A DNA stretch of 64,000 bases. Origin: Leptolyngbya sp. DLM2.Bin27 (GTDB lineage: Bacteria > Cyanobacteriota > Cyanobacteriia > Phormidesmidales > Phormidesmidaceae). The position numbers and the translations under genes were made by a program. Numbering within the stretch: the stretch's first letter is position 1; the number at the start of each line of letters is the position of its first letter. The DNA is taken from assembly GCA_007694115.1 (NCBI GenBank), contig RECJ01000102.1, forward strand, positions 1 through 64,000, given 5' to 3'. Shown here one piece after another: positions 1 to 64,000 of the stretch. The notes under the pieces were generated by a model. The model made no database searches, had not been told where the DNA came from, and saw nothing but the letters and a program-made list of their open reading frames with translations.

Positions 1-46
1 ATCTGCGCTGAAATAGCCTTGACTTCTAGCCTAATGGTTTAACCTG

Positions 47-370
47 TCACCAATGGAATTTAACTAATGCCTTCATCACCTCACCAGGCGCAAATTGGAT
101 CGGTCTATCGGCGTTGGGGGCGCTGAGAAAGTCTGTCCACTCAAAGATTTCGGCAAAGCCGAGCTGATGAAGGGCTGCGACGATCGCACTGACCGATCGC
201 TTGCTGCCGATGACGAGGATTTTGACGGGTTCGCGGTCGGGGTCGGGGTAGCTGTGGAGTTTGAGGGTGAGTTCGAGGCGGACTTGGCCGGGGTCGGCCT
301 GCGCTGAGCCTGTGGTGGGGTCGGGGGTGATGATGCGGGCACTGTAGCGGGCGGTGGAGTCGGGTTGCAT
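47..370 (-). CDS. Conserved-looking hypothetical protein, 107 aa
   Basis: I do not recognise a family. The protein has a central hydrophobic beta-strand-like stretch (VKILVIGSKRSVSAIVAAL) followed by an acidic and aromatic segment (FAEIFEWTDFL), which looks like a small alpha/beta fold; there is no signal peptide or membrane helix. The reading frame is open further upstream to 430, but I chose the ATG at 370 because it has AAGG eight bases before it and the upstream extension (TASKTATIIMLLTPSKVF) looks like read-through. It is divergent from the XRE gene at 495, so the two share an upstream region. Function unknown. Confidence 0.55.
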   Translation of the reverse strand: MQPDSTARYSARIITPDPTTGSAQADPGQVRLELTLKLHSYPDPDREPVKILVIGSKRSVSAIVAALHQLGFAEIFEWTDFLSAPNADRPIQFAPGEVMKALVKFHW

Positions 371-494
371 GGAGAAAACCTTGCTTGGTGTCAACAGCAT
401 GATTATAGTAGCCGTTTTGGATGCCGTCAACAGTTAGGCTCTCGTCTACCGAATGGACATTTACGTGGTTATAGTCCTCTGACACCATGAAGAC

Positions 495-731
495 ATGGGA
501 AAAGCAGGATTTGTGCTCAGGCAGGTGCTTGAAGAATATGAGGTGAGCCAATACAGCCTTGCCATGGCTCTCGATATTGAGCGCAACAGCGTCTACCGAT
601 GGGCAAATGAGAAGCGCGACCCGTCGGCTGAGACAGTGTTGGAAATTGTTAGAGCCTTAAAAACCCTAAACCCGCTAGCGGCCAAGGCTTTCGTAGAGCG
701 CTATCTGGGCGAAGAAGTCAAAGACTTGTAG
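495..731 (+). CDS. XRE-family helix-turn-helix regulator, 78 aa
   Basis: A small single-domain DNA-binding protein. Residues about 7-57 form a Cro/C1-type helix-turn-helix: VLRQVLEEYEVSQYSLAMAL, then IERNSVYRWANEKRDPSAET, the recognition-helix region, followed by the usual VLEIVRAL helix. The C-terminal tail (NPLAAKAFVERYLGEE) resembles that of small cyanobacterial XRE proteins. It stands alone on the plus strand, divergent from the hypothetical at 47-370, and precedes a DUF433 gene. Targets cannot be read from sequence; a role in controlling neighbouring accessory genes is inference. It could be the antitoxin half of a broken toxin-antitoxin pair, but no HigB/RelE-like toxin lies beside it. 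Confidence 0.8.
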   Translation: MGKAGFVLRQVLEEYEVSQYSLAMALDIERNSVYRWANEKRDPSAETVLEIVRALKTLNPLAAKAFVERYLGEEVKDL

Positions 732-820
732 GTGGATGCTGCCCGCCTCATGTACTCACTCACTTACGCTGGGGTTGGGTTTGTATAGACTGAGGAAGTC
801 AGCATAGGTAGCCTGCTCCA

Positions 821-1027
821 ATGCTTAGAGATTCGTCGATTGTCAGTATGTCGTCTGAGGTGATGGGCGGTGCGTTGGTGTTTGCGGGTACCCGTGTCCC
901 TGTGGAGACGCTGTTGGACTACCTCAAGGCAGGAGAGTCGATTGACGATTTTTTAGCAGGTTTTCCAACTGTTAGCAGGGAGCAGGTGGTTGGTTTGCTG
1001 ATTGAGCAATATCGAAATAACTGCTGA
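821..1027 (+). CDS. DUF433 domain protein (orphan antitoxin-like), 68 aa
   Basis: The whole protein is a DUF433 domain: the characteristic GGALVFAGTRVPVETLLDYL, then AGESIDDFLAGFPTVSREQV and a closing helix. DUF433 proteins are small winged-helix-like DNA binders, and many are antitoxins encoded immediately upstream of a DUF5615 (PIN-like) toxin. Here no such toxin follows: the next gene, 3 bases away, is on the opposite strand and is a nucleotidyltransferase. So this is an orphan antitoxin or a stand-alone regulator. The family call is firm from the GTRVPV core; the role is inferred. Confidence 0.8.
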   Translation: MLRDSSIVSMSSEVMGGALVFAGTRVPVETLLDYLKAGESIDDFLAGFPTVSREQVVGLLIEQYRNNC

Positions 1028-1030
1028 ACC

Positions 1031-1351
1031 TCAATATTGATAGATAAGCAGGCGATCACAGGAGATCGCTTGCAAGAAGTAGGGGTTTTTGGCGGCAGCA
1101 AGGTCAACTAAATCGACTGTGCGACCTAGAAGGGCAGATAACCCGTGCTTTAACCCAAAGAAGCGATCGGCGGCACCCTCTGGCGTATCGGTAGCGAACT
1201 CGACTAAGAAATCAAAATCGCTGGTCTGGGCATCGAAGGTGGGCCGGGTAGCAGAGCCGAAGAGGTCGAGCCGAGCGACCTGGTTGAGGCGGCACAGCTC
1301 CGTAATTTGCGCCTGATTGTGTTTAACTAACTCAGTGGCTGTTGTATCCAC
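1031..1351 (-). CDS. MNT-type nucleotidyltransferase domain protein, 106 aa
   Basis: A minimal nucleotidyltransferase of the KNTase/MNT superfamily. The signature GSATRP is followed ten residues later by SDFDFLVEF, which supplies the GS motif and the two metal-binding aspartates; a third acidic position is in VDLVDL near residue 83. Members of this family act as antitoxins that AMPylate partner HEPN toxins, or as orphan proteins. No HEPN (MntA/HepT-type) partner is visible: the 158 bases upstream hold no ORF and downstream is the convergent DUF433 gene. Length (106 aa) is normal for the family. Likely an orphan half of an MNT/HEPN pair (inference). Confidence 0.8.
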   Translation of the reverse strand: MDTTATELVKHNQAQITELCRLNQVARLDLFGSATRPTFDAQTSDFDFLVEFATDTPEGAADRFFGLKHGLSALLGRTVDLVDLAAAKNPYFLQAISCDRLLIYQY

Positions 1352-1509
1352 GGCTGGATTTTTTTAATTGGAACAGAAACTATAGAAATTAAGCCATTCT
1401 AATTACAACGCCTATGTTAGCTTGGGGCGCGTGAGAGTTTTAGAGTTTTCGGTAGCTTGCGTAAAAGAATTAGATATAGGGAGTAAGAGTTGAATATTGG
1501 GTAATACTA

Positions 1510-2412
1510 TTAAACGTCGCAGAACTGATTTAAATAAGTAATTAAGCAGCTAGGCGTTTCCGCATATTGAGAAAGCTCTGAAATAGTATTGCCATCTGAT
1601 AAGCTTAGTAAAACATTGATTTTTTCGGAAAAGTAAATTGGATTTCCTTTTCTTGCCTCTTCCCTGAATTTTCGCAAGATCTTTAAAAAGAACTCTATCT
1701 CAAATTTACCTCTAAAACTTTTTTGAGGATCTTTCTCTCGAAGCTCTTTCTCTTTATCTAAAATCTCATCAGAGGTAAGAACAACTGCGGTTTTAACTTT
1801 TGCATGCAAGTCTTCAAGACTGTAGCTCTTAGTAATACCGTCGAGGCTAATCTTAACGAACTTACAAATACTCCATTTGCTCATTTTCAATTCGACATTT
1901 CTGTCTTTTTGACAGGCTGCCCAAGCATTTAACTGGCTAACAGCATCATGGAACTCTGTTTGAAGCTTCTCGAATAGTTGAATACTCTTCAAAAAATCTT
2001 CACCTCCATCTACTAATTTGAATTCATCCCTCAAGATTTCTGAAAAGCATTGGCAAGATGTATAAAGATTTTCGATGGCGTAGCATGGCGTTTCGTAGAT
2101 TGAATCTAAGTCTTTTTTATATATAGACTCGTCAAAATCTCTATCAATAAAATAGGCTGTTTTTGACGTTTTGTAGTATTCTTCTGAAGAAATAATTTGG
2201 TAAATCTTAAGCACTCCATTTTTGCCTCCACAAGGGAGAAAGAAATACTTTCTAGGCTTCGCTATATTTTTTATTCTGATTCCATAATACTTACTATCTT
2301 CCCCTTCAAAAAAGCAATAAAGGGCAAACGGGAAAGATTTGTAATATCTAGTGAACTCTGTGTAAGCTACAACATGACTTCTTCGAGCTTTTCTTAAATT
2401 TTCTACTGACAT
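1510..2412 (-). CDS. ariB: DUF4435 (Toprim-like) effector, probable PARIS AriB, 300 aa
   Basis: The protein begins with a DUF4435 domain. FFEGEDSKYY (residues 34-43) carries the Toprim-like Glu cluster, YFIDRDFDES (87-96) gives the acidic DxD pair, and YAIENLY (111-117) is the conserved EN motif of DUF4435. The C-terminal half is helical and lysine-rich. In PARIS phage-defence systems a DUF4435 protein (AriB) is held by the ATPase AriA and released as a toxic nuclease when a phage anti-restriction protein is sensed; E. coli AriB is reported to cut tRNA-Lys. The ATG directly follows the TAG stop of the upstream ATPase, with CAGGAAAA just upstream, so the two are translationally coupled. The gene is strikingly AT-rich against GC-rich neighbours and lacks HIP1 sites, which suggests recent transfer. 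Confidence 0.72.
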   Translation of the reverse strand: MSVENLRKARRSHVVAYTEFTRYYKSFPFALYCFFEGEDSKYYGIRIKNIAKPRKYFFLPCGGKNGVLKIYQIISSEEYYKTSKTAYFIDRDFDESIYKKDLDSIYETPCYAIENLYTSCQCFSEILRDEFKLVDGGEDFLKSIQLFEKLQTEFHDAVSQLNAWAACQKDRNVELKMSKWSICKFVKISLDGITKSYSLEDLHAKVKTAVVLTSDEILDKEKELREKDPQKSFRGKFEIEFFLKILRKFREEARKGNPIYFSEKINVLLSLSDGNTISELSQYAETPSCLITYLNQFCDV

Positions 2413-3792
2413 CTAATTTTCCTGAACATAAATATCTAAATCTCTCGCATTCAAATCTAGTTCGTTGTCAAATATGAATGGTGAGTGCGTTACAGCCAGC
2501 ATAAAGCTGCATTTATGAGAATTTAGGATATCTGGCAGCAAAAGCTTCTGCCACTCTAAAGACAAAGATAATTCCGGCTCGTCAAATAAAAGAATAAATT
2601 CCTTTGGAGATTCCAAGTATATTTTAGAGAAAAGAGATATTATTTGCTTTTCCCCTGACGAAAGATTCTTGATTTCGACCACGCTATTATCTCTAGTTTG
2701 AACAATAGATATTTTGACGCTAGCCTCATCATATATAATCTGCTTCTTGTTTAAATACTTATTGCAAACTTTTGCAAATTGATTGATAGACTCATCTCTC
2801 TCTTTCTGTTTTTCATAAAGATCAACCAATTTAGATAAAAAATACACCAACTGCTCATATTTACTGGCATTTATATCGCCTGACGCAACCAACTCTTCTA
2901 TCTTTTCTCTGTCTAATCTTGAAATATTTTTCTCTCCGACTCTACTCAAAACGATGCTCAATGTTTCAGGTTGAATTTTATCTCTCATTGCTTGGGTGAC
3001 TACAGTATCATCCAAGAACTGTGAAAGTATTTCTCCTGACATTTCTGAAAAAAGATTAAAGGTTGAATCAATTATTGAGCTTTGAATTTCATTAAATCTG
3101 GCAATAACATCATCCATTCCAAACTGGATGAGCTTTCCTTTATTTTCATCAAAATTAATCTGTTCAAATTTTTCCTCTTCGTATCCAAGATTCTTTAAGT
3201 CTTCCTCAATTCTTCTGTAGGTTGGGAAATATAAAATATCTTCGTTAAAATTTTCTTGGATTAAGTTTTTGATTTTTTTTAATTTCTCTTCTAGCTCATC
3301 TAGTTCTACTTGACTGCTGTTTTGAAGGCTGAAATCACTTAGAAGCGTTAGCTGTTGGTAGGCTAATGGTGTAGGATAGCGTTTAGCTATTTGCAATAAC
3401 CTTTGTCTAAAAGCACTAGAATATTGGCCCTTTCTTGCTTCCCTTCGCAGCATTTCATAGTCTCGCACAGGAATAAATTTCCTAAGTGAATATATGATTT
3501 CATGCACGTTAAATTGCATTGAAAAGCTCACTTCACTTTTTTTAAGTTCAAATTTATCTCCCGATTCAAATTCTATGGACATTGAATCAAACTCAATGTC
3601 TGAAAGCTTCTCGAATTTACAGGCCAGCAGATAATATAAGGAGTTTAGAATCGTTGTTTTGCCAGAGCCGTTTTCAGCGATTAGTATCAGTGCCTCTTTC
3701 CCAAAAGGTATGTGGACGTCTTTGTATCCAAAAAGATTTTTAATAGAAAAGGACTTTATCTGAGATTTTTTTGGCTTGATATTTGGAGTCAC
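2413..3792 (-). CDS. ariA: SMC/ABC-type ATPase, probable PARIS AriA, 459 aa
   Basis: An AAA_15/AAA_21-type ATPase. Walker A is AENGSGKTT (residues 39-47), the ABC-like signature is NLSSGEKQ (about 376-383), Walker B is LLFDEPELSLS (about 401-411), and the switch histidine lies in AVTHSPF (about 433-439). A long helical insertion fills the middle, as in OLD/RecF-like ATPases. The gene starts with GTG at 3792, supported by AGGAAGG seven bases upstream. It is followed without a gap by the DUF4435 gene. ATPase plus DUF4435 is the defining architecture of PARIS, where AriA oligomerises and senses phage anti-restriction proteins. The alternative, a Gabija/OLD-like system, is less likely because the Toprim-like domain is on a separate DUF4435 protein and no UvrD helicase is present. 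Confidence 0.75.
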   Translation of the reverse strand: MTPNIKPKKSQIKSFSIKNLFGYKDVHIPFGKEALILIAENGSGKTTILNSLYYLLACKFEKLSDIEFDSMSIEFESGDKFELKKSEVSFSMQFNVHEIIYSLRKFIPVRDYEMLRREARKGQYSSAFRQRLLQIAKRYPTPLAYQQLTLLSDFSLQNSSQVELDELEEKLKKIKNLIQENFNEDILYFPTYRRIEEDLKNLGYEEEKFEQINFDENKGKLIQFGMDDVIARFNEIQSSIIDSTFNLFSEMSGEILSQFLDDTVVTQAMRDKIQPETLSIVLSRVGEKNISRLDREKIEELVASGDINASKYEQLVYFLSKLVDLYEKQKERDESINQFAKVCNKYLNKKQIIYDEASVKISIVQTRDNSVVEIKNLSSGEKQIISLFSKIYLESPKEFILLFDEPELSLSLEWQKLLLPDILNSHKCSFMLAVTHSPFIFDNELDLNARDLDIYVQEN

Positions 3793-3888
3793 TTTATTGC
3801 CTTCCTAGAAAACAGTCCTTCTACAGAGCGAACTCACTCAACAGGATAAGCCCAAGAACTTTTTGAGTCTGCACCAATTTCGAAAATC

Positions 3889-3963
3889 TCAAAAAACAAG
3901 CACTTTGTCCAAAAGATCAGTAGGAGCCTGCTCCAGATCCTGCCAAATCAAACCTTTGGTCAT
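3889..3963 (-). pseudogene. 24-codon remnant, possibly N-terminus of a small antitoxin
   Basis: An ATG at 3963 is preceded by an unusually strong Shine-Dalgarno (AGGAGGT, spacer CACCACG region), opening a short frame that reads MTKGLIWQDLEQAP then TDLLDKVLVF and stops at a TGA. The start resembles small antitoxin-type proteins with an N-terminal LEQAPxxLLxxVLxF helix (DUF2281-like), so this may be a truncated antitoxin gene next to the PARIS operon. The strong ribosome-binding site is what marks it; the protein itself is too short to assign. Confidence 0.35.
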
Positions 3964-4115
3964 CGTGGTCACCTCCTATCGCGCTAGCCAGTTCGTTCAA
4001 TTATGCCAGCATCCCAAAATAAGGGCTAGACAGCGCGATCGTCTTTATCCTCCCGCCAGGCTTACCTAGCTAGCCGCATTAGCATACGGTTGTTGGCGAG
4101 TGTGGTCACCCCTGA

Positions 4116-4325
4116 TCAATCATCAATTGTCTCTACCTGCTCTAACAGCTCAGCCAGCCTAGGTTTCAGCTCCGGTAGGTCTTGCTCAACCACCACTTAG
4201 ACCTCAACCATATCCAACCGTAAATAGTCAAAGGGGAACGTAAGTTTATTTGAATATACATTCTGCGCAATCGCCTCAGCCATCTGCTTCAGCAACTCTG
4301 GAGCCAGTGGGGGCAGAGCTACCAT
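4116..4325 (-). pseudogene. Interrupted 69-codon ORF (in-frame TAA)
   Basis: From an ATG at 4325 the frame reads MVALPPLAPELLKQMAEAI, continues through FPFDYLRLDMVEV, meets a TAA at codon 43, then carries on in the same frame as VVVEQDLPELKPRLAELLEQ and ends at TGA at 4116-4118. Both halves have protein-like composition and a coherent helical pattern, so this looks like a small gene with a recent nonsense mutation. The original family is not recognised; its position beside other TA-like debris suggests an accessory small protein. Alternatively only the first 42 codons are used. Confidence 0.45.
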
Positions 4326-4346
4326 GCCTATAGCTTAGCCAGCATT

Positions 4347-4889
4347 CTAATTAACCCAAGAAATATCATCCGGGTCAGCCCCAGTAGAAGGTTCAGCTGG
4401 CGGGCCGGGTTGCGCCTGATCAGCCTGCGATTTTAAACGAGCCTGACCAGCGCGATCGCCCTCCTTCGCCTGCTTCCGCTTCATAAAAGCCGACGATGCC
4501 GACTCCTCCGGTGCCAGCGCTTGCAAAAACCAATCTAGCGTCTCCTGAGACAGCCAGCCGTGCAACACCGCCAGCGCCCCAATTCTCAGCCCCGCCTGCG
4601 CCTGCTCCTTGAGCAGAGCATCTATCTGCTGAGCATCCAGCAGCCCCGCCTGCTGAAAATAGTAGCCAATGGGGTTATCCCGACTGTCTGTGGCCAGCTT
4701 CGGCCACTGTTCAGCAAAAAACTCAATGGCGTCGCGCTTAACCCAGCCGCGCAGCTCAAGAATATCGCCGATTCGCAGATCAGGTTGCCATTTTTGATCT
4801 TGCAGCACCACCTCAAGCTGCGCCGTCGAGAGCAACCCCGCTCGCTGCAACACTTCGCCGAGGGGTCTGGTTTTAGGCAGGGCAGACAT
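4347..4889 (-). CDS. MshEN-like two-repeat protein, 180 aa
   Basis: Two related segments are visible: LGEVLQRAGLLSTAQLEVVL with DLRIGDILELRGWV, and GYYFQQAGLLDAQQIDALL with GLRIGALAVLHGWL. This L-G-x-x-L...A-G-L-L-(S/D)...Q pattern resembles the MshEN/GspE N-terminal repeat, which in PilB/MshE ATPases binds c-di-GMP. No ATPase domain follows; the C-terminus is a charged, proline-rich tail ending DDISWVN. The ATG at 4889 is preferred over 4922, which would add an unrelated 11-residue leader. Length and domain plan are those of a cyanobacterial conserved hypothetical. A role in type IV pilus or c-di-GMP signalling is inference only. Confidence 0.6.
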   Translation of the reverse strand: MSALPKTRPLGEVLQRAGLLSTAQLEVVLQDQKWQPDLRIGDILELRGWVKRDAIEFFAEQWPKLATDSRDNPIGYYFQQAGLLDAQQIDALLKEQAQAGLRIGALAVLHGWLSQETLDWFLQALAPEESASSAFMKRKQAKEGDRAGQARLKSQADQAQPGPPAEPSTGADPDDISWVN

Positions 4890-5054
4890 AGCTAAACGGT
4901 TGCCACAAACAACACTGTACACACAAAATAAACTCCCATACCAACAACCCCTAGAACTATTGATTTTTCGTGATCTTTTTAAAGGTAGGGATTTTAAACT
5001 TGTGTACTAACCGGGGTCAAAGTGGGGACGAATCTCCATAGTACAAGGCAAAAT

Positions 5055-5080
5055 GGGGAGCTGCTGTAAAGCTGCTCCCC
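5055..5080 (-). terminator. Hairpin, likely terminator of the MazG-like gene
   Basis: GGGGAGC at 5055-5061 pairs with GCTCCCC at 5074-5080. On the minus strand it is followed by ATTTT, a short U run. It lies 75 bases downstream of the stop of the gene at 5155-5664, so it can act as its rho-independent terminator. Confidence 0.45.
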
Positions 5081-5154
5081 TACTAACACACAGATTGCGC
5101 CGTCAGAATCTAGAGCAAACCCAGGTCTGAGCTATCGTCTGGTTGTATCAGAGA

Positions 5155-5664
5155 TCAAGATTCTGCCCAAAGTAACCGTAGCCTGCGGTCAAAGGTGCCT
5201 CGTTCAATGCGCCGCTGCATTTGGCAGGCCAAAACCTGATTGCGCTGAATGCGGTAAGCGCTCATGGTTGCCTCAATGACTTCCCAGAGGTCAGCAAGTT
5301 CTGTAATCAGGTCATGATCGGTTGCTTCTGCGGCTTCTCGGGCTTCTTCAATTAATTTTTGCCGCAATGCGTGACAATATTCACTGTGGCTCATGGTCTC
5401 AATATCAAACTGGATCTGTTGGCTGGCTAGAAGCTCAGGAATGCGATCGCGCACCAGCTTGTTATATTCCTTGCGCACCATAAACGTAGATTCCTCGTCG
5501 GGGGGATAGTAGAGCAGTGTGTAATCGCGATCAGCGGCAGCGCGGCGCAGCACCCTTAGGCATTCTTCCGCATCAGAGCGGCGACGAAAGCGCTTGACCA
5601 CCACCCGCTGCATGTCGGGCAGAAAGCGCACAATCGCCCAAACATGGAATGGGCTGATATTCAT
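5155..5664 (-). CDS. MazG/PRA-PH-like nucleotide pyrophosphohydrolase, 169 aa
   Basis: The C-terminal two thirds carry an all-alpha NTP pyrophosphohydrolase domain: YNKLVRDRIPELL, then KLIEEAREAAEA (the ExxE metal-binding helix), then ITELADLWEVIEA (the ExxD helix). Such proteins hydrolyse the alpha-beta phosphate of (d)NTPs or phosphoribosyl-ATP. The YNKLVRDRI start is typical of the stand-alone phosphoribosyl-ATP-pyrophosphohydrolase-like family rather than HisE. An extra N-terminal region of about 55 residues (FHVWAIVRFLP...RRRSDAEECLRVLRRAA) is not part of that domain. The ATG at 5664 is preferred to 5712 because the longer leader looks unrelated. It is divergent from an XRE gene across a palindrome-rich spacer, suggesting joint control. 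Confidence 0.7.
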   Translation of the reverse strand: MNISPFHVWAIVRFLPDMQRVVVKRFRRRSDAEECLRVLRRAAADRDYTLLYYPPDEESTFMVRKEYNKLVRDRIPELLASQQIQFDIETMSHSEYCHALRQKLIEEAREAAEATDHDLITELADLWEVIEATMSAYRIQRNQVLACQMQRRIERGTFDRRLRLLWAES

Positions 5665-5738
5665 GCTGTAATAACTTGAACCAGGACAAAGGAGGGTGAG
5701 ACACTGATTCACAGTGCCTTCCCGGTGTTTTCAGCCTG

Positions 5739-5802
5739 TTCTAGAACCAAACTAGAAACTAGTTTCTAAAAAAGCAGCCCAATTGTCAATAGATTCCTAG
5801 AA
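5739..5802. promoter_or_regulatory. Putative XRE operator: three TTCTAGAA-like palindromes
   Basis: The spacer between two divergent genes holds TTCTAGAA (5739-5746), the perfect 16-bp palindrome TAGAAACTAGTTTCTA (5753-5768) and TTCCTAGAA (5794-5802), the last just before the XRE start codon. The repeated TTCTAGAA-like half-sites are the kind of target expected for a dimeric XRE repressor. Binding is inferred; the palindromes are seen directly. Confidence 0.5.
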
Positions 5803-5814
5803 TTTAATTTCTAA

Positions 5815-6045
5815 ATGCCCCGACTTCAGTCCGATCAGCCTAACCAGTCAACCCTCAAAGACTTGAGAAAGCGAGCGGGGCTTTCCCAAGAGGCGCTAGC
5901 CCGAATTCTGGATGTCAGCGGTAAGACAGTGAGCAATTGGGAGCGAGGCATGAGCGTGGCCAGCCTCACCGTGCCTCAAATGAAGGCGCTATGCGACGCC
6001 CTCGGTGTAACACTGAATGAACTACCCAATGACTTCAGCTCTTAG
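5815..6045 (+). CDS. XRE-family transcriptional regulator, 76 aa
   Basis: A textbook Cro/C1 helix-turn-helix: LKDLRKRAGLSQEALARIL, then VSGKTVSNWERGMSVASLTV, then MKALCDALGVTLNELPNDF. The SxxxxSxWERG core is fully conserved. The ATG comes directly after AATTTCTAA with no Shine-Dalgarno, and a palindromic box lies within 15 bases of it, so the gene may be leaderless and self-repressed. It is divergent from the MazG-like gene and convergent with glmS, ending about 40 bases from it. Likely controls itself and its divergent neighbour (inference). Confidence 0.85.
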   Translation: MPRLQSDQPNQSTLKDLRKRAGLSQEALARILDVSGKTVSNWERGMSVASLTVPQMKALCDALGVTLNELPNDFSS

Positions 6046-6084
6046 CTGTTTAGTACTTGAAGGCGAAAGTAACCCATCGTAATC

Positions 6085-7992
<1,908 letters not shown>

Positions 7993-8094
7993 ACGCTGTC
8001 TCCTTGGCTGTTTGCCGGGTGCTACGGGTGCAAATGCTTTGCGCCGACATTCTAGGATACACGGTGCCCTGGGGGTGCGATCGCCAGAGTGCCG

Positions 8095-9351
8095 CTAAAA
8101 CAGTCCGACGATGTCGCCTAGGGGCAGGGGATGGCCCAACAGATAGCCCTGGGCTTGGCTGACCCGCAGCTGTTTGAGGGTCGCCACCTCGGCGGTGGTC
8201 TCGACCCCTTCGGCCACGATTTTACTGCCGGTTTCTTGGGCAAACCCGACTAGGGCGGCGGTGAGTGCCCGCCGGGTGAGGTCGGTGTCAAGGTCGCGAA
8301 TCAGGCCAATATCGAGCTTAATGATCTCGGGCTTGAGCTGCAAAATGTGGAGAAAACTGGCGTAGCCCGCCCCGGCATCGTCGACGGCGAGGCGCAGGCC
8401 GCGATCGCGCAGGGGGGCCAAACACTGGTCAAATTGGCTGTAGTCAGAAATTTCTTGATGCTCTGTCACCTCTAGCACCACCCGGTGGAGCGGCACCCCT
8501 TGCAGGGTGCGGTGGATCGCCCCGTTGAGAATGTTGTCGGGCGAAACGTTGAACGACAGGTAAACATCCTCAGGAATCTGGCTGAGACCGGCTAGGGCCT
8601 TAGCAATCGCCGCCATCTCCAGGGCTTCGCTGAGGCCTACCGTCGCCGCCTCGTCAAACCACACATCGGGGGGGCGCATCGGCGTCGACCAAAACCGGGT
8701 CAGCGTCTCAAAGCCGATAATCCGGCCCTCGAGTAGGTGCACAATCGGCTGGTAAACCGTGGTGAATGCCTCCCGGTCGAGCACCGTGGTCACCCGCTGG
8801 GTCATCTCTTGGTGCGATCGATCGGCATCTAGCTTGCGCCAGAGCTGGCGCGCGGTAAAGTCGGCAAACAGGTGCATGATCGCTAGATCGCGATCGCCCA
8901 GGCTAAAGTTAGGCCGCGTGCTAAAGCAGCAGAACGTACCGTAGATCTGCCCATCACTCAGCCGAAGCGGCACGCTGAGGTGCGCCCCAACGGGCATTGC
9001 CGCCGTGACCGACAGCTCCATGGCTGCCGGAATTTGTTTGGCATCTTGAATCAGCTCTGGCAGTCGACCATCCACCACCCGCTGACAATAGCTCAGCTCT
9101 AGCGGGTCAGAATCGCCTACGGCAATGGGCGAATTTTCCCAAGCCGAATCGACGTAGCGAAATCGGCGTCTACCGTTTGAGAACTCCGCCACAAACGCCA
9201 CCTCCATATCGAGGTGCAGGCGAATGGCAACCAGGGCGTCTAGCACTACCTCATCAATCGACCCTGCCCCCTGACTAGAAGTCGACAAAAAGACGTAGGG
9301 AATCAGCGATAGCTGACTAGCTACTGGATCTAGGATCGGCTGTCCGTCCAT
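8095..9351 (-). CDS. GAF-EAL domain c-di-GMP phosphodiesterase, 418 aa
   Basis: An N-terminal GAF domain (about residues 20-170, with LSVPLRLSDGQIYGTFCCF typical of its core) is joined to a C-terminal EAL domain that hydrolyses cyclic di-GMP to pGpG. In the EAL domain the signature reads FETLTRFW (ETL instead of EAL). The other catalytic elements are present: SFNVSPDNIL, LEVTEHQEI, AVDDAGAGYASF (DDAGAGY for the usual DDFGTGY), KLD and VAEGVET, followed by QGYLLGHPLP. Most metal ligands are therefore kept and the enzyme is probably active. An ATG at 9351 is used; a GTG at 9372 would add seven residues. No membrane segment, so it is cytosolic, sensing a ligand or light through GAF (inference). 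Confidence 0.88.
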   Translation of the reverse strand: MDGQPILDPVASQLSLIPYVFLSTSSQGAGSIDEVVLDALVAIRLHLDMEVAFVAEFSNGRRRFRYVDSAWENSPIAVGDSDPLELSYCQRVVDGRLPELIQDAKQIPAAMELSVTAAMPVGAHLSVPLRLSDGQIYGTFCCFSTRPNFSLGDRDLAIMHLFADFTARQLWRKLDADRSHQEMTQRVTTVLDREAFTTVYQPIVHLLEGRIIGFETLTRFWSTPMRPPDVWFDEAATVGLSEALEMAAIAKALAGLSQIPEDVYLSFNVSPDNILNGAIHRTLQGVPLHRVVLEVTEHQEISDYSQFDQCLAPLRDRGLRLAVDDAGAGYASFLHILQLKPEIIKLDIGLIRDLDTDLTRRALTAALVGFAQETGSKIVAEGVETTAEVATLKQLRVSQAQGYLLGHPLPLGDIVGLF

Positions 9352-9403
9352 TTGTGCAATACTCCAACCCACATTCTGCAGCGGTACTGTAGACGAGCCC
9401 TGA

Positions 9404-9506
9404 TACCAAATCCGAATTCCCTACCTCCGATTGCCAATCGGCCAACCTGTAGGGGCAAACGGCGGTTTGCCCAGGGGTATCGGGGGTAGCCAAACAGGAT
9501 TCGGTA
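9404..9506 (-). mobile_element. MITE-like element, copy 1 (103 bp)
   Basis: The element is bounded by imperfect terminal inverted repeats, TACCAAATCC at the left and GGATTCGGTA at the right, one mismatch in ten. In the middle GGGCAAAC and GTTTGCCC form a hairpin. Its reverse complement matches the copy at 28035-28137 over the full 103 bases with about seven differences. It carries no ORF, so it would need a transposase in trans. Confidence 0.75.
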
Positions 9507-9817
9507 GGAGAACTAAATCCTAGCCAAAATCACACCCTAGTACAGGCAGACGGCAGGCAAAGAGGGGATTTTCTGTATTCCCCGGACTCAGCCTTGGGGG
9601 AATCGGGGGGCTAGTTCTGCCTGCGACTCCTAGGCTCAGCAGTTCCATGCCAAAGGGTAGGTCAAACAGGTAGATTTCACCCTTTTCGCCGCCGCCAGCG
9701 CCATGATGCCATGATCGGCCTGTTTATGTTGCCCAGGTTTATAGAGCAGGAAACAGCAGGAATGAGTTTGGCCTGCCTGGGCTTTTTGCCCCGCCGCCAG
9801 GGGGCAGGGATCGAGTT
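9507..9817. other. Non-coding spacer with weak hairpin downstream of ligA
   Basis: No convincing ORF. The only structure I see is TGCCCC (9787-9792) pairing with GGGGCA (9801-9806), about 12 bases after the ligA stop on the minus strand; it lacks a U run, so it is a weak terminator candidate at best. The rest of the spacer looks featureless. Confidence 0.4.
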
Positions 9818-11890
<2,073 letters not shown>

Positions 11891-11926
11891 CTAAAATCGC
11901 CCGGTGGCTAGTGTAGCGCCAGAGGA

Positions 11927-14620
11927 CTAGTTTACCTGGGGTTTACTGGCGGCGTTGATGGCCAAGGGGATCAGGGCCGCCGCCGCAATCACGCCATAAT
12001 CACCCAGGGCCAGGGGCACAAGGTGCAGCATCTGGCCTAGCCCAGGCAGCGCCAGGGGCAGCAATTGCAGCGCCAAAGCCCCCACCACCGCCACCGTCAG
12101 GTAGTCATTGGCGGGCAGCGGAGCCTGGTCGGGCCGTCGCCGGGTCTCGCTGCGGCAGGTGAAGGCGTGGAGCACCTGGGCCAGGGTCAGCCCCATAAAA
12201 GCAATGGTGCTGGCAGCGGCCCCGGCCCCGTAGTGGGCGAGACCATAGCCGTAGGCCACCAGGGCAAACAGCGAAATCACGCTGGCCTCGGTTGCCATGC
12301 GGCGAAAGTCGGCGGGTTTGATAATCGGGTCATCGGCGGGGCGGGGGGGCTGATCTAGCACGGCGGGGTCGGCGGGGTCGAGGGCCAGCCCCAGGCCCGG
12401 AAAAATATCGGTGACCAGGTTGAGCCACAGCAGTTGGATGGCGTTGAGGGGTTCCCCCAGCCCCACCAGGGTGGCAGCGGCGACCACGATGATTTCGCTG
12501 AGGTTGGTGGCTAGCAGGTAGTGCACCACCTTGCGAATGTTGGTGTAGGTGGTGCGCCCCTGGGCGATCGCCTCGATCACCGTGCCCAGGTTGTCGTCTT
12601 GAATAATCACATCGGCTACTTCATAGACGCCCACCGCTTGGCCCGACCCCATGGCCAGGCCCACGTTGGCGGCCTTGAGGGCAGGGGTGTCGTTGATGCC
12701 GTCGCCGACCATGGCGACGACCCGGTTGGTCGCCTGCAGGGCGCGCACCACTTGCAGCTTGTCGGCGGGGCTAATGCGGGCAAAGATGTCGATCTGCTGG
12801 CCCAGGGGATGGCGATCGCCTGGCCCTAGGGGGGCCAGGTCGTAGGCATCGACGATGGTCAACTCGCCCCGGCGGCTGAGCTTAATCTGCTCGCCAATGG
12901 CCTTGGCGGTCGAGCGCTGGTCGCCAGTCACCATCACCGGATCAATGCCCGCCCGGTGCAGGGCGGCGATTAGCTCAGGCACGCCGGAGCGAATCGGGTC
13001 GGCGAGGCCAACCAGCCCCAGCCAGGTGAGGTTTTGCTCGTAGGTGGCGGGATCGAGGGGAAGGCCCTGATCCGGGGGGATGCGGCGATCGGCAATCGCC
13101 AGCACCCGCAGCGCCTGGTTGGCCAGGGTCTGGTTGCGGGCCTGGAGGCCCTGGCGATCTGGGGCCGTCAGGGGCGTGGGGCGATCGCCCTGCAGCCAGT
13201 CGCTACAGCGATCGAGCACCTGGGCCGGGCTGCCCTTGACCACCACTAGGCCGCCGCCCTCGGGGCAGTGGTGCAGGGTGCTCATCAGCAGGCGGTCGGC
13301 CTGGCGCAGGTTGAGCGCCACCTGGGGGTAGCGCTGCCGCAGCGAGGCAATGTCTACCCCGGCGGCAATCGCCAGGGCGAGCAGGGCATTTTCGGTGGCC
13401 GACCCTTGCAGATCAGACGAATCGTCGTCGGTCAGCCCCAGCTGGCTCTCGTTGCAGAGCACGGCGGCGGTCAGCAGGCGCTCAAGGGTGGGGCCGGGCT
13501 GGCTGAGGGCCACCGCACTGGGCATGATATCGCCCTCAGCCAGGGCCACCGACTGCACCGCCATGTGGTTGGCGGTGATGGTGCCGGTTTTGTCGAGGCA
13601 GAGCGTCTGCACCGTGCCCAGGGTTTCGACGGCACCGAGGGTGCGAATCAAAATCTGGCGCTGGCGCATGGTCTGAATGCCCAGGGCCAGGGTGGTGGTG
13701 GCCACGGCGGGCAGCCCCTCGGGCACGGCGGCCACCGCCAGCGAAATGGCAATTTTGAGGCTGTGCAGCAGACCGTAGCCGCGCCCCGCCCCCACGGCAA
13801 AAATCACCGCACACACGGCACTACACAGCAGCACCAGCTGGCCGCTGACTCGATCGAGCTGGTGTTGTAGGGGGGTGTCGAGGGTCTCAGTCGAGTTGAC
13901 CAGAGCCTGAATGTGGCCGATCTCGGTGGCGGCCCCGGTGGCTACCACCACCGCTCGGCCCGATCCGCCAGTCACCAGGGTGCCTTTAAACACCAGGTTG
14001 CGCCGATCGGCCAGGGGCATGTCTTCGGTTAAACAGTCGGGCTGCTTGGTGACGGGCAGGCTTTCACCCGTGAGCGAGGCTTCGTCAAGGCTGAGGCGAT
14101 CGCAGTCTAGCAGTCGGGCATCGGCGGCCACGGCCTGCCCGGCCCGCAGCAGCAGCACATCCCCCGGCACCACCGCAGCGCTGTCTACGGTGATCGCAGT
14201 GCGATCGCGCCACACCTGGGCCTTGGGCGACACCTCCTGCTGCAGCGAGCGAATGATGCGCTCAGACTGGCTTTCGGTGGTGTAGCCAATGATGGCATTG
14301 ATCACCACTACGCCCAAAATCACCCCCGCATCCACCCGGCTGCCGGTGATCGCCGAGAGCAGCGCCGCCACCGCCAGCAGCCCCACTGGCCAGCTGAGAA
14401 ACTGCTGCACCCACAGGCCCAAAGCCGAGCGGCGGCGGGGCTCGGGCAGGGCATTGGGGCCGTAGGTGCCGAGGCGATCGCCCGCCACCGCCGCACTCAA
14501 CCCCGATTCAGGGCTGGCTGCCAGCCGGCTCAGCACCTGATCGAGGGGCAGGCTGTGCCAGATAGGTGGGCCAGACTGGGCGGGGGGGGCTTCTGGCCGG
14601 GTATTGAGTCCAAAAACCAT
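11927..14620 (-). CDS. P2A-type cation-transporting ATPase (Ca2+ type), 897 aa
   Basis: A P-type ATPase pumping a divalent cation, probably Ca2+ and perhaps Mn2+, out of the cytoplasm. Seen in order: an N-terminal cation-ATPase domain (HSLPLDQVLSRLAASPESGL), the actuator motif LTGESLPVTKQ, M4 AVPEGLPAVATTTLALG, the phosphorylation site CLDKTGTIT (Asp near residue 343), VVKGSPAQVL, MVTGDQRSTAKAI, and the hinge VGDGINDTPALKAANVG. M5 NLSEIIVV and M6 LLWLNLVTDIFPG keep the acidic, Asn, Thr and Asp side chains that bind Ca2+ in SERCA. The PEGLP motif separates it from heavy-metal P1B pumps (which have CPC or similar). Length is normal; it is monocistronic. Confidence 0.9.
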   Translation of the reverse strand: MVFGLNTRPEAPPAQSGPPIWHSLPLDQVLSRLAASPESGLSAAVAGDRLGTYGPNALPEPRRRSALGLWVQQFLSWPVGLLAVAALLSAITGSRVDAGVILGVVVINAIIGYTTESQSERIIRSLQQEVSPKAQVWRDRTAITVDSAAVVPGDVLLLRAGQAVAADARLLDCDRLSLDEASLTGESLPVTKQPDCLTEDMPLADRRNLVFKGTLVTGGSGRAVVVATGAATEIGHIQALVNSTETLDTPLQHQLDRVSGQLVLLCSAVCAVIFAVGAGRGYGLLHSLKIAISLAVAAVPEGLPAVATTTLALGIQTMRQRQILIRTLGAVETLGTVQTLCLDKTGTITANHMAVQSVALAEGDIMPSAVALSQPGPTLERLLTAAVLCNESQLGLTDDDSSDLQGSATENALLALAIAAGVDIASLRQRYPQVALNLRQADRLLMSTLHHCPEGGGLVVVKGSPAQVLDRCSDWLQGDRPTPLTAPDRQGLQARNQTLANQALRVLAIADRRIPPDQGLPLDPATYEQNLTWLGLVGLADPIRSGVPELIAALHRAGIDPVMVTGDQRSTAKAIGEQIKLSRRGELTIVDAYDLAPLGPGDRHPLGQQIDIFARISPADKLQVVRALQATNRVVAMVGDGINDTPALKAANVGLAMGSGQAVGVYEVADVIIQDDNLGTVIEAIAQGRTTYTNIRKVVHYLLATNLSEIIVVAAATLVGLGEPLNAIQLLWLNLVTDIFPGLGLALDPADPAVLDQPPRPADDPIIKPADFRRMATEASVISLFALVAYGYGLAHYGAGAAASTIAFMGLTLAQVLHAFTCRSETRRRPDQAPLPANDYLTVAVVGALALQLLPLALPGLGQMLHLVPLALGDYGVIAAAALIPLAINAASKPQVN

Positions 14621-14804
14621 GGCAGGGCAAGGGCAGTGGGGTGATCTTATTCCAGCCTAGGGGTCTACAGAGAGCCTGGGGCAAAGCTGCATCACAACGC
14701 AATATTGCCACCCCCACCCCCACCCGATCGATCACTCCTGTCCGAGCCAGCCTAGGATAGTTATAGCTAGCCCCAAGCTCCCCGTTGTTATCCCGGTTAC
14801 TTCC

Positions 14805-16865
<2,061 letters not shown>

Positions 16866-16903
16866 AGGCAAATGGATCGATGGGAGGTGAAAAATCCCTG
16901 GGC

Positions 16904-18358
16904 CTAGCTCTCAAACAGGTTGAGCTGTAGCTCGGGCTTAACTCGCATTACCACTAGGGTCATATCGTCGTCGTTACTGCGATCGCCCCCAATGAAGCGA
17001 TCGAGCAGGTCAAAGGTATAGTCTAAAATTTCCTCAGCCGAAGCGCAGTTGCGGCAGGCCCACTGGAGGGCTCGCTCCAGATTTTCTTCCTCAAACCGCT
17101 CGCCGCGCGGGTTGGCCGCTTCGGTAAAGCCGTCGGTGTAAAACACCACCGTGTCGCCGGGCTGTAGCTCTACCTCGGCCTCGCAGTACTGGGTGTTCAT
17201 GTCGAGGCCCAGCAGCATGCCGGGGGTGTCGAGCCGAATAAACGAGTTGGTCGCCGCCTGCCACAGCAGCGGCGGGTTGTGGGCCGCATTGCCGTAGGCC
17301 AATCGGCGGGTTTTGGGGTTGTACTCGGCGTAAAACAGGGTCACAAAGCGATTCGAGCTTTCGAGATCGCTGTGCATGACAAAATTTAGATCTTGCAAAA
17401 TGCGGGCCGGGGAATGGCCGTTGAGCACCTCTGTACGCAGCATGCCCCGCATCATGGTCATGATCAGCCCGGCGGGCACACCCTTGCCCATGACGTCGCC
17501 GATGGCAAAGCTCCAGGGGGCCACCGCCGTTTGCTGCGACCCGGCGTAGCGCAGTTGGTCAAAGGTGGTGGGGATAAAGTCGTAGTAGTCGCCCCCTACC
17601 CGGTGCGCCGTGCGGCATTTGGCCGCTAGATCCATGCCCTGAATGGCGGGGCACTCGCGGGGCAGCAGCTGTAGCTGAATTTCAGCCCCGATCTCTAGCT
17701 CGCGGTCAAGGCGCTCTTTTTTGCGCACCGCCGCCGTCAGCTCGTTGTTTTCGATCGCCACTGAGGTCTGGTCGGCCACCAGGCGCACCAGCTTTTGGCG
17801 AGTCTCCGTCCAGGCGTAGTCGGGGTCGCGGCTAAACACGTAGAGCCGCCCACGCTCCACATTTTGCACGATGATAGCGGTGCCAAACAGCTGAAATTCG
17901 TCGCCCAGGTAGCGGTTGACCTGGTGGTCAAGGGCCAGCATGGCATTGCGCGCCATCGACATAACGCTGCTCTCGGGGGCAGTTTGAAAGCTGGCGGTCA
18001 CCTGGCGGGTGGCCGCTTCTAGGGCCGATCGCACATTTTGGCACTGGTCTTCGCTCTGGCAGTGCAGCCGCTCTAGGCGCACCTGGCCATCGGCGCGAAA
18101 CAGCACCAGGGCACCGCCGCCAGCGTCGGTCACCCGACTGGCGATCATCGGAATCAGCTCCAGGAACTGGTTGAGGTTGTTGAGGCTGCGCAGGGCAAAC
18201 CCCAAAGAACTCAGCAAATCTTGAATTTTGTACTGCTCGCGCTGCAGTCTGGCCACCAGTTCCTTCAGGGCAAACACGGGTGGCGGGTCGGGCAAGGGAT
18301 TACTGCTAGCGTTGTCAAATGATGGTGATGACCCTGATTGCATGGGAAAAGCTGTCAT
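16904..18358 (-). CDS. SpoIIE/PP2C-type phosphatase with N-terminal sensor region, 484 aa
   Basis: An RsbU-like serine phosphatase that would reverse phosphorylation of an anti-sigma-antagonist-type (STAS) protein. The catalytic half shows GGDYYDFIP, IGDVMGKGVPAGLIMTMMRG, YGNAAHNPPLLW, FYTDGFTEA and NDDDMTLVVMRV, which supply the metal-binding acidic residues of PP2C/SpoIIE domains. The first 230 residues start with a coiled coil and a GAF-like region (VTDAGGGALVLFRADGQV, then ADQTSVAIENNELTAAVRKK). I chose the ATG at 18358; an upstream TTG at 18409 would add 17 residues that look spurious. Its partner STAS and kinase proteins are not in this window. Confidence 0.88.
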   Translation of the reverse strand: MTAFPMQSGSSPSFDNASSNPLPDPPPVFALKELVARLQREQYKIQDLLSSLGFALRSLNNLNQFLELIPMIASRVTDAGGGALVLFRADGQVRLERLHCQSEDQCQNVRSALEAATRQVTASFQTAPESSVMSMARNAMLALDHQVNRYLGDEFQLFGTAIIVQNVERGRLYVFSRDPDYAWTETRQKLVRLVADQTSVAIENNELTAAVRKKERLDRELEIGAEIQLQLLPRECPAIQGMDLAAKCRTAHRVGGDYYDFIPTTFDQLRYAGSQQTAVAPWSFAIGDVMGKGVPAGLIMTMMRGMLRTEVLNGHSPARILQDLNFVMHSDLESSNRFVTLFYAEYNPKTRRLAYGNAAHNPPLLWQAATNSFIRLDTPGMLLGLDMNTQYCEAEVELQPGDTVVFYTDGFTEAANPRGERFEEENLERALQWACRNCASAEEILDYTFDLLDRFIGGDRSNDDDMTLVVMRVKPELQLNLFES

Positions 18359-18664
18359 GGACGACCTGGCAGAACAAGCTCTTAAAAACTCAGCGAGCGG
18401 AACGACCAACTAAATATAGGGGCTAAAGGAAAATTTGGCGCATCTCATTGGACTAAAGCGCAAAAAGACCTGATTTATGGCGGTATACCGAGACTTTGAC
18501 CCAGGCAATCTCGGCAGCCAATACTAGGCGGTAGCTCATAGTAGCGCACAAATTGAGGGCCAAGAATAGCAATCTAGAGATAGCTGTAGCCAGGTGGGTA
18601 GAGACATTTGCCCATGACTATGGCTGTGATTAAACTATCCAGCGGTTCAGCAGTGCCGTTGAGG
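18359..18664. other. 306-bp spacer without recognised features
   Basis: I see no ORF, RNA gene or clear hairpin here. It lies between the starts of the phosphatase transcript and the 3' end of cobK, both on the minus strand, so it should hold the phosphatase promoter, but no convincing -35/-10 pair stands out. Confidence 0.4.
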
Positions 18665-19471
18665 TTAGGTGTGATCAGGTGGCTCGCGGTGCTGGTGCCA
18701 CCAGGTACGACAGCGGGCGATCGCATCCGGCTGGCTGTGGCAGACCGTGGGATAGTTGAGCCGGGGACGGTTGAGAATGGTCAGGGCGAGGCCGAGTTCT
18801 TGGGCAATTGCCCGCTTGGTGTCTTCGCCACCGGGTGTGCCGGAGGCTTTGGTAATTACGCGGGTGATGCGCCACTGCTGCCAGAGGGCTTGCTCTAGGG
18901 CAGCCGTGATGGGCGGGCGGAGGGCAATGAGGCGCTCGGGGGTAAACCCCGCTGCCAGGGCTGCCTCCAGGGCCACCATTGAGGGCAAAATGCGGGCAAA
19001 CAGCGTGGATTGGGCTTGCCAGGGAGCAAAGTGGTGCAGCCAACGATAGCCCAGGGTGAGCAACACCCGCTGCCCCGCTAGGGTTTCGCGATTGAGCACC
19101 GCCTCCAGATTGTCTACGTAGCGAATTAAATTAGCGTGAGCTGACGGTTGGGGAACCGTCGGGCGCTCGTAGCGCCAGTAGGGCAGGTTGTGGGTGGCAG
19201 CGGCTGCGATCGCAGCCGCTGAAATTTCCACCGCAAACGGATGGGACGCATCCAGCACCGCCCCAATGCCCTGGGCCTCAATAAACTCCCCCATTGCCCC
19301 CGCCGCCAGCGCCCCTACCCCCACAGTGAGATAGGCACTCTCTGGGTAGGCCCGCCGCGCCGCCGCTGTCGTCACCGTCACCACACAGGGGATCTGATCC
19401 GCCGCCAGCGCCGTCGCCAACGCCACGGCTTCCCCTGTCCCCCCAATCACCCAAACCCGCTTACTCACCAC
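18665..19471 (-). CDS. cobK: Precorrin-6A reductase CobK/CbiJ, 268 aa
   Basis: Reduces (cobalt-)precorrin-6A to precorrin-6B with NADPH in cobalamin ring synthesis. The N-terminus VWVIGGTGEAVALATAL is the nucleotide-binding start of the CobK family. AVLDASHPFAVEISAAA is the family's DASHPFA signature, and PYWRYERP follows as in other CobK proteins. Lower in the sequence ITKASGTPGGEDTKRAIAQEL matches the C-terminal conserved K-x-S-G...G...K block. The gene starts at GTG 19471. No other cob genes are adjacent, so it is separated from the rest of the pathway, as is common in cyanobacteria. Confidence 0.92.
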   Translation of the reverse strand: MVSKRVWVIGGTGEAVALATALAADQIPCVVTVTTAAARRAYPESAYLTVGVGALAAGAMGEFIEAQGIGAVLDASHPFAVEISAAAIAAAATHNLPYWRYERPTVPQPSAHANLIRYVDNLEAVLNRETLAGQRVLLTLGYRWLHHFAPWQAQSTLFARILPSMVALEAALAAGFTPERLIALRPPITAALEQALWQQWRITRVITKASGTPGGEDTKRAIAQELGLALTILNRPRLNYPTVCHSQPDAIARCRTWWHQHREPPDHT

Positions 19472-19502
19472 GATCTCTCACCCTGTAGAATCCCCACACC
19501 CC

Positions 19503-19529
19503 AGGGCAGACACATAGGTCTGCCCCTAC
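19503..19529. repeat. 27-bp palindromic repeat, copy A (upstream of murT)
   Basis: GGGCAGAC and GTCTGCCC form 8-bp arms around ACATAG, followed by CTAC. An identical 27-base copy is at 20990-21016, on the other side of murT. CA-rich simple sequence (CCCATCCACCCA-like) follows both copies. The GCCCCTAC end is shared with the hairpin of the MITE-like elements. Confidence 0.7.
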
Positions 19530-19604
19530 CCATCCACCCATTCACCCATCCACCCCGCCCCCACAGTCTGCTACCCTTGCCCTCATAATCTGCCTTCCCC
19601 GGCC

Positions 19605-20921
19605 ATGAACCAACTGCTGCTGATTCCCATTGTTGCCTTTGCCAAGCTGCTGACCCTGGCCCTGCGAATGTCGGGGCGGGGGTCGGGCACGGCGCTGCCC
19701 GGCTATCTGGTGGGGCGCTACTTTCCCTTTGTGCTCGAAGCGCTGGTCAGCCAGGTTCCGATTGTGGTGGCGATCACCGGCACCAACGGCAAAACCACCA
19801 GCCAGACCATGCTCAGCGCCGTCTTAGACCAAATGCCAGAGGCCAGGGTACTGCGCAACAAAGCCGGGGCCAACCTCAGCCAGGGAATTTTGTCAGAGCT
19901 GCTGAAGCAGAGCAATGCCCTGGGGCGGCTCGACTTTACCCACGCGGTTTTAGAGATCGAAGAGGCCACCCTGCCCCGCATCGCCACCCTGCTCAAGCCC
20001 ACTATCATCGCCGTCACCAACCTCTACCGCGACCAGCTCGACGCCTACGGCGAAATCGACCGCACCGAAAAGCTGATTCGCGACGGCATTGCCCAATGCC
20101 CCAGCGCCGCCGTGGTGGTCAACGGCGATGATCCCCGCACCTCGCGCCTCACCCAGGGCCTGGGCAATGCCACCTACTATGTGTCTCTGGCCCCCGAATA
20201 CGCCCGGTACCTGCCCTACGAGGGCCAGGTCAATAGCCGCATTCCCGGCAGCGAGGGGCTAGAGGCCACCAATATTTGCATTAACCCAGACCTGACCACC
20301 GACTTTTCGGTGCAGGGGTTGATCCGGGGGGAGACCGTCCATTTGCCCCAGGCCAAAACCCTGTCGCCGGGGTTCTTTCATGTCTACAACGGGCTAACGG
20401 CGATTGCGATCGCCTACCTGCTCGGCATGGATGGGGCGACTGCGATCGCCGGCCTGCAAACCTTCAAACCCGCCTTTGGCCGGGGCGAAATTCTCACCCG
20501 CCGCCAGGGCGACAGGTTGGTCAACTACCGCCTGCTGCTGGTCAAAAACCCGGCCAGCTTTAGCCTCAGCCTAGAGCTGCTGCGAAATATCCCTGCCCTC
20601 AAGCTAATTCTGGCCATCAACGACAACACCGCCGACAGCAAAGATGTCTCCTGGCTGTGGGATAGCGAGCTAGAGCGGCTCAACCCAGCCGATATTGACT
20701 GGATCATCTGCACCGGCATTCGGGCTAAGGACATGGCCGTGCGGCTCAAGTACGCCCTCGACGCGCCCCCCGGCCCGATTCCGACCGTAGAATCGATCCG
20801 CCAGGCAATTGATTTATCCTTTGAAAAAGCCAGCCCCGGCGACACGGTCTTTGTGCTGCCCACCTACACCGCTATGCTCGAATTCCGCAAGCTGATGGGC
20901 AAAACTCTCGATATTGTTTAG
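19605..20921 (+). CDS. murT: Lipid II isoglutaminyl synthase, MurT subunit, 438 aa
   Basis: MurT is the Mur-ligase-like, ATP-using subunit that, with GatD, amidates the D-Glu of lipid II. Seen: an N-terminal hydrophobic stretch, the ATP loop AITGTNGKTTSQTML (about residues 62-76), RNKAGANLSQGI, the central Mur ligase domain, and the C-terminal DUF1727 domain with IDWIICTGIRAKDMAVRL. In Gram-positive MurT a Cys4 zinc ribbon is inserted in the central domain; here that region has a single Cys (TNICIN) and no CxxC pairs, so the ribbon is missing. gatD follows on the same strand 143 bases later. The pairing makes the call firm despite the unusual host group. Confidence 0.9.
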   Translation: MNQLLLIPIVAFAKLLTLALRMSGRGSGTALPGYLVGRYFPFVLEALVSQVPIVVAITGTNGKTTSQTMLSAVLDQMPEARVLRNKAGANLSQGILSELLKQSNALGRLDFTHAVLEIEEATLPRIATLLKPTIIAVTNLYRDQLDAYGEIDRTEKLIRDGIAQCPSAAVVVNGDDPRTSRLTQGLGNATYYVSLAPEYARYLPYEGQVNSRIPGSEGLEATNICINPDLTTDFSVQGLIRGETVHLPQAKTLSPGFFHVYNGLTAIAIAYLLGMDGATAIAGLQTFKPAFGRGEILTRRQGDRLVNYRLLLVKNPASFSLSLELLRNIPALKLILAINDNTADSKDVSWLWDSELERLNPADIDWIICTGIRAKDMAVRLKYALDAPPGPIPTVESIRQAIDLSFEKASPGDTVFVLPTYTAMLEFRKLMGKTLDIV

Positions 20922-20949
20922 GGTCTACCCTCCAGAAACCCGAGACCAT

Positions 20950-20966
20950 GGTGGGCAGTGCCCACC
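20950..20966. repeat. GGTGGGCA-type palindromic repeat between murT and gatD
   Basis: GGTGGGCAGTGCCCACC forms a nearly perfect 17-bp palindrome. Related copies are at 39418-39434 (inside selD) and, degenerate, at 37305-37320. It lies just upstream of the second 27-bp repeat, so the murT-gatD gap is mostly repeat DNA. Confidence 0.7.
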
Positions 20967-20989
20967 TACGGGACTACCCATTCACCTCT

Positions 20990-21016
20990 AGGGCAGACAC
21001 ATAGGTCTGCCCCTAC
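20990..21016. repeat. 27-bp palindromic repeat, copy B (upstream of gatD)
   Basis: Identical to the copy at 19503-19529: GGGCAGAC, ACATAG loop, GTCTGCCC, then CTAC. As in copy A it is followed by a run of CCCACC/CTACCC simple repeats, reaching up to the gatD start codon. Confidence 0.7.
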
Positions 21017-21064
21017 GCACCCACCTACCCGCCTACCCATCCACCCACCTACCCGCCTACCCAA

Positions 21065-21856
21065 ATGCCCCCCTCCCTCACCATCACCCACCTCTACCCC
21101 GACCACCTCAACCTCTACGGCGACACCGGCAACCTGATCGTGCTGCGCCGCCGCTGTCAGTGGATGGGTATTGACTGCATAGTGAAGGTGCTCTCCATGG
21201 GCGAGGTGGCCCAGGCGGGCCAGAGCGACCTCTACTTTATGGGCGGCGGTCAAGACACCGACCAGGTGGCGGTGGTGGCAGACTTTCACCAGCTCAAGTA
21301 CGACGCCATTCGCGCCGACACCGAGGCGGGGGTGCCTTTTTTGGGGGTGTGCGGCGGCTACCAGCTGATGGGCCACACCTTCTTAATGGGCAATGGTGAA
21401 GAGACACGCGGGTTGGGCATTATCAACGTCAGCACCCGCGCGCCGGGCACCGAGGTCAAGCAGCGGTGCATCGGCAACCTAATTGCTGAAATCAACCCCA
21501 CCACCTACGCCGACATGCAGACGATGTACGCCACCCCCCGCGAGATTCCCCGCACCCTGGTGGGGTTTGAGAATCACTCGGGCCAAACCTACCTGGGCGA
21601 GGGCGTCGAGCCCCTGGCCAAGACCATCGCCGGGTTTGGCAACAACGCCGCCGCCGCGTACGAGGGGGCACGCTATAAAAATGTCTTTGGCAGCTACATG
21701 CACGGGTCGCTGCTGCCCAAAAATCCCCACTTTGCCGACTACCTGATCGGCCTGGCCCTGCGCCGCCAGCAGCCTGACGCCACTCTGCCCGCCCTGGCCG
21801 ACACCGAAGAACTGGCCGCCCACAGCTACGCAGTGCAGCGCTATAGCCAAAAATGA
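21065..21856 (+). CDS. gatD: Lipid II isoglutaminyl synthase, GatD glutaminase subunit, 263 aa
   Basis: A CobB/CobQ-like class I glutamine amidotransferase feeding ammonia to MurT. HLYPDHLNLYGDTGNLIVL is the family N-terminus. The nucleophile is Cys96 in FLGVCGGYQLMGH, and the catalytic His is in GSYMHGSLLPKNPHFAD. LYFMGGGQDTDQ is typical of GatD and related proteins. The usual length (about 245-265 aa) fits. It follows murT on the same strand, and its TGA overlaps the ATG of the next gene (ATGA), so it is translationally coupled with the signal peptidase. Similar proteins labelled cobyric acid synthase are the alternative, but the neighbour settles it. Confidence 0.92.
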   Translation: MPPSLTITHLYPDHLNLYGDTGNLIVLRRRCQWMGIDCIVKVLSMGEVAQAGQSDLYFMGGGQDTDQVAVVADFHQLKYDAIRADTEAGVPFLGVCGGYQLMGHTFLMGNGEETRGLGIINVSTRAPGTEVKQRCIGNLIAEINPTTYADMQTMYATPREIPRTLVGFENHSGQTYLGEGVEPLAKTIAGFGNNAAAAYEGARYKNVFGSYMHGSLLPKNPHFADYLIGLALRRQQPDATLPALADTEELAAHSYAVQRYSQK

Positions 21857-22926
21857 CCAAGGCAACCCCCAAGGTGTTAGTGGGTAAGGCGCAACCCAAA
21901 AGCCCTTGGCTGGCGGTCAACCTGTCGGCGGCGCTGCCCGGTGTGGGGCAGATGTACGACGGTGCGATCGCACGCGGCCTGATCATCTTCGTCGGCTTTT
22001 GGGGCCTGATTGGCTTTATTCTCTGGTCGATCTTTGCCCCGGCGGGCAACACCCTGCGGGGGCTGATCTGCCTGATTCCCCTGATCAGTCTCTATATATT
22101 TGGCCTGTGGGATAGCCACCATGCCGCCAAGCGGGGAATTACCCTCGACGAGTTTAGCCCACTGCGATACCAGTCCCGAGATCCGTGGTATCCGGTGTTT
22201 CTCTCCCAGGTGCTGCCGGGGCTGGGGCAGCTGTTTTTGCAGCGGGCGGCGGTGGGCGGGGCGCTGCTGATTTTGGGCATTCTAGTCGGCTACCTGGCCA
22301 ACTTTGCCCCGGTGCTGCTGCCGGTGCCGCCGCTGATCTGGGCAGCGGCCTGCGGGCTGGCCTACTGGGCGGCCCCGAGCCCACGACGGCAGTGGGGCAT
22401 GTTGGCGCTGCTGCTGGCGGCGGTGATGGTCACGCGCCTGACCATTAGCTCAATTCCCTTTGTGGTACCCAGACTGGTGGTGCAGTGCATTGTGCCCAGT
22501 GAGTCAATGCTGCCGACGCTGGCGGTGGGCGATCGCATCTTTGTGCGCCCCCGCCCCGCCGACCAGCCGCTGGCGGTGGGCGACATCATTGTGTTTACCA
22601 ACCCCGAAAATACCCCCCTGGCCGAGGCCGGGGGGCTCGATAACCTGGTGGTCAAGCGGGTGGTGGCCCTGGCCGGTCAGCGAGTCGAGGTGCGCAACGG
22701 CCAGGTGTGGCTCGACGGCAGCCCCCTGATTGAGCCCTATATTGCCGAACCAATGGGCTATCAATGGGGGCCAGCAACCGTACCCGAGGGCCACCTGTTT
22801 GTGCTGGGCGACAACCGCAACCACAGCCGCGACTCAAGTGTTTGGGGCTTTTTGCCCCGCGCTCACCTGGTGGGCAACGCCTACAAAATCTACTGGCCAC
22901 CACAGCGGGTGCAGCCGTTGGTTTAG
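21853..22926 (+). CDS. lepB: Signal peptidase I with extra N-terminal membrane domain, 357 aa
   Basis: The C-terminal half is a type I signal peptidase that removes signal peptides outside the cytoplasmic or thylakoid membrane. The catalytic Ser is in IVPSESMLPTL (near residue 217), the general-base Lys in NLVVKRVVALAG (near 268), and box E is GDNRNHSRDSSVWGF. The first 190 residues are an additional membrane region with several helices and two similar segments, ALPGVGQMYDGAIARGLIIF and VLPGLGQLFLQRAAVGGALL. Each resembles the LPGxGQ start of small DUF5683/TM2-like membrane domains. The usual bacterial enzyme is much shorter, so this is a fusion. The ATG overlaps the gatD stop. Confidence 0.9.
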   Translation: MTKATPKVLVGKAQPKSPWLAVNLSAALPGVGQMYDGAIARGLIIFVGFWGLIGFILWSIFAPAGNTLRGLICLIPLISLYIFGLWDSHHAAKRGITLDEFSPLRYQSRDPWYPVFLSQVLPGLGQLFLQRAAVGGALLILGILVGYLANFAPVLLPVPPLIWAAACGLAYWAAPSPRRQWGMLALLLAAVMVTRLTISSIPFVVPRLVVQCIVPSESMLPTLAVGDRIFVRPRPADQPLAVGDIIVFTNPENTPLAEAGGLDNLVVKRVVALAGQRVEVRNGQVWLDGSPLIEPYIAEPMGYQWGPATVPEGHLFVLGDNRNHSRDSSVWGFLPRAHLVGNAYKIYWPPQRVQPLV

Positions 22927-22989
22927 CAAACCGCAACGATTCGCCAAAAAAACGTTCCACTTCTTCAATCTGGGATAAGCTAATTGGCG

Positions 22990-23721
22990 ATGTTTGCTGC
23001 TCCCACATCACCAGTTTCAACCATGACTTGGCGACTTCGCAATTTGTTTCGGCTGACCTCGGCCACCCCCTCTGAACCCGGCTCTGCGAGGGTTCTTACC
23101 CAGCCTTTATCCCATCGTTTGAGAAAGCTGTTGCCTGGGCGGCGGCTCCGGCCAACGGTGTTGCTAGGCCTAGTGCTGACCACCATCGTGACGATGACCC
23201 TGCCCCGGTCATTGCCCGAGGCCTCAGCCCAAGAGCTCGCCGCCGCCCTCTGGACCCGGGCCTCCTTTCCGGTCGAAGACTTTCAAACCTACACGTCTCC
23301 CTTTGGCTACCGCAGCGACCCCTTGAGCGGCAATGCTCGGTTTCACTACGGGCTAGATTTGGCCGCCCCCAACGGCAGCTACATTCGCAACTGGTGGGGC
23401 GGTGAAGTGCTGTGGGTCGAAGACAAGGGGGCCTGCGGCACCTCTATCGGCATCAAATCGGGAGAGTGGACGCATATCTACTGCCATATGCACGGCCATG
23501 TGGAAGGCAGTGGCCAAAATAAAACCATGGTCGACCGCAATGGCGGCATTCAGCTGCGGATCGGGCAGGCGGTGCCCGCCGGGGCGCGCATTGGCCGAGT
23601 GGGAATGACGGGCCGCACCACCGGGCCACACCTGCACTGGGGCCTCAAGTACCAAGACAATTGGGTCGATCCGGCCCTGGTGCTGCGGGCCATGTATGTT
23701 AGCCAGCAGGCGGCGCTCTAG
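22990..23721 (+). CDS. M23 (LytM-type) metallopeptidase, 243 aa
   Basis: A secreted peptidoglycan endopeptidase or structural LytM protein. After a basic N-terminal region and a hydrophobic segment (LLGLVLTTIVTMTLP, ending near an ASA cleavage-like site), the catalytic domain has FHYGLDLAAPNGSYI (the HxxxD zinc ligands), HIYCHMHGH and GPHLHWGLKY (the HxH motif). All zinc ligands are present, so it should be active, in contrast to many degenerate LytM proteins. The ATG at 22990 is used; ATG 23023 is an equally plausible start. It sits 63 bases after lepB, and its end is next to the pentapeptide gene. Confidence 0.88.
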   Translation: MFAAPTSPVSTMTWRLRNLFRLTSATPSEPGSARVLTQPLSHRLRKLLPGRRLRPTVLLGLVLTTIVTMTLPRSLPEASAQELAAALWTRASFPVEDFQTYTSPFGYRSDPLSGNARFHYGLDLAAPNGSYIRNWWGGEVLWVEDKGACGTSIGIKSGEWTHIYCHMHGHVEGSGQNKTMVDRNGGIQLRIGQAVPAGARIGRVGMTGRTTGPHLHWGLKYQDNWVDPALVLRAMYVSQQAAL

Positions 23722-23728
23722 GGCGGCA

Positions 23729-25945
23729 ATGCCCAATCTCCGCTGGCTCAGGCGACGATGGCTCAGGCGACGATGGCTCAGGCGACGATGGCTCAGGCGA
23801 CGATGGCTCAACTGGCTATGGCTAAACTGGCTGGGGATCGGTGTGCTGATCGCGGCGTTGACCTGGGGCCAACCAGCCCAGGCGGCGGAGAGTCACCCAC
23901 TGCTGACGGTCGATCTTTTGCGCCAGCGGCTAGCCGCCCCCGTGCAGCGGGAGGGTAGACCCACCCTTGATCTACGCAACTACACGATCGATCTGCGGGC
24001 CGACAGTGCCCTCACCGACAGCTTCTACCGATTGCTCAGCAGTGGGCTACAGCGACCCGCTACGGCCCCTACCCTCGATCTCAGCTATGCCGTGGTGCAG
24101 GGCGATCTCGATTTGCAGCGGCTAGGTCAGCGAGAGCCCCTCTACGGCAACAACCTATCGCCCCTGCTGAGCGAGGCTGGGCAGGCGCAGCTAAAGCGCG
24201 ATCGCACTCGGCTGCTTCAGCTCAATCGCCTGTCACAGTCGCTGCTGATTCAGGGCCAGAACAGCAGCCAGCAGATCTATGTATTTAAAGCGCCCCTGGT
24301 GGCGGTGCAAACTCGCTTTACTGGGGCAGTGCAGGGGGGCGACACATTTTTTTTAGGCCGGGTGCTGGCTTCGGGGGCGGTGTTTGACCAGGGGCTGTCG
24401 GTGGCCGGGGCGCGGTTTAACCGGGCGGTCGACTTCTCTGGGGCCGACTTTCGCCAGGGGGTGCAGGCCAAGGGCAGCCTGTTTTTTGAGACCACCCGCT
24501 TCGACCAGGGCCAGTTTCGCAGTGGGGCCAATTTTCAGGGGGCCGAGTTTAAGGCCAACGCCAACTTTAGCCGGGCGGTGCTGGCGGGCGAGACCAATTT
24601 CAGCCGGGCGCAGTGGCAGGGGGTGGCCGACTTTGCCCGCACCACCTGGCAGAGCACCGCTTTTTTTATGCGCAGCTACTTTGCCAGGGCGCTGTTTTTT
24701 ACCGAGGCCCGCTTTGACGGGCCGCTGGTGCTGCGGCAGACCCGCTTTGGGGAGCCGGTCAACCTGCGCAATGTGATGTTGGGCAGTGAAATCGACCTGG
24801 GCGATGCCCTGTTTCCGCCCTCGGCCTACCTCAACGTGGCGGGCATGGAGTTTAGCCTAGAGCAAACCCAGATCTTGGGCACCCCCGGCAAGATTGGTCG
24901 GGTGTTCTCGGTGCCCCAGCTGGCGGGCAACGAAACCCTGCTGCGCAACCTGGAGCGCAATTTTCGTCGCCTAGAGCAGATCAGCGACGCCAACTACATT
25001 GCCTACACCGCCGAGCGGCTGCGGCTCAAGGCCTGGCAGCAGCGGCTGTTGGGCACCAACATCAACACCGCCCCGGTGGCGGCTTTGGTGCGGGTCGGCT
25101 TTACTGAAGCCCAGGCCATGGCGGTGGTGCAGCAGCGCCAAACCCAGCCGTTTATTGGCATTGAGGGGGTACTGGGCGTGGCGGGGGTTGACCTGGCGGC
25201 CTATGTGAAGGTGCGCGATCGCATCTTTGCCCTGAATGCGTTTCCCCTGACCCGGCGACTGACCCTGGCCCTACAGTGGCTGTGGCTAGGGGGGCTGGTG
25301 GTGCTGAGCCGCTACGGCACCAGCTTTGGCCTCACCTTTGGGTTGGGGCTGGTGGCCATTCCCACCTTTGCGCTGATGTTCTGGCTGGTAGATCGCTACC
25401 GCCGCCGCCGGATGCCGCCGATTTTGCCGCCGCTGGCGGAGGGGCTGTGGCTGGGGGGAGGCTGTGCTGTGCTGCTGGGGCTGGGGCTGAATGCGCTGCG
25501 CTCCGCCGACTATCCGCTGTTGGCCCTGGGGTTTTTGTCGGTGCTGCTGGTGCCCGTGCCAGCCCTGCTGATTGGCCTGGTGCTCAAGCAGGGCCGCTAC
25601 CACGACCTAATGGACGAGAGCTACTTTGTCGAAGACGGCAGCCTACGCCAGCTGCGGCTGCTGATTGCGCGGCTGCCGGTGATTCCCAAATTTCCGTTTT
25701 TTCGCGATCGCTACACCTACCTGCTGCTCGATCGCCGCTGGAACTGGCTCAACTACCTCGACTTCAGCATCAACAACTGGCTGAAATTTGGCTTCAACGA
25801 CATCCGATTGCGAGATCAGCATGTGCCGGGGTTGATTACGGCTCTCGTGTGGTATCAATGGGGGTTGGGTCTGCTCTACACGGCATTGCTCCTGTGGACG
25901 CTATCGCGCACCATTCCAGGTTTAAATCTGTTGATCTACTTCTAG
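23729..25945 (+). CDS. Pentapeptide-repeat / helix-hairpin-helix membrane protein, 738 aa
   Basis: An unusual modular membrane protein. The N-terminus is a tandem WLRRR repeat (four exact copies) running into a hydrophobic signal anchor and an ALTWGQPAQA cleavage-like site. Residues about 190-400 are degenerate pentapeptide repeats (AxFxx units such as ARFNRAVDFSGADFRQGVQ). Next is a ComEA-like HhH stretch, NINTAPVAALVRVGFTEAQ with IGIEGVLGVAGVD. Several transmembrane helices make the last 230 residues. I chose ATG 23729 (AGGGCGG upstream) over 23696, which would overlap the peptidase gene. I do not know its function; surface or periplasmic exposure of the repeat region is inferred. Confidence 0.75.
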   Translation: MPNLRWLRRRWLRRRWLRRRWLRRRWLNWLWLNWLGIGVLIAALTWGQPAQAAESHPLLTVDLLRQRLAAPVQREGRPTLDLRNYTIDLRADSALTDSFYRLLSSGLQRPATAPTLDLSYAVVQGDLDLQRLGQREPLYGNNLSPLLSEAGQAQLKRDRTRLLQLNRLSQSLLIQGQNSSQQIYVFKAPLVAVQTRFTGAVQGGDTFFLGRVLASGAVFDQGLSVAGARFNRAVDFSGADFRQGVQAKGSLFFETTRFDQGQFRSGANFQGAEFKANANFSRAVLAGETNFSRAQWQGVADFARTTWQSTAFFMRSYFARALFFTEARFDGPLVLRQTRFGEPVNLRNVMLGSEIDLGDALFPPSAYLNVAGMEFSLEQTQILGTPGKIGRVFSVPQLAGNETLLRNLERNFRRLEQISDANYIAYTAERLRLKAWQQRLLGTNINTAPVAALVRVGFTEAQAMAVVQQRQTQPFIGIEGVLGVAGVDLAAYVKVRDRIFALNAFPLTRRLTLALQWLWLGGLVVLSRYGTSFGLTFGLGLVAIPTFALMFWLVDRYRRRRMPPILPPLAEGLWLGGGCAVLLGLGLNALRSADYPLLALGFLSVLLVPVPALLIGLVLKQGRYHDLMDESYFVEDGSLRQLRLLIARLPVIPKFPFFRDRYTYLLLDRRWNWLNYLDFSINNWLKFGFNDIRLRDQHVPGLITALVWYQWGLGLLYTALLLWTLSRTIPGLNLLIYF
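23744..23803 (+). repeat. Four exact 15-bp tandem repeats encoding WLRRR
   Basis: TGGCTCAGGCGACGA occurs four times without change and is followed by two related units encoding WLNWL (to 23833). Unit length is a multiple of three, so copy-number changes would keep the frame and alter the number of positive charges before the membrane segment. Confidence 0.9.
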
Positions 25946-25988
25946 CGCCGCCGTCGGTTCACTCACCATCAGACTGTGCACATTTCCT

Positions 25989-26582
25989 GTGATTCAACCA
26001 TCCTCTTCCTCAGACCTCAATCAACCGGCCAAAGCTGACCTGCGCCGTCGCTTGATCAGCGCCCGCCAGAGCATTCCGCCCCAGCTGTGGCGACAAAAGA
26101 GCGATCGGATCTGCGCCCACCTGCTCAGCTGGAGCTACTTTCAAAAGTGCCGTATTATCTTGGCCTACACCAGCTTTCGCCAAGAGCCCGACCTCAGCCC
26201 CCTGGCCGCCCACCACCCGCACTGGGGGCTACCCCGCTGCGTTGACCATCAACAGCTGCATTGGCACTACTGGTCGGCCCAGAGCAAATGGCCCCTGCGC
26301 AAAGGGGCCTACGGCATTGTCGAACCCCACCCCCGATCGCCCCAGGTCGATCTGTCTCTAGTCGATTTGATCTTGGTGCCCGCCGTCGCCTGCGATGTGC
26401 GCGGCCATCGGCTCGGCTACGGCGGCGGCTTTTACGACCGGCTGCTGAGCAAGCCCGCATGGCAACATATCCCCACCGTGGGCATTGTGTTTGAGTATGC
26501 TCGCCTGCCCAGCCTGCCCCAAGACCTGTGGGATAAGCCCCTAGCGGGCGTTTGCTCCGAAAGTGGCCTGTTTTTAGGGTAG
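25989..26582 (+). CDS. 5-formyltetrahydrofolate cyclo-ligase, 197 aa
   Basis: Converts 5-formyl-THF to 5,10-methenyl-THF with ATP in one-carbon metabolism. The sequence has the family order: AKADLRRRLISARQSIPP, then ILAYTSFRQEPDL, the substrate-binding WPLRKGAYGIVEPHPRSP, and the signature HRLGYGGGFYDRLLS. Length 197 is standard. The gene starts with GTG at 25989; no nearer ATG keeps the conserved N-terminus. It is 43 bases after the pentapeptide/HhH gene on the same strand and is followed by an acetyltransferase. Confidence 0.95.
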   Translation: MIQPSSSSDLNQPAKADLRRRLISARQSIPPQLWRQKSDRICAHLLSWSYFQKCRIILAYTSFRQEPDLSPLAAHHPHWGLPRCVDHQQLHWHYWSAQSKWPLRKGAYGIVEPHPRSPQVDLSLVDLILVPAVACDVRGHRLGYGGGFYDRLLSKPAWQHIPTVGIVFEYARLPSLPQDLWDKPLAGVCSESGLFLG

Positions 26583-26636
26583 CTCTAGGATTTAGAGTTG
26601 CTGGGAAGATTTATCTGTTGCTCTCTAGGTTTCTCT

Positions 26637-27266
26637 ATGGCCTACGGCCCTAGCCCCGCTACCCGCTACCCCATCCCCGGTATCAGCCGTACGGTGTTTC
26701 TCAATACCATCGTCACCAACCCCAACATCGTTGTCGGCGACTACACCTATTACGACGATTTTGAGCACCCTGAGAACTTTCAGCGCAATGTGCTCTACCA
26801 CTTTGATTTCATTGGCGACAAGCTAATCATCGGCAAGTTTTGCTCCATTGCCTCCGACGTCAAATTCATCATGAACGGCGGCAACCACCGCACCGACTGG
26901 TTTACCAACTACCCCTTTCCCATCTTTGGCCAGGGCTGGGAGAGCGTCATGCCTGACGAGTGGCCCCACAAGGGCGATACCGTCATCGGCAACGATGTGT
27001 GGATTGGCTACGGGGCCACCCTGATGCCCGGCGTGCAGGTGGGCGATGGGGCAATCATCGCGACTCAGGCGGTGGTAACAAAATCGGTGCCCCCCTACGC
27101 TGTAGTGGGCGGCAACCCGGCCCAGGTGATCCGCTACCGCTTCGACGAGGCCACCATTGAGGCGCTGCTAAAAATTCAGTGGTGGCGCTGGGAGGTTGAA
27201 AAAATCACCCGCCACCTAGGGGCGATCTGCGGCGCAGATCTGGCGGCCCTGCGCGAGGCTGTTTGA
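26637..27266 (+). CDS. Vat/CatB-like hexapeptide-repeat O-acetyltransferase, 209 aa
   Basis: A left-handed beta-helix acetyltransferase of the xenobiotic acetyltransferase (XAT) class. NIVVGDYTYYDDFEHPENF and VLYHFDFIGDKLIIGKFCSI are family-typical; FIMNGGNHRTDWFTNYPF carries the catalytic His (GGNHR). Then hexapeptide repeats DTVIGNDVWIGYGATLMPGV, IIATQAVVTKSVPPYAVVGG and NPAQVIRYRF follow, and WWRWEVEKI is the usual C-terminal helix. Vat enzymes inactivate streptogramin A, but many chromosomal cyanobacterial members are of unknown substrate, so resistance is not implied. ATG 26637 gives the normal length. A strong hairpin begins at its stop codon. Confidence 0.88.
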   Translation: MAYGPSPATRYPIPGISRTVFLNTIVTNPNIVVGDYTYYDDFEHPENFQRNVLYHFDFIGDKLIIGKFCSIASDVKFIMNGGNHRTDWFTNYPFPIFGQGWESVMPDEWPHKGDTVIGNDVWIGYGATLMPGVQVGDGAIIATQAVVTKSVPPYAVVGGNPAQVIRYRFDEATIEALLKIQWWRWEVEKITRHLGAICGADLAALREAV

Positions 27267-27300
27267 GGCCTTCGCCCAGCTGAGACTGGGCGAAGGCCTC
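27265..27300 (+). terminator. Perfect 15-bp-stem hairpin at the acetyltransferase stop
   Basis: GAGGCCTTCGCCCAG (27265-27279) pairs perfectly with CTGGGCGAAGGCCTC (27286-27300) around CTGAGA. It overlaps the TGA stop codon. The following ATAGTATAAAAA has no T run, so termination may rely on hairpin strength, or it may be an mRNA stabiliser. Confidence 0.6.
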
Positions 27301-27307
27301 ATAGTAT

Positions 27308-27330
27308 AAAAACGCCCGTTCGGCGTTCTT
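27308..27330 (-). terminator. Second hairpin, T run on the minus strand
   Basis: AACGCC (27311-27316) pairs with GGCGTT (27322-27327) around CGTTC. On the minus strand it is followed by TTTAT, on the plus strand by CTT. With the first hairpin it may form a bidirectional termination region. Confidence 0.4.
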
Positions 27331-27382
27331 AGGCCCAGAAACTGCGCTATTCTTTGGTCAAAGCTTTTCTGGGGGCCAGGGC

Positions 27383-27943
27383 ATGAAACGGCGCGGCATG
27401 GTTTACGGTTTTCTGGGGGCGATCGCAACGGCCCTGCTTCTCGTTTGGCCCCTGGGGCTGCGCGCCCCCGCCCAGCAGAGCCCCCCCCTGGGTAGCCTAG
27501 AGCGTGAGTTTGAAGCGGTGACCATGCCCACGGCGACGGCCTACTCGGTCTACACCACCAGCACCGCCATTCCCCACCAGGTGTGGTACCGCATCTCTGG
27601 CGGCGACGCGCTGTTTCGCCAGCGGCTGCGGGTCTACCAAGAAAATGCTGGCCCGCGCCCGATTAACCAGCTGCCCCCCGACTCAGAGCTGCACCAAGAA
27701 CTGACCAGCAACGCCCCTACCCCTTGGTTTCGTTTTCCCACCGAAACCGGCGTCTTCACCTATTATTTCGACGGCGACAACCGCCTCACCGCCACCAGTC
27801 CCTGGCGCGATGCCTTTGGCATTCGGGTCAAACGCAGCCGCTTTACCAACGGCAACCGCTACGAAATCGGCTTTGAAGATCAAGCAACCCTCGACGACTA
27901 CAACGACCTGGAGGTGGAAGTCGTGATTATTCAGCCCGCTTAG
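27383..27943 (+). CDS. Exported hypothetical protein, 186 aa
   Basis: I do not recognise a family. It begins KRRGMVYGFLGAIATALLLV, a basic start and hydrophobic core, with APAQQS as a possible cleavage site, so it is probably periplasmic. The mature part has no Cys, many aromatic residues and an acidic end (TLDDYNDLEVEVVIIQPA), and looks like an all-beta domain. It stands alone, 116 bases after the Vat-like gene with hairpins between them, and is followed by a MITE-like copy. The coding call rests on the good signal peptide and codon use. Confidence 0.7.
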   Translation: MKRRGMVYGFLGAIATALLLVWPLGLRAPAQQSPPLGSLEREFEAVTMPTATAYSVYTTSTAIPHQVWYRISGGDALFRQRLRVYQENAGPRPINQLPPDSELHQELTSNAPTPWFRFPTETGVFTYYFDGDNRLTATSPWRDAFGIRVKRSRFTNGNRYEIGFEDQATLDDYNDLEVEVVIIQPA

Positions 27944-28034
27944 GCAACCAGCAGCATAGCCGTCCCAGATCTTGCGGTGCATGGCGACACGGTAGCGGTG
28001 CCTCGCCTTAGCGCGCTGCCCCCCATGGGACTAA

Positions 28035-28137
28035 TACCGAATCCTGCTTGGCTACCCCCGATACCCCTGGGCGAACCGCCGTTCGCCCCTACGGGTTGGC
28101 CGCTTGGCAATCGGGGGTAGGGAATTCAGATTTGGTA
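28035..28137 (+). mobile_element. MITE-like element, copy 2 (103 bp)
   Basis: It runs from TACCGAATCC to AGATTTGGTA. The central hairpin is GGGCGAAC, CGCC, GTTCGCCC, where copy 1 has A-T pairs, so both arms changed together. It fills most of the 308-base gap 27944-28251; the remainder shows nothing else. It is in the opposite orientation to copy 1. Confidence 0.75.
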
Positions 28138-28251
28138 TAAAACCCAGACTTGAGGCTGCTCTAGCCTGAAAAAAGATCGAAAAACCGCCCTCAGTGCGTC
28201 AGCGGGGGAAAATTGCGCCAAGATAGAGCAAAGGTATGGGTGGGGTAGGCC

Positions 28252-28737
28252 ATGAATCGCTTTATTATCGGTGGCATTTTAGCCGCTATCGTGATCGGTT
28301 TGACCGGGGGCCTAGGGCGCATATTCACCGACACCAACGCCCGGCAGGAGGGCGCTGGGCAGACAACCGCCGGGCAAAACAACGGCGCAGCAGGCGATCT
28401 GGGCAGTCTGCCCATAGAGCAGGCCGGGCAGCTGGCCCGGCGGCAGAGTGAGGTCGGCAACAACGGTGTTGGCATCACCTCCGATTTTTTGGGCCAAGAC
28501 CCCGTGGGCATACCCCCCGGCGGACGCCCCGACATTTCTCCCCCGGCAGCGGGCCAGACGGGAACCGCTGGTATGACTGGCTCTAACGGCAACGTGATTC
28601 CGCGCACGGGCGAGACGGCCACCTTCCCCACCACCGGCGGCGACATTGCCCCGATTCAACCCGGTCTGGTGCAGCCGGGCGTAGACTTGCAGCGCCCCAG
28701 CGACCCTGATTTAGACTCGATTCCGGCCCTCTGGTAG
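28252..28737 (+). CDS. Small membrane-anchored low-complexity protein, 161 aa
   Basis: One N-terminal transmembrane segment (FIIGGILAAIVIGLTGGLG) is followed by a Gly/Gln/Asn/Pro-rich, probably disordered tail, ending in SDPDLDSIPALW. No catalytic motif and no recognised domain. It is on the same strand as thiOG and 62 bases before it, but nothing ties it to thiamine synthesis. The hydrophobic start and consistent codon use support it as real; function unknown. Confidence 0.65.
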   Translation: MNRFIIGGILAAIVIGLTGGLGRIFTDTNARQEGAGQTTAGQNNGAAGDLGSLPIEQAGQLARRQSEVGNNGVGITSDFLGQDPVGIPPGGRPDISPPAAGQTGTAGMTGSNGNVIPRTGETATFPTTGGDIAPIQPGLVQPGVDLQRPSDPDLDSIPALW

Positions 28738-28799
28738 AGGCGCTGCGATCGCATCCCCCGGTGGCCTAAAATAGACAAACAGCAATTTAGTTAAACGGC

Positions 28800-30779
28800 A
28801 TGGCAAATCGGGGATGCGACGTCCTAGTAGTGGGCGGCGGTGTTATTGGCCTGGCAATCGCCCTAGAGCTACAGCAGCGGGGGGCGGTCGTTACCGTGCT
28901 CAGCCGCGACTTTGCCCAGGCGGCTAGCCATGCCGCAGCGGGGATGCTGGCCCCTAGGGCCGAAGGGCTGCCCCCCGGCCCCATGCTTGACCTATCCCTC
29001 GCCAGTTTGGCCCTGTACCCCACCTGGGTCAGCAAGCTCGAAGCCCTCACGGGGCAGTCGGTGGGCTACTGGCCCTGCGGCATTTTGGCCCCGCGCCGCG
29101 CCGCACCGGCCAATAGTTCAGCAACCTGGCTGGATGCGGCCACCCTAGGCCACTACCAGCCCGGCCTCGACCCCGCCCTCGGCGGAGCCCACTGGTACCC
29201 CGACGAGGGCCAGGTTGACAATCGGCTGCTGGTGCAGGCCCTGCGATCGGCGGTAATCGATCTGGGAGTGACCCTCCACGAGGGCACCGGAGCAATTGCC
29301 CTGGGCCATCACCAGGGCCGCATTGAGCGCGTCTGCACCGCCCAGGCGGGCGACTTTGTAGCCGACCAGGTGGTGCTGGCCACCGGAGCCTGGGCCCGCG
29401 AACTGCTGCCCCTGCCGGTGTTCCCCAAAAAGGGAGAAATGGCCAGTCTGCGGGTGCCCCCGGGCCACAGCCTGCCCCACCCCCTACAGCGGGTGCTGTT
29501 TGGCGAAAACATCTATATTGTGCCCCGGCAGGATGGCCGGATTGTGCTGGGGGCCACCAGCCAGGAGGTCGGATTTGCCCCCGGCAACACCGCCGGGGGG
29601 GTAAATCAGCTATTGAACCATGCGATCGCGCTGCTGCCCCAGCTGAGCGACTACGTGCTCGACGAAACCTGGTGGGGCTACCGGCCCACCACCCCCGACG
29701 AGTGGCCCATCCTTGGCCCCGGCCCCGCCGCCAACCTCACCCTGGCCACGGGCCACTACCGCAACGGCATTCTGCTGGCCCCGATCACCGCCCAACGGGT
29801 GGCCCAGACCGTGCTGGGCCAGGGCGATGGCCAGCTAGATCCCTTCTCCTGGCGGCGTTTCCATCGGTCTGCCCCCAGCCCCCTGCCAGCCCAGCCCCCA
29901 ATTTTTTCTACCCCCCAGGCTATGACCCTTACCGATACCGCTCCCGCCAGTCTCGCTGTCGCCTCGACCGACCAGACGGCCCTGATCGACTCGCCCCTAA
30001 CCATTGCCGGGCGCACCTTTACCTCGCGCCTGATGACCGGCACCGGCAAGTACGACGACTTTGAGGTGATGCGCCAGAGCGTGGCCGCCAGCGGCTGCGA
30101 GATCGTCACCGTGGCGGTGCGCCGGGTGCAGACCAATGCCCCCGGCCACCAGGGGCTGGCTGAGGCCCTCGACTGGTCAACGATCTGGATGCTGCCCAAC
30201 ACGGCGGGGTGCAAAACCGCCGAAGAGGCCATTCGCGTGGCCCGCCTGGGCCGGGAAATGGCCAAGCTGCTGGGCCAGGAAGACAACAACTTCGTCAAGC
30301 TCGAAGTCATTCCCGATGCCAAGTACCTGCTGCCCGACCCGATTGGCACCCTAGAGGCCGCCGAGCAGCTGGTCAAAGAGGGCTTTGCGGTGCTGCCCTA
30401 CATCAACGCCGACCCGCTGCTGGCCAAGCGCCTAGAAGAGGCGGGCTGCGCCACCGTCATGCCCCTGGGGTCGCCCATCGGCTCGGGCCAGGGCATTCGC
30501 AACGCCGCCAACATTCACATCATCATTGAGCAGGCCACGGTGCCGGTGGTGGTCGATGCGGGCATCGGCACCCCCAGCGAAGCCGCTGAAGCGATGGAAA
30601 TGGGGGCCGATGCGCTGTTGATCAACACGGCGATTGCCAAAGCGGCCAACCCCATCGCCATGGGCCGCGCCATGGGCCTAGCGGCGCTAGCGGGTCGCCT
30701 GGCCTACCGAGCCGGGCGCATTCCCATCCAGGGGGTGGCCAGCGCTAGCTCTCCCCTCACCGGGCGGATCACAGAGTAA
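28800..30779 (+). CDS. thiOG: ThiO-ThiG fusion: glycine oxidase / thiazole synthase, 659 aa
   Basis: The N-terminal half (about 1-365) is glycine oxidase ThiO, an FAD enzyme making iminoglycine: [20 protein letters not shown] (FAD loop), then [13 protein letters not shown] and [33 protein letters not shown]. The C-terminal part (about 396-659) is thiazole synthase ThiG, with [30 protein letters not shown] (Schiff-base Lys), [13 protein letters not shown] and [20 protein letters not shown]. The two join through a Pro/Ala-rich linker, in which an internal ATG near 29923 could start ThiG alone. Fusion of the consecutive thiazole-forming enzymes is known in cyanobacteria. No TPP riboswitch is visible in the short leader. 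Confidence 0.95.
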
Positions 30780-30837
30780 AGACTCTGCCCACAACCCCCA
30801 GGGAGCCACTCCCTAGCACCTTTGGCTGGGCCGACGC

Positions 30838-31617
30838 CTAGAACTGGCGACGCGAAAAAATTGCGATCGCAACGGTGAGCAGTAGCGCCGTATAGAGCAG
30901 GCCGTATAGCCCGTGACCCCACAGCTCAGGGGCCGTGGGCAATAGCCCCATTCCGTAGACGGCCTCGTTGCGCAGATTGAGGCGCTCCAGGTCGGGCAGC
31001 ACCAGGTAGAGGGTGTTGGTCAGCCGCTGCACCGCCGGGTTGTCGCTGAGTTCGCCAAAGGCCACCAGGTCTTGGCTGAGGTGGCCCATCAGGTAGACCG
31101 CAAAGGTGAGCAGGGTGGCCAGCAGCGAGCTGGTAAACACCCCAAACACAATGGCCACCGCCACCAGCAGCGCCGCCTCTAGCACCATAAACAGCAGCGA
31201 CAGCCCCATGCTGCCCAGCTCAAAGGGAACCCCGCTGACTGCCAGCAGCCCCAGGAAAATTAGCCCCAGGGCGGCAATTAGCACCGCCAGCACGGCGGTT
31301 AGCCCCAGGTGTTTGCCGACAATAAATTCGGCCCGGCTGACGGGCTTGGCAATCAGAACCAGCACCGTGCGTTTTTCAATTTCTTTGTTGATTAGGCCGG
31401 TGCCGACAAACACCGCCACAATCACGCTCAGGAGGTGAATGGCCGCCAGGCCCAGATCGAGCAAGATTTTGTCCTGCGCCCCGGCGGCAATGTCGGGCAG
31501 CAGCGCGTTAGCCACCACCAACAGCAGGGCAAACAGAGCCACTAGGTAGAGAATGCGATCGCGAATTACTTCCAAAAACACCGTACGAGCAATCACCCCG
31601 ATCCGAGATAGCACCAT
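30838..31617 (-). CDS. fraE: FraE-type ABC-2 permease, 259 aa
   Basis: A NosY-like ABC-2 permease with about six transmembrane helices. It begins VLSRIGVIARTVFLEVIRDR, has the family motif GTGLINKEIEKRTVLVLIAK near residue 81 and ends FSRRQF. In Anabaena, FraE is the permease of the fraC-fraD-fraE cluster needed for filament integrity, and this gene lies downstream of fraD on the same strand, which supports the name. The gap to fraD is 170 bases, so it may have its own promoter. The ATG at 31617 is chosen, with AGAAAGG upstream, over 31647. No ATPase partner gene is adjacent. Confidence 0.75.
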   Translation of the reverse strand: MVLSRIGVIARTVFLEVIRDRILYLVALFALLLVVANALLPDIAAGAQDKILLDLGLAAIHLLSVIVAVFVGTGLINKEIEKRTVLVLIAKPVSRAEFIVGKHLGLTAVLAVLIAALGLIFLGLLAVSGVPFELGSMGLSLLFMVLEAALLVAVAIVFGVFTSSLLATLLTFAVYLMGHLSQDLVAFGELSDNPAVQRLTNTLYLVLPDLERLNLRNEAVYGMGLLPTAPELWGHGLYGLLYTALLLTVAIAIFSRRQF

Positions 31618-31787
31618 TGGCGTTGCCTTTCTACTCGTTATGCCCATGCCGACTCGCTTTTCAAGTTTTCTATCACTAATGCTGAGACAGACTGATCATA
31701 GTAACGGTCTGGGGCCAGGGATTCACGGTTTAAGGCAGGCCGTAACCCGCAACTCCAACCGACTGCCCCCTCAGCCTGGCCGATTGC

Positions 31788-32870
31788 CTAGGTTCTAGAC
31801 AGCGTGTCCCTAGGATGCCCTGACTGGCGGGGGGTGGCTAAATCGCAGGTGAGGTTGGCCCACTGGGTACTGGCGAAGCCCGGCGGCATCGACGCATCTC
31901 GGTTTAGATCACGGCCCGGATCACGGCCCAGATTCTGGTTGAGATCGCGCCCCAGGTCACGGCCCAGGCTGCCCTGGGAAACCGGCATCAGCAGGCAGGT
32001 TTTTTCGAGGTAGTAGCCGCTTTCGGTGGCGGCGGGGCCTGACCAAATCGCCCAGAGTTTGAGGGTGTAGCCGTCGCCCGTGGCCAGGGGCTGAAAGTCG
32101 AGCTGCCACAGGGAATTTTCTAGGGAGGGGTTTTGGCCCATCTGACTTTGCACCTGGCGCTGCAAGGCCTGGCGCTGGCCATCTAGGTTGAGCAGCCACC
32201 GCTCCACCGAGGGCCAGGGCTTGTTGTGCACCTCCTGCCGCAGGATGTCTTCGGCCAGGGTGAGGTGGGTGACCCCGGCGGGTAAAGCGATGGTCTGCCC
32301 CGGAAACCGGTAGACAAAGGCGCTGTTGTCGACGCTGTCGGCCACTAGGCTGGGGTAGTCGCGCACCCAGGTTTGAATGCGAAAGTAAAACTGAAACCAG
32401 CTGCTGAACAACAGGCTGAGGCAAAACAGCAGCACCAGCTGCTGGCGCACGGGGCCAGACGGGTTTTTCAGGTCAAAATCCCAGCTCACCAGCTTGGGAA
32501 CGGCGATGACCATAAAGGAGATCAGAGGCCACGACACCAGCGCCGGCTGTAGCCAGCGTCCGCCCCAGGAGCCAAACAAAAAGATGCAGACAATCGCCCC
32601 CGACACCCAGGGGGCAATGGGGATGCCAAAGGGCCGAATTTTATTGGCCTCTAGCGCCCAGCCCACCCCAATGGCCAGAAAGATCCAGCTGAGGGTAGCC
32701 AACAGGGCCACGGTAAAGGCCAGGGTCGCCACTAAACCAGCCACCAGCGACGCCACCCACGAAAACAAACTCATGTAGATGATGGTTTGCCAGGCAAAGT
32801 AGCGGGGCGGCAGCAGCAGATTTTTGAGCGTGTTGAAGAGATTGCGCAAAAACTCGATGATTATTGCCAT
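31788..32870 (-). CDS. fraD: FraD-type septal junction protein (DUF5357), 360 aa
   Basis: FraD is a membrane protein of septal junctions that keeps filament cells joined and in communication. About five transmembrane helices lie in the first 175 residues (IIYMSLFSWVASLVAGLVA and later ones), then a soluble part with WVRDYPSLVADSVDNSAF and QTIALPAGVTHLTLAED and a probable coiled coil (LDGQRQALQRQVQSQM). The tail holds a short repeat of GRDL/NRD units (about 310-330). Its ATG overlaps the fraC stop by about ten bases, so the two are coupled. The family assignment rests on the N-terminal layout and the order of neighbours. Confidence 0.8.
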   Translation of the reverse strand: MAIIIEFLRNLFNTLKNLLLPPRYFAWQTIIYMSLFSWVASLVAGLVATLAFTVALLATLSWIFLAIGVGWALEANKIRPFGIPIAPWVSGAIVCIFLFGSWGGRWLQPALVSWPLISFMVIAVPKLVSWDFDLKNPSGPVRQQLVLLFCLSLLFSSWFQFYFRIQTWVRDYPSLVADSVDNSAFVYRFPGQTIALPAGVTHLTLAEDILRQEVHNKPWPSVERWLLNLDGQRQALQRQVQSQMGQNPSLENSLWQLDFQPLATGDGYTLKLWAIWSGPAATESGYYLEKTCLLMPVSQGSLGRDLGRDLNQNLGRDPGRDLNRDASMPPGFASTQWANLTCDLATPRQSGHPRDTLSRT

Positions 32871-33460
32871 CCCAGCACCCCCGCCTGGGTCACCAGCAGC
32901 AGCACCACTAAAATGGCCGTAAAGCTGGCGGCATTGGCCTGGAGCACCGCCAAGGCGCGGGGAGAATTGCCCCTGAGGACATCTACCGTCTGGCCTCGGC
33001 GGGCGCGCTCGTAGCGCTGGCGGCGGCTGGCCGACAACAATGGCACGGGTTCAGGCTCCAGCGGCAGCTGACCCAGCAGCCGCTGGAGCCAGGTCAGCCC
33101 CTGGAGCTTGATCCAGTAGGTGACAAAAAACGCTGCGATCGCAGTCACCACCACCACCACCGGCAGCACATCGCGCCAGCCGTTGAGGTAAAACCGATTG
33201 AAAAACACATAGCTAATTACCTGGCTGCGCAACGCCACCGGCAGCAGCGCCTCAATCGCCAAAAAGGCGACCCATCCCAGGCTGGTGGCCAACAGGTTGA
33301 GGGTGGCGGCATACTGCATACTGGTGCGATAGCCCAGGCGCAGCTGCTGACGCAGCACCATGGCTTCGAGCACAATGGCCATCATCAGCAACAGCGTCTG
33401 AAAGGCGATCGCCCGCAGCGGCAAAATGCCCAGTTCTGACAGCAGGTTAGTAGTTGGCAT
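32861..33460 (-). CDS. fraC: Filament integrity protein FraC, 199 aa
   Basis: First gene of the fraC-fraD-fraE cluster; FraC is a small polytopic membrane protein of septa in filamentous cyanobacteria. The sequence starts with LGILPLRAIAFQTLLLMMAI, has RLGYRTSMQYAATLNLLATS and YVFFNRFYLNGWRDVLP, with about four or five membrane helices and a basic cytoplasmic loop (SASRRQRYERARRGQTVDVL) before the last helix. It is the best marker here for a multicellular filamentous organism. Overlap with fraD indicates cotranscription. Confidence 0.85.
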   Translation of the reverse strand: MPTTNLLSELGILPLRAIAFQTLLLMMAIVLEAMVLRQQLRLGYRTSMQYAATLNLLATSLGWVAFLAIEALLPVALRSQVISYVFFNRFYLNGWRDVLPVVVVVTAIAAFFVTYWIKLQGLTWLQRLLGQLPLEPEPVPLLSASRRQRYERARRGQTVDVLRGNSPRALAVLQANAASFTAILVVLLLVTQAGVLGWQ

Positions 33461-33594
33461 GGGGCGCTGGGGGTAGGTCGCAAATATCGACCCAAAGCAA
33501 AGAATTTGCGGTGCACTCTCAAGGGTATAACCTCGGCCCAGCTTTCGCTAAGATTTTAGACCGAGCCTCTCAATAAAACGCAATACGCAACACC

Positions 33595-34725
33595 ATGGTC
33601 AGAACCGGCATCGGCATTCGCACCGCCCAGCAGGGCAACGAGCGGCTTACAGGTCAAATTCACGTCTACGACGGCGAAGGCAAGGGCAAGTCCCAGGTGG
33701 CCCTAGGGGTGGTGCTACGCTCCATTGGCCTGGGCATTCACCAATTTTTAGACAGCCGGGTGCTGCTGCTGCGGTTTCTCAAGGGGCCAGGCCGCACCTA
33801 CGACGAAGACGCGGCAATTGAGGCCCTCCAGCGCGGGTTTCCCCACCTGATTGACCAGGTACGCACCGGGCGAGCCGAGTTTTTTGGCCCCGAAGACATC
33901 ACCAAATTTGACCGGCAGGAGGCCCAGCGGGGCTGGGATGTGGCCAAGGGGGCGATCGCCTCCGGCCTCTACTCGGTGGTGGTGCTCGACGAAATTAACC
34001 CGGTGCTCGACCTGGGCCTGCTCGACATCGACGAGGTGGCCCGCACCCTGTGCCACAAGCCCGACCACCTGGAGATCATCGCCACCGGGCGCGGCGCTCC
34101 CCAGCCCCTGCTCGATATTGCCAACCTGCACTCAGAGCTGAAGCCCCAGCCCAAACCCGAGGGCATTGAGGGCATTGAGGGCATCGAAATCTACACCGGA
34201 TCGGGTAAGGGCAAGTCGACCAGCGCCCTGGGCAAGGCGCTCCAGGCGATTGGCCGGGGCATCAGCCAAGATCTCTCCCACCGGGTGCTGATTATCCAGT
34301 GGCTTAAGGGGGGCAATGGCTACACCGAAGATGCGGCCATCGCCGCCCTGCGCAAGATCTACCCCAACCTAGTCGACCACCAGCGCTGTGGCCGCGATGC
34401 CATTGTCTGGCGCGGCCAGCAGCAGGAAATTGACTACGTAGAAGCCGAGCGCGGCTGGGAGATTGCCCGCACTGCGATCGCATCGGGCCTCTACAAAACC
34501 ATCATTCTCGACGAGCTCAACCCCACGGTAGACCTGGAGCTATTGCCCGAAGAGCCCATCGTGCAGGCGCTGCTGCGCAAGCCGCGCGGCACCGAGGTGA
34601 TTATCACCGGGCGCTGCAAAAATCGCCCCGCTTACTTTGAGCTGGCTAGCACCCACTCAGAGGTGTTTAACCACAAGCACTACGCCGAAAAAGGTATTGA
34701 CCTCAAGCGCGGGGTTGATTTTTAA
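33595..34725 (+). CDS. Duplicated CobO/BtuR-like P-loop ATPase, 376 aa
   Basis: Two homologous CobA/CobO-type P-loop domains in one chain. Domain 1 has IHVYDGEGKGKSQVALGVVL, then TYDEDAAIEAL and VVVLDEINPVLDLGLL. Domain 2 has IEIYTGSGKGKSTSALGKAL, then YTEDAAIAALRKIYP and IILDELNPTVDLELL. Both keep GKGKS and the DE(I/L)NP motif. Corrinoid adenosyltransferases transfer adenosine from ATP to cob(I)alamin, but they are normally single-domain of about 200 residues. In cyanobacteria this double form is conserved and its adenosyltransferase role is unproven. A short GIEG repeat joins the domains. cobK is elsewhere in the window, not adjacent. Confidence 0.85.
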   Translation: MVRTGIGIRTAQQGNERLTGQIHVYDGEGKGKSQVALGVVLRSIGLGIHQFLDSRVLLLRFLKGPGRTYDEDAAIEALQRGFPHLIDQVRTGRAEFFGPEDITKFDRQEAQRGWDVAKGAIASGLYSVVVLDEINPVLDLGLLDIDEVARTLCHKPDHLEIIATGRGAPQPLLDIANLHSELKPQPKPEGIEGIEGIEIYTGSGKGKSTSALGKALQAIGRGISQDLSHRVLIIQWLKGGNGYTEDAAIAALRKIYPNLVDHQRCGRDAIVWRGQQQEIDYVEAERGWEIARTAIASGLYKTIILDELNPTVDLELLPEEPIVQALLRKPRGTEVIITGRCKNRPAYFELASTHSEVFNHKHYAEKGIDLKRGVDF

Positions 34726-35017
34726 GCTGATTTAAAAATCAGCGCTTCTAGGCAGCGATCCAACCAGCGTGCGCCCCTCCAGGGGAGGGATTTAGGCTGT
34801 CGAGGTCTTGTAAGACCAAGTTGAATCGTATCACCCCGATGCGAAACAGGCGGCTTGCGTAATCGGAGCACTTTGGGGCTGTTTCAGCAATCCATGCTCT
34901 CGACCAATTGCGGCCCCGGTGGGGCTAGGCCAATGGCTTGATTCTCTATCTAGAGATGGAGAATCAAGCCAGTTGATCTTGATAGCTTGAGGGCAAGCTG
35001 GGCGCGATCGCCTTTCA
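34726..35017. other. Spacer with two hairpins
   Basis: GCTGATTT (34726-34733) pairs with AAATCAGC (34736-34743) just after the CobO-like stop. A second hairpin has 13-bp perfect arms, TGGCTTGATTCTC (34934-34946) and GAGAATCAAGCCA (34959-34971), with a 12-base loop. I see no ORF I would support. Together with MITE-like copy 3, this accounts for the 419-base gap. Confidence 0.5.
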
Positions 35018-35116
35018 TACAAATCCTGCTTGGCTACCCCCGATTTAGCTGGGCAAATGCCATTTGCCCCTACGGTTTGGCCTTTTAGAAGTCGGGGTTA
35101 TGTGATTCGGATGGCA
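35018..35116 (+). mobile_element. MITE-like element, copy 3 (degenerate)
   Basis: Same order as copies 1 and 2: a left end ACAAATCCTGCTTGGCTACC, a hairpin GGGCAAAT, GCC, ATTTGCCC, then CCTAC and a decayed right end GATTCGGATGGCA. The terminal repeats are worn, so this copy is older. It ends 28 bases before the cytochrome gene start. Confidence 0.6.
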
Positions 35117-35144
35117 CCACCCCTGACGGTATGGAGCAAACCCA

Positions 35145-37181
35145 ATGATGCCAAAACACTCCCCTCAGACGAGCGCAGATCAGTCCTCTGCCCATCCCCC
35201 TCGGCGACGACGGCGGTGGCTCTCATACCTGGCAATCGTCCTGGTGGCCGCTCTGATCTCCATGCTGGCTTTGGGCAGCTTTAGCTTGAGCTATTTGCCG
35301 GCCCAACGCGCGGTGCTCAATGCCGAAATGGCGGATTTAGACGAGGCCTACGATCTGTGGGGACGCATCATTACTGCGGCAGAAGCAGAGCAGCTTTTAG
35401 CCACTGAGGCCGGGCAGCAAACCCTGAGTGCCGCCAATGGGGCGGTGCATATTTCAGACGATCTGGTGCAGCTGGGGCGAGACACCTTTTACACCGAAAC
35501 CTTTAACAGCGAGCAATTTTTTACCGACATCGTGGGCTGGCTAGACGGCGGCATTCGCCTAGGAGACTATGTTGGGGCCTTGCTGCGGCTGGCTGGGCGC
35601 GGTACCGACAATCTGCAGGTTCGCCTGGGGCGAGACGTGACCGTGGGCGGCCAGACCTTTGAGCGGGGCACTATGCTCAACACCGGCATTGATGTGGCAC
35701 GGGGATCGTTGATCCCGATCGGGGCCAAGGTGAGCTACGACCGGGGCCGCATTCGCATGGGGTTGACCTGTGCGGTGTGCCACTCCGTCTTTGACCCCGA
35801 GTCGGGGCGGGTGATCGACGGGGTCACTAACCAAAACCTCAATGCGGGGCTGATTTTGGCGATGGCCTCTAATACCGCCGCCTACTTTACCCACACCGGG
35901 GTAGATGTGCGAGAGATGGAGAGCGATGCCGTCATGACACTGCCCGATGGCACTGAGTACCCCCTGCCCAATGCCCAGGCCCTGGAAGACGCCGTCGATG
36001 CCAATCTGCTGGCCTGGCCACCGGGCAGCTTTGACACCACCACCGATCTGGTCTCCAACCCAATTCGGGTGCCCGACTCGTTTACCCGGGGCGATCACCC
36101 CTTTGCCTGGTCGGGCAATCAGGCCATTGGCCCCTTTCGCGGGCTGAGCAGCCTTAACAACAACGTGTTTACGATCGGTGCCGATACCCTCGCCGACGCC
36201 GACGCGGTAGAGAATCTCTACGACATCGATGCGGAGGCCTATCGAGCCATTCTCCTGCGCAATGCCGCCCTGCCCGACCTGCGCTACGACCCCGCTAACC
36301 CCGATCGCACCCCCTCTGCCCTGATCGACGACCAGGGCCACTGGTCGCCTGCGCTGACCCTGGCCGATGGCATTCAACTGCCCTCCTTCCCCATGCCATC
36401 GCTGATGAGTTTGATCAGCTTTGTGGCGGGCACCCCCGGCTCCACCGTTTGGCAAGAGAACAATGCCATGTCTGCCTACCAAGACCGACTCGTGGCCCCG
36501 CCACCCCCCACCATTGCCGACAGCGCCGTGCGAGAACGGGGCCGCCAGGTGTTTCAGGGGGCGGGGTGTGCGGCCTGCCACGTGGGGGCGGCCCTGACCA
36601 ACAACCAGGTACTGCCGCTGGCCGAGATTGGCACTGCCCCCACCCGCGCCCAGAGCATGGAGGGCATCTGGGACGAGCTAGCCCCGCCTCTGACCCAAAG
36701 TTTCGACACCCCTGTGCCCGTGCCTGACAATGCCCGGGTGATTGAGGTGCCCCTAGACGATGAAGATATCGATCAGCTGCAGCTGGCCTGGGCGGTGGAC
36801 GGCACCGGCGGCTACAAGGTGAAGGGGCTGCTGGGCACCTACTGGAATGCGCCCTACCTCCACGATGGGGGCGTTGCCGTGGGCCAAGATCTAGAGACCC
36901 AGGTGGGGGTACCGGCTACCCTAATGGCCAACGTACCTGTCGATCCGGCCAACAGCCTGCTGGGGTTGATCGACCGACAGCTGCGCGATCGCATCATTGA
37001 GGCCAACCTGGCCGCTGGGCTAGACGAGTTAGTCGATGTCCAAGGCATTGGCCACGAGTTTTGGGTCGATGGCGAAGCGGGGTTCACCCCTGACGACCAG
37101 CAGGATTTGATCCAATATCTGCTTTGGCCGGTGGATTTGCCGAGTCCCGTTGCGACTGCACCCGTTGCGCCTGGTGCTTAG
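35145..37181 (+). CDS. Di-haem c-type cytochrome, membrane-anchored, 678 aa
   Basis: After a basic start and one hydrophobic helix (WLSYLAIVLVAALISMLALG) the protein is periplasmic or lumenal. It has two haem c sites: CAVCH at residues 209-213 and CAACH at 475-479. The C-terminal part GYKVKGLLGTYWNAPYLHDG resembles the haem-ligand loop found in di-haem peroxidase/MauG-like and RoxA-type proteins. The length and two widely spaced CxxCH motifs resemble RoxA-type dioxygenases, but I cannot confirm an oxygenase role. It stands alone between a MITE-like copy and a strong terminator. Electron donor and substrate unknown. Confidence 0.75.
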   Translation: MMPKHSPQTSADQSSAHPPRRRRRWLSYLAIVLVAALISMLALGSFSLSYLPAQRAVLNAEMADLDEAYDLWGRIITAAEAEQLLATEAGQQTLSAANGAVHISDDLVQLGRDTFYTETFNSEQFFTDIVGWLDGGIRLGDYVGALLRLAGRGTDNLQVRLGRDVTVGGQTFERGTMLNTGIDVARGSLIPIGAKVSYDRGRIRMGLTCAVCHSVFDPESGRVIDGVTNQNLNAGLILAMASNTAAYFTHTGVDVREMESDAVMTLPDGTEYPLPNAQALEDAVDANLLAWPPGSFDTTTDLVSNPIRVPDSFTRGDHPFAWSGNQAIGPFRGLSSLNNNVFTIGADTLADADAVENLYDIDAEAYRAILLRNAALPDLRYDPANPDRTPSALIDDQGHWSPALTLADGIQLPSFPMPSLMSLISFVAGTPGSTVWQENNAMSAYQDRLVAPPPPTIADSAVRERGRQVFQGAGCAACHVGAALTNNQVLPLAEIGTAPTRAQSMEGIWDELAPPLTQSFDTPVPVPDNARVIEVPLDDEDIDQLQLAWAVDGTGGYKVKGLLGTYWNAPYLHDGGVAVGQDLETQVGVPATLMANVPVDPANSLLGLIDRQLRDRIIEANLAAGLDELVDVQGIGHEFWVDGEAGFTPDDQQDLIQYLLWPVDLPSPVATAPVAPGA

Positions 37182-37187
37182 AGCTGG

Positions 37188-37230
37188 AAGCCCCCCAGGC
37201 TCCGGACCTTGTTCGGAGTCTGGGGGGCTT
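37188..37230 (+). terminator. Strong hairpin terminator of the cytochrome gene
   Basis: AAGCCCCCCAGGCTCCG (37188-37204) pairs with CGGAGTCTGGGGGGCTT (37214-37230), one G-T pair, loop GACCTTGTT. It starts seven bases after the TAG stop. The T run after it is weak (ACCTT). Confidence 0.75.
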
Positions 37231-37304
37231 ACCTTACACCTAGATGTAGGGGTTGCTAGAAAATGAAGATACCCGCTTTAATCCAGTAGCCATAGCCGCC
37301 GTAG

Positions 37305-37320
37305 GGTGGGCACTGCCACC
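37305..37320. repeat. Degenerate GGTGGGCA-type palindrome
   Basis: GGTGGGCACTGCCACC, lacking one C against the copies at 20950 and 39418. It has the same GTAGGGTGGGCA flank common to this kind of repeat. It lies in the convergent spacer between the cytochrome and PRC-barrel genes. Confidence 0.5.
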
Positions 37321-37349
37321 ATGGGAGCAACTATTTTCCAGAAGTCGCC

Positions 37350-38000
37350 TTAACTGCGATTGTGCCGCCCAGCTAGACGATCTTCATAGGATCGCAGCAG
37401 GCCGTGATTGTCTGCTGCGCTCAGCCCGTAGTAACCGGTTTCTCGGTCATAGATGCTGGTGCCCTGTTGCGGTCTGTCGGGGTGGGTTGCGGTGCGGTGG
37501 GTGCCAGAGAGAGCCGTTTCGCGCTCTCCGAGGGCCTGCATGCGCCGCAGGTCGCCAGCGACTTCACCAGATCGAGCGGTGCTGCTAGCGGGTGCGTAGG
37601 TGTTGCCGAGAAACTGGCGGCTGGAGCGGCCCTGGGCCATGGGTTGATAGACGCCTCTAACCCGTTCTTCGTAATGCTCATCGACCACCATATCGTCATC
37701 GTACTCGGGCAGATGCTCGACCTGCTGTTTGCTGAGACCATCGACATAAACGCAGGTTTGATCGTAGTCAAACCTGGCGAGGCCAATGGGCAACAGCACG
37801 TTTTTACCAAAGATCCAAGGCCCAGTGTCAACTACTAAGTAGCGAAAATAACCAGCGTCATCTACTAGCAGATCCTTGGCGCTACCCACCTTGTCATTAC
37901 CCTGGGCATAGACCGAATAGGATGTGATTTTATCCATCTGCCCGTCAGCTAAAGTCTCGCGATAGTTAGGATAGAAATCTTTGAGTCGATGTAAAGGCAT
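37350..38000 (-). CDS. PRC-barrel domain protein, 216 aa
   Basis: The N-terminal 100 residues are a PRC-barrel: SYSVYAQGNDKVGSAKDLLV, then DDAGYFRYLVVDTG and VLLPIGLARFDY. The second half is polar, with many Arg, Ser and Tyr and no recognisable domain (TSIYDRETGYYGLSAADNHG near the end). Such proteins are common in cyanobacteria, and several are stress-induced, but no function is assigned. ATG 38000 is chosen because the barrel starts just after it; the extension to 38063 is unlike family members. A second PRC-barrel protein is at 55598. Confidence 0.8.
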   Translation of the reverse strand: MPLHRLKDFYPNYRETLADGQMDKITSYSVYAQGNDKVGSAKDLLVDDAGYFRYLVVDTGPWIFGKNVLLPIGLARFDYDQTCVYVDGLSKQQVEHLPEYDDDMVVDEHYEERVRGVYQPMAQGRSSRQFLGNTYAPASSTARSGEVAGDLRRMQALGERETALSGTHRTATHPDRPQQGTSIYDRETGYYGLSAADNHGLLRSYEDRLAGRHNRS

Positions 38001-38162
38001 ATCCAGCCTCCTGTAATTTGTATTGACCTCAACTCTAAGAAAAAGGCGTGTTTTCACCATCATTCAAGAGAGAGAAGCAGGCAGTCTCGGGGGGCAAATC
38101 CCTCCCTCGACCTAGTCAGTAGGCCTACATTAGAAAGTAGTAGGAATAGATAGACACAGACC

Positions 38163-40541
38163 ATGATGCAGACTCAACCCGAGATCGCCACCGACGTAGT
38201 GCTGGTGGGCGGCGGTCACACCCACGCCCTGGTGCTGCGGCGGTGGGGCATGGCCCCCATCCCTGGGGTGCGGCTGACGCTGATCACCGACCTGGTGGAT
38301 ACGCCCTATTCGGGCATGCTGCCCAGCTACGTGGCCGGGCGCTATAGCTTCGACGAGGCCCACATTGACCTGCGGCCCCTGGCGCGGTTTGCCCAATGCC
38401 GCCTGGTGGTGGATCGGGCGGTGGGGGTTGACCCAACTCGGCAGCGGGTGCAGTGCGCCCACCACCCGGCCATTGCCTACGATGTGCTGTCAATCGATAC
38501 GGGCAGCACTCCGGCCACGGTGGCGGTGCCGGGGGCAGCGGAGTATGCGATCGCAGCCAAACCCGTGCCCGCCCTGCTGCGTCAGTGGGATATCCTGCTG
38601 GCCGAGGTGGAGCGCCATCCCCAGCGACCGCTCACCCTGGCGGTGGTGGGCGGCGGCGTGGGCGGCGTCGAGCTGACCATCGGCCTGCACGAGCGGCTGA
38701 TAAAACTGCTGGCTGACCTGGGGCAGCCCTCCTCAAACCTCACCCTACACCTGTTTCACCGGGGCCGAGAGCTAGCGGCAGAGCGCAACCACTGGACCCG
38801 GCGACGGCTAGAGACAGTGATCAGGGCGCGCGGCATTCAGCTGCATCTCAATGACGCTGTCGAAGCAATCTCGCGGGATGAGGCGACGGGGCAGCGGCTG
38901 GTGCGGGGCGCGTCGGGGGTGCAGGTGGGTTGCGATCGCGTCTTTTGGGTGACCAGCGCCAGCGCCCCCGACTGGCTGCCAGATTCTGGCCTATCGCTGA
39001 CCGACCAGGGCTTCATCGCCCTGGGCGACACCCTGCAAACCCTCTCCCACCCCAATGTGTTTGCCGCCGGCGACGTGGCCACCATGGTGCACCACCCCCG
39101 CCCCAAGGCCGGCGTGTTTGCCGTCCGCCAGGGGCCACCGCTGACCGAGAACCTGCGCCGCTACGTGCAGGGGCAGCCGCTCAAGCCCTTTCGCCCCCAA
39201 AAGCAGTTTCTCACCCTAATCGAGACTGGGGACGGGCGAGCCATCGCCTCCCGTGGCCCCTTTGCCCTAGAGACCGCCCTCGCCCACCGCTGGAAAGACC
39301 GCATCGACCGTAAGTTCATGGCCCGCTTCTCTGACCTGCCCCTGGGCCAGATGACGGCCCAGGGGCACAGCGCCAGCAAAACTCCCAGTTTTGCCGCAGC
39401 GATCGCCGACACCATAAGGTGGGCAATGCCCACCACGAGAAAAACCCTTGCCCTGCCCTCTAAAGCTTCTCCCGCAGCCGGGGCACCCCCGCTGCCCCAG
39501 TGCGCTGGCTGTGGCTCCAAAGTCGGCAGCAGCGCTCTAGCCGCAGCCCTCCGCCGAGTAGGCGAAGACTTTCCCAAAACTTCCAGCGAGGCGGTTTTAA
39601 TTGGCCTCGACGCCCCTGACGATGCCGCCGTGGTCACGGTGCCCCCCGGCCTGGCCATGGTGCACACCGTCGACTACTTTACCGCCCTAGTAGACGACCC
39701 CTTTGTGTTTGCCCAGATCGCCCTCAAGCACTGCCTCAGCGACCTCTACGCCATGGGTGCCCAGCCCCACACCGTGCTAGCCCTGGTGCAGGTGCCCTAC
39801 GCCACCCCGGCCAAGCAGGCCGAGATGCTCTACCAAATTTTGGCGGGCACCACCAAGGGGCTGCTGGCCAGCGGCACTCCCCTGGTGGGGGGGCACACCA
39901 CCGTTGGCCCCCAGCTGGCCCTGGGCTTTGCCTGCAACGGTGTCGCCGACCCTCAAACGCTGCTGAGAAAAACCGGCCTGCGGCCCGGCGACAGGCTGAT
40001 TCTCACCCAGCCCCTGGGCACGGGGACGCTGTTTGCCGCCGAGATGCAGGGCCAGGCTAAGGGAAGGTGGATCGAGAATGCGATCGCCGCCATGCTCACC
40101 CCCAACCAGGCCGCCGCCGCCATCTTTCGCGCCCACGGGGTCACCGCCTGCACCGATGTCACCGGCTTTGGCCTAGCCGGGCACCTGATCGAAATGACCC
40201 GCGCCTCCGGTGTAACAGCCACGCTTAACTTAGATGCCCTCCCCCTGCTCACGGGGGCCACAGACACCCTGGCCGCAGGCTTGCTCAGCAGCCTCCATCC
40301 CCAAAACCTCCAGGCTGGTGAATTCATTGACCCGAGGGGAGCTAGCCACCCGCTCTACCCGCTGCTGTTTGACCCTCAAACCGCTGGGGGGCTGTTGGCC
40401 GCTGTGCCCGCTGCGATCGCCCAGACCTGCCTAGACGACCTCCGCCGCAGCGGCTACCCCGCCGCTGCCCTAGTGGGGGAAGTCAGCACCGCCGCAGCGG
40501 CTCAATATGCGCTCTCGATTGCTTCGCCAGGGGGAACCTAA
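38163..40541 (+). CDS. selD: NDH-type FAD oxidoreductase fused to SelD, 792 aa
   Basis: Residues 1-400 are a pyridine-nucleotide oxidoreductase: VVLVGGGHTHALVLRRW for FAD, AVVGGGVGGVELTIGL for NAD(P)H, and NVFAAGDVATM near its end. The last 350 residues are selenide, water dikinase, which makes selenophosphate from selenide and ATP. The catalytic pair is Cys450 and Lys453 in CAGCGSKVGSSAL, followed by IGLDAPDDAAVV, VDYFTALVDDPF and GVTACTDVTGFGLAGHLIEM, which belong to the ATP and metal sites. Fusion of these two domains is known in cyanobacteria and some other groups. In the linker the frame runs through a 17-bp palindromic repeat (39418-39434). No selU or selA gene is nearby. Confidence 0.93.
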   Translation: MMQTQPEIATDVVLVGGGHTHALVLRRWGMAPIPGVRLTLITDLVDTPYSGMLPSYVAGRYSFDEAHIDLRPLARFAQCRLVVDRAVGVDPTRQRVQCAHHPAIAYDVLSIDTGSTPATVAVPGAAEYAIAAKPVPALLRQWDILLAEVERHPQRPLTLAVVGGGVGGVELTIGLHERLIKLLADLGQPSSNLTLHLFHRGRELAAERNHWTRRRLETVIRARGIQLHLNDAVEAISRDEATGQRLVRGASGVQVGCDRVFWVTSASAPDWLPDSGLSLTDQGFIALGDTLQTLSHPNVFAAGDVATMVHHPRPKAGVFAVRQGPPLTENLRRYVQGQPLKPFRPQKQFLTLIETGDGRAIASRGPFALETALAHRWKDRIDRKFMARFSDLPLGQMTAQGHSASKTPSFAAAIADTIRWAMPTTRKTLALPSKASPAAGAPPLPQCAGCGSKVGSSALAAALRRVGEDFPKTSSEAVLIGLDAPDDAAVVTVPPGLAMVHTVDYFTALVDDPFVFAQIALKHCLSDLYAMGAQPHTVLALVQVPYATPAKQAEMLYQILAGTTKGLLASGTPLVGGHTTVGPQLALGFACNGVADPQTLLRKTGLRPGDRLILTQPLGTGTLFAAEMQGQAKGRWIENAIAAMLTPNQAAAAIFRAHGVTACTDVTGFGLAGHLIEMTRASGVTATLNLDALPLLTGATDTLAAGLLSSLHPQNLQAGEFIDPRGASHPLYPLLFDPQTAGGLLAAVPAAIAQTCLDDLRRSGYPAAALVGEVSTAAAAQYALSIASPGGT
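39418..39434. repeat. GGTGGGCA-type palindrome in frame in selD
   Basis: GGTGGGCAATGCCCACC encodes part of IRWAMPTTR in the linker between the two enzyme domains. The related copies are intergenic, so this one looks like an insertion that the protein tolerates. Confidence 0.75.
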
Positions 40542-40763
40542 AAAGTAGGGTACAGCCGCGCCGCGATGCACCATCCCAGGGTCATTTTCAGGGCAATGAC
40601 GGGCATTTACCCAAGGTCATGCAGCGTGCAGGCTAGACTCTAGCCGAGACCGATCTAGAAAATTTGCCAGATTTTTTGGCTAGATGTTGCAAAGTGGCGC
40701 AACCCGTATGTTATGTTTATAAGCCGTGTCTGGTTCATAACCAAACACCACTTCCCCGGATGG

Positions 40764-40835
40764 GGGTCGCTAGCTCAGCGGTAGAGCACTCGGCTTTTAA
40801 CCGATTGGTCCTGGGTTCGAATCCCAGGCGACCCA
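40764..40835 (+). tRNA. trnK: tRNA-Lys (UUU)
   Basis: A complete 72-base cloverleaf. The acceptor GGGTCGC pairs with GCGACCC, the D arm is GCTC/GAGC, the anticodon loop CTTTTAA has TTT as anticodon, and the T arm is CTGGG TTCGAAT CCCAG, with discriminator A. CCA is not encoded; ATTTTTT follows directly. In the anticodon stem, CTCGG against CCGAT leaves the outer pair (27-43) as a C-U mismatch by my reading. It lies between selD and fba on the same strand. Confidence 0.95.
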
Positions 40836-41076
40836 TTTTTTAAATACATTGCCCCCGTAGGTAGCTCAACCCATGGACTGTGTGCCGCAGTGATCTATGA
40901 TGGGGCAAAGCGATGGGATGTACACATCCCGGCTGGGTGAGGAGTTGTCTTAAGCTTAGTTTTAGCTTGTCCAAACATTTCGTTATAGATCATCGATCTA
41001 TTCTAAGATTGATGAGTAAGGCTACCTACTCAAATGTCTGAAGGCCTAACGGCGAGAACACACTAGGAGGATTTTT
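40836..41076 (+). promoter_or_regulatory. fba leader with strong ribosome-binding site
   Basis: A non-coding 241-base leader. AGGAGG at 41065-41070 lies six bases from the ATG, the best Shine-Dalgarno in this window besides the one at 3963. A TATAGA -10-like box lies near 40985. The promoter call is weak; the RBS is clear. Confidence 0.5.
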
Positions 41077-42156
41077 ATGGCGCTTGTCTCACTGAGGCTA
41101 CTGCTAGACCACGCGGCTGAGAACGGCTACGGCATTCCGGCTTATAACGTAAACAACCTGGAGCAAATCCTGGCAATCATGAAGGCGGCGGACGAAACCG
41201 ACAGCCCCGTGATTTTGCAGGCTTCCCGCGGTGCTCGCTCCTACGCTGGCGAAAATTTCCTGCGTCACCTGGTGCTAGCTGCGGTCGAAACCTACCCTCA
41301 CATTCCCGTGGTCATGCACCAAGACCACGGCAACTCCCCCGCCACCTGCTACTCGGCCCTGCGCAACGGCTTCACCAGCGTCATGATGGATGGCTCGCTT
41401 GAAGCCGACGCCAAAACCCCTGCTAGCTTTGAGTACAACGCCGCTGTCACTGGCGAAGTGGTAAAAGTTGCCCACTCCATTGGCTGTAGCGTAGAAGGCG
41501 AGCTGGGCTGCCTCGGCTCCCTCGAAACCGGCGCGGGCGAAGCCGAAGACGGTCACGGCTTTGAGGGTACCCTCAGCCACGACCAGCTGCTCACCGACCC
41601 CGATGAAGCGGTGCAGTTTGTGGAAGCAACCCAGGTAGACGCTCTGGCCGTTGCCATCGGCACCAGCCACGGCGCGTACAAGTTTACCCGCAAGCCCACC
41701 GGCGAAATTCTCGCCATCAGCCGGATCGAAGAGATTCACCGCCGCCTGCCCAACACCCACCTGGTCATGCACGGCTCGTCTTCTGTGCCCCAGAAGTGGC
41801 TCGACATGATCAACGAGTACGGCGGCAATATCCCTGAGACCTACGGCGTGCCCGTAGAAGAAATTCAGAAGGGGATCAAGAGCGGCGTGCGCAAGGTCAA
41901 CATCGACACCGACAACCGCCTGGCAATTACCGCCGCCATTCGTGAAGCCGCTGCTAAGGATCCGTCGAACTTCGATCCTCGCCACTTCATGAAGCCCTCG
42001 ATGAAGTACATGACCGAGGTGTGCAGCGATCGCTACACCGCCTTCGGCACCGCCGGCCAGGCTAGCAAGATCAAGCAACAGCCCGTGGAAGTCTACGCCG
42101 TCAAGTACGCCAAGGGCGAACTCGACGCCAAGATTGCCAAGACTGCTGCGGTCTAG
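41077..42156 (+). CDS. fbaA: Class II fructose-1,6-bisphosphate aldolase, 359 aa
   Basis: Zinc-dependent aldolase of glycolysis and the Calvin cycle (FBP and SBP). The start [20 protein letters not shown] and [17 protein letters not shown] is the standard CbbA N-terminus. Zinc ligands lie in [18 protein letters not shown] and VMHGSSSVP; substrate loops include [13 protein letters not shown]. Length 359 is normal for the Calvin-cycle type. The strong RBS, the good codon use and the perfect terminator after it suggest high expression as a single gene. Confidence 0.97.
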
Positions 42157-42169
42157 GCACTGCCTGATT

Positions 42170-42197
42170 AACTTCCCTGAGAAATCTGAGGGAAGTT
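42170..42197 (+). terminator. First hairpin after fba
   Basis: AACTTCCCT (42170-42178) pairs with AGGGAAGTT (42189-42197), loop of ten bases. It lies 14 bases after the stop and precedes the main terminator. Confidence 0.5.
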
Positions 42198-42208
42198 TAA
42201 CTCAACTT

Positions 42209-42249
42209 AAAAAGGCAGGCTTTTTGCATTGTAAAAAGCCTGCCTTTTT
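42209..42249 (+). terminator. Rho-independent terminator of fba, perfect 17-bp stem
   Basis: AAAAAGGCAGGCTTTTT (42209-42225) pairs exactly with AAAAAGCCTGCCTTTTT (42233-42249) around GCATTGT and ends in TTTTT. With an A run on the other side it can also stop transcription from the opposite strand. Confidence 0.92.
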
Positions 42250-42298
42250 GTGTGGCTTGTCGTACATTAGGGGGGCTCTGCCACCGAAGACGTCACCG

Positions 42299-43195
42299 AT
42301 GCTGCCGACCTCTACTCCCAAAGCCCAAACCCCCAAGGACATGCTCGCAGCGCTGCTGCCCTTCCTCAAAACCGCCGGGGCTTATGCCCAGCAGATTCAG
42401 GCTCAGATTGCGGCCCAGCCCGACAAAAACGGCAAGGGCGACAACTTTTTTGCCTCCGCCCTCAGCGATGCCGATTTATCCATCCAGACCATGATGGAGG
42501 TGGTGCTGTTGGGGCTGTATCCCCAGGTGCGGTTCTACGGCGAAGAGCATGAGCAGACCTACAACACCAAATACTTTCGCGCCCTTGATCTGGGGCCAGC
42601 AGGCGACTACCTGATCACCCTCGACCCGATCGACGGCACCCAGTTTTACCTCGATGGCCACTCTAACTATCAGATTATTTTGGCCATTCTCAATGCCGAT
42701 GAGTACGAGGCGGCGATCGCCATCACCCCCGGCCAGGGCATTTACTACTACAGTCTGCGGGGCCAGGGCACCTTCAAAGGCACCCTCGATCAATCATTAG
42801 AGGAATGCCTTCGGATCACGGTTAACAACCCCACTCCAGCGATCTGTCTGGGCTGGCAGATGGGTCACGTGGTGCCGCACATTGGCGATCGCTATCGGGT
42901 CTACCACACCAAAACCGACTACTCCAGCGAGACCCAGATGCCCAACTTTAACGGGTTGCTCAGCGGTGATTTGGCCGGGGCGGTGCTGGCCAAGGGGCAA
43001 TTTATCGACGGGGCGGTGCTGGCCTTTATGGCGCAGGAGATGGGCTACATCGTCACCACTCTGGCGGGCGACCCGCCGCCGCCACTGCACACCTGCAATC
43101 ACTATCTGCGCCCCGGCATGGTGATTGGCTGCTCGAAGGTGGTGCACGGCGATCTGCTGGCCGCCGTCACCGCCGCTCGGGTGGCGGGGTCTTGA
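42299..43195 (+). CDS. Inositol monophosphatase-family phosphatase, 298 aa
   Basis: A metal-dependent sugar-phosphate phosphatase fold. FYGEEHEQTY gives the first Glu pair, and TLDPIDGTQFYLDGHS is the DPxDGT metal motif of the IMPase/FBPase superfamily; the C-terminal FIDGAVLAFMAQEMGY corresponds to the WDxA block with IDGA. Substrate cannot be told from sequence; being next to aldolase, FBP or a related sugar phosphate is possible but is inference. The frame extends upstream to 42134, across the fba terminator, so the ATG at 42299 is the real start. It is convergent with the large membrane protein, seven bases away. Confidence 0.85.
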   Translation: MLPTSTPKAQTPKDMLAALLPFLKTAGAYAQQIQAQIAAQPDKNGKGDNFFASALSDADLSIQTMMEVVLLGLYPQVRFYGEEHEQTYNTKYFRALDLGPAGDYLITLDPIDGTQFYLDGHSNYQIILAILNADEYEAAIAITPGQGIYYYSLRGQGTFKGTLDQSLEECLRITVNNPTPAICLGWQMGHVVPHIGDRYRVYHTKTDYSSETQMPNFNGLLSGDLAGAVLAKGQFIDGAVLAFMAQEMGYIVTTLAGDPPPPLHTCNHYLRPGMVIGCSKVVHGDLLAAVTAARVAGS

Positions 43196-43201
43196 TTGCC
43201 A

Positions 43202-46200
43202 TTACTGCCACACGTCTAAGTCTTGGCCCCAGCTCTGGGTGAGCTGGAGCCACTGGTCGCGGCGGCGTTCTACATCGGCGGCAATCCAGATCAAGGCGAT
43301 GCCCACCACAATGCCCACCACCCACTTGATGAAGGGGAAGGCGGCGTTGAGCACCACCAGCTGGTTGAGGGCGTTGAGCACAAAGACCATGGTGCCCACG
43401 TAGAGCAGGGCGCGAATGCGGAGCAAGAGACCGGCTGCGATCGCACCCAGGGCCAGCGCCCCCACCGGCAGCCCCGCCCACCGCTCGGTGACCAGCGCCG
43501 TGAGCAGGATGATCGCTAGAGCGATCACCCGCAGCCAGTGCCGCCGCTCTTTGCCCTCAGCGCGCTTTAGGGCCGGGTCGACCTGGGCGATATAGAACAG
43601 GGCCAGGCCCAGGGGCAATACCCAGGCCAGGCTGTCGTCAATGGAGCGGTTCGCCAGCCAGACCCAGATCGCCCAGGTGGCACAGAGTACCGAGAGGTAA
43701 GACAGGCGAATTTTGCCGCTGTGCCAGGCCAGCCAGCCGTAAAACCCCGCCAGCACCCATAGGGTGGGGATGTGGTCAAAGCCGCCAGTGACCAGCGCGA
43801 TCGCCAGGGGCACCGCCACCGCTATCGCCCGCCAGGGGCGCTGGGGCCAGCCCCAGGTGGCCCAGGGCAGCCAGTACACCGGCACCGCCACGGCGCAGGC
43901 CACCACCCCCCACCAGTTGTCAAAAATTCCTAGGGCAGGGAAGACCATTCTCCCTAGGGCAAACCAGCCCATGATCTCTACCAGGCCCGCATAGACCCAG
44001 GCTGACTGGATCGGGGCGGGCGACTCCAAGCGCCCCTGGCTGAGGGCGTAGAACACCAGGGCAGCGGCGATTCCCAGTCCCAGCCAGCCCAGGCTCGCCT
44101 GGCCAAAGCCAAAGCCGATGGCACCTCCCACCATGAGCAAACTGCCAATCAGCCAGTGCAGGTGTGCTGCCCACACCAGCTCCACCTGGGGCAGGCCCAG
44201 ACGGCGATCGAGCTGCCCCGCCGCCAGCCGATACACCGCCATGATCAACACCGCCACCCCAGCCAGCACCAGCAGCGCGTCGGCGGCAGCCCCGCCAGCG
44301 CGTTGCAGCATTTGGTAGATCACCAGCTCGTACCAGCCCACCGACAGCAGGCCCAGGGCCAGCCACCGCGCCAGGGCCGTCTGGGTGCGGCGACCCACCT
44401 CTAACAGCAGCAGCGCCGCTGCGATCACCAGCCAGCCCGTCCAGGCGGTGGCGGCGGTGGCCCGCAGCGCCAGGGCCAGCCCGGCGTAGATCAGGGTGAG
44501 GGTGTACAGCGCTGGGGCGATCGCCGGTCGATCGCGCCCTAGGCTCGCCGCCAGCGCCAGCGCAGCTGCCCCCAGCCCCAGGGTGGGCACCGCCAGGGCG
44601 ACCGTGGTGGGGTAGCGCTCGACCATTAGCCCTGCCACCAGCAGCTCTAGGCCCCAGCCTGCCAGGTAAATGGCCAAGGGTCGTAGGTTGGCCCAGTAGC
44701 GCAGCGCCAGGGTGAGCAAGCAGGCGCTCAAAACGGCGATCAGCATGGGCTGAGGTTCCCGCAGACCCAGGTAATAGAGAGAAACTGCGACGGTCGAGAG
44801 GACGAGCACGCTGAGGGCGAGAATGTGCCCCCAGCGATCGCAGGCCACCCAGTACAGAGACTTCAGCGGGGGAACGTGACCCGATGCGCCTGCCGCCTGG
44901 CCTGCCTCGGGGCCTGTAGACAAAATTAGCCATCGTCTCCCCCCCCACAGCGCCGCCATCAGCCCCACCGTCACCAATCCCCAGTCAACCAGATGCACCG
45001 GAAAGCCCGGCAGCCAGGCTTCCAAACTACTGTAGACCCAGCCCAGCCCAAAGCCCACCGCCAAAAACGCCACCCCAGGCCGTCGGTAGACGACACTATT
45101 GACCCCCGTCAGCGCCGTGGCGGTGCCCAGGCCCACCAGCCGAGCCCAGGGCAGGCCCAGGGTAAAGGGCAGGGCAATGCCCGTGGTCACTACGCTGGCG
45201 CGGGGGCGACCAATCAGCGCCAGCACCAGCGGGATCACCAGCCCCACCCAGCTCAGCCCGGTGCGCCACTCGCTGTCGACCAGGTGCCCCCACAGCAGGG
45301 CGTAGGTGAGGGCCGACAGCCCCACGCCGTAGAGCCAGGCGGTGTGCCCCCAGAGGCCGCGCAGCAGCTTGCTCAGCACCAGCGCCGCCGTCGCCAGCGC
45401 CACCATCACCACGATCCAGCGAGTCAGGGGGAGATTGGGCCAGCGATCGCCAATGGCAACCACAATGCTGGCTAGCCCCAGGCCGTAGGTGACTACCATG
45501 CGCCACTGAGACTGCGATCGCCGCCGCGTCACCACCCAGCTGGTGACCGTAGAGGCGATCAAATTCACCACCAGCACGGGCATACTGGCCAAGCTGATCA
45601 GGGTGAGCAGAACATTGCTGCCCAGGGCAATACCGTCGCTAAAGCCCCCCAGCCTGGGCTGCCCCCGCCGCCAATACCAGTCTGCCAGCGCTACCATGCC
45701 CACCACGTAGGGGAACAGCGACATCCCCAGCAGCGGCCATTGGCCAAAGGCTAGCCCAGCCCAACCGGTAAAGGGAGACAGCAGGAACTGCCGCAGCGCT
45801 AGGGGCAAAACTTCCCAGCCCACAAAGGCGAGCTGGACTGCGATCGCATAGCCAATCAGCAAATCTCGCCGCTGGCCCAGCTTGCCCAAGGCCTGAATTC
45901 TCAAGGCCAAGCCCAGAACGCTGACCCCAAGGGCCTGAAATAGCCAGTCTGAAATAGCCAGCAGCCAGCCCCACACCAGCAGACTTCGCCCCACCGCAAT
46001 ACCCCAGCGCCAGGGCCGAGTCGCCAAAGCTGCGGTCGAGGCCTCTGCATTTGCCCCCTCTGGATTGGGGATGGGATCAATGTCTGGTCGACGCAGCCGC
46101 CGCTGGCCCAGCCACACCAGGGTGGCCCCATAGAGACCAAAGGCCAGGCCCAGCTGGCCCAGCTGGGCGGCATCGGTCACGGTGATGCCCCGCACTAGCA

Positions 46201-47116
46201 AAATGCCCAGGGCAGCGGTCGTCACCACCGTGGGCCAGCGGGGGCCGGGCGTAGCGATCTGCCGCCGCTGACCATAGACCATGGCAACGGCTGTGCCCAA
46301 CACCCCGCCATAGACTGCCAGCAGGGGCACCCCAGCGCTCCAGCCCCAGCCCGTATGCAGGTAGGCCAAGCCCAGAGCATTCACCTGATCTAGGGCGGTG
46401 CTGTTTTGCTGTCGCAAGATCTGTAGGGCCGCCAGGGTGAGCAGAATGGCTGCGATCGCCCCCACCAGCAGCCCGCCGCCGCCCCACACCCCCAACCCGT
46501 CTAGCGCCCAAAAATTCAGCGGCACCAGCAGCAGGGTGATCAGTTGCAGGGTCTTAGCCGTCAGCTGCAAGTTGGCGCTGCGCCGACACCACCGCCCCGC
46601 CGCCCAAAACACCAGGGTGTAGGCCAGCAGCACCAGGTACTGGCCCACTGCGCCAAAGCGCTCCCACTGGGTGGCCGCCAGCACCGCCGACGACAGCACC
46701 ACGAGAAATACGCCGAGGCCGAGCAGCCAGACCACGCTGAGTTCGCTCATCAGGCGGCTGAGCCAGAGGTGGGTGGGTGAGTGGGTGGGGGAGGTTCTGA
46801 GGCGGCGGCGGCGGGGAGTTGCGGCGGGGATGAAGTCGGTAATGGGTTCACCAATTCCTTCCTCGGCAGCGGTGGCGGCGGCGGCGGGGTCTAGGAAGGG
46901 ATTGGTGGTGTTGGTAAGAGCTGGGTCGGGGACAACGGCTGGGTCTACCTGGGGGGGCAGCTCGCAGCTGAGCTGGGTCTGGCAGAGGTCGCGCACCTGG
47001 GCCTCAGACACCAGCCCCAGGCGTAGCCAGCTGTCTAACCCCTCCAGCAGCCCTGGTTGGTCGGGCGACAGATCGAGCTGTAGCCGAATCGTCGAGTCGC
47101 GATCGTCAGCCATCAT
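43202..47116 (-). CDS. Very large polytopic membrane protein, 1,304 aa
   Basis: A soluble N-terminus of about 130 residues (DSTIRLQLDLSPDQPG, then LRLGLVSEAQVRDLCQTQL) is followed by more than 30 predicted membrane helices, rich in Leu, Ala, Trp and Val, with short arginine-bearing loops such as YGQRRQIATPGPRW. No catalytic motif or transporter signature is apparent. The N-terminal start and layout recall cyanobacterial DUF2157-like membrane proteins, which I offer as a guess. ATG 47116 or 47113. The reading frame is long and uninterrupted at high GC, so it is real. It would be an integral membrane protein of unknown role. Confidence 0.75.
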   Translation of the reverse strand: MMADDRDSTIRLQLDLSPDQPGLLEGLDSWLRLGLVSEAQVRDLCQTQLSCELPPQVDPAVVPDPALTNTTNPFLDPAAAATAAEEGIGEPITDFIPAATPRRRRLRTSPTHSPTHLWLSRLMSELSVVWLLGLGVFLVVLSSAVLAATQWERFGAVGQYLVLLAYTLVFWAAGRWCRRSANLQLTAKTLQLITLLLVPLNFWALDGLGVWGGGGLLVGAIAAILLTLAALQILRQQNSTALDQVNALGLAYLHTGWGWSAGVPLLAVYGGVLGTAVAMVYGQRRQIATPGPRWPTVVTTAALGILLVRGITVTDAAQLGQLGLAFGLYGATLVWLGQRRLRRPDIDPIPNPEGANAEASTAALATRPWRWGIAVGRSLLVWGWLLAISDWLFQALGVSVLGLALRIQALGKLGQRRDLLIGYAIAVQLAFVGWEVLPLALRQFLLSPFTGWAGLAFGQWPLLGMSLFPYVVGMVALADWYWRRGQPRLGGFSDGIALGSNVLLTLISLASMPVLVVNLIASTVTSWVVTRRRSQSQWRMVVTYGLGLASIVVAIGDRWPNLPLTRWIVVMVALATAALVLSKLLRGLWGHTAWLYGVGLSALTYALLWGHLVDSEWRTGLSWVGLVIPLVLALIGRPRASVVTTGIALPFTLGLPWARLVGLGTATALTGVNSVVYRRPGVAFLAVGFGLGWVYSSLEAWLPGFPVHLVDWGLVTVGLMAALWGGRRWLILSTGPEAGQAAGASGHVPPLKSLYWVACDRWGHILALSVLVLSTVAVSLYYLGLREPQPMLIAVLSACLLTLALRYWANLRPLAIYLAGWGLELLVAGLMVERYPTTVALAVPTLGLGAAALALAASLGRDRPAIAPALYTLTLIYAGLALALRATAATAWTGWLVIAAALLLLEVGRRTQTALARWLALGLLSVGWYELVIYQMLQRAGGAAADALLVLAGVAVLIMAVYRLAAGQLDRRLGLPQVELVWAAHLHWLIGSLLMVGGAIGFGFGQASLGWLGLGIAAALVFYALSQGRLESPAPIQSAWVYAGLVEIMGWFALGRMVFPALGIFDNWWGVVACAVAVPVYWLPWATWGWPQRPWRAIAVAVPLAIALVTGGFDHIPTLWVLAGFYGWLAWHSGKIRLSYLSVLCATWAIWVWLANRSIDDSLAWVLPLGLALFYIAQVDPALKRAEGKERRHWLRVIALAIILLTALVTERWAGLPVGALALGAIAAGLLLRIRALLYVGTMVFVLNALNQLVVLNAAFPFIKWVVGIVVGIALIWIAADVERRRDQWLQLTQSWGQDLDVWQ

Positions 47117-47188
47117 CTGCCTTTAAACGGTTCTAGAATTATGGGCGCTGGTCTAGCCGGTGGATAGCCAAGGCCGAAATTCTTTACC

Positions 47189-47806
47189 TCAAATCGCCAG
47201 GACTGACTCAGGGCGCAGCGGTTTGAGCAGAATCGCCAAAATTTTGTCGATCTGGTTGATGTAATACTCGTCTAGGTCAATGGCGACCTGGGCATCGGTT
47301 AGGGTGATAAATTTCCAATTAGTGCCCGTGGTTACGGCTCCGTAGATCGTAGTCACCTCATTGCCAGACCGTTGATTAAACAGCATTGCCGCCACCATGG
47401 CGGCAATGCACTGGCCTAGCCCGGCGACAATGTTCTCGTTTTTGGCTTCAATAATCACCGCTACGGGCGCAGTGACGTAGTACTGCTCTGGGGAGCGGCT
47501 GAGAATGTAGTCGCAAAATCCCTTCAGCCCTCGATCAGGGGCGACGTTAAACTCAACCCCTGAAAACAGACTCACCGGCGAGTCTGTCTGCCGCCTCACC
47601 TCCGTCAAAATCGGCGCAATCAAAAATTCTGACCGAGCCTTTTCGCTGTTGATGGCGATTGCCAGCGGCCGATTCTCGTCTAGATCAGTCTGCAACCGCG
47701 CCGAGGGCGGCACGCCAGCTAGTCCAGCAAATAGAGAACGATTCTCTTCAATTGCTAGGTCAAAGGCTGACCGCACCGTAGCCAGGGTGAAATCGCTGTA
47801 TGCCAT
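47189..47806 (-). CDS. PD-(D/E)XK-fold hypothetical protein, 205 aa
   Basis: Residues 65-140 look like a restriction-endonuclease-type core: EFLIAPILTEVRRQT, then GLKGFCDYILSRSP with the acidic position, and VAVIIEAKNENIVAGL giving the ExK. A Gln-bearing helix LGQCIAAMVAAMLF follows. This type is common in cyanobacteria as a stand-alone protein; it resembles the N-terminal part of some type I restriction subunits but is not tied to any methylase here. ATG 47806 is chosen over 47845. Whether it cuts DNA is unknown. Confidence 0.6.
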   Translation of the reverse strand: MAYSDFTLATVRSAFDLAIEENRSLFAGLAGVPPSARLQTDLDENRPLAIAINSEKARSEFLIAPILTEVRRQTDSPVSLFSGVEFNVAPDRGLKGFCDYILSRSPEQYYVTAPVAVIIEAKNENIVAGLGQCIAAMVAAMLFNQRSGNEVTTIYGAVTTGTNWKFITLTDAQVAIDLDEYYINQIDKILAILLKPLRPESVLAI

Positions 47807-47841
47807 GTCAACCTCGCCAACTTTACTCTCAAACCCTATCT

Positions 47842-48807
47842 TCACTCTATATCAGCGTAAAGTCGCCCCTGCTTGCCCAGGGTGGTGACCAGGGTGTAGA
47901 CAGTGTAAAGCCACCCGGCCACAAAAAATATTCCCCGGCTGAGTACTTTGAGCGGGTGGCCGCTTTTGTTGCAGGGGGGGTGCCCTAGTACGTGACAGTC
48001 AAACAGGCGAGCGTAGAGGCGCAGGTTTTGACCCAGGGTGAGGTTTTTCAGCGCCAGCAGAAAGTGGTTGTGGTAAAAGTGCATTTGGTAACGCAGCGAT
48101 CGCGTCGCAATGTCATGGCACCCGCCCGTCTCTTCCCCCAAATGCACCAGGTGGGCCGCCGGGTCATACCAGATGATGTAGCCGGTGGAGCGAATATGGA
48201 GGCAAAAATCTGACTCTTCGCGCACGGCGCTGCCGTAGAAGCGCTCGTCAAACCGCAGCCCGTGCTGGTCGAACAATTCTCGCCGAAACGACATATTGCA
48301 CCCCCGCGCCGTCAGCACCCGCTGGGGCCGGGTGGTGTGTACCAGGTCGATGTGGTACCAGGCAATGCCGGGGTCCATGGCGGCGGGCGGTAGATACTCA
48401 ATTTCTAGCTCCCTTTGCTCCGCCAGCTTCATGCGGTCAAACACCCGCCCCGCCACCGCCCCCACCTCGGGCCGATCTAAAAACGTGCGGGCGTGGGCGT
48501 AGAGGTAGCCGGGGGGCAGCACCACATCATCGTCGATAAAGAGCACCAGATCGGAGTGCGATCGCGCTACCCCCAAATTTCGCGCCGCTGGCAAACTCGC
48601 CCAGGGCACCGTATACAGCGAAATTTCCCCCGCCGCCGCCCAGGTCTCCAGCGATCGCTGGGTCTCCGGCTCGTGCCTCTGGGTCTGATCCACCACCACC
48701 ACCTCGTAGGCCGGATACTCCTGGGACAGCAGGCTGGTGATGGTGTCGCACAGCACCACCTCCCGCTGGTAGGTCGGAATAATCACAGCAACGGTGGGCC
48801 AATCCAT
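47842..48807 (-). CDS. Family 2 glycosyltransferase, 321 aa
   Basis: A GT-A fold enzyme transferring a sugar from a nucleotide sugar, probably for extracellular or surface polysaccharide. Start WPTVAVIIPTYQREVVLCDT, then YEVVVVDQTQ and LVLFIDDDVVLPPGYLYAHA (metal-binding DxD), CNMSFRRELFDQHG and YGSAVREESDFCLHI, the ED-like catalytic region. A hydrophobic segment near the C-terminus (GIFFVAGWLYTVYTLVTTL) suggests membrane association. ATG 48807 is used; an upstream start at 48882 would overlap nadK. It follows nadK on the same strand with a 43-base gap. Confidence 0.88.
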   Translation of the reverse strand: MDWPTVAVIIPTYQREVVLCDTITSLLSQEYPAYEVVVVDQTQRHEPETQRSLETWAAAGEISLYTVPWASLPAARNLGVARSHSDLVLFIDDDVVLPPGYLYAHARTFLDRPEVGAVAGRVFDRMKLAEQRELEIEYLPPAAMDPGIAWYHIDLVHTTRPQRVLTARGCNMSFRRELFDQHGLRFDERFYGSAVREESDFCLHIRSTGYIIWYDPAAHLVHLGEETGGCHDIATRSLRYQMHFYHNHFLLALKNLTLGQNLRLYARLFDCHVLGHPPCNKSGHPLKVLSRGIFFVAGWLYTVYTLVTTLGKQGRLYADIE

Positions 48808-48850
48808 AGCGCTCTGGGGGTAAGGGCTGACAGCAGTATGCCCACTCCCC

Positions 48851-49768
48851 CTACGGCAGCTCCACCGACGTCGGCTTTGCAATATGCGGCAGCCCCCAGC
48901 CCAGCTTCTCCCGCAGCACCGTAAAGAACTCCGGCGGCTTCAGGCGAATAAACCGGGCCGAGTGGGGGGCGCGGCAGGCGCTCACCTCATCCTTGGGCAT
49001 CACGTAGCAGCCCGCGTTGCCGTCCACAATCATCACTAGCGGGTCAGGGTTGGCCGAGCGAATCACCACCTGCTCGCGGTCGGGAAACACCAGCCCCCGC
49101 GACGCCAGAGAGTGCGGGCAGATCGGAATCAGCTGCGTCACCGACACCCCAGGGGAAATCACCGGCCCCCCCGCCGAAAGAGAATAGGCCGTAGACCCGG
49201 TTGGGGTCGAGATAATAATGCCGTCGGCGGCGATATCGACCGGGGAGTGGCAGCCAATCGCCACCTCAAAATGGCACATGCTGGTCAGCGGCTCTCGGTG
49301 CAGCACCATCTCATTCAGGCACAGCGCCTCCCACACCAGTTCGCCGCCGTGGTGCAGCCGCACCGCCAGCATGCCCCGCTCTTCGATTTCATACTCGCCC
49401 GCCAGCACCTGCTCCATCGCCTGGGGCAGCTGGTTTAGATAGGTCTCGGTCAAAAACCCCATGTGGCCCGTATTCACCGTCAGCAGCGGCACCCCAATCG
49501 GGGCGAGCTGCCGAAAGGCTGACAGCACAGTGCCGTCCCCCCCCAGCACCACCGCAAATGCCATATCGGCGTCGAAGTTGGGCGGCACTAGGCTGTCGAG
49601 GGGGGTATGACACACCGGGCGATCGGGCTGCGAATAGCCCAGAATGCCGCCCATGCCCGTGGCCAGGCTGACAGCGCAGCCCTGGCGAGTCAGCTTTTCC
49701 TCCCATTCGAGAGCGACCTGGTGAGCCACAGGTTTAACGTCGTTGTAGATAATGCCAACCTTGGGCAC
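48851..49768 (-). CDS. nadK: NAD kinase, 305 aa
   Basis: Phosphorylates NAD to NADP. The GGDGT motif is at residues 76-80 in [26 protein letters not shown] follows, then [30 protein letters not shown] and the ending with PVISPG-type strand and LVFPD. All match the family. Start is GTG at 49768. Cyanobacteria commonly carry two NAD kinases; this length fits one of them. It probably forms a short operon with the glycosyltransferase downstream. Confidence 0.96.
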
Positions 49769-50079
49769 AGGCAGGGTCCAACCTTACAATCGTGGGTAAT
49801 GGGGTAAATAAAACGTGCCCTACATCCACTCAGATGCCGAACACACTGGAAGAATCATACTTGAGCGTCTCCCTAGGCTACCGTTTTTTCGTCTAGGGTA
49901 AAACAGCTCGGGGCCAAATTGCTGGGCTGCGGTATGCAGGTCGGGCATTGGGCCGTATCGTTGCCCACAATATCGGGGTAGACCACAGCCTACGCTACGG
50001 TTATCTTACCGATGGGGGTTTGCCCAAGCCCCGGCTTGACTCACTGCCTACTTTTGTATCGCTCTGTTTGCTTACTGCT
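49769..50079. other. 311-bp divergent spacer
   Basis: Lies between nadK and the DUF3146 gene on opposite strands. It holds a short inverted repeat CCCTAG (49871-49876) and CTAGGG (49893-49898) with a T run in the loop. No ORF or clear promoter pair is visible. Confidence 0.4.
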
Positions 50080-50340
50080 GTGACCCGTCGCCCCTCTGAG
50101 ACCACCGCCTACGTTCGCATTACCCACCAGTCGTGGAGCCAGGGCCGCATTGAAGGCGAAGTGCGGGCCAGCACCTACGAGTGGCAGTTTCAGTGGCGCT
50201 TTCGCCAGGGCAACCTGCGGGTAGAGCCGTCCTTGGGCCGGGCGCTGATCTGTGAGCCGCTCAGTCGCTTTCTCGAACGCTGTGACTATCAGCTCGAACC
50301 CGGCGGCGATTACTCGTTTACCATTCGAGCCAAGCTCTAG
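50080..50340 (+). CDS. DUF3146 family protein, 86 aa
   Basis: A small cyanobacterial protein family of unknown role. The sequence TTAYVRITHQSWSQGRIEG and VRASTYEWQFQWRFRQGNL reads as an all-beta sheet with many aromatic residues; then VEPSLGRALICEPLSRFLER and DYSFTIRAKL. I place the start at the GTG at 50080, because the open frame from 49948 adds 44 residues without family character. No signal peptide. Adjacent to the YqgF-like gene, which faces it. Confidence 0.75.
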   Translation: MTRRPSETTAYVRITHQSWSQGRIEGEVRASTYEWQFQWRFRQGNLRVEPSLGRALICEPLSRFLERCDYQLEPGGDYSFTIRAKL

Positions 50341-50429
50341 GGCAACAGGTCGCGATCTTGGCGATCGCAACCCTACGAAACTTGCGCCTATAGGCCTGCG
50401 GCGCGGCTTCAATCATCGCTAGACGAACA

Positions 50430-50909
50430 TTACTCACTGGTTAGGCGGTTGAGGTAGCGCTCGATCAGCAAGATCGCCACAATGTCGTCGATGGGGCGAG
50501 AAATTTTGCGCAGCGACTGGGGAATTAGCCCTGCCAGCTTGGAGGGCGGGTACATCTGCCAGTAGCGATCGCGCGCTTCCAGCGTCGTATAGCGCTCATC
50601 GACCAACATGATGCGCGGTGGGTCAGGAAGCTGGCTGAGGGCATCTTTCCAGCCACTAGAAGCGGTCTGGTCGCCCAGCACAATCATAGAAATGGGGAAC
50701 TGCTGGCGCAGGGCGGTGATTTCAGCGATCACATCGGTGGCGGCGACCACCTGCTGGTAGCAGAGAATGCGGTCTAGCCCCATCACCGCCAGACCACATT
50801 TTTGTCGTCCGGGGTCAAAGCCCAAAATTACCGGTTGAGACAGGGGGGTTGGGGGCGGCTGGCTCACGGGGGCAAGGGGTGGAGTGCCTCTACATTGTGC
50901 CATTCCCAT
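50430..50909 (-). CDS. YqgF/RuvX-family RNase H-like nuclease, 159 aa
   Basis: An RNase H-like fold of the Holliday-junction-resolvase / pre-16S-rRNA-nuclease family. VILGFDPGRQKCGLAVMG provides the first Asp, MLVDERYTTLEARDR the Glu, and RPIDDIVAILLIERYL the last Asp. The spacing fits YqgF. Cyanobacteria often have more than one such protein, so this may be a paralogue and not the essential pre-16S nuclease. Start is ATG 50909 or 50903; the first 25 residues are Pro-rich. Monocistronic, convergent with DUF3146. Confidence 0.85.
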   Translation of the reverse strand: MGMAQCRGTPPLAPVSQPPPTPLSQPVILGFDPGRQKCGLAVMGLDRILCYQQVVAATDVIAEITALRQQFPISMIVLGDQTASSGWKDALSQLPDPPRIMLVDERYTTLEARDRYWQMYPPSKLAGLIPQSLRKISRPIDDIVAILLIERYLNRLTSE

Positions 50910-51185
50910 TGGGGTTGCTGAGAAAATTGAGCTTCTGGCTATCTAGCGCCCAAAGCGAAGGTTATGCACTAAACTTAGTCGGCGGTAGCGGCGCTCAGCG
51001 CTGCGGGTTCTGACTTAATGGGCAATGGGCCAACTTAATGGGTCAAGCGTGGGTGATGTGGCAGCTATCCATGCAGGCCACCCCCCCAGGCCACCGAGCG
51101 AGCGAGCGACGCCAGCCCTCAAACCAGTTGGCCAAAATTCTTGCTTTACAGTACATTTGCTTTACGTCTGAGGTAACGCTGGCCA

Positions 51186-54100
51186 GTGCACATTAAGCGC
51201 GTCGAACTGTCCCACTTTAAGTCGTTTGGGGGTACGACCCAGGTTCCACTACTGCCTGGGTTTACTGTCATATCTGGGCCAAACGGCTCCGGTAAATCCA
51301 ACATTTTAGATGCGCTGCTGTTTGGCCTCGGGTTGGCCAGCTCTAAGGGCATGCGGGCCGAGCGCCTGCCCGATCTGGTCAACCAAAATCAGATGAGCCG
51401 CCGCGCTACCTCTGAGGCCAGCGTCACCGTCACCTTTGACCTCAGCGATGTGCCCGCCGATCTGTTAATTGACGACGACGAGGGCAATAGTCTGGCGGCA
51501 GTCCCTGGGGTCGGGGCCAATGGGGCCGGGTCGAATGGCAGCTCCCCTACCCTATCGATCTCAGGGGCTGAGGCGGGTGCCGCCGACAACGTGGTGCGTC
51601 TGCCCCTAGGCCGCGAGTGGAGCGTCACCCGGCGGCTGCGGGTGACCAGCCAGGGCACCTACACCTCTAACTACTACATCAACGGCGAGCCCTGCACCCT
51701 CAGCCAGCTCCACGAGCAGCTGCAAAAGTTTCACGTCTACCCCGAGGGCTACAACGTGGTGCTCCAGGGAGACGTCACCAGCATTATTTCGATGAACTCC
51801 CGCGAGCGGCGAGCCATTATCGACGAGCTGGCCGGGGTGGCTGCCTTTGACCGCAAAATTGATCAGGCTCGGGGCAAACTTGAGGCCGTGCGCGACCACG
51901 AAGAGCGCTTTCGCATCGTTGAGCGCGAGCTGCAGACCCAGCTTGAGCGCCTGGCCCAAGACCGCCAAAAAGCCGAGAAGTACAAGCGTCTGAAAGAGAC
52001 CTTTCAAACCAAGGGCCAGTGGGAGTCGGTGCTGCTGTGGCAGAGCCAGCAGCGGGCGATCGCTGCCCTACACCAAACCCTAGAGCAGGGGGAGGCCAAG
52101 GCAACCCAGCTGGCGGCAATGATTACCGGAGGGCAGAGTGCGATCGCCGCCCTCGACGCCGAACTCGCCACCCTCAACGCCCACATTCGAGCCATGGGTG
52201 AAGACGAGCACCTGGCGCTGCAAGCCCAGGTCGCCACCCACGAGGCCGAGCTGCGCCAGCTCCAGCGCCAGGAGCAAGAAAACCGCACCGCCACCAATCA
52301 GGGGGCGGCCCAACGCCGCGATACCGAGATTGCCCAGCTCCAGCAGCAGCGAGAGTTAGAGCAGGTAGAGCAGTCGATTGCATCGCTCAGCCAGGGTGAA
52401 CTGGTGGCCCTGACCGAGGCCAAAGCCCAGGTGCAAAAAGCCTTAGAAGAACGGAGACAGGCCACCCTGGCGATCGCCTCTGCCTCCCAGACCAGCCTGC
52501 AACAGCAGACCCAGATCCGCCAGGCGATCGAGACTCTGCGCAGAGAGGTCGAGCCCCAGCGAACCGAGCAGATTCGCCTACAGGAGCGCCTGCGCCAGCT
52601 AGAGCAGCAGATCGCCGCCCTCACCGAGCAGAGTCGCACCCTGGGAGACACCCCTGCGGAGTCTGAGGACTCTAGCCTGGCCCAGCGCCTAGCCGCCGCT
52701 GAGGCCGAAATCCAGCAGATTGCCGCCCAGATTGCCGCCGCCGAGGCCGAGATCTCGGTACAGCGCGACACCCAAACCCGCCTGCTCAAAGAGCAGCGCG
52801 ACAAACAGCGCGAGCTCGACAAGCTCGAAGCCCAAACCCAGGCCATGCAAGAGAGCCAGGGTACCCATGCCACCAAGCTGCTGCTTGACAGCGGCATCGC
52901 GGGCATTAGCGGGCTGGTGGCCCAGTTGGGCAGGGTTGACCCCAAGTTTCAGCTAGCCCTAGAGATTGCTGCCGGGGCGCGTCTGGGCTACCTAGTGGTG
53001 GAGAATGACCAGGTGGCGGCCAAGGGCATTGAATTTCTCAAGCAGCGGCGGGCCGGACGGGCCACCTTTTTGCCCCTAAACAAAATTCGCGCCCCCCGGT
53101 TTACCCCGGTGCCCGAATGGAAACGTCCCGATGGGTTTCTCGACTACGCCGTTAACCTGATCGACTGCGACCCCCGCTACCGCGATATTTTTGGCTACAC
53201 CTTTGGCAGTACCGTAGTCTTTGACAGTTTGGCCACCGCTCGGCAGTACCTGGGCGACTACCGCATTGTCACCCTAGAGGGTGAGGTGCTCGAAACCAGC
53301 GGCGCCATGACCGGGGGCAACATCTCTGCCCGCTCGGGCAGTCTGCACTTTGGCACCGTAGAACCGGCAGAGTCTACCGAAGCCCAGGCCCTGCGCCAGC
53401 GCTTGGGGGATATCGAGGTGATGCTGGAGCGCTGCGATCGCGACCTCAGCACCAGCTCCACCACCCTGCAAACCCTCAGTCAAAGCCTGATTGCCAAACG
53501 TCAGCAGTACCGCGAGCTACAACTGGCAGGCGAGCAGCAGCAGAGCCAGCGGCAGCAGCAGGCCCAGCAGCGCGCCCAGATTGAAACTCAGCTCACCCAG
53601 GGCCAGCAGGAGCTGGTCACCACCCAAACCCGCCTGCAAGAATTGGCCCATGCTCTGCCGGGACAGGAAGCGGAAATTGCCCGGCAGCAGCAGGCCCTCA
53701 GCGAGTTAGAGCAGTCCCAGGCCCACAGTGAGTGGCAGCAGGCCCAGGCCGCTGTGGGCGAGCTAGAGGCCCAGCTCAGCGATCGCCAGCAACAACTTCA
53801 GGCCGCAGAGCGTCGCCTACAAGATCTGCACAACCAACGCCAGCAGCTCGATCTGGCCCTCACCCAGGCCCAGCAAACCCTAGAGAGCCTGGCCCAGCAG
53901 CAGGGCGATCGCGACCAGCAGCTCACCCAGCTTCAGCAGCAGCAGGCCACCCTCAACCAGGAGGTTACCCAGCTGCGCCAGCAGATGGCCGTGCTTGACC
54001 AAACCCTCGCCGCCGAAAAAGCCGCTCGCGACGAGCTAGAGGGGCGACTGCGTACCCAGCGCACTCAAACCCAGCAGCAGGAGTGGGAACGGCAAAAGCT

Positions 54101-54872
54101 GCTCGAAACCCAGCAGGAGCGCCGTCAGCAGCTAGCCGAAGCTCAGGAACTACTAGCGACCCAGGCGGCAGATCTGCCCGACCCGCTGCCCGAAATTCCC
54201 CCCGAGACGGATCTGGAGGAGTTAAGGAAAGAGCTGCGATCGCTCCAGCGCCGCATGGAGGCCATGGAACCTGTCAACATGCTGGCCTTGGAAGAATACA
54301 ACCGCACCGAAGAGCGCCTGGGCGAACTCACCCAAAAACTCACCACCCTTGAAGAAGAGCGCACCGAGCTGCTGCTGCGCATCGAGACTTTCACCACCCT
54401 GCGCCGCCAGGCCTTTATGGAAGCCTATGAGGCTGTCAACCTCAACTTTCAGTCGATCTTTGCCGAGTTGTCTGACGGCGACGGCCACCTTCAGCTCGAA
54501 GATCCCGAAGACCCCTTCAACGGTGGCCTTAACCTGGTGGCCCACCCCAAGGGCAAACCCGTGCGACGGCTGGCCTCTATGTCTGGGGGCGAAAAATCTC
54601 TCACGGCGCTGAGCTTTATCTTTGCCCTCCAGCGCTACCGCCCCTCGCCCTTCTACGCCTTTGACGAGGTCGACATGTTCCTCGACGGGGCCAACGTAGA
54701 GCGCCTGTCGCGCATGATCAAGCACCAGACCCAGCAGGCCCAGTTTATCGTCGTCAGCCTGCGCCGCCCCATGATCGAAGCCGCCCAGCGCACCATCGGC
54801 GTCACCCAGGCTCGGGGGGCCTACACCCAGGTGCTCGGCATTGACCTAGAGGCCCAGAGCGCCACCCCATAA
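51186..54872 (+). CDS. smc: Chromosome segregation protein SMC, 1,228 aa
   Basis: Condensin ATPase for chromosome organisation. KRVELSHFKSFGGT and SGPNGSGKSNILDALLFGLG make the N-terminal head and Walker A. Long coiled coils flank a hinge domain at about residues 560-700 (GISGLVAQLGRV, then LVVENDQVAAKG). The C-terminal head has SMSGGEKSLTALSFIFALQ and FYAFDEVDMFLDG (signature and Walker B). Length is normal. The gene begins with GTG at 51186. The Gln-rich coiled coils are notable. No scpA/scpB here. Monocistronic. Confidence 0.97.
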   Translation: MHIKRVELSHFKSFGGTTQVPLLPGFTVISGPNGSGKSNILDALLFGLGLASSKGMRAERLPDLVNQNQMSRRATSEASVTVTFDLSDVPADLLIDDDEGNSLAAVPGVGANGAGSNGSSPTLSISGAEAGAADNVVRLPLGREWSVTRRLRVTSQGTYTSNYYINGEPCTLSQLHEQLQKFHVYPEGYNVVLQGDVTSIISMNSRERRAIIDELAGVAAFDRKIDQARGKLEAVRDHEERFRIVERELQTQLERLAQDRQKAEKYKRLKETFQTKGQWESVLLWQSQQRAIAALHQTLEQGEAKATQLAAMITGGQSAIAALDAELATLNAHIRAMGEDEHLALQAQVATHEAELRQLQRQEQENRTATNQGAAQRRDTEIAQLQQQRELEQVEQSIASLSQGELVALTEAKAQVQKALEERRQATLAIASASQTSLQQQTQIRQAIETLRREVEPQRTEQIRLQERLRQLEQQIAALTEQSRTLGDTPAESEDSSLAQRLAAAEAEIQQIAAQIAAAEAEISVQRDTQTRLLKEQRDKQRELDKLEAQTQAMQESQGTHATKLLLDSGIAGISGLVAQLGRVDPKFQLALEIAAGARLGYLVVENDQVAAKGIEFLKQRRAGRATFLPLNKIRAPRFTPVPEWKRPDGFLDYAVNLIDCDPRYRDIFGYTFGSTVVFDSLATARQYLGDYRIVTLEGEVLETSGAMTGGNISARSGSLHFGTVEPAESTEAQALRQRLGDIEVMLERCDRDLSTSSTTLQTLSQSLIAKRQQYRELQLAGEQQQSQRQQQAQQRAQIETQLTQGQQELVTTQTRLQELAHALPGQEAEIARQQQALSELEQSQAHSEWQQAQAAVGELEAQLSDRQQQLQAAERRLQDLHNQRQQLDLALTQAQQTLESLAQQQGDRDQQLTQLQQQQATLNQEVTQLRQQMAVLDQTLAAEKAARDELEGRLRTQRTQTQQQEWERQKLLETQQERRQQLAEAQELLATQAADLPDPLPEIPPETDLEELRKELRSLQRRMEAMEPVNMLALEEYNRTEERLGELTQKLTTLEEERTELLLRIETFTTLRRQAFMEAYEAVNLNFQSIFAELSDGDGHLQLEDPEDPFNGGLNLVAHPKGKPVRRLASMSGGEKSLTALSFIFALQRYRPSPFYAFDEVDMFLDGANVERLSRMIKHQTQQAQFIVVSLRRPMIEAAQRTIGVTQARGAYTQVLGIDLEAQSATP

Positions 54873-54926
54873 GCGCCCCAAAAAATAAGCGCCCCAAAAA
54901 CAGCCATCCCCCCTTCAAGTCACAGT

Positions 54927-55133
54927 CTATGGGCGAAACTTTTCGCGCAGCGACTTCAAGCTCGCTCCTGCGACATCAACTTGAATACTCGCTCCAGATT
55001 GATCGAGGTGCTGAAACTGTTGGTAAGCGTCAGCGGCACTGGCGTGAATCGAGCGCAGGCGCTCACCTTGGGCACGGATGTCGCAATAAATCCATCCCGT
55101 GCGCCATGGGCAGGCATAAATCCGAACTTCCAT
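54927..55133 (-). CDS. Small hypothetical protein, 68 aa
   Basis: I recognise no family. The sequence EVRIYACPWRTGWIYCDIRA and IHASAADAYQQFQHLDQSGA has the feel of a small folded domain, with strands and one helix, and ends SLKSLREKFRP. A plus-strand frame overlaps it almost completely but has less natural composition. It is convergent with smc, 54 bases apart. Tentative because of its size. Confidence 0.5.
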   Translation of the reverse strand: MEVRIYACPWRTGWIYCDIRAQGERLRSIHASAADAYQQFQHLDQSGASIQVDVAGASLKSLREKFRP

Positions 55134-55597
55134 GGGCCTAAATCACTCCGTTAGACAAATTAGCTCTAACAGATGAATCAGCGGCACTAGACAGCTTTAC
55201 AGATCAAACCTACTCTCAGCTCAAGAGATGGATGAATTCAGCTAGTTGAGCCAATATTTCGGCAACTATACCAAGTTCAGATACTGAGGTTTTTAAACAA
55301 TTGTGGCAGCCCCTGTGCACCCTGCGCCACCCTTTGATGCCGCAGCGAGCCAACGCTCTCATCTAGACAATATCCCCTGGTCAGATGCGGCTAAAACTGC
55401 CCCAGATAGCGAGAATATCGCGCCACTAATCTCTTGACCTGCGTCTGGTAGTTCGGTCTTCCCTCCTGTAAAATTAGACGATTCTAGCTAAGATAGCTAT
55501 TCAGGTTAAGTGCCGATTTACCTTGGGTAATGCGGCCTGCCCCCGGCCTGGCTATTTCCAGCGCTCTGTTGTCTCGGCCCACGAGATGGATTAAACA
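55134..55597 (+). promoter_or_regulatory. 464-bp leader with candidate promoter
   Basis: No ORF seen. TGTAAAAT (-10 hexamer TAAAAT at 55469-55474) is the best promoter-like motif and would leave about 110-120 bases of leader before the PRC-barrel gene; no good -35 is at the right distance. Nothing else stands out in the spacer. Confidence 0.3.
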
Positions 55598-56521
55598 ATG
55601 ACCTTAGACAAGTATCGTCTCCGCTCTGACTTCTTAGGTACTCAAGTTATCACCCGCAACTCTGGCCAGCGGCTCGGGGTGGTGAGCCAAGTTTGGGTTG
55701 ATGTTGACCAGCGAGAAGTCGTGGCCATTGGCCTGCGGGAAAACATCATGTCTGGGCTGGTGTCGAGCATTCAGCAGGTCATGCCCTTGACCAGCATTCG
55801 TCAGATTGGCGACGTCATATTAGTCGATGACGAAGCCGTGCTCGAAGACGAGTTGGCCGTGGCTCCCTACAGCACCCTGGTCAACTGCGAAGTGATTACC
55901 GAAACGGGTGAGCCCCTAGGTCGGGTGCGCGGGTTTAAATTCGACGTCACCACCGGTCGGCTTGAAACGATTGTGATTGCCTCCTTTGGGCTGCCCCAGA
56001 TTCCTGACCAGGTGATTAGCACCTACGAGCTATCCATTGATGAAGTTGTCAGCAGTGGCCCCGATCGCCTGATCGTATTTGAAGGTGCCGAAGAAAAAAT
56101 GGTGCAGCTCAGCGTGGGTTTGCTAGAACGCCTGGGCATTGGCGGTGCTCCCTGGGATCGCAACGACGACAGCGAATACATCATGCCGGTGTCAACCGCC
56201 AACCAGCTGCCCTCTGGGGTACAGGTTCCCGCCGAGTTTAGCAAAGCTCGCCCTGCCACCACCGAAGAGCGCTGGAGTGACGATGACTGGGGTGAGCCCG
56301 AGCGCATCGAAGCCCCCTTCCAGGCCCAGCAGCCCGCCGAGCGCTACCAGGCCGCCACCATGGATGAGCCCAGCAGCTATCCAGCCTACGATGCCGATTT
56401 CCAAGATGTCACCGAAGATGTCTGGACGGAAGAAGACGAGGGCGAACCCTACGAGGCCAAGCCCCTGAATATTCCCCAAAAGAAGAAAGTCACCGAGTAC
56501 GAAGAAGAGCTGGACTATTGA
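55598..56521 (+). CDS. Double PRC-barrel domain protein, 307 aa
   Basis: Two PRC-barrel domains in the first 175 residues: RLRSDFLGTQVITRNSGQRL with VVAIGLREN, and LVNCEVITETGEPLGRVRGF with ETIVIASFGLPQIPD. The C-terminal 110 residues are acidic and disordered (QDVTEDVWTEEDEGEPYEAK), ending EEELDY. This layout is that of a conserved cyanobacterial family without known function. No signal peptide. A DUF389 gene faces it. Confidence 0.82.
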   Translation: MTLDKYRLRSDFLGTQVITRNSGQRLGVVSQVWVDVDQREVVAIGLRENIMSGLVSSIQQVMPLTSIRQIGDVILVDDEAVLEDELAVAPYSTLVNCEVITETGEPLGRVRGFKFDVTTGRLETIVIASFGLPQIPDQVISTYELSIDEVVSSGPDRLIVFEGAEEKMVQLSVGLLERLGIGGAPWDRNDDSEYIMPVSTANQLPSGVQVPAEFSKARPATTEERWSDDDWGEPERIEAPFQAQQPAERYQAATMDEPSSYPAYDADFQDVTEDVWTEEDEGEPYEAKPLNIPQKKKVTEYEEELDY

Positions 56522-56537
56522 GATAGTTTTCGCCCCG

Positions 56538-57662
56538 TTACTGCCCCCCAGATGCCTTTTCCTGCAGCACATCATTCATCACTTCATCGACCCGGCTGAC
56601 CAAAAACATGAGTTTGTAGGGGCGGCCTAGCTCACGCTCCACAAATTGCTCTAGCAGTTGTACCTGCTTGGGGGTCACTGGTTCAGAAGCCCGCACGGTG
56701 AGGGCGATCTCAGGGGGAGTTGTCAGCCAGTTGGTGCTCATGTCCACCAGGCTGACCCGCTGAAAGGTGAGGGTGCGATCGAGCAAGGCGTTTCTGACGC
56801 TGGCTTCGAGCTGGTTTTGCTGGAGCAGCCGCAGGGTGCTAGCCCCCAAGGGCAGCACCAGCAAGGCCGTAAACATCAGAGTAATGCTGAGGGGTCGCCG
56901 GGCGCTGCGGGCCATCGAGTAGCCAAACAGCACAAAGGCCACCATACAGGCCAGGGTAATGCCAAACAGGTTGGTCATGTAGAGCAGCATGGCACCTAGG
57001 CTCAGGCTGAAATTGCCCTGGCCTAGCCACAGACCCACCACGCAAATCGGGGGCATGAGGGCAACTGCGATCGCAGTGCCTGCCACCGTACCCGCTACCT
57101 TAGGCTCGATCTTGGCGATCCCCGCCAGCGCCCCGGCCGTCACGGCAATACCCAGATCGAGCAGGGTCGGCTGGGTGCGGGCCATCACCTCGCTGCCAAA
57201 CTGGGCTAGGCCGGTCAATAACCCAATCAGCGCTGAGATGCTCACCGCCAGCAGCGACCCCACCCCCAACGACGACATGCTGGCGCGAATCAGCACCCGG
57301 TCAGCCTCTAAGATGCCAAAGGCCGCGCCGCGAATCGGCAGCATCAGCGGCGCAATCAGCATTGCCCCAATAATCACAGCGGCACTGTTGGAGAGCAACC
57401 CTAGGGTGGCGATGACGCAGGACCCCACAACCAGCACCAAATAGTGCCAGCTCAGCCGCGATTCTTCCAGCAGGTCTTGGCGCAGGCGGGTCAGGTCATC
57501 CGCCACCACCGTTCGCCGCAGCGGAGCGCGGATCGACTCCAGGCGAGCCGCTGCCCTGATCAGACCACCCCCCAGCCATAGCTGAGGAGGCCGACCGACT
57601 TGGTGAGCCAGCCGAGTCAGCTGTTTGACCCATCGCCGCAGTCCAAACTGATTAAAGTTCAT
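56538..57662 (-). CDS. DUF389 membrane protein, 374 aa
   Basis: A TIGR00341/DUF389-type integral membrane protein. The core has SNSAAVIIGAMLIAPLMLPI, then GAAFGILEADRVLIRASMSS, and VTAGALAGIAKIEPKVAG, with ALMPPICVVGLWLGQGN, all typical of the family, with about seven membrane helices. The first 80 residues are a soluble basic region, and the C-terminal 90 a soluble domain (SLVDMSTNWLTTPPEIALTV). Function unknown. The start ATG 57662 directly follows the repeat array at 57694-57748. Confidence 0.85.
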   Translation of the reverse strand: MNFNQFGLRRWVKQLTRLAHQVGRPPQLWLGGGLIRAAARLESIRAPLRRTVVADDLTRLRQDLLEESRLSWHYLVLVVGSCVIATLGLLSNSAAVIIGAMLIAPLMLPIRGAAFGILEADRVLIRASMSSLGVGSLLAVSISALIGLLTGLAQFGSEVMARTQPTLLDLGIAVTAGALAGIAKIEPKVAGTVAGTAIAVALMPPICVVGLWLGQGNFSLSLGAMLLYMTNLFGITLACMVAFVLFGYSMARSARRPLSITLMFTALLVLPLGASTLRLLQQNQLEASVRNALLDRTLTFQRVSLVDMSTNWLTTPPEIALTVRASEPVTPKQVQLLEQFVERELGRPYKLMFLVSRVDEVMNDVLQEKASGGQ

Positions 57663-57693
57663 ACCTCAACTCCTGCTCGGCCTTAGAACATCG

Positions 57694-57748
57694 CCCATGA
57701 CCTTTATCACCCATGACCTTTATCACCCATGACCTTTATCACCCATGA
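57694..57748. repeat. 16-bp tandem repeat, three copies plus part
   Basis: CCCATGACCTTTATCA is present three times (57694-57741) followed by CCCATGA. It spans the gap between DUF389 and the pentapeptide gene, and the pentapeptide stop codon (minus strand TGA, 57739-57741) lies in the last unit. Confidence 0.9.
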
Positions 57749-58731
57749 ATAGTACCGTCGGGCATTGTAGTTCCGGTCAGGGTGACATTGACCACAGTAG
57801 TGCTGCTGATTTCGGCCCGCTCTAGAATGGCCTCGCTCAGATCAGCATCGGTGAGGTCTGCCCGGCCCAAATAGGCCTCAACCATAATAGCCTTGGTGAG
57901 AATCGAGCGGCACAGCGTCACCCGCGCCAGGTCAGCCCGACTAAAGCGAGCATTGGCCAGATCGCAGTCATTCATCTGGGCCAGGGCCAGCACGGCTTCG
58001 GTAAAGTCGGCTCCCTTGGCGCTGGTATTGTTCAAGTTGACCTGGCTCAGGTTGCTACGGGGAAAGCGGCAGTGGGTCAAATCAGCCGACTCTAGACAGC
58101 CGCCCGTCAGATCGACATCGCTCAGGTTGGCGTTGCACAACAGTGCCCCCTTCAGGTTGGCCCCTTTGAGGTTGGCGTCGCGCAGCACGGCTTCGCTCAG
58201 GTTGGCCCCGCTGAGATCGACGTAGGCCAGATCGGCCCCCGACAGGTTGGTGCCCCGCAGATCGGCCAAGTGCAGGTTAGCGCCACGCAGGTTGGTAGCG
58301 TATTTGCGGTTTTCTTGGCGCAGGTTGGCCCCGCGCAGGCAGGCTCCGGTGAGATTGGCCCCGCTGAGATCGGCGTTGCGCAGGTCGGCCCCGGTGAGGT
58401 TGGCATCGAGCAAATCGGCCAGGGTCATGTCGGCGCTGCGTAGATCGGCCCCTTGCAAACTAGCGCCGTGGAGGTCGGCATCGCGCAGTATCGCTGCCGA
58501 TAGGTCAGCCTGGTTGAGGTTGGCCCCGCCCAAACGCGCCCGCGACAAATTCGCCTGGCGAAACCGCACTCGGGTTAAGAATGCCAGCATCAAGTTGGCG
58601 TTCTCAAGATCGACCTGCACCATGTTGGCCCCAATCAGATCGGCTCCGGCCAGGTCAATGCCCACCAGAGTCTTACCCTTAAAATCCATATCGCCACGGG
58701 CATAGGCGTCGAGCAGTTCACGGGCATCCAT
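57739..58731 (-). CDS. Pentapeptide-repeat protein, 330 aa
   Basis: Almost the entire protein is A(D/N)Lxx repeats: for example AGADLIGANMVQVDLENANL and LRDADLHGASLQGADLRSAD, which build a right-handed quadrilateral beta-helix. An N-terminal cap ARELLDAYARGDMDFKGKTL resembles that of other cyanobacterial pentapeptide proteins. Functions of such proteins vary; none can be assigned. I use ATG 58731; the in-frame start at 58794 would overlap the cyclase gene by 50 bases. It follows the cyclase on the same strand. Confidence 0.9.
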   Translation of the reverse strand: MDARELLDAYARGDMDFKGKTLVGIDLAGADLIGANMVQVDLENANLMLAFLTRVRFRQANLSRARLGGANLNQADLSAAILRDADLHGASLQGADLRSADMTLADLLDANLTGADLRNADLSGANLTGACLRGANLRQENRKYATNLRGANLHLADLRGTNLSGADLAYVDLSGANLSEAVLRDANLKGANLKGALLCNANLSDVDLTGGCLESADLTHCRFPRSNLSQVNLNNTSAKGADFTEAVLALAQMNDCDLANARFSRADLARVTLCRSILTKAIMVEAYLGRADLTDADLSEAILERAEISSTTVVNVTLTGTTMPDGTIHG

Positions 58732-58744
58732 ATCGACAGGGGGC

Positions 58745-60727
58745 TTAGACAGATGGTCGGACGGAAGTGTGAGCCACAGCGGCGGGGCAATCACTCGAGC
58801 TAGACGACTCAGTTGACAACTCAGAGGCGATTTCAGGATGGGTGAACTCAGACCCTACTGCGGTAGTCGCTAGGGGGGCCAGGGCTACATTGGGATCTTT
58901 GGGATAGTAGGCCCGCATCGCCTGGATGATGGTACTCGCCACCTGGCCACCGTCACCAACCTGGCTCAGGCAATGGGCAATTATGGTTAGCTTACTGTCT
59001 AAATCAGAGTAAGTGGGGCAATAGTCAAAGGTTTCCTGCAATAGGTCATCAAGGGTGCGGCGGCTGAGGCTCGCCCAGTCGTGGGTGGTGTAGCCAAAGG
59101 GGCCGTAGAGGCAGGAGTAGAGCAAAATTTTGGCCCGCAGCGGATTGGCGTACTGAATGATATCGCCCCGCAGGTCAAACAGAAAGCTGCGATCGCGCCG
59201 GGGAGCGCCATCTTCTGGATCGCTGCCCAGGGGAATAGAAAGGCTGCCCTGGAGGGTGGTCAAGTCAGCCCCCTGATCGGTTGGGGGGCTGGCCAGGCTA
59301 GTCAACGTGGTGTGGCCGCCCTCAGCGCTACCGCCCGAGGAGCTGGCAGGGCCAGAAGCAGGGCCAGAAGCAGGGCCAGAAGCAGGGCCAGAAGCAGGGC
59401 CAGCAGGGCCAGAAGCAGGATCAGAGGGATCGGCTAAGTCGGTCATCTCGCCTAGGGCCGTGGCCGCATCTTCAGCCTGGGCATCGGCTTGGCTTTGGTA
59501 GAGGGGCTGCATCCCCAACATAATTTGACTGGCCAGGCGAGTATACTGCTGGCGACGATTGAGATGCTTAATGATGCGCCCGAGGCGGTAGCGCAAGTCG
59601 CGGGGATGGGGGGCAATGGTGAGAATCTGCTGCACCAACCCTGGCAAATACAGCTGGTTGAGGCGGCTGGGGTCATTTTCCCAGCTGTTATAGCAGAGGC
59701 AGTAGATGAGCTTGCGCAGGCGCAGGGCCTCGGGACTTTGGTCAAATTGCTCGGTGATACTCCGGCAGCGCTCTTCCACAGAACGCATAGTCAGCCGCGT
59801 CAGCTCGTCGGTGACCTCGGGGTTTTGAAACAGCGATCGCCCATACCAGGGCTGAAGCTGCCGAATGACAATATTGGCCATCTCACGGTAGAGATCTTGC
59901 CGGTTGAGCCCGGCTACTACCTGCTGTAGCTGGTCTTCTAAATCACTCAGAGCCGGGTAGCGATCGCGCAGCGACAGCAGCAGCGACCTGAGATCAAACT
60001 GATCCAGTACAGTTGGATCGTTCTCCCAGGCCTTTTGATAGGTGGCAAATACCAGCTTTTTAATGCGCAGACTGTAGGGATTGGTGCTGAGGGCCTTGAC
60101 TGCGTTGGCCAACAACGCCTCGGTGGTCATGGGGAGGGTGCAGGTGTTTTCCTCTGACCCATGGGGGCCAGGCTCGGTGTCTTCGGGCTGGAGCGCCAGC
60201 TGGTAGGCCGGTACCGGTTCTTCAATATTTTTCAGGTGCAGCGGCCCTAAAAAAGTGGCATGCAGGTTGAGCCGCGCCTTGACCACATCGTAGATAGTGC
60301 GCGATACACACAGCCCCCTGGGTTTAGAGTAGGTCTGCAACCGGGCGGTAACATTCACCCCGTTACCCATCACGTCTTGTTCGCTGACTAAGATATCGCC
60401 TAGGTGAATGCCAATCCGGTGGTCGAGGTACTGATTGGGGTCTAACCCCTCAGCTAGGTCTACCAGCCGCCGCTGCATCTCTACACCACAGGAAACCGCC
60501 TCCACAGCGCTGAGAAAGTAAATCAGCAGGCCGTCGCCGGTCGACTTCAGCACGGTGCCGCCAAATTCTCGACAGGTATCGCCAATCAACGTCAGGTCAC
60601 GGTCGATCAGGCTGAGGGTGTGCTCTTCGTCTACCGACATGCGGGTGCTAAAGCCCACCGCATCGGTGATCATGATGGCGGCTAGCAGCCGTTGCCCCTG
60701 GGATAGGGATGACACTCGACGTTCCAT
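58745..60727 (-). CDS. Class III adenylate/guanylate cyclase, 660 aa
   Basis: The N-terminal 190 residues are a class III cyclase catalytic domain: AAIMITDAVGFSTRMSVDEE with the first metal Asp, GTVLKSTGDGLLIYFLSAVE with the second, then GIHLGDILVSEQDVMGNGVN and VTARLQ with the transition-state Asn and Arg. So it should make cAMP or cGMP. The rest is three related helical segments (for example KLVFATYQKAWENDPTVLDQ, KLIYCLCYNSWENDPSRLNQ), not recognised as a named domain, and a low-complexity PASG linker near residues 435-460. No membrane helix. The pentapeptide gene follows closely on the same strand. Confidence 0.88.
   Translation of the reverse strand: MERRVSSLSQGQRLLAAIMITDAVGFSTRMSVDEEHTLSLIDRDLTLIGDTCREFGGTVLKSTGDGLLIYFLSAVEAVSCGVEMQRRLVDLAEGLDPNQYLDHRIGIHLGDILVSEQDVMGNGVNVTARLQTYSKPRGLCVSRTIYDVVKARLNLHATFLGPLHLKNIEEPVPAYQLALQPEDTEPGPHGSEENTCTLPMTTEALLANAVKALSTNPYSLRIKKLVFATYQKAWENDPTVLDQFDLRSLLLSLRDRYPALSDLEDQLQQVVAGLNRQDLYREMANIVIRQLQPWYGRSLFQNPEVTDELTRLTMRSVEERCRSITEQFDQSPEALRLRKLIYCLCYNSWENDPSRLNQLYLPGLVQQILTIAPHPRDLRYRLGRIIKHLNRRQQYTRLASQIMLGMQPLYQSQADAQAEDAATALGEMTDLADPSDPASGPAGPASGPASGPASGPASGPASSSGGSAEGGHTTLTSLASPPTDQGADLTTLQGSLSIPLGSDPEDGAPRRDRSFLFDLRGDIIQYANPLRAKILLYSCLYGPFGYTTHDWASLSRRTLDDLLQETFDYCPTYSDLDSKLTIIAHCLSQVGDGGQVASTIIQAMRAYYPKDPNVALAPLATTAVGSEFTHPEIASELSTESSSSSDCPAAVAHTSVRPSV
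59349..59417 (-). repeat. 12-bp repeat encoding PASG in the cyclase
   Basis: GGGCCAGAAGCA occurs four times in tandem (59349-59396), then a 9-base unit GGGCCAGCA and one more full copy. It keeps the frame and gives a proline/alanine/serine/glycine linker. Confidence 0.85.
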
Positions 60728-60859
60728 GACGACTCGCGATAGTGCACAGCAGATACCGGTAGCCTACCGGCACGGGGGCAATACGTGGGTAGCTTATAGC
60801 TTATATATTGCCCAACTGACGCCCTCGATGAGCCATACAGGAGCCAAAAACAGACCTGT

Positions 60860-62917
60860 TTATCCAGTCTTCATATCGGCGATTGCCCCTCGGGCCATCG
60901 AGGCAATGGCCTGGTCGGTCGCCTTAGGCAGCTGATAATAGCGCCCTCCAGCGGTTTTAGCCAGCTCTTTGCCAAAGCCGGTCGAGACAAACTTGCGTTC
61001 GGTGTCGATGATCAGCAGCTGGTAGCCCACCCCGCGAATGCGCCCGGCAATCTCCAGCAGCTCCTGTTTGATGTCGGGCTTGGGGGCGTCGGGTTCAGGC
61101 GGCTCACCCAGGGAACGGGCGAGAGACACATTGCCGCGACCGTCGGTGATGGCGACAATCACCACGCTGCCCACATCGCCCGACTGCTGGGCGTTGGTGC
61201 CCACCCGCACCGCCTGGGTAAGGCCGTGGGCCAGGGGCGACCCGCCGCCGCAGGCCATGCGCTCTAGGCGGCGGCGGGCCATGGCGATGGAGCGCGTCGG
61301 CGGCAGCAGCACCTCCGCCTGCTCGCCCCGAAAGGGAATCAGCGCCACCTGGTCGCGGTTTTGGTAGGCCTCAGTGAGCAGTTCGAGCACCGCGCCCTTG
61401 GCGCTCTGCATGCGGTTTAGGGCCATGGAGCCAGAGGCATCGACCACAAAGATGATCAGCGACCCGGCTTTGCGGGCCAGGCGTTTGGCACGAATGTCGC
61501 TCTGCTCGACTACGACCTTGCGGTTGGGCTCGCGCTCGCGGCGCGACTTTTGGTAGGGGGCGGCGGCCCGTAGGGTGGCATCTACCGCAATCCGGCGCAC
61601 CGGCCCCTGGGGCAAAAAGGGCTTGATGTAACGACCCCGCTCGTCAGAGAAAATCAGGTTGGCCTTGCCCGAGCTGCCCTGGCGGCCCATGGTCTGGGCA
61701 AACAGCAGCATCGACGGGTCAATGATCACCCCCTCGGGGTCAAAGATAAACTCCTCCGGAATGCTGGGGGGGCTGTCGTCTTCGTCGGGGGTGTCGTCTT
61801 CCTGGTCGTCTTCCTGGTCTTGGTCTTCGGTATTGTCCTGGGGTTCGTCTTGATCGTCGTTGCTGGGGGGCGGCGGCGGCGGCGGCGGCGGTTCTTCGGG
61901 CAGGTCTTGGGGCAGCTGCGATCGCGGCACGATCACCAGCTCCACCGCCACCCGCAGGTCGTCAGCGGTCACCTCGGCCCGGCCCTCCAGGGCGGCGTGG
62001 GCCTTGGCCACCCGCACCGCAAACAGCTCGGCCCGGTGGCCCTGAATGCCTCCCCGCAGCGCCTCGGTCACCAGGTACTGCATCTGCTCCCGGCTGATGG
62101 TGACGTCTTTGAGCCACTCCCGCGCCAGAATGATTTGGGTTCTGAGGGCGTCGATCTCGTCGGCATAGGCGGCAATCATCGCCCGAGGGTCATTGGCAAA
62201 CTGGGTCGATTGCTCCACCGCCGTCACTCGGTCGGCCAGGGTCATGGTGCTGTCTGCCGACAGGGCGATCGCAATCCGGTCGAGCAGATGCTCGCGCAGC
62301 GGCCCGGCCTCGGGGTTGTAGGTGGCGATCAGCAGCGGCTCGCAGGGGTGTTGAAAGCTCAGCCCCTCGCGCTCGATCTGGTTGCGGCGGGCGGTGAGGG
62401 CGGCCAGCAGTAGGTTGGCCACCTGGTCGTCAAGCAAATTGATGTCATCGACATAGAGCACGCCCCGGTTAGAGGCCGCCAGCAGCCCCGGCTGAAACAC
62501 GCTCTCCCCCGACTGAATCGAGCGGGCCACATCCACCGACCCCAGCAGACGGTCTTCGGTGATACCCAGGGGAATCTGCACAAAGGGGGCCGGGATCACC
62601 CGGGTGGGCAGGTCGGCCTGGGCAGGAAAATCAGGGAAGCGATCGCGGGTTTGATCATCCCACAGGCGGGGGTCGGTGGGGTCGGCGTTGCAGCAGGAGT
62701 CTTGGATCACCTCAATCGGCGGCAGCAGCTGGTGTAAGGCCCGTGCCATCACCGACTTAGCGGTGCCCCGCCGCCCAGCAATGACGACGCCACCGAGGCT
62801 GGGGTCAACCGCCGCCAGCAGTAGCGCCATTTTGATCGCGCCCTGCTCGACGACTGCCGCCAGGGGAAACACGACTGGAATTGAAGCATCTATCGGGGAA
62901 ACTACTGGGGCCGTCAT
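60860..62917 (-). CDS. chlD: Magnesium chelatase ATPase subunit D, 685 aa
   Basis: Part of ChlI-ChlD-ChlH, which inserts Mg into protoporphyrin IX in chlorophyll synthesis. The AAA+ half has [20 protein letters not shown] and [20 protein letters not shown]; the middle is a Pro stretch then an acidic stretch (about 345-405); the C-terminal VWA domain has [19 protein letters not shown], the MIDAS motif, and [12 protein letters not shown]. Length is standard for cyanobacterial ChlD. ATG 62917. chlH and chlI are not in the window. Confidence 0.97.
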
Positions 62918-63246
62918 AGATAAAGCGTATAGTCTGTCTCTACACCCTATCAGGAATCACTCAGCCGTAGCCCCTGGGCTGGCTTGGGATGATAGGGTTG
63001 ACCCAGCGATTGCGGCGATGGATGCCAGAGAGATGACCAGAGGGATGGCCAGAGGGATTTAAGTTGCGCTTTGTTACAATCTCGGAGCTGTCTCAGTATT
63101 TTCTCCAGCTCGTGCACCTCTCTAGCAGCTAAACCTCCGTTATTTCAACATTGGGAAATTACGGATTTTCCCCCATGCTGTGGAAGGCCCTACGGCTCAA
63201 GATTTTGCTCCAGCAACGCCCCATCTAACTGCATCTCTATTCCCCT
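62918..63246 (+). promoter_or_regulatory. 329-bp divergent spacer with promoter-like motif
   Basis: Carries a GATGACCAGAGG/GATGGCCAGAGG 12-bp doublet near 63030-63060 and a TACAAT -10-like box at 63075-63080 on the plus strand with no -35 match, as in some cyanobacterial promoters. It must serve chlD and the downstream gene. No ORF seen. Confidence 0.35.
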
Positions 63247-63855
63247 ATGAGCGTTTCTCCCCGCCTCGATTCCCTCTCTACCCTAGCGACTGTGTTTACC
63301 CCAGCAATGTCTTGCAAGCTGCTATTTGACCGCGATCTGTATACCCCCTGCCACATTCGGGTGCCTGACGCCGACCACCGGCTGTCGGCAATTTACGTCG
63401 ACAACCAGTTCTACAGCTTCCTCAAAATTGTGCCCGAGGCCCGTAAAGCCCTAGACATCATGATCCGCTTGGGCAAGCTCGACTCTACCGTAGCCCTCAC
63501 CCAAACGCCTCGGGGCTACGCAGTATGGGGTCATGAGCCGGTGGCTCACTACGCCCCGCCCAGCCGCCAGCCAGGCTACGGTATTAAGCCTGTGTTTGGC
63601 CCCCAGCCCTGCCTTCTGCTGGCCGATGAAAATGCTTACCAGACCTGCCGGTTGCAGGTGCCCGATATCAGCCAGCCCCTGATGGCGCTGAGCTACAACA
63701 ACCGCTACTACAGCTTTTTTAAGCAGGGCATTGATGCTGGCAAGGTGCTGGATATAGCGGCTAAGCTCGCCCGTCGCGGCGATGAAGTCCTGCTGGTGAT
63801 CGAGTCCGATACCTATACCCTGGCGCTACTGGAGCCCAATGCTCGCGTGATCTAG
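63247..63855 (+). CDS. Internally duplicated conserved hypothetical, 202 aa
   Basis: Two similar halves: LYTPCHIRVPDADHRLSAIY with DNQFYSFLKIVPEARKALD, and AYQTCRLQVPDISQPLMALS with NNRYYSFFKQGIDAGKVLD. Each has about 85 residues, with a Cys, a VPD motif, an aromatic YYSF/FYSF and an AxKxLDI helix. I recognise no named domain; this seems a cyanobacterial family. No signal peptide. Likely a small beta-rich fold repeated twice. Start ATG 63247. Confidence 0.8.
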   Translation: MSVSPRLDSLSTLATVFTPAMSCKLLFDRDLYTPCHIRVPDADHRLSAIYVDNQFYSFLKIVPEARKALDIMIRLGKLDSTVALTQTPRGYAVWGHEPVAHYAPPSRQPGYGIKPVFGPQPCLLLADENAYQTCRLQVPDISQPLMALSYNNRYYSFFKQGIDAGKVLDIAAKLARRGDEVLLVIESDTYTLALLEPNARVI

Positions 63856-63981
63856 GGGATATCCCTAGGTCAGGGGATAATTGGTTCTGGGCTGAGGAAA
63901 TCTGTGCCGGGGGTAGCATGATCCTCTAAGGTAGAAGGCTGAAAACCTTTTTGCGCTATCTCTGGCACTGGAATATCCGCC

Positions 63982-64000
63982 ATGACTGACACCACCGAGA
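63982..64000 (+). CDS. Start of a gene running off the window (partial)
   Basis: An ATG at 63982 opens a frame (MTDTTE) that runs to the end of the window. It is 126 bases after the previous gene. Too short to judge further. Confidence 0.3.

Follow-up and report, generated by a model that had tools for sequence, protein, structure and literature searches.

What kind of protein combines, in a single chain, WLRRR and pentapeptide repeats with a helix-hairpin-helix (HhH) domain and membrane helices, and does such a protein act on DNA at the cell surface? The question is raised by an open reading frame at 23729–25945 on the forward strand of a 64,000-nucleotide stretch from Leptolyngbya sp. DLM2.Bin27 (the whole stretch is referred to below as the window), which gives 738 amino acids on translation. 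TRF, Pfam and AlphaFold2 confirmed that all four elements lie in one ORF, and the analysis bore out that the 15-bp repeat runs in frame, both as a sequence-only reading of this DNA had proposed. The accompanying view that no family has this combination did not hold: pentapeptide repeats, HhH and transmembrane (TM) helices together characterise a conserved cyanobacterial family, and only the WLRRR array is unique. The features of the window protein are as follows.

23729–23884, + strand: predicted Sec-type signal peptide (residues 1–52) with cleavage between QPAQA and AES and an enlarged Arg-rich n-region; from aligned relatives.
23744–23810, + strand: 15-bp tandem array of TGGCTCAGGCGACGA, 4.5 copies, encoding (WLRRR)4 within the signal-peptide n-region; TRF, 100% matches.
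23803–23832, + strand: second 15-bp duplication, 2 copies, encoding (WLNWL)2 in the signal-peptide h-region; TRF, 93%.
23885–24268, + strand: N-terminal cap domain, predicted to be exoplasmic (residues 53–180); mixed alpha/beta in the AlphaFold2 model.
24269–24883, + strand: pentapeptide-repeat beta-helix (residues 181–385); Pfam Pentapeptide_3 and AlphaFold2 strands.
24884–25051, + strand: conserved helical linker GNETLLRNLERNFRRLEQISDANYI (residues 386–441); identity in distant members.
25052–25240, + strand: HhH domain of the HHH_3 type (residues 442–504) with the non-canonical hairpins VGFT and AGVDL; Pfam and Foldseek.
25247–25591, + strand: four hydrophobic helices (residues 507–621); DSSP on the AlphaFold2 model and hydropathy.
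25592–25945, + strand: most conserved region, comprising a charged/aromatic loop (622–699), the last TM helix, the LSRTIPGLNLLIYF tail and the stop codon.

Relatives of the window protein were found in 42 of 59 near genomes, in 27 of the 28 genomes of the same genus (the window's own genome counted) and, in a phylum-wide sample, in 49 of 292 genomes (about 17%), with one match per genome and few exceptions. They occur in 24 named contigs, including those of Nodosilinea, Phormidium, Leptolyngbya and Richelia. Residues ~25–738 align collinearly in nearly all same-genus genomes and also across the class, and the start position, mostly a GTG directly 3' of an M23 peptidase gene, is common to the relatives. 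Our literature search found no precedent for pentapeptide repeats and helix-hairpin-helix together in cyanobacteria. A profile search gave matches in 79/386, of which about 15 match the HhH alone. Proteins of ~545 aa with profile E-values of 1e-5 to 1e-3 were considered as remote members; the four that were read proved to be PLD-like, with a canonical C-terminal HhH (GVG), and these proteins were dropped from the family because they are homologous in the HhH only. Several cyanobacteria encode such PLD-like proteins of ~545 aa (L170, L171, L172 and L176), in which the C-terminal HhH is ComEA-like and canonical (LPGVG), and they would be better candidates for an exported, DNA-acting HhH than the window protein.

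Some lineages can dispense with the gene and are losing it, since decayed remnants exist: one copy has several stops (G209, L096), another is in fragments (G431, L173) and a third retains the last 191 residues only (G428, L174). A conserved operon was considered and rejected, as the order M23 peptidase – gene – 5-FTHF cyclo-ligase is confined to near relatives; among 20 distant genomes, no neighbour recurred in more than 5 of 20. Reading the upstream sequence of the window, we noted a MurT-like ligase (19605–20921), followed by a GatD-like amidotransferase (21065–21856) that matches NCBIfam GatD at 2e-47 yet lies far under the model cut-off. In Gram-positives a MurT/GatD pair amidates lipid II; here, in a cyanobacterium, the similar pair (19605–21856) stands beside signal peptidase I and the M23 peptidase. 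The signal peptidase I (21853–22926) has an extra N-terminal hydrophobic region and a weak likeness to DUF5683 (Pfam 26.2 bits, cut-off 26.7). Downstream, a 659-aa ORF at 28800–30779 resembles, by eye, a fused ThiO-ThiG of thiamine biosynthesis, a fusion known in cyanobacteria.

The AlphaFold2 model of the window protein, built with 50 homologues, has a mean pLDDT of 82. Its beta-helix (181–385) consists of regular strands, with pLDDT mostly 92–98. Pentapeptide_3 matches the window protein in four stretches (1.2e-17, 64 bits against a 27-bit cut-off) and was matched in 50 of 50 family members; the repeats of the window protein fit this model rather than the classic pentapeptide model. Elsewhere in the window, the minus-strand reading of 58000–58600 contains repeats with a 15/30/45-bp period and, by eye, resembles a second pentapeptide protein gene, of cytoplasmic type. 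At E ≤ 0.001, Foldseek returned no whole-protein match in the PDB, and credible matches were obtained for the HhH part only. Conservation is uneven along the chain. Compared with the window protein, distant members average an identity of 39–46% in the cap, beta-helix and HhH, 37–52% in the first four hydrophobic helices, 60% in the linker (386–441), 74% at 622–698 and 80% at 699–738. The C-terminal membrane region, 622–738, is thus the most highly conserved part of the family, and neither Pfam nor NCBIfam had a model that matched it. AlphaFold2 predicts five hydrophobic C-terminal helices; pLDDT in the 622–699 loop is mostly 35–40.

The ComEA-type HhH fold was upheld by structure prediction. 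The domain is modelled confidently (pLDDT about 90), and Foldseek matched it to the ComEA-related 2duy (prob 1.00, TM 0.75, rmsd 1.5 Å), to PsbU (4yuu, 2axt and 7n8o; prob 0.84–0.99) and to GspK (3ci0_K; prob 0.63). In sequence the resemblance is fainter. HHH_3 matches residues 444–499 of the window protein at 9e-5 and 22.9 bits, below the 27-bit cut-off; same-genus orthologues score 35–42 bits, above it, and 44 of 50 family members match (best E-value 1e-11), so that the assignment is not due to chance. HMMER profile matches to ComEA chains were also obtained (8dss, 7e-7; 8dfk, 1e-4).

The HhH is, in addition, optional. In homologues of families f27, f30, f33, f34 and f37 the HhH block alone (query about 446–510) is missing, with the cap, beta-helix, linker and membrane part kept in one frame; the cap is conserved in members with and without the HhH, and the linker is retained by those without. 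An AlphaFold2 model of an HhH-less homologue keeps the beta-helix and the helices, at a confidence of 71 that is mostly below 60 in the membrane part. In a tree calculated from columns outside the HhH (quick LG+G4 search, midpoint root), presence or absence of the domain maps to one change (SH-aLRT 99). The HhH-less group adjoins HhH-bearing members, and several of its rows are long branches. Under midpoint rooting the absence would represent one loss; the polarity, loss or gain, is provisional because of these long branches and the quick search. Within the genus, dN/dS of the HhH is 0.15–0.27, above or about equal to that of every other region and the most relaxed in most comparisons, whereas the linker and membrane regions reach at most 0.09. 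The presence or absence of the HhH on an otherwise collinear protein amounts to a natural experiment.

A ComEA-type fold invites the proposal that the HhH is an exoplasmic, ComEA-like DNA-binding module and that the protein aids DNA uptake or handles extracellular DNA. The structural match to 2duy, the profile matches to 8dss and 8dfk and the exoplasmic placement suggested by the signal peptide all speak for it; the details of the hairpins do not. To bind DNA, V. cholerae ComEA needs its GIG hairpin and the following lysines, K62 and K63, which contact DNA; uptake is impaired or abolished by K63A, K63E and G60V/E but not by G60A (PMC3879209). HMMER alignments to ComEA chains place VGFTEAQA of the window protein at this hairpin, with GFT in place of GIG and A461/Q462 as the equivalents of K62/K63. 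The first hairpin reads GF[S/T] or GFK in 61 of 64 members; the K62 equivalent is non-basic in most members, the window protein among them, the K63 equivalent is a Gln that is invariant in 16 aligned members, and the second hairpin is mostly xDL in place of GIG. With the curated ComEA model TIGR00426 the window protein reaches 14 bits, far short of the 53.1-bit cut-off. Loss of GIG alone is no proof against DNA binding, because Tex, whose HhH binds nucleic acid, also lacks GIG in hairpin 1; however, the Tex HhH of the same lineage carries a net charge of +4 to +7, compared with a mean of +0.3 here. A whole clade of homologues lacks the domain, an outcome that the sequence-only reading had itself listed among possible refutations of its idea, and beyond near relatives neither competence genes nor any other genes are conserved next to this one. 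With GIG and K63 replaced, a net charge of about zero and the HhH absent in one clade, a DNA role for the domain is unlikely as judged from sequence, and we regard the full proposal of a DNA-uptake or DNA-handling protein, a version of which the sequence-only reading had put forward, as highly improbable. That an exported protein folds like ComEA is not evidence of DNA binding.

The N-terminus bears on both the location of these domains and the meaning of the array. In the alignment of relatives, the signal-peptide site is occupied at −3 by a small residue, one of A/V/S/T, in 71 of 73 rows, and 67 of 73 have Ala at −1; a positively charged n-region and a hydrophobic h-region recur, although the sequence itself changes. 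Behind this conserved signal peptide, the HhH is probably exoplasmic. Five spanning helices beginning at an exoplasmic HhH would, however, conflict with the loop charges under positive-inside counts: the Arg-rich loop 554–570 has 4.2 K+R to 1.2 D+E and loop 620–699 has 13.0 to 9.4, and since both prefer the cytoplasm, either the first helix (507–530) does not span the membrane or the topology is wrong. The conflict would disappear if the N-terminal helix were an uncleaved anchor and the C-terminal helices followed the positive-inside rule, leaving the beta-helix and HhH in the cytoplasm, which is where five spanning helices would put the HhH. We consider this arrangement rather improbable, as an A-x-A cleavage motif is found in nearly all members, a simple N-in signal anchor would likewise export what follows, and a non-spanning first hydrophobic helix would remove the conflict equally well. 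With export as the preferred reading, the WLRRR array should be cleaved off on maturation, because the A-x-A site follows it, and the mature protein should lack the segment. The TGGCTCAGGCGACGA array is the longest perfect tandem array of the window; its 30-bp double unit occurs at one place only in the genome assembly, and its exact copy number is provisional, coming from an assembly that is 86% complete and broken into 322 contigs. Across species it is present in one genome and absent from all others. The closest relative, from Shackletoniella antarctica (L034), is 88.8% identical and begins MPYSHWPGPRWITWLG…, without the array, where the window protein begins MPNLRWLRRRWLRRRWLRRRWLRRRWLNWLWLNWLG…; a 21-mer of the array is absent from every other fetched locus, and no comparable array was seen at the same site in the other relatives aligned or loci scanned. 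Being in no relative, including the 89%-identical one, the array appears to be a private in-frame expansion, and since its four WLRRR copies are identical in DNA, synonymous sites included, the expansion is likely to be recent and to have arisen by slippage. Alternatively, the array could be functional, phase-variable or adaptive, acting as a copy-number switch that tunes export or as a Tat-like RRxWL motif. The 15-bp unit does preserve the frame, the array lies exactly in the positively charged n-region, and the second 15-bp duplication adjoins it; but a 15-bp unit is unable to turn the gene off by frame, the n-regions of all relatives examined lack the array and are far poorer in Arg and Lys, and the identity of the copies at synonymous sites indicates that slippage took place recently, with no history of selection behind it. 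We therefore hold a functional array to be decidedly unlikely. A literature search on repeats in signal peptides found nothing relevant.

Three other observations concern repeats in the window. A minus-strand ORF at 23353–23811 with SHRRL repeats was rejected as a gene, being the antisense reading of the WLRRR array. TRF also detected a 16-bp repeat, ATCACCCATGACCTTT, in 3.7 copies at 57690–57748, and a 12-bp repeat, GCAGGGCCAGAA, in 6.4 copies at 59346–59419.

Exported HhH domains have a protein-protein role in PsbU of photosystem II and in GspK of the type II secretion pseudopilus. PsbU, the 12-kDa extrinsic photosystem II protein, shares with the window protein an exported cyanobacterial HhH fold, but it is a small soluble subunit without pentapeptide or TM domains. 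The T2SSK profile matches the HhH region of 23 among 50 members, with a best E-value of 3e-5, and scores 16.9 bits on the window protein against a cut-off of 24.2; unlike GspK, the window protein has no pseudopilin N-terminus, and the other domains are unrelated. ComEA (Pfam HHH_3; TIGR00426/TIGR01259) has the same HhH fold, weak sequence homology and export in common with the window protein, which differs in lacking the GIG hairpin and the DNA-contact lysines and in joining its HhH to a beta-helix and a polytopic membrane domain. HglK and other cyanobacterial pentapeptide-repeat membrane proteins resemble it in having a beta-helix together with several TM helices. HglK of Nostoc PCC 7120 has four N-terminal TM regions followed by C-terminal AXLXX repeats; according to a review (PMC8145042), this pentapeptide protein sits in the membrane and has an architectural role, its biochemical role being unknown. 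Compared by description, HglK has no reported HhH, and the order is reversed in the window protein (signal peptide, repeats, HhH, TM), the TM helices of which are C-terminal to the repeats. PsbU, GspK and HglK are offered as analogies, with no claim of family membership. On the first two of these analogies, the HhH is more likely an optional exoplasmic protein-contact module.

Taken as a whole, we favour, with some reserve, a reading in which the protein belongs to a stand-alone, uncharacterised family of cyanobacterial membrane proteins with an exoplasmic beta-helix/HhH scaffold arm, the HhH is no DNA clamp and the WLRRR array is the product of recent slippage. Sec export and signal cleavage would deliver the beta-helix and HhH to the periplasm or thylakoid lumen, where the two, mounted on the membrane core, may act as a rigid arm for contacts with other proteins. 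The principal function would reside in the core and is probably to assemble or scaffold a complex of the envelope or thylakoid; we infer a scaffold role by analogy. The HhH would be an accessory module, PsbU- or GspK-like, serving as a spacer or for protein-protein contacts, and one clade has dispensed with it. The array would be a replication-slippage expansion tolerated in a fast-evolving n-region, and could tune targeting even though absent from the mature protein. More tentatively, an exoplasmic beta-helix scaffold may have its functional core in the membrane module (~507–738) and perhaps act as an assembly factor for a complex of the thylakoid or envelope; the HhH would then provide PsbU-like docking of a partner, which one clade has lost or replaced.

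In conclusion, the locus encodes a real, conserved, unnamed cyanobacterial architecture with one private decoration, the WLRRR array. Cyanobacteria are rich in pentapeptide-repeat proteins, for nearly all of which no biochemical function is known (2021 review PMC8145042). With its very conserved membrane module, matched by no Pfam or NCBIfam model, the family provides a sharp handle on these proteins. If the proposed role of the membrane module is correct, the family would define an undescribed cyanobacterial membrane module (~507–738).
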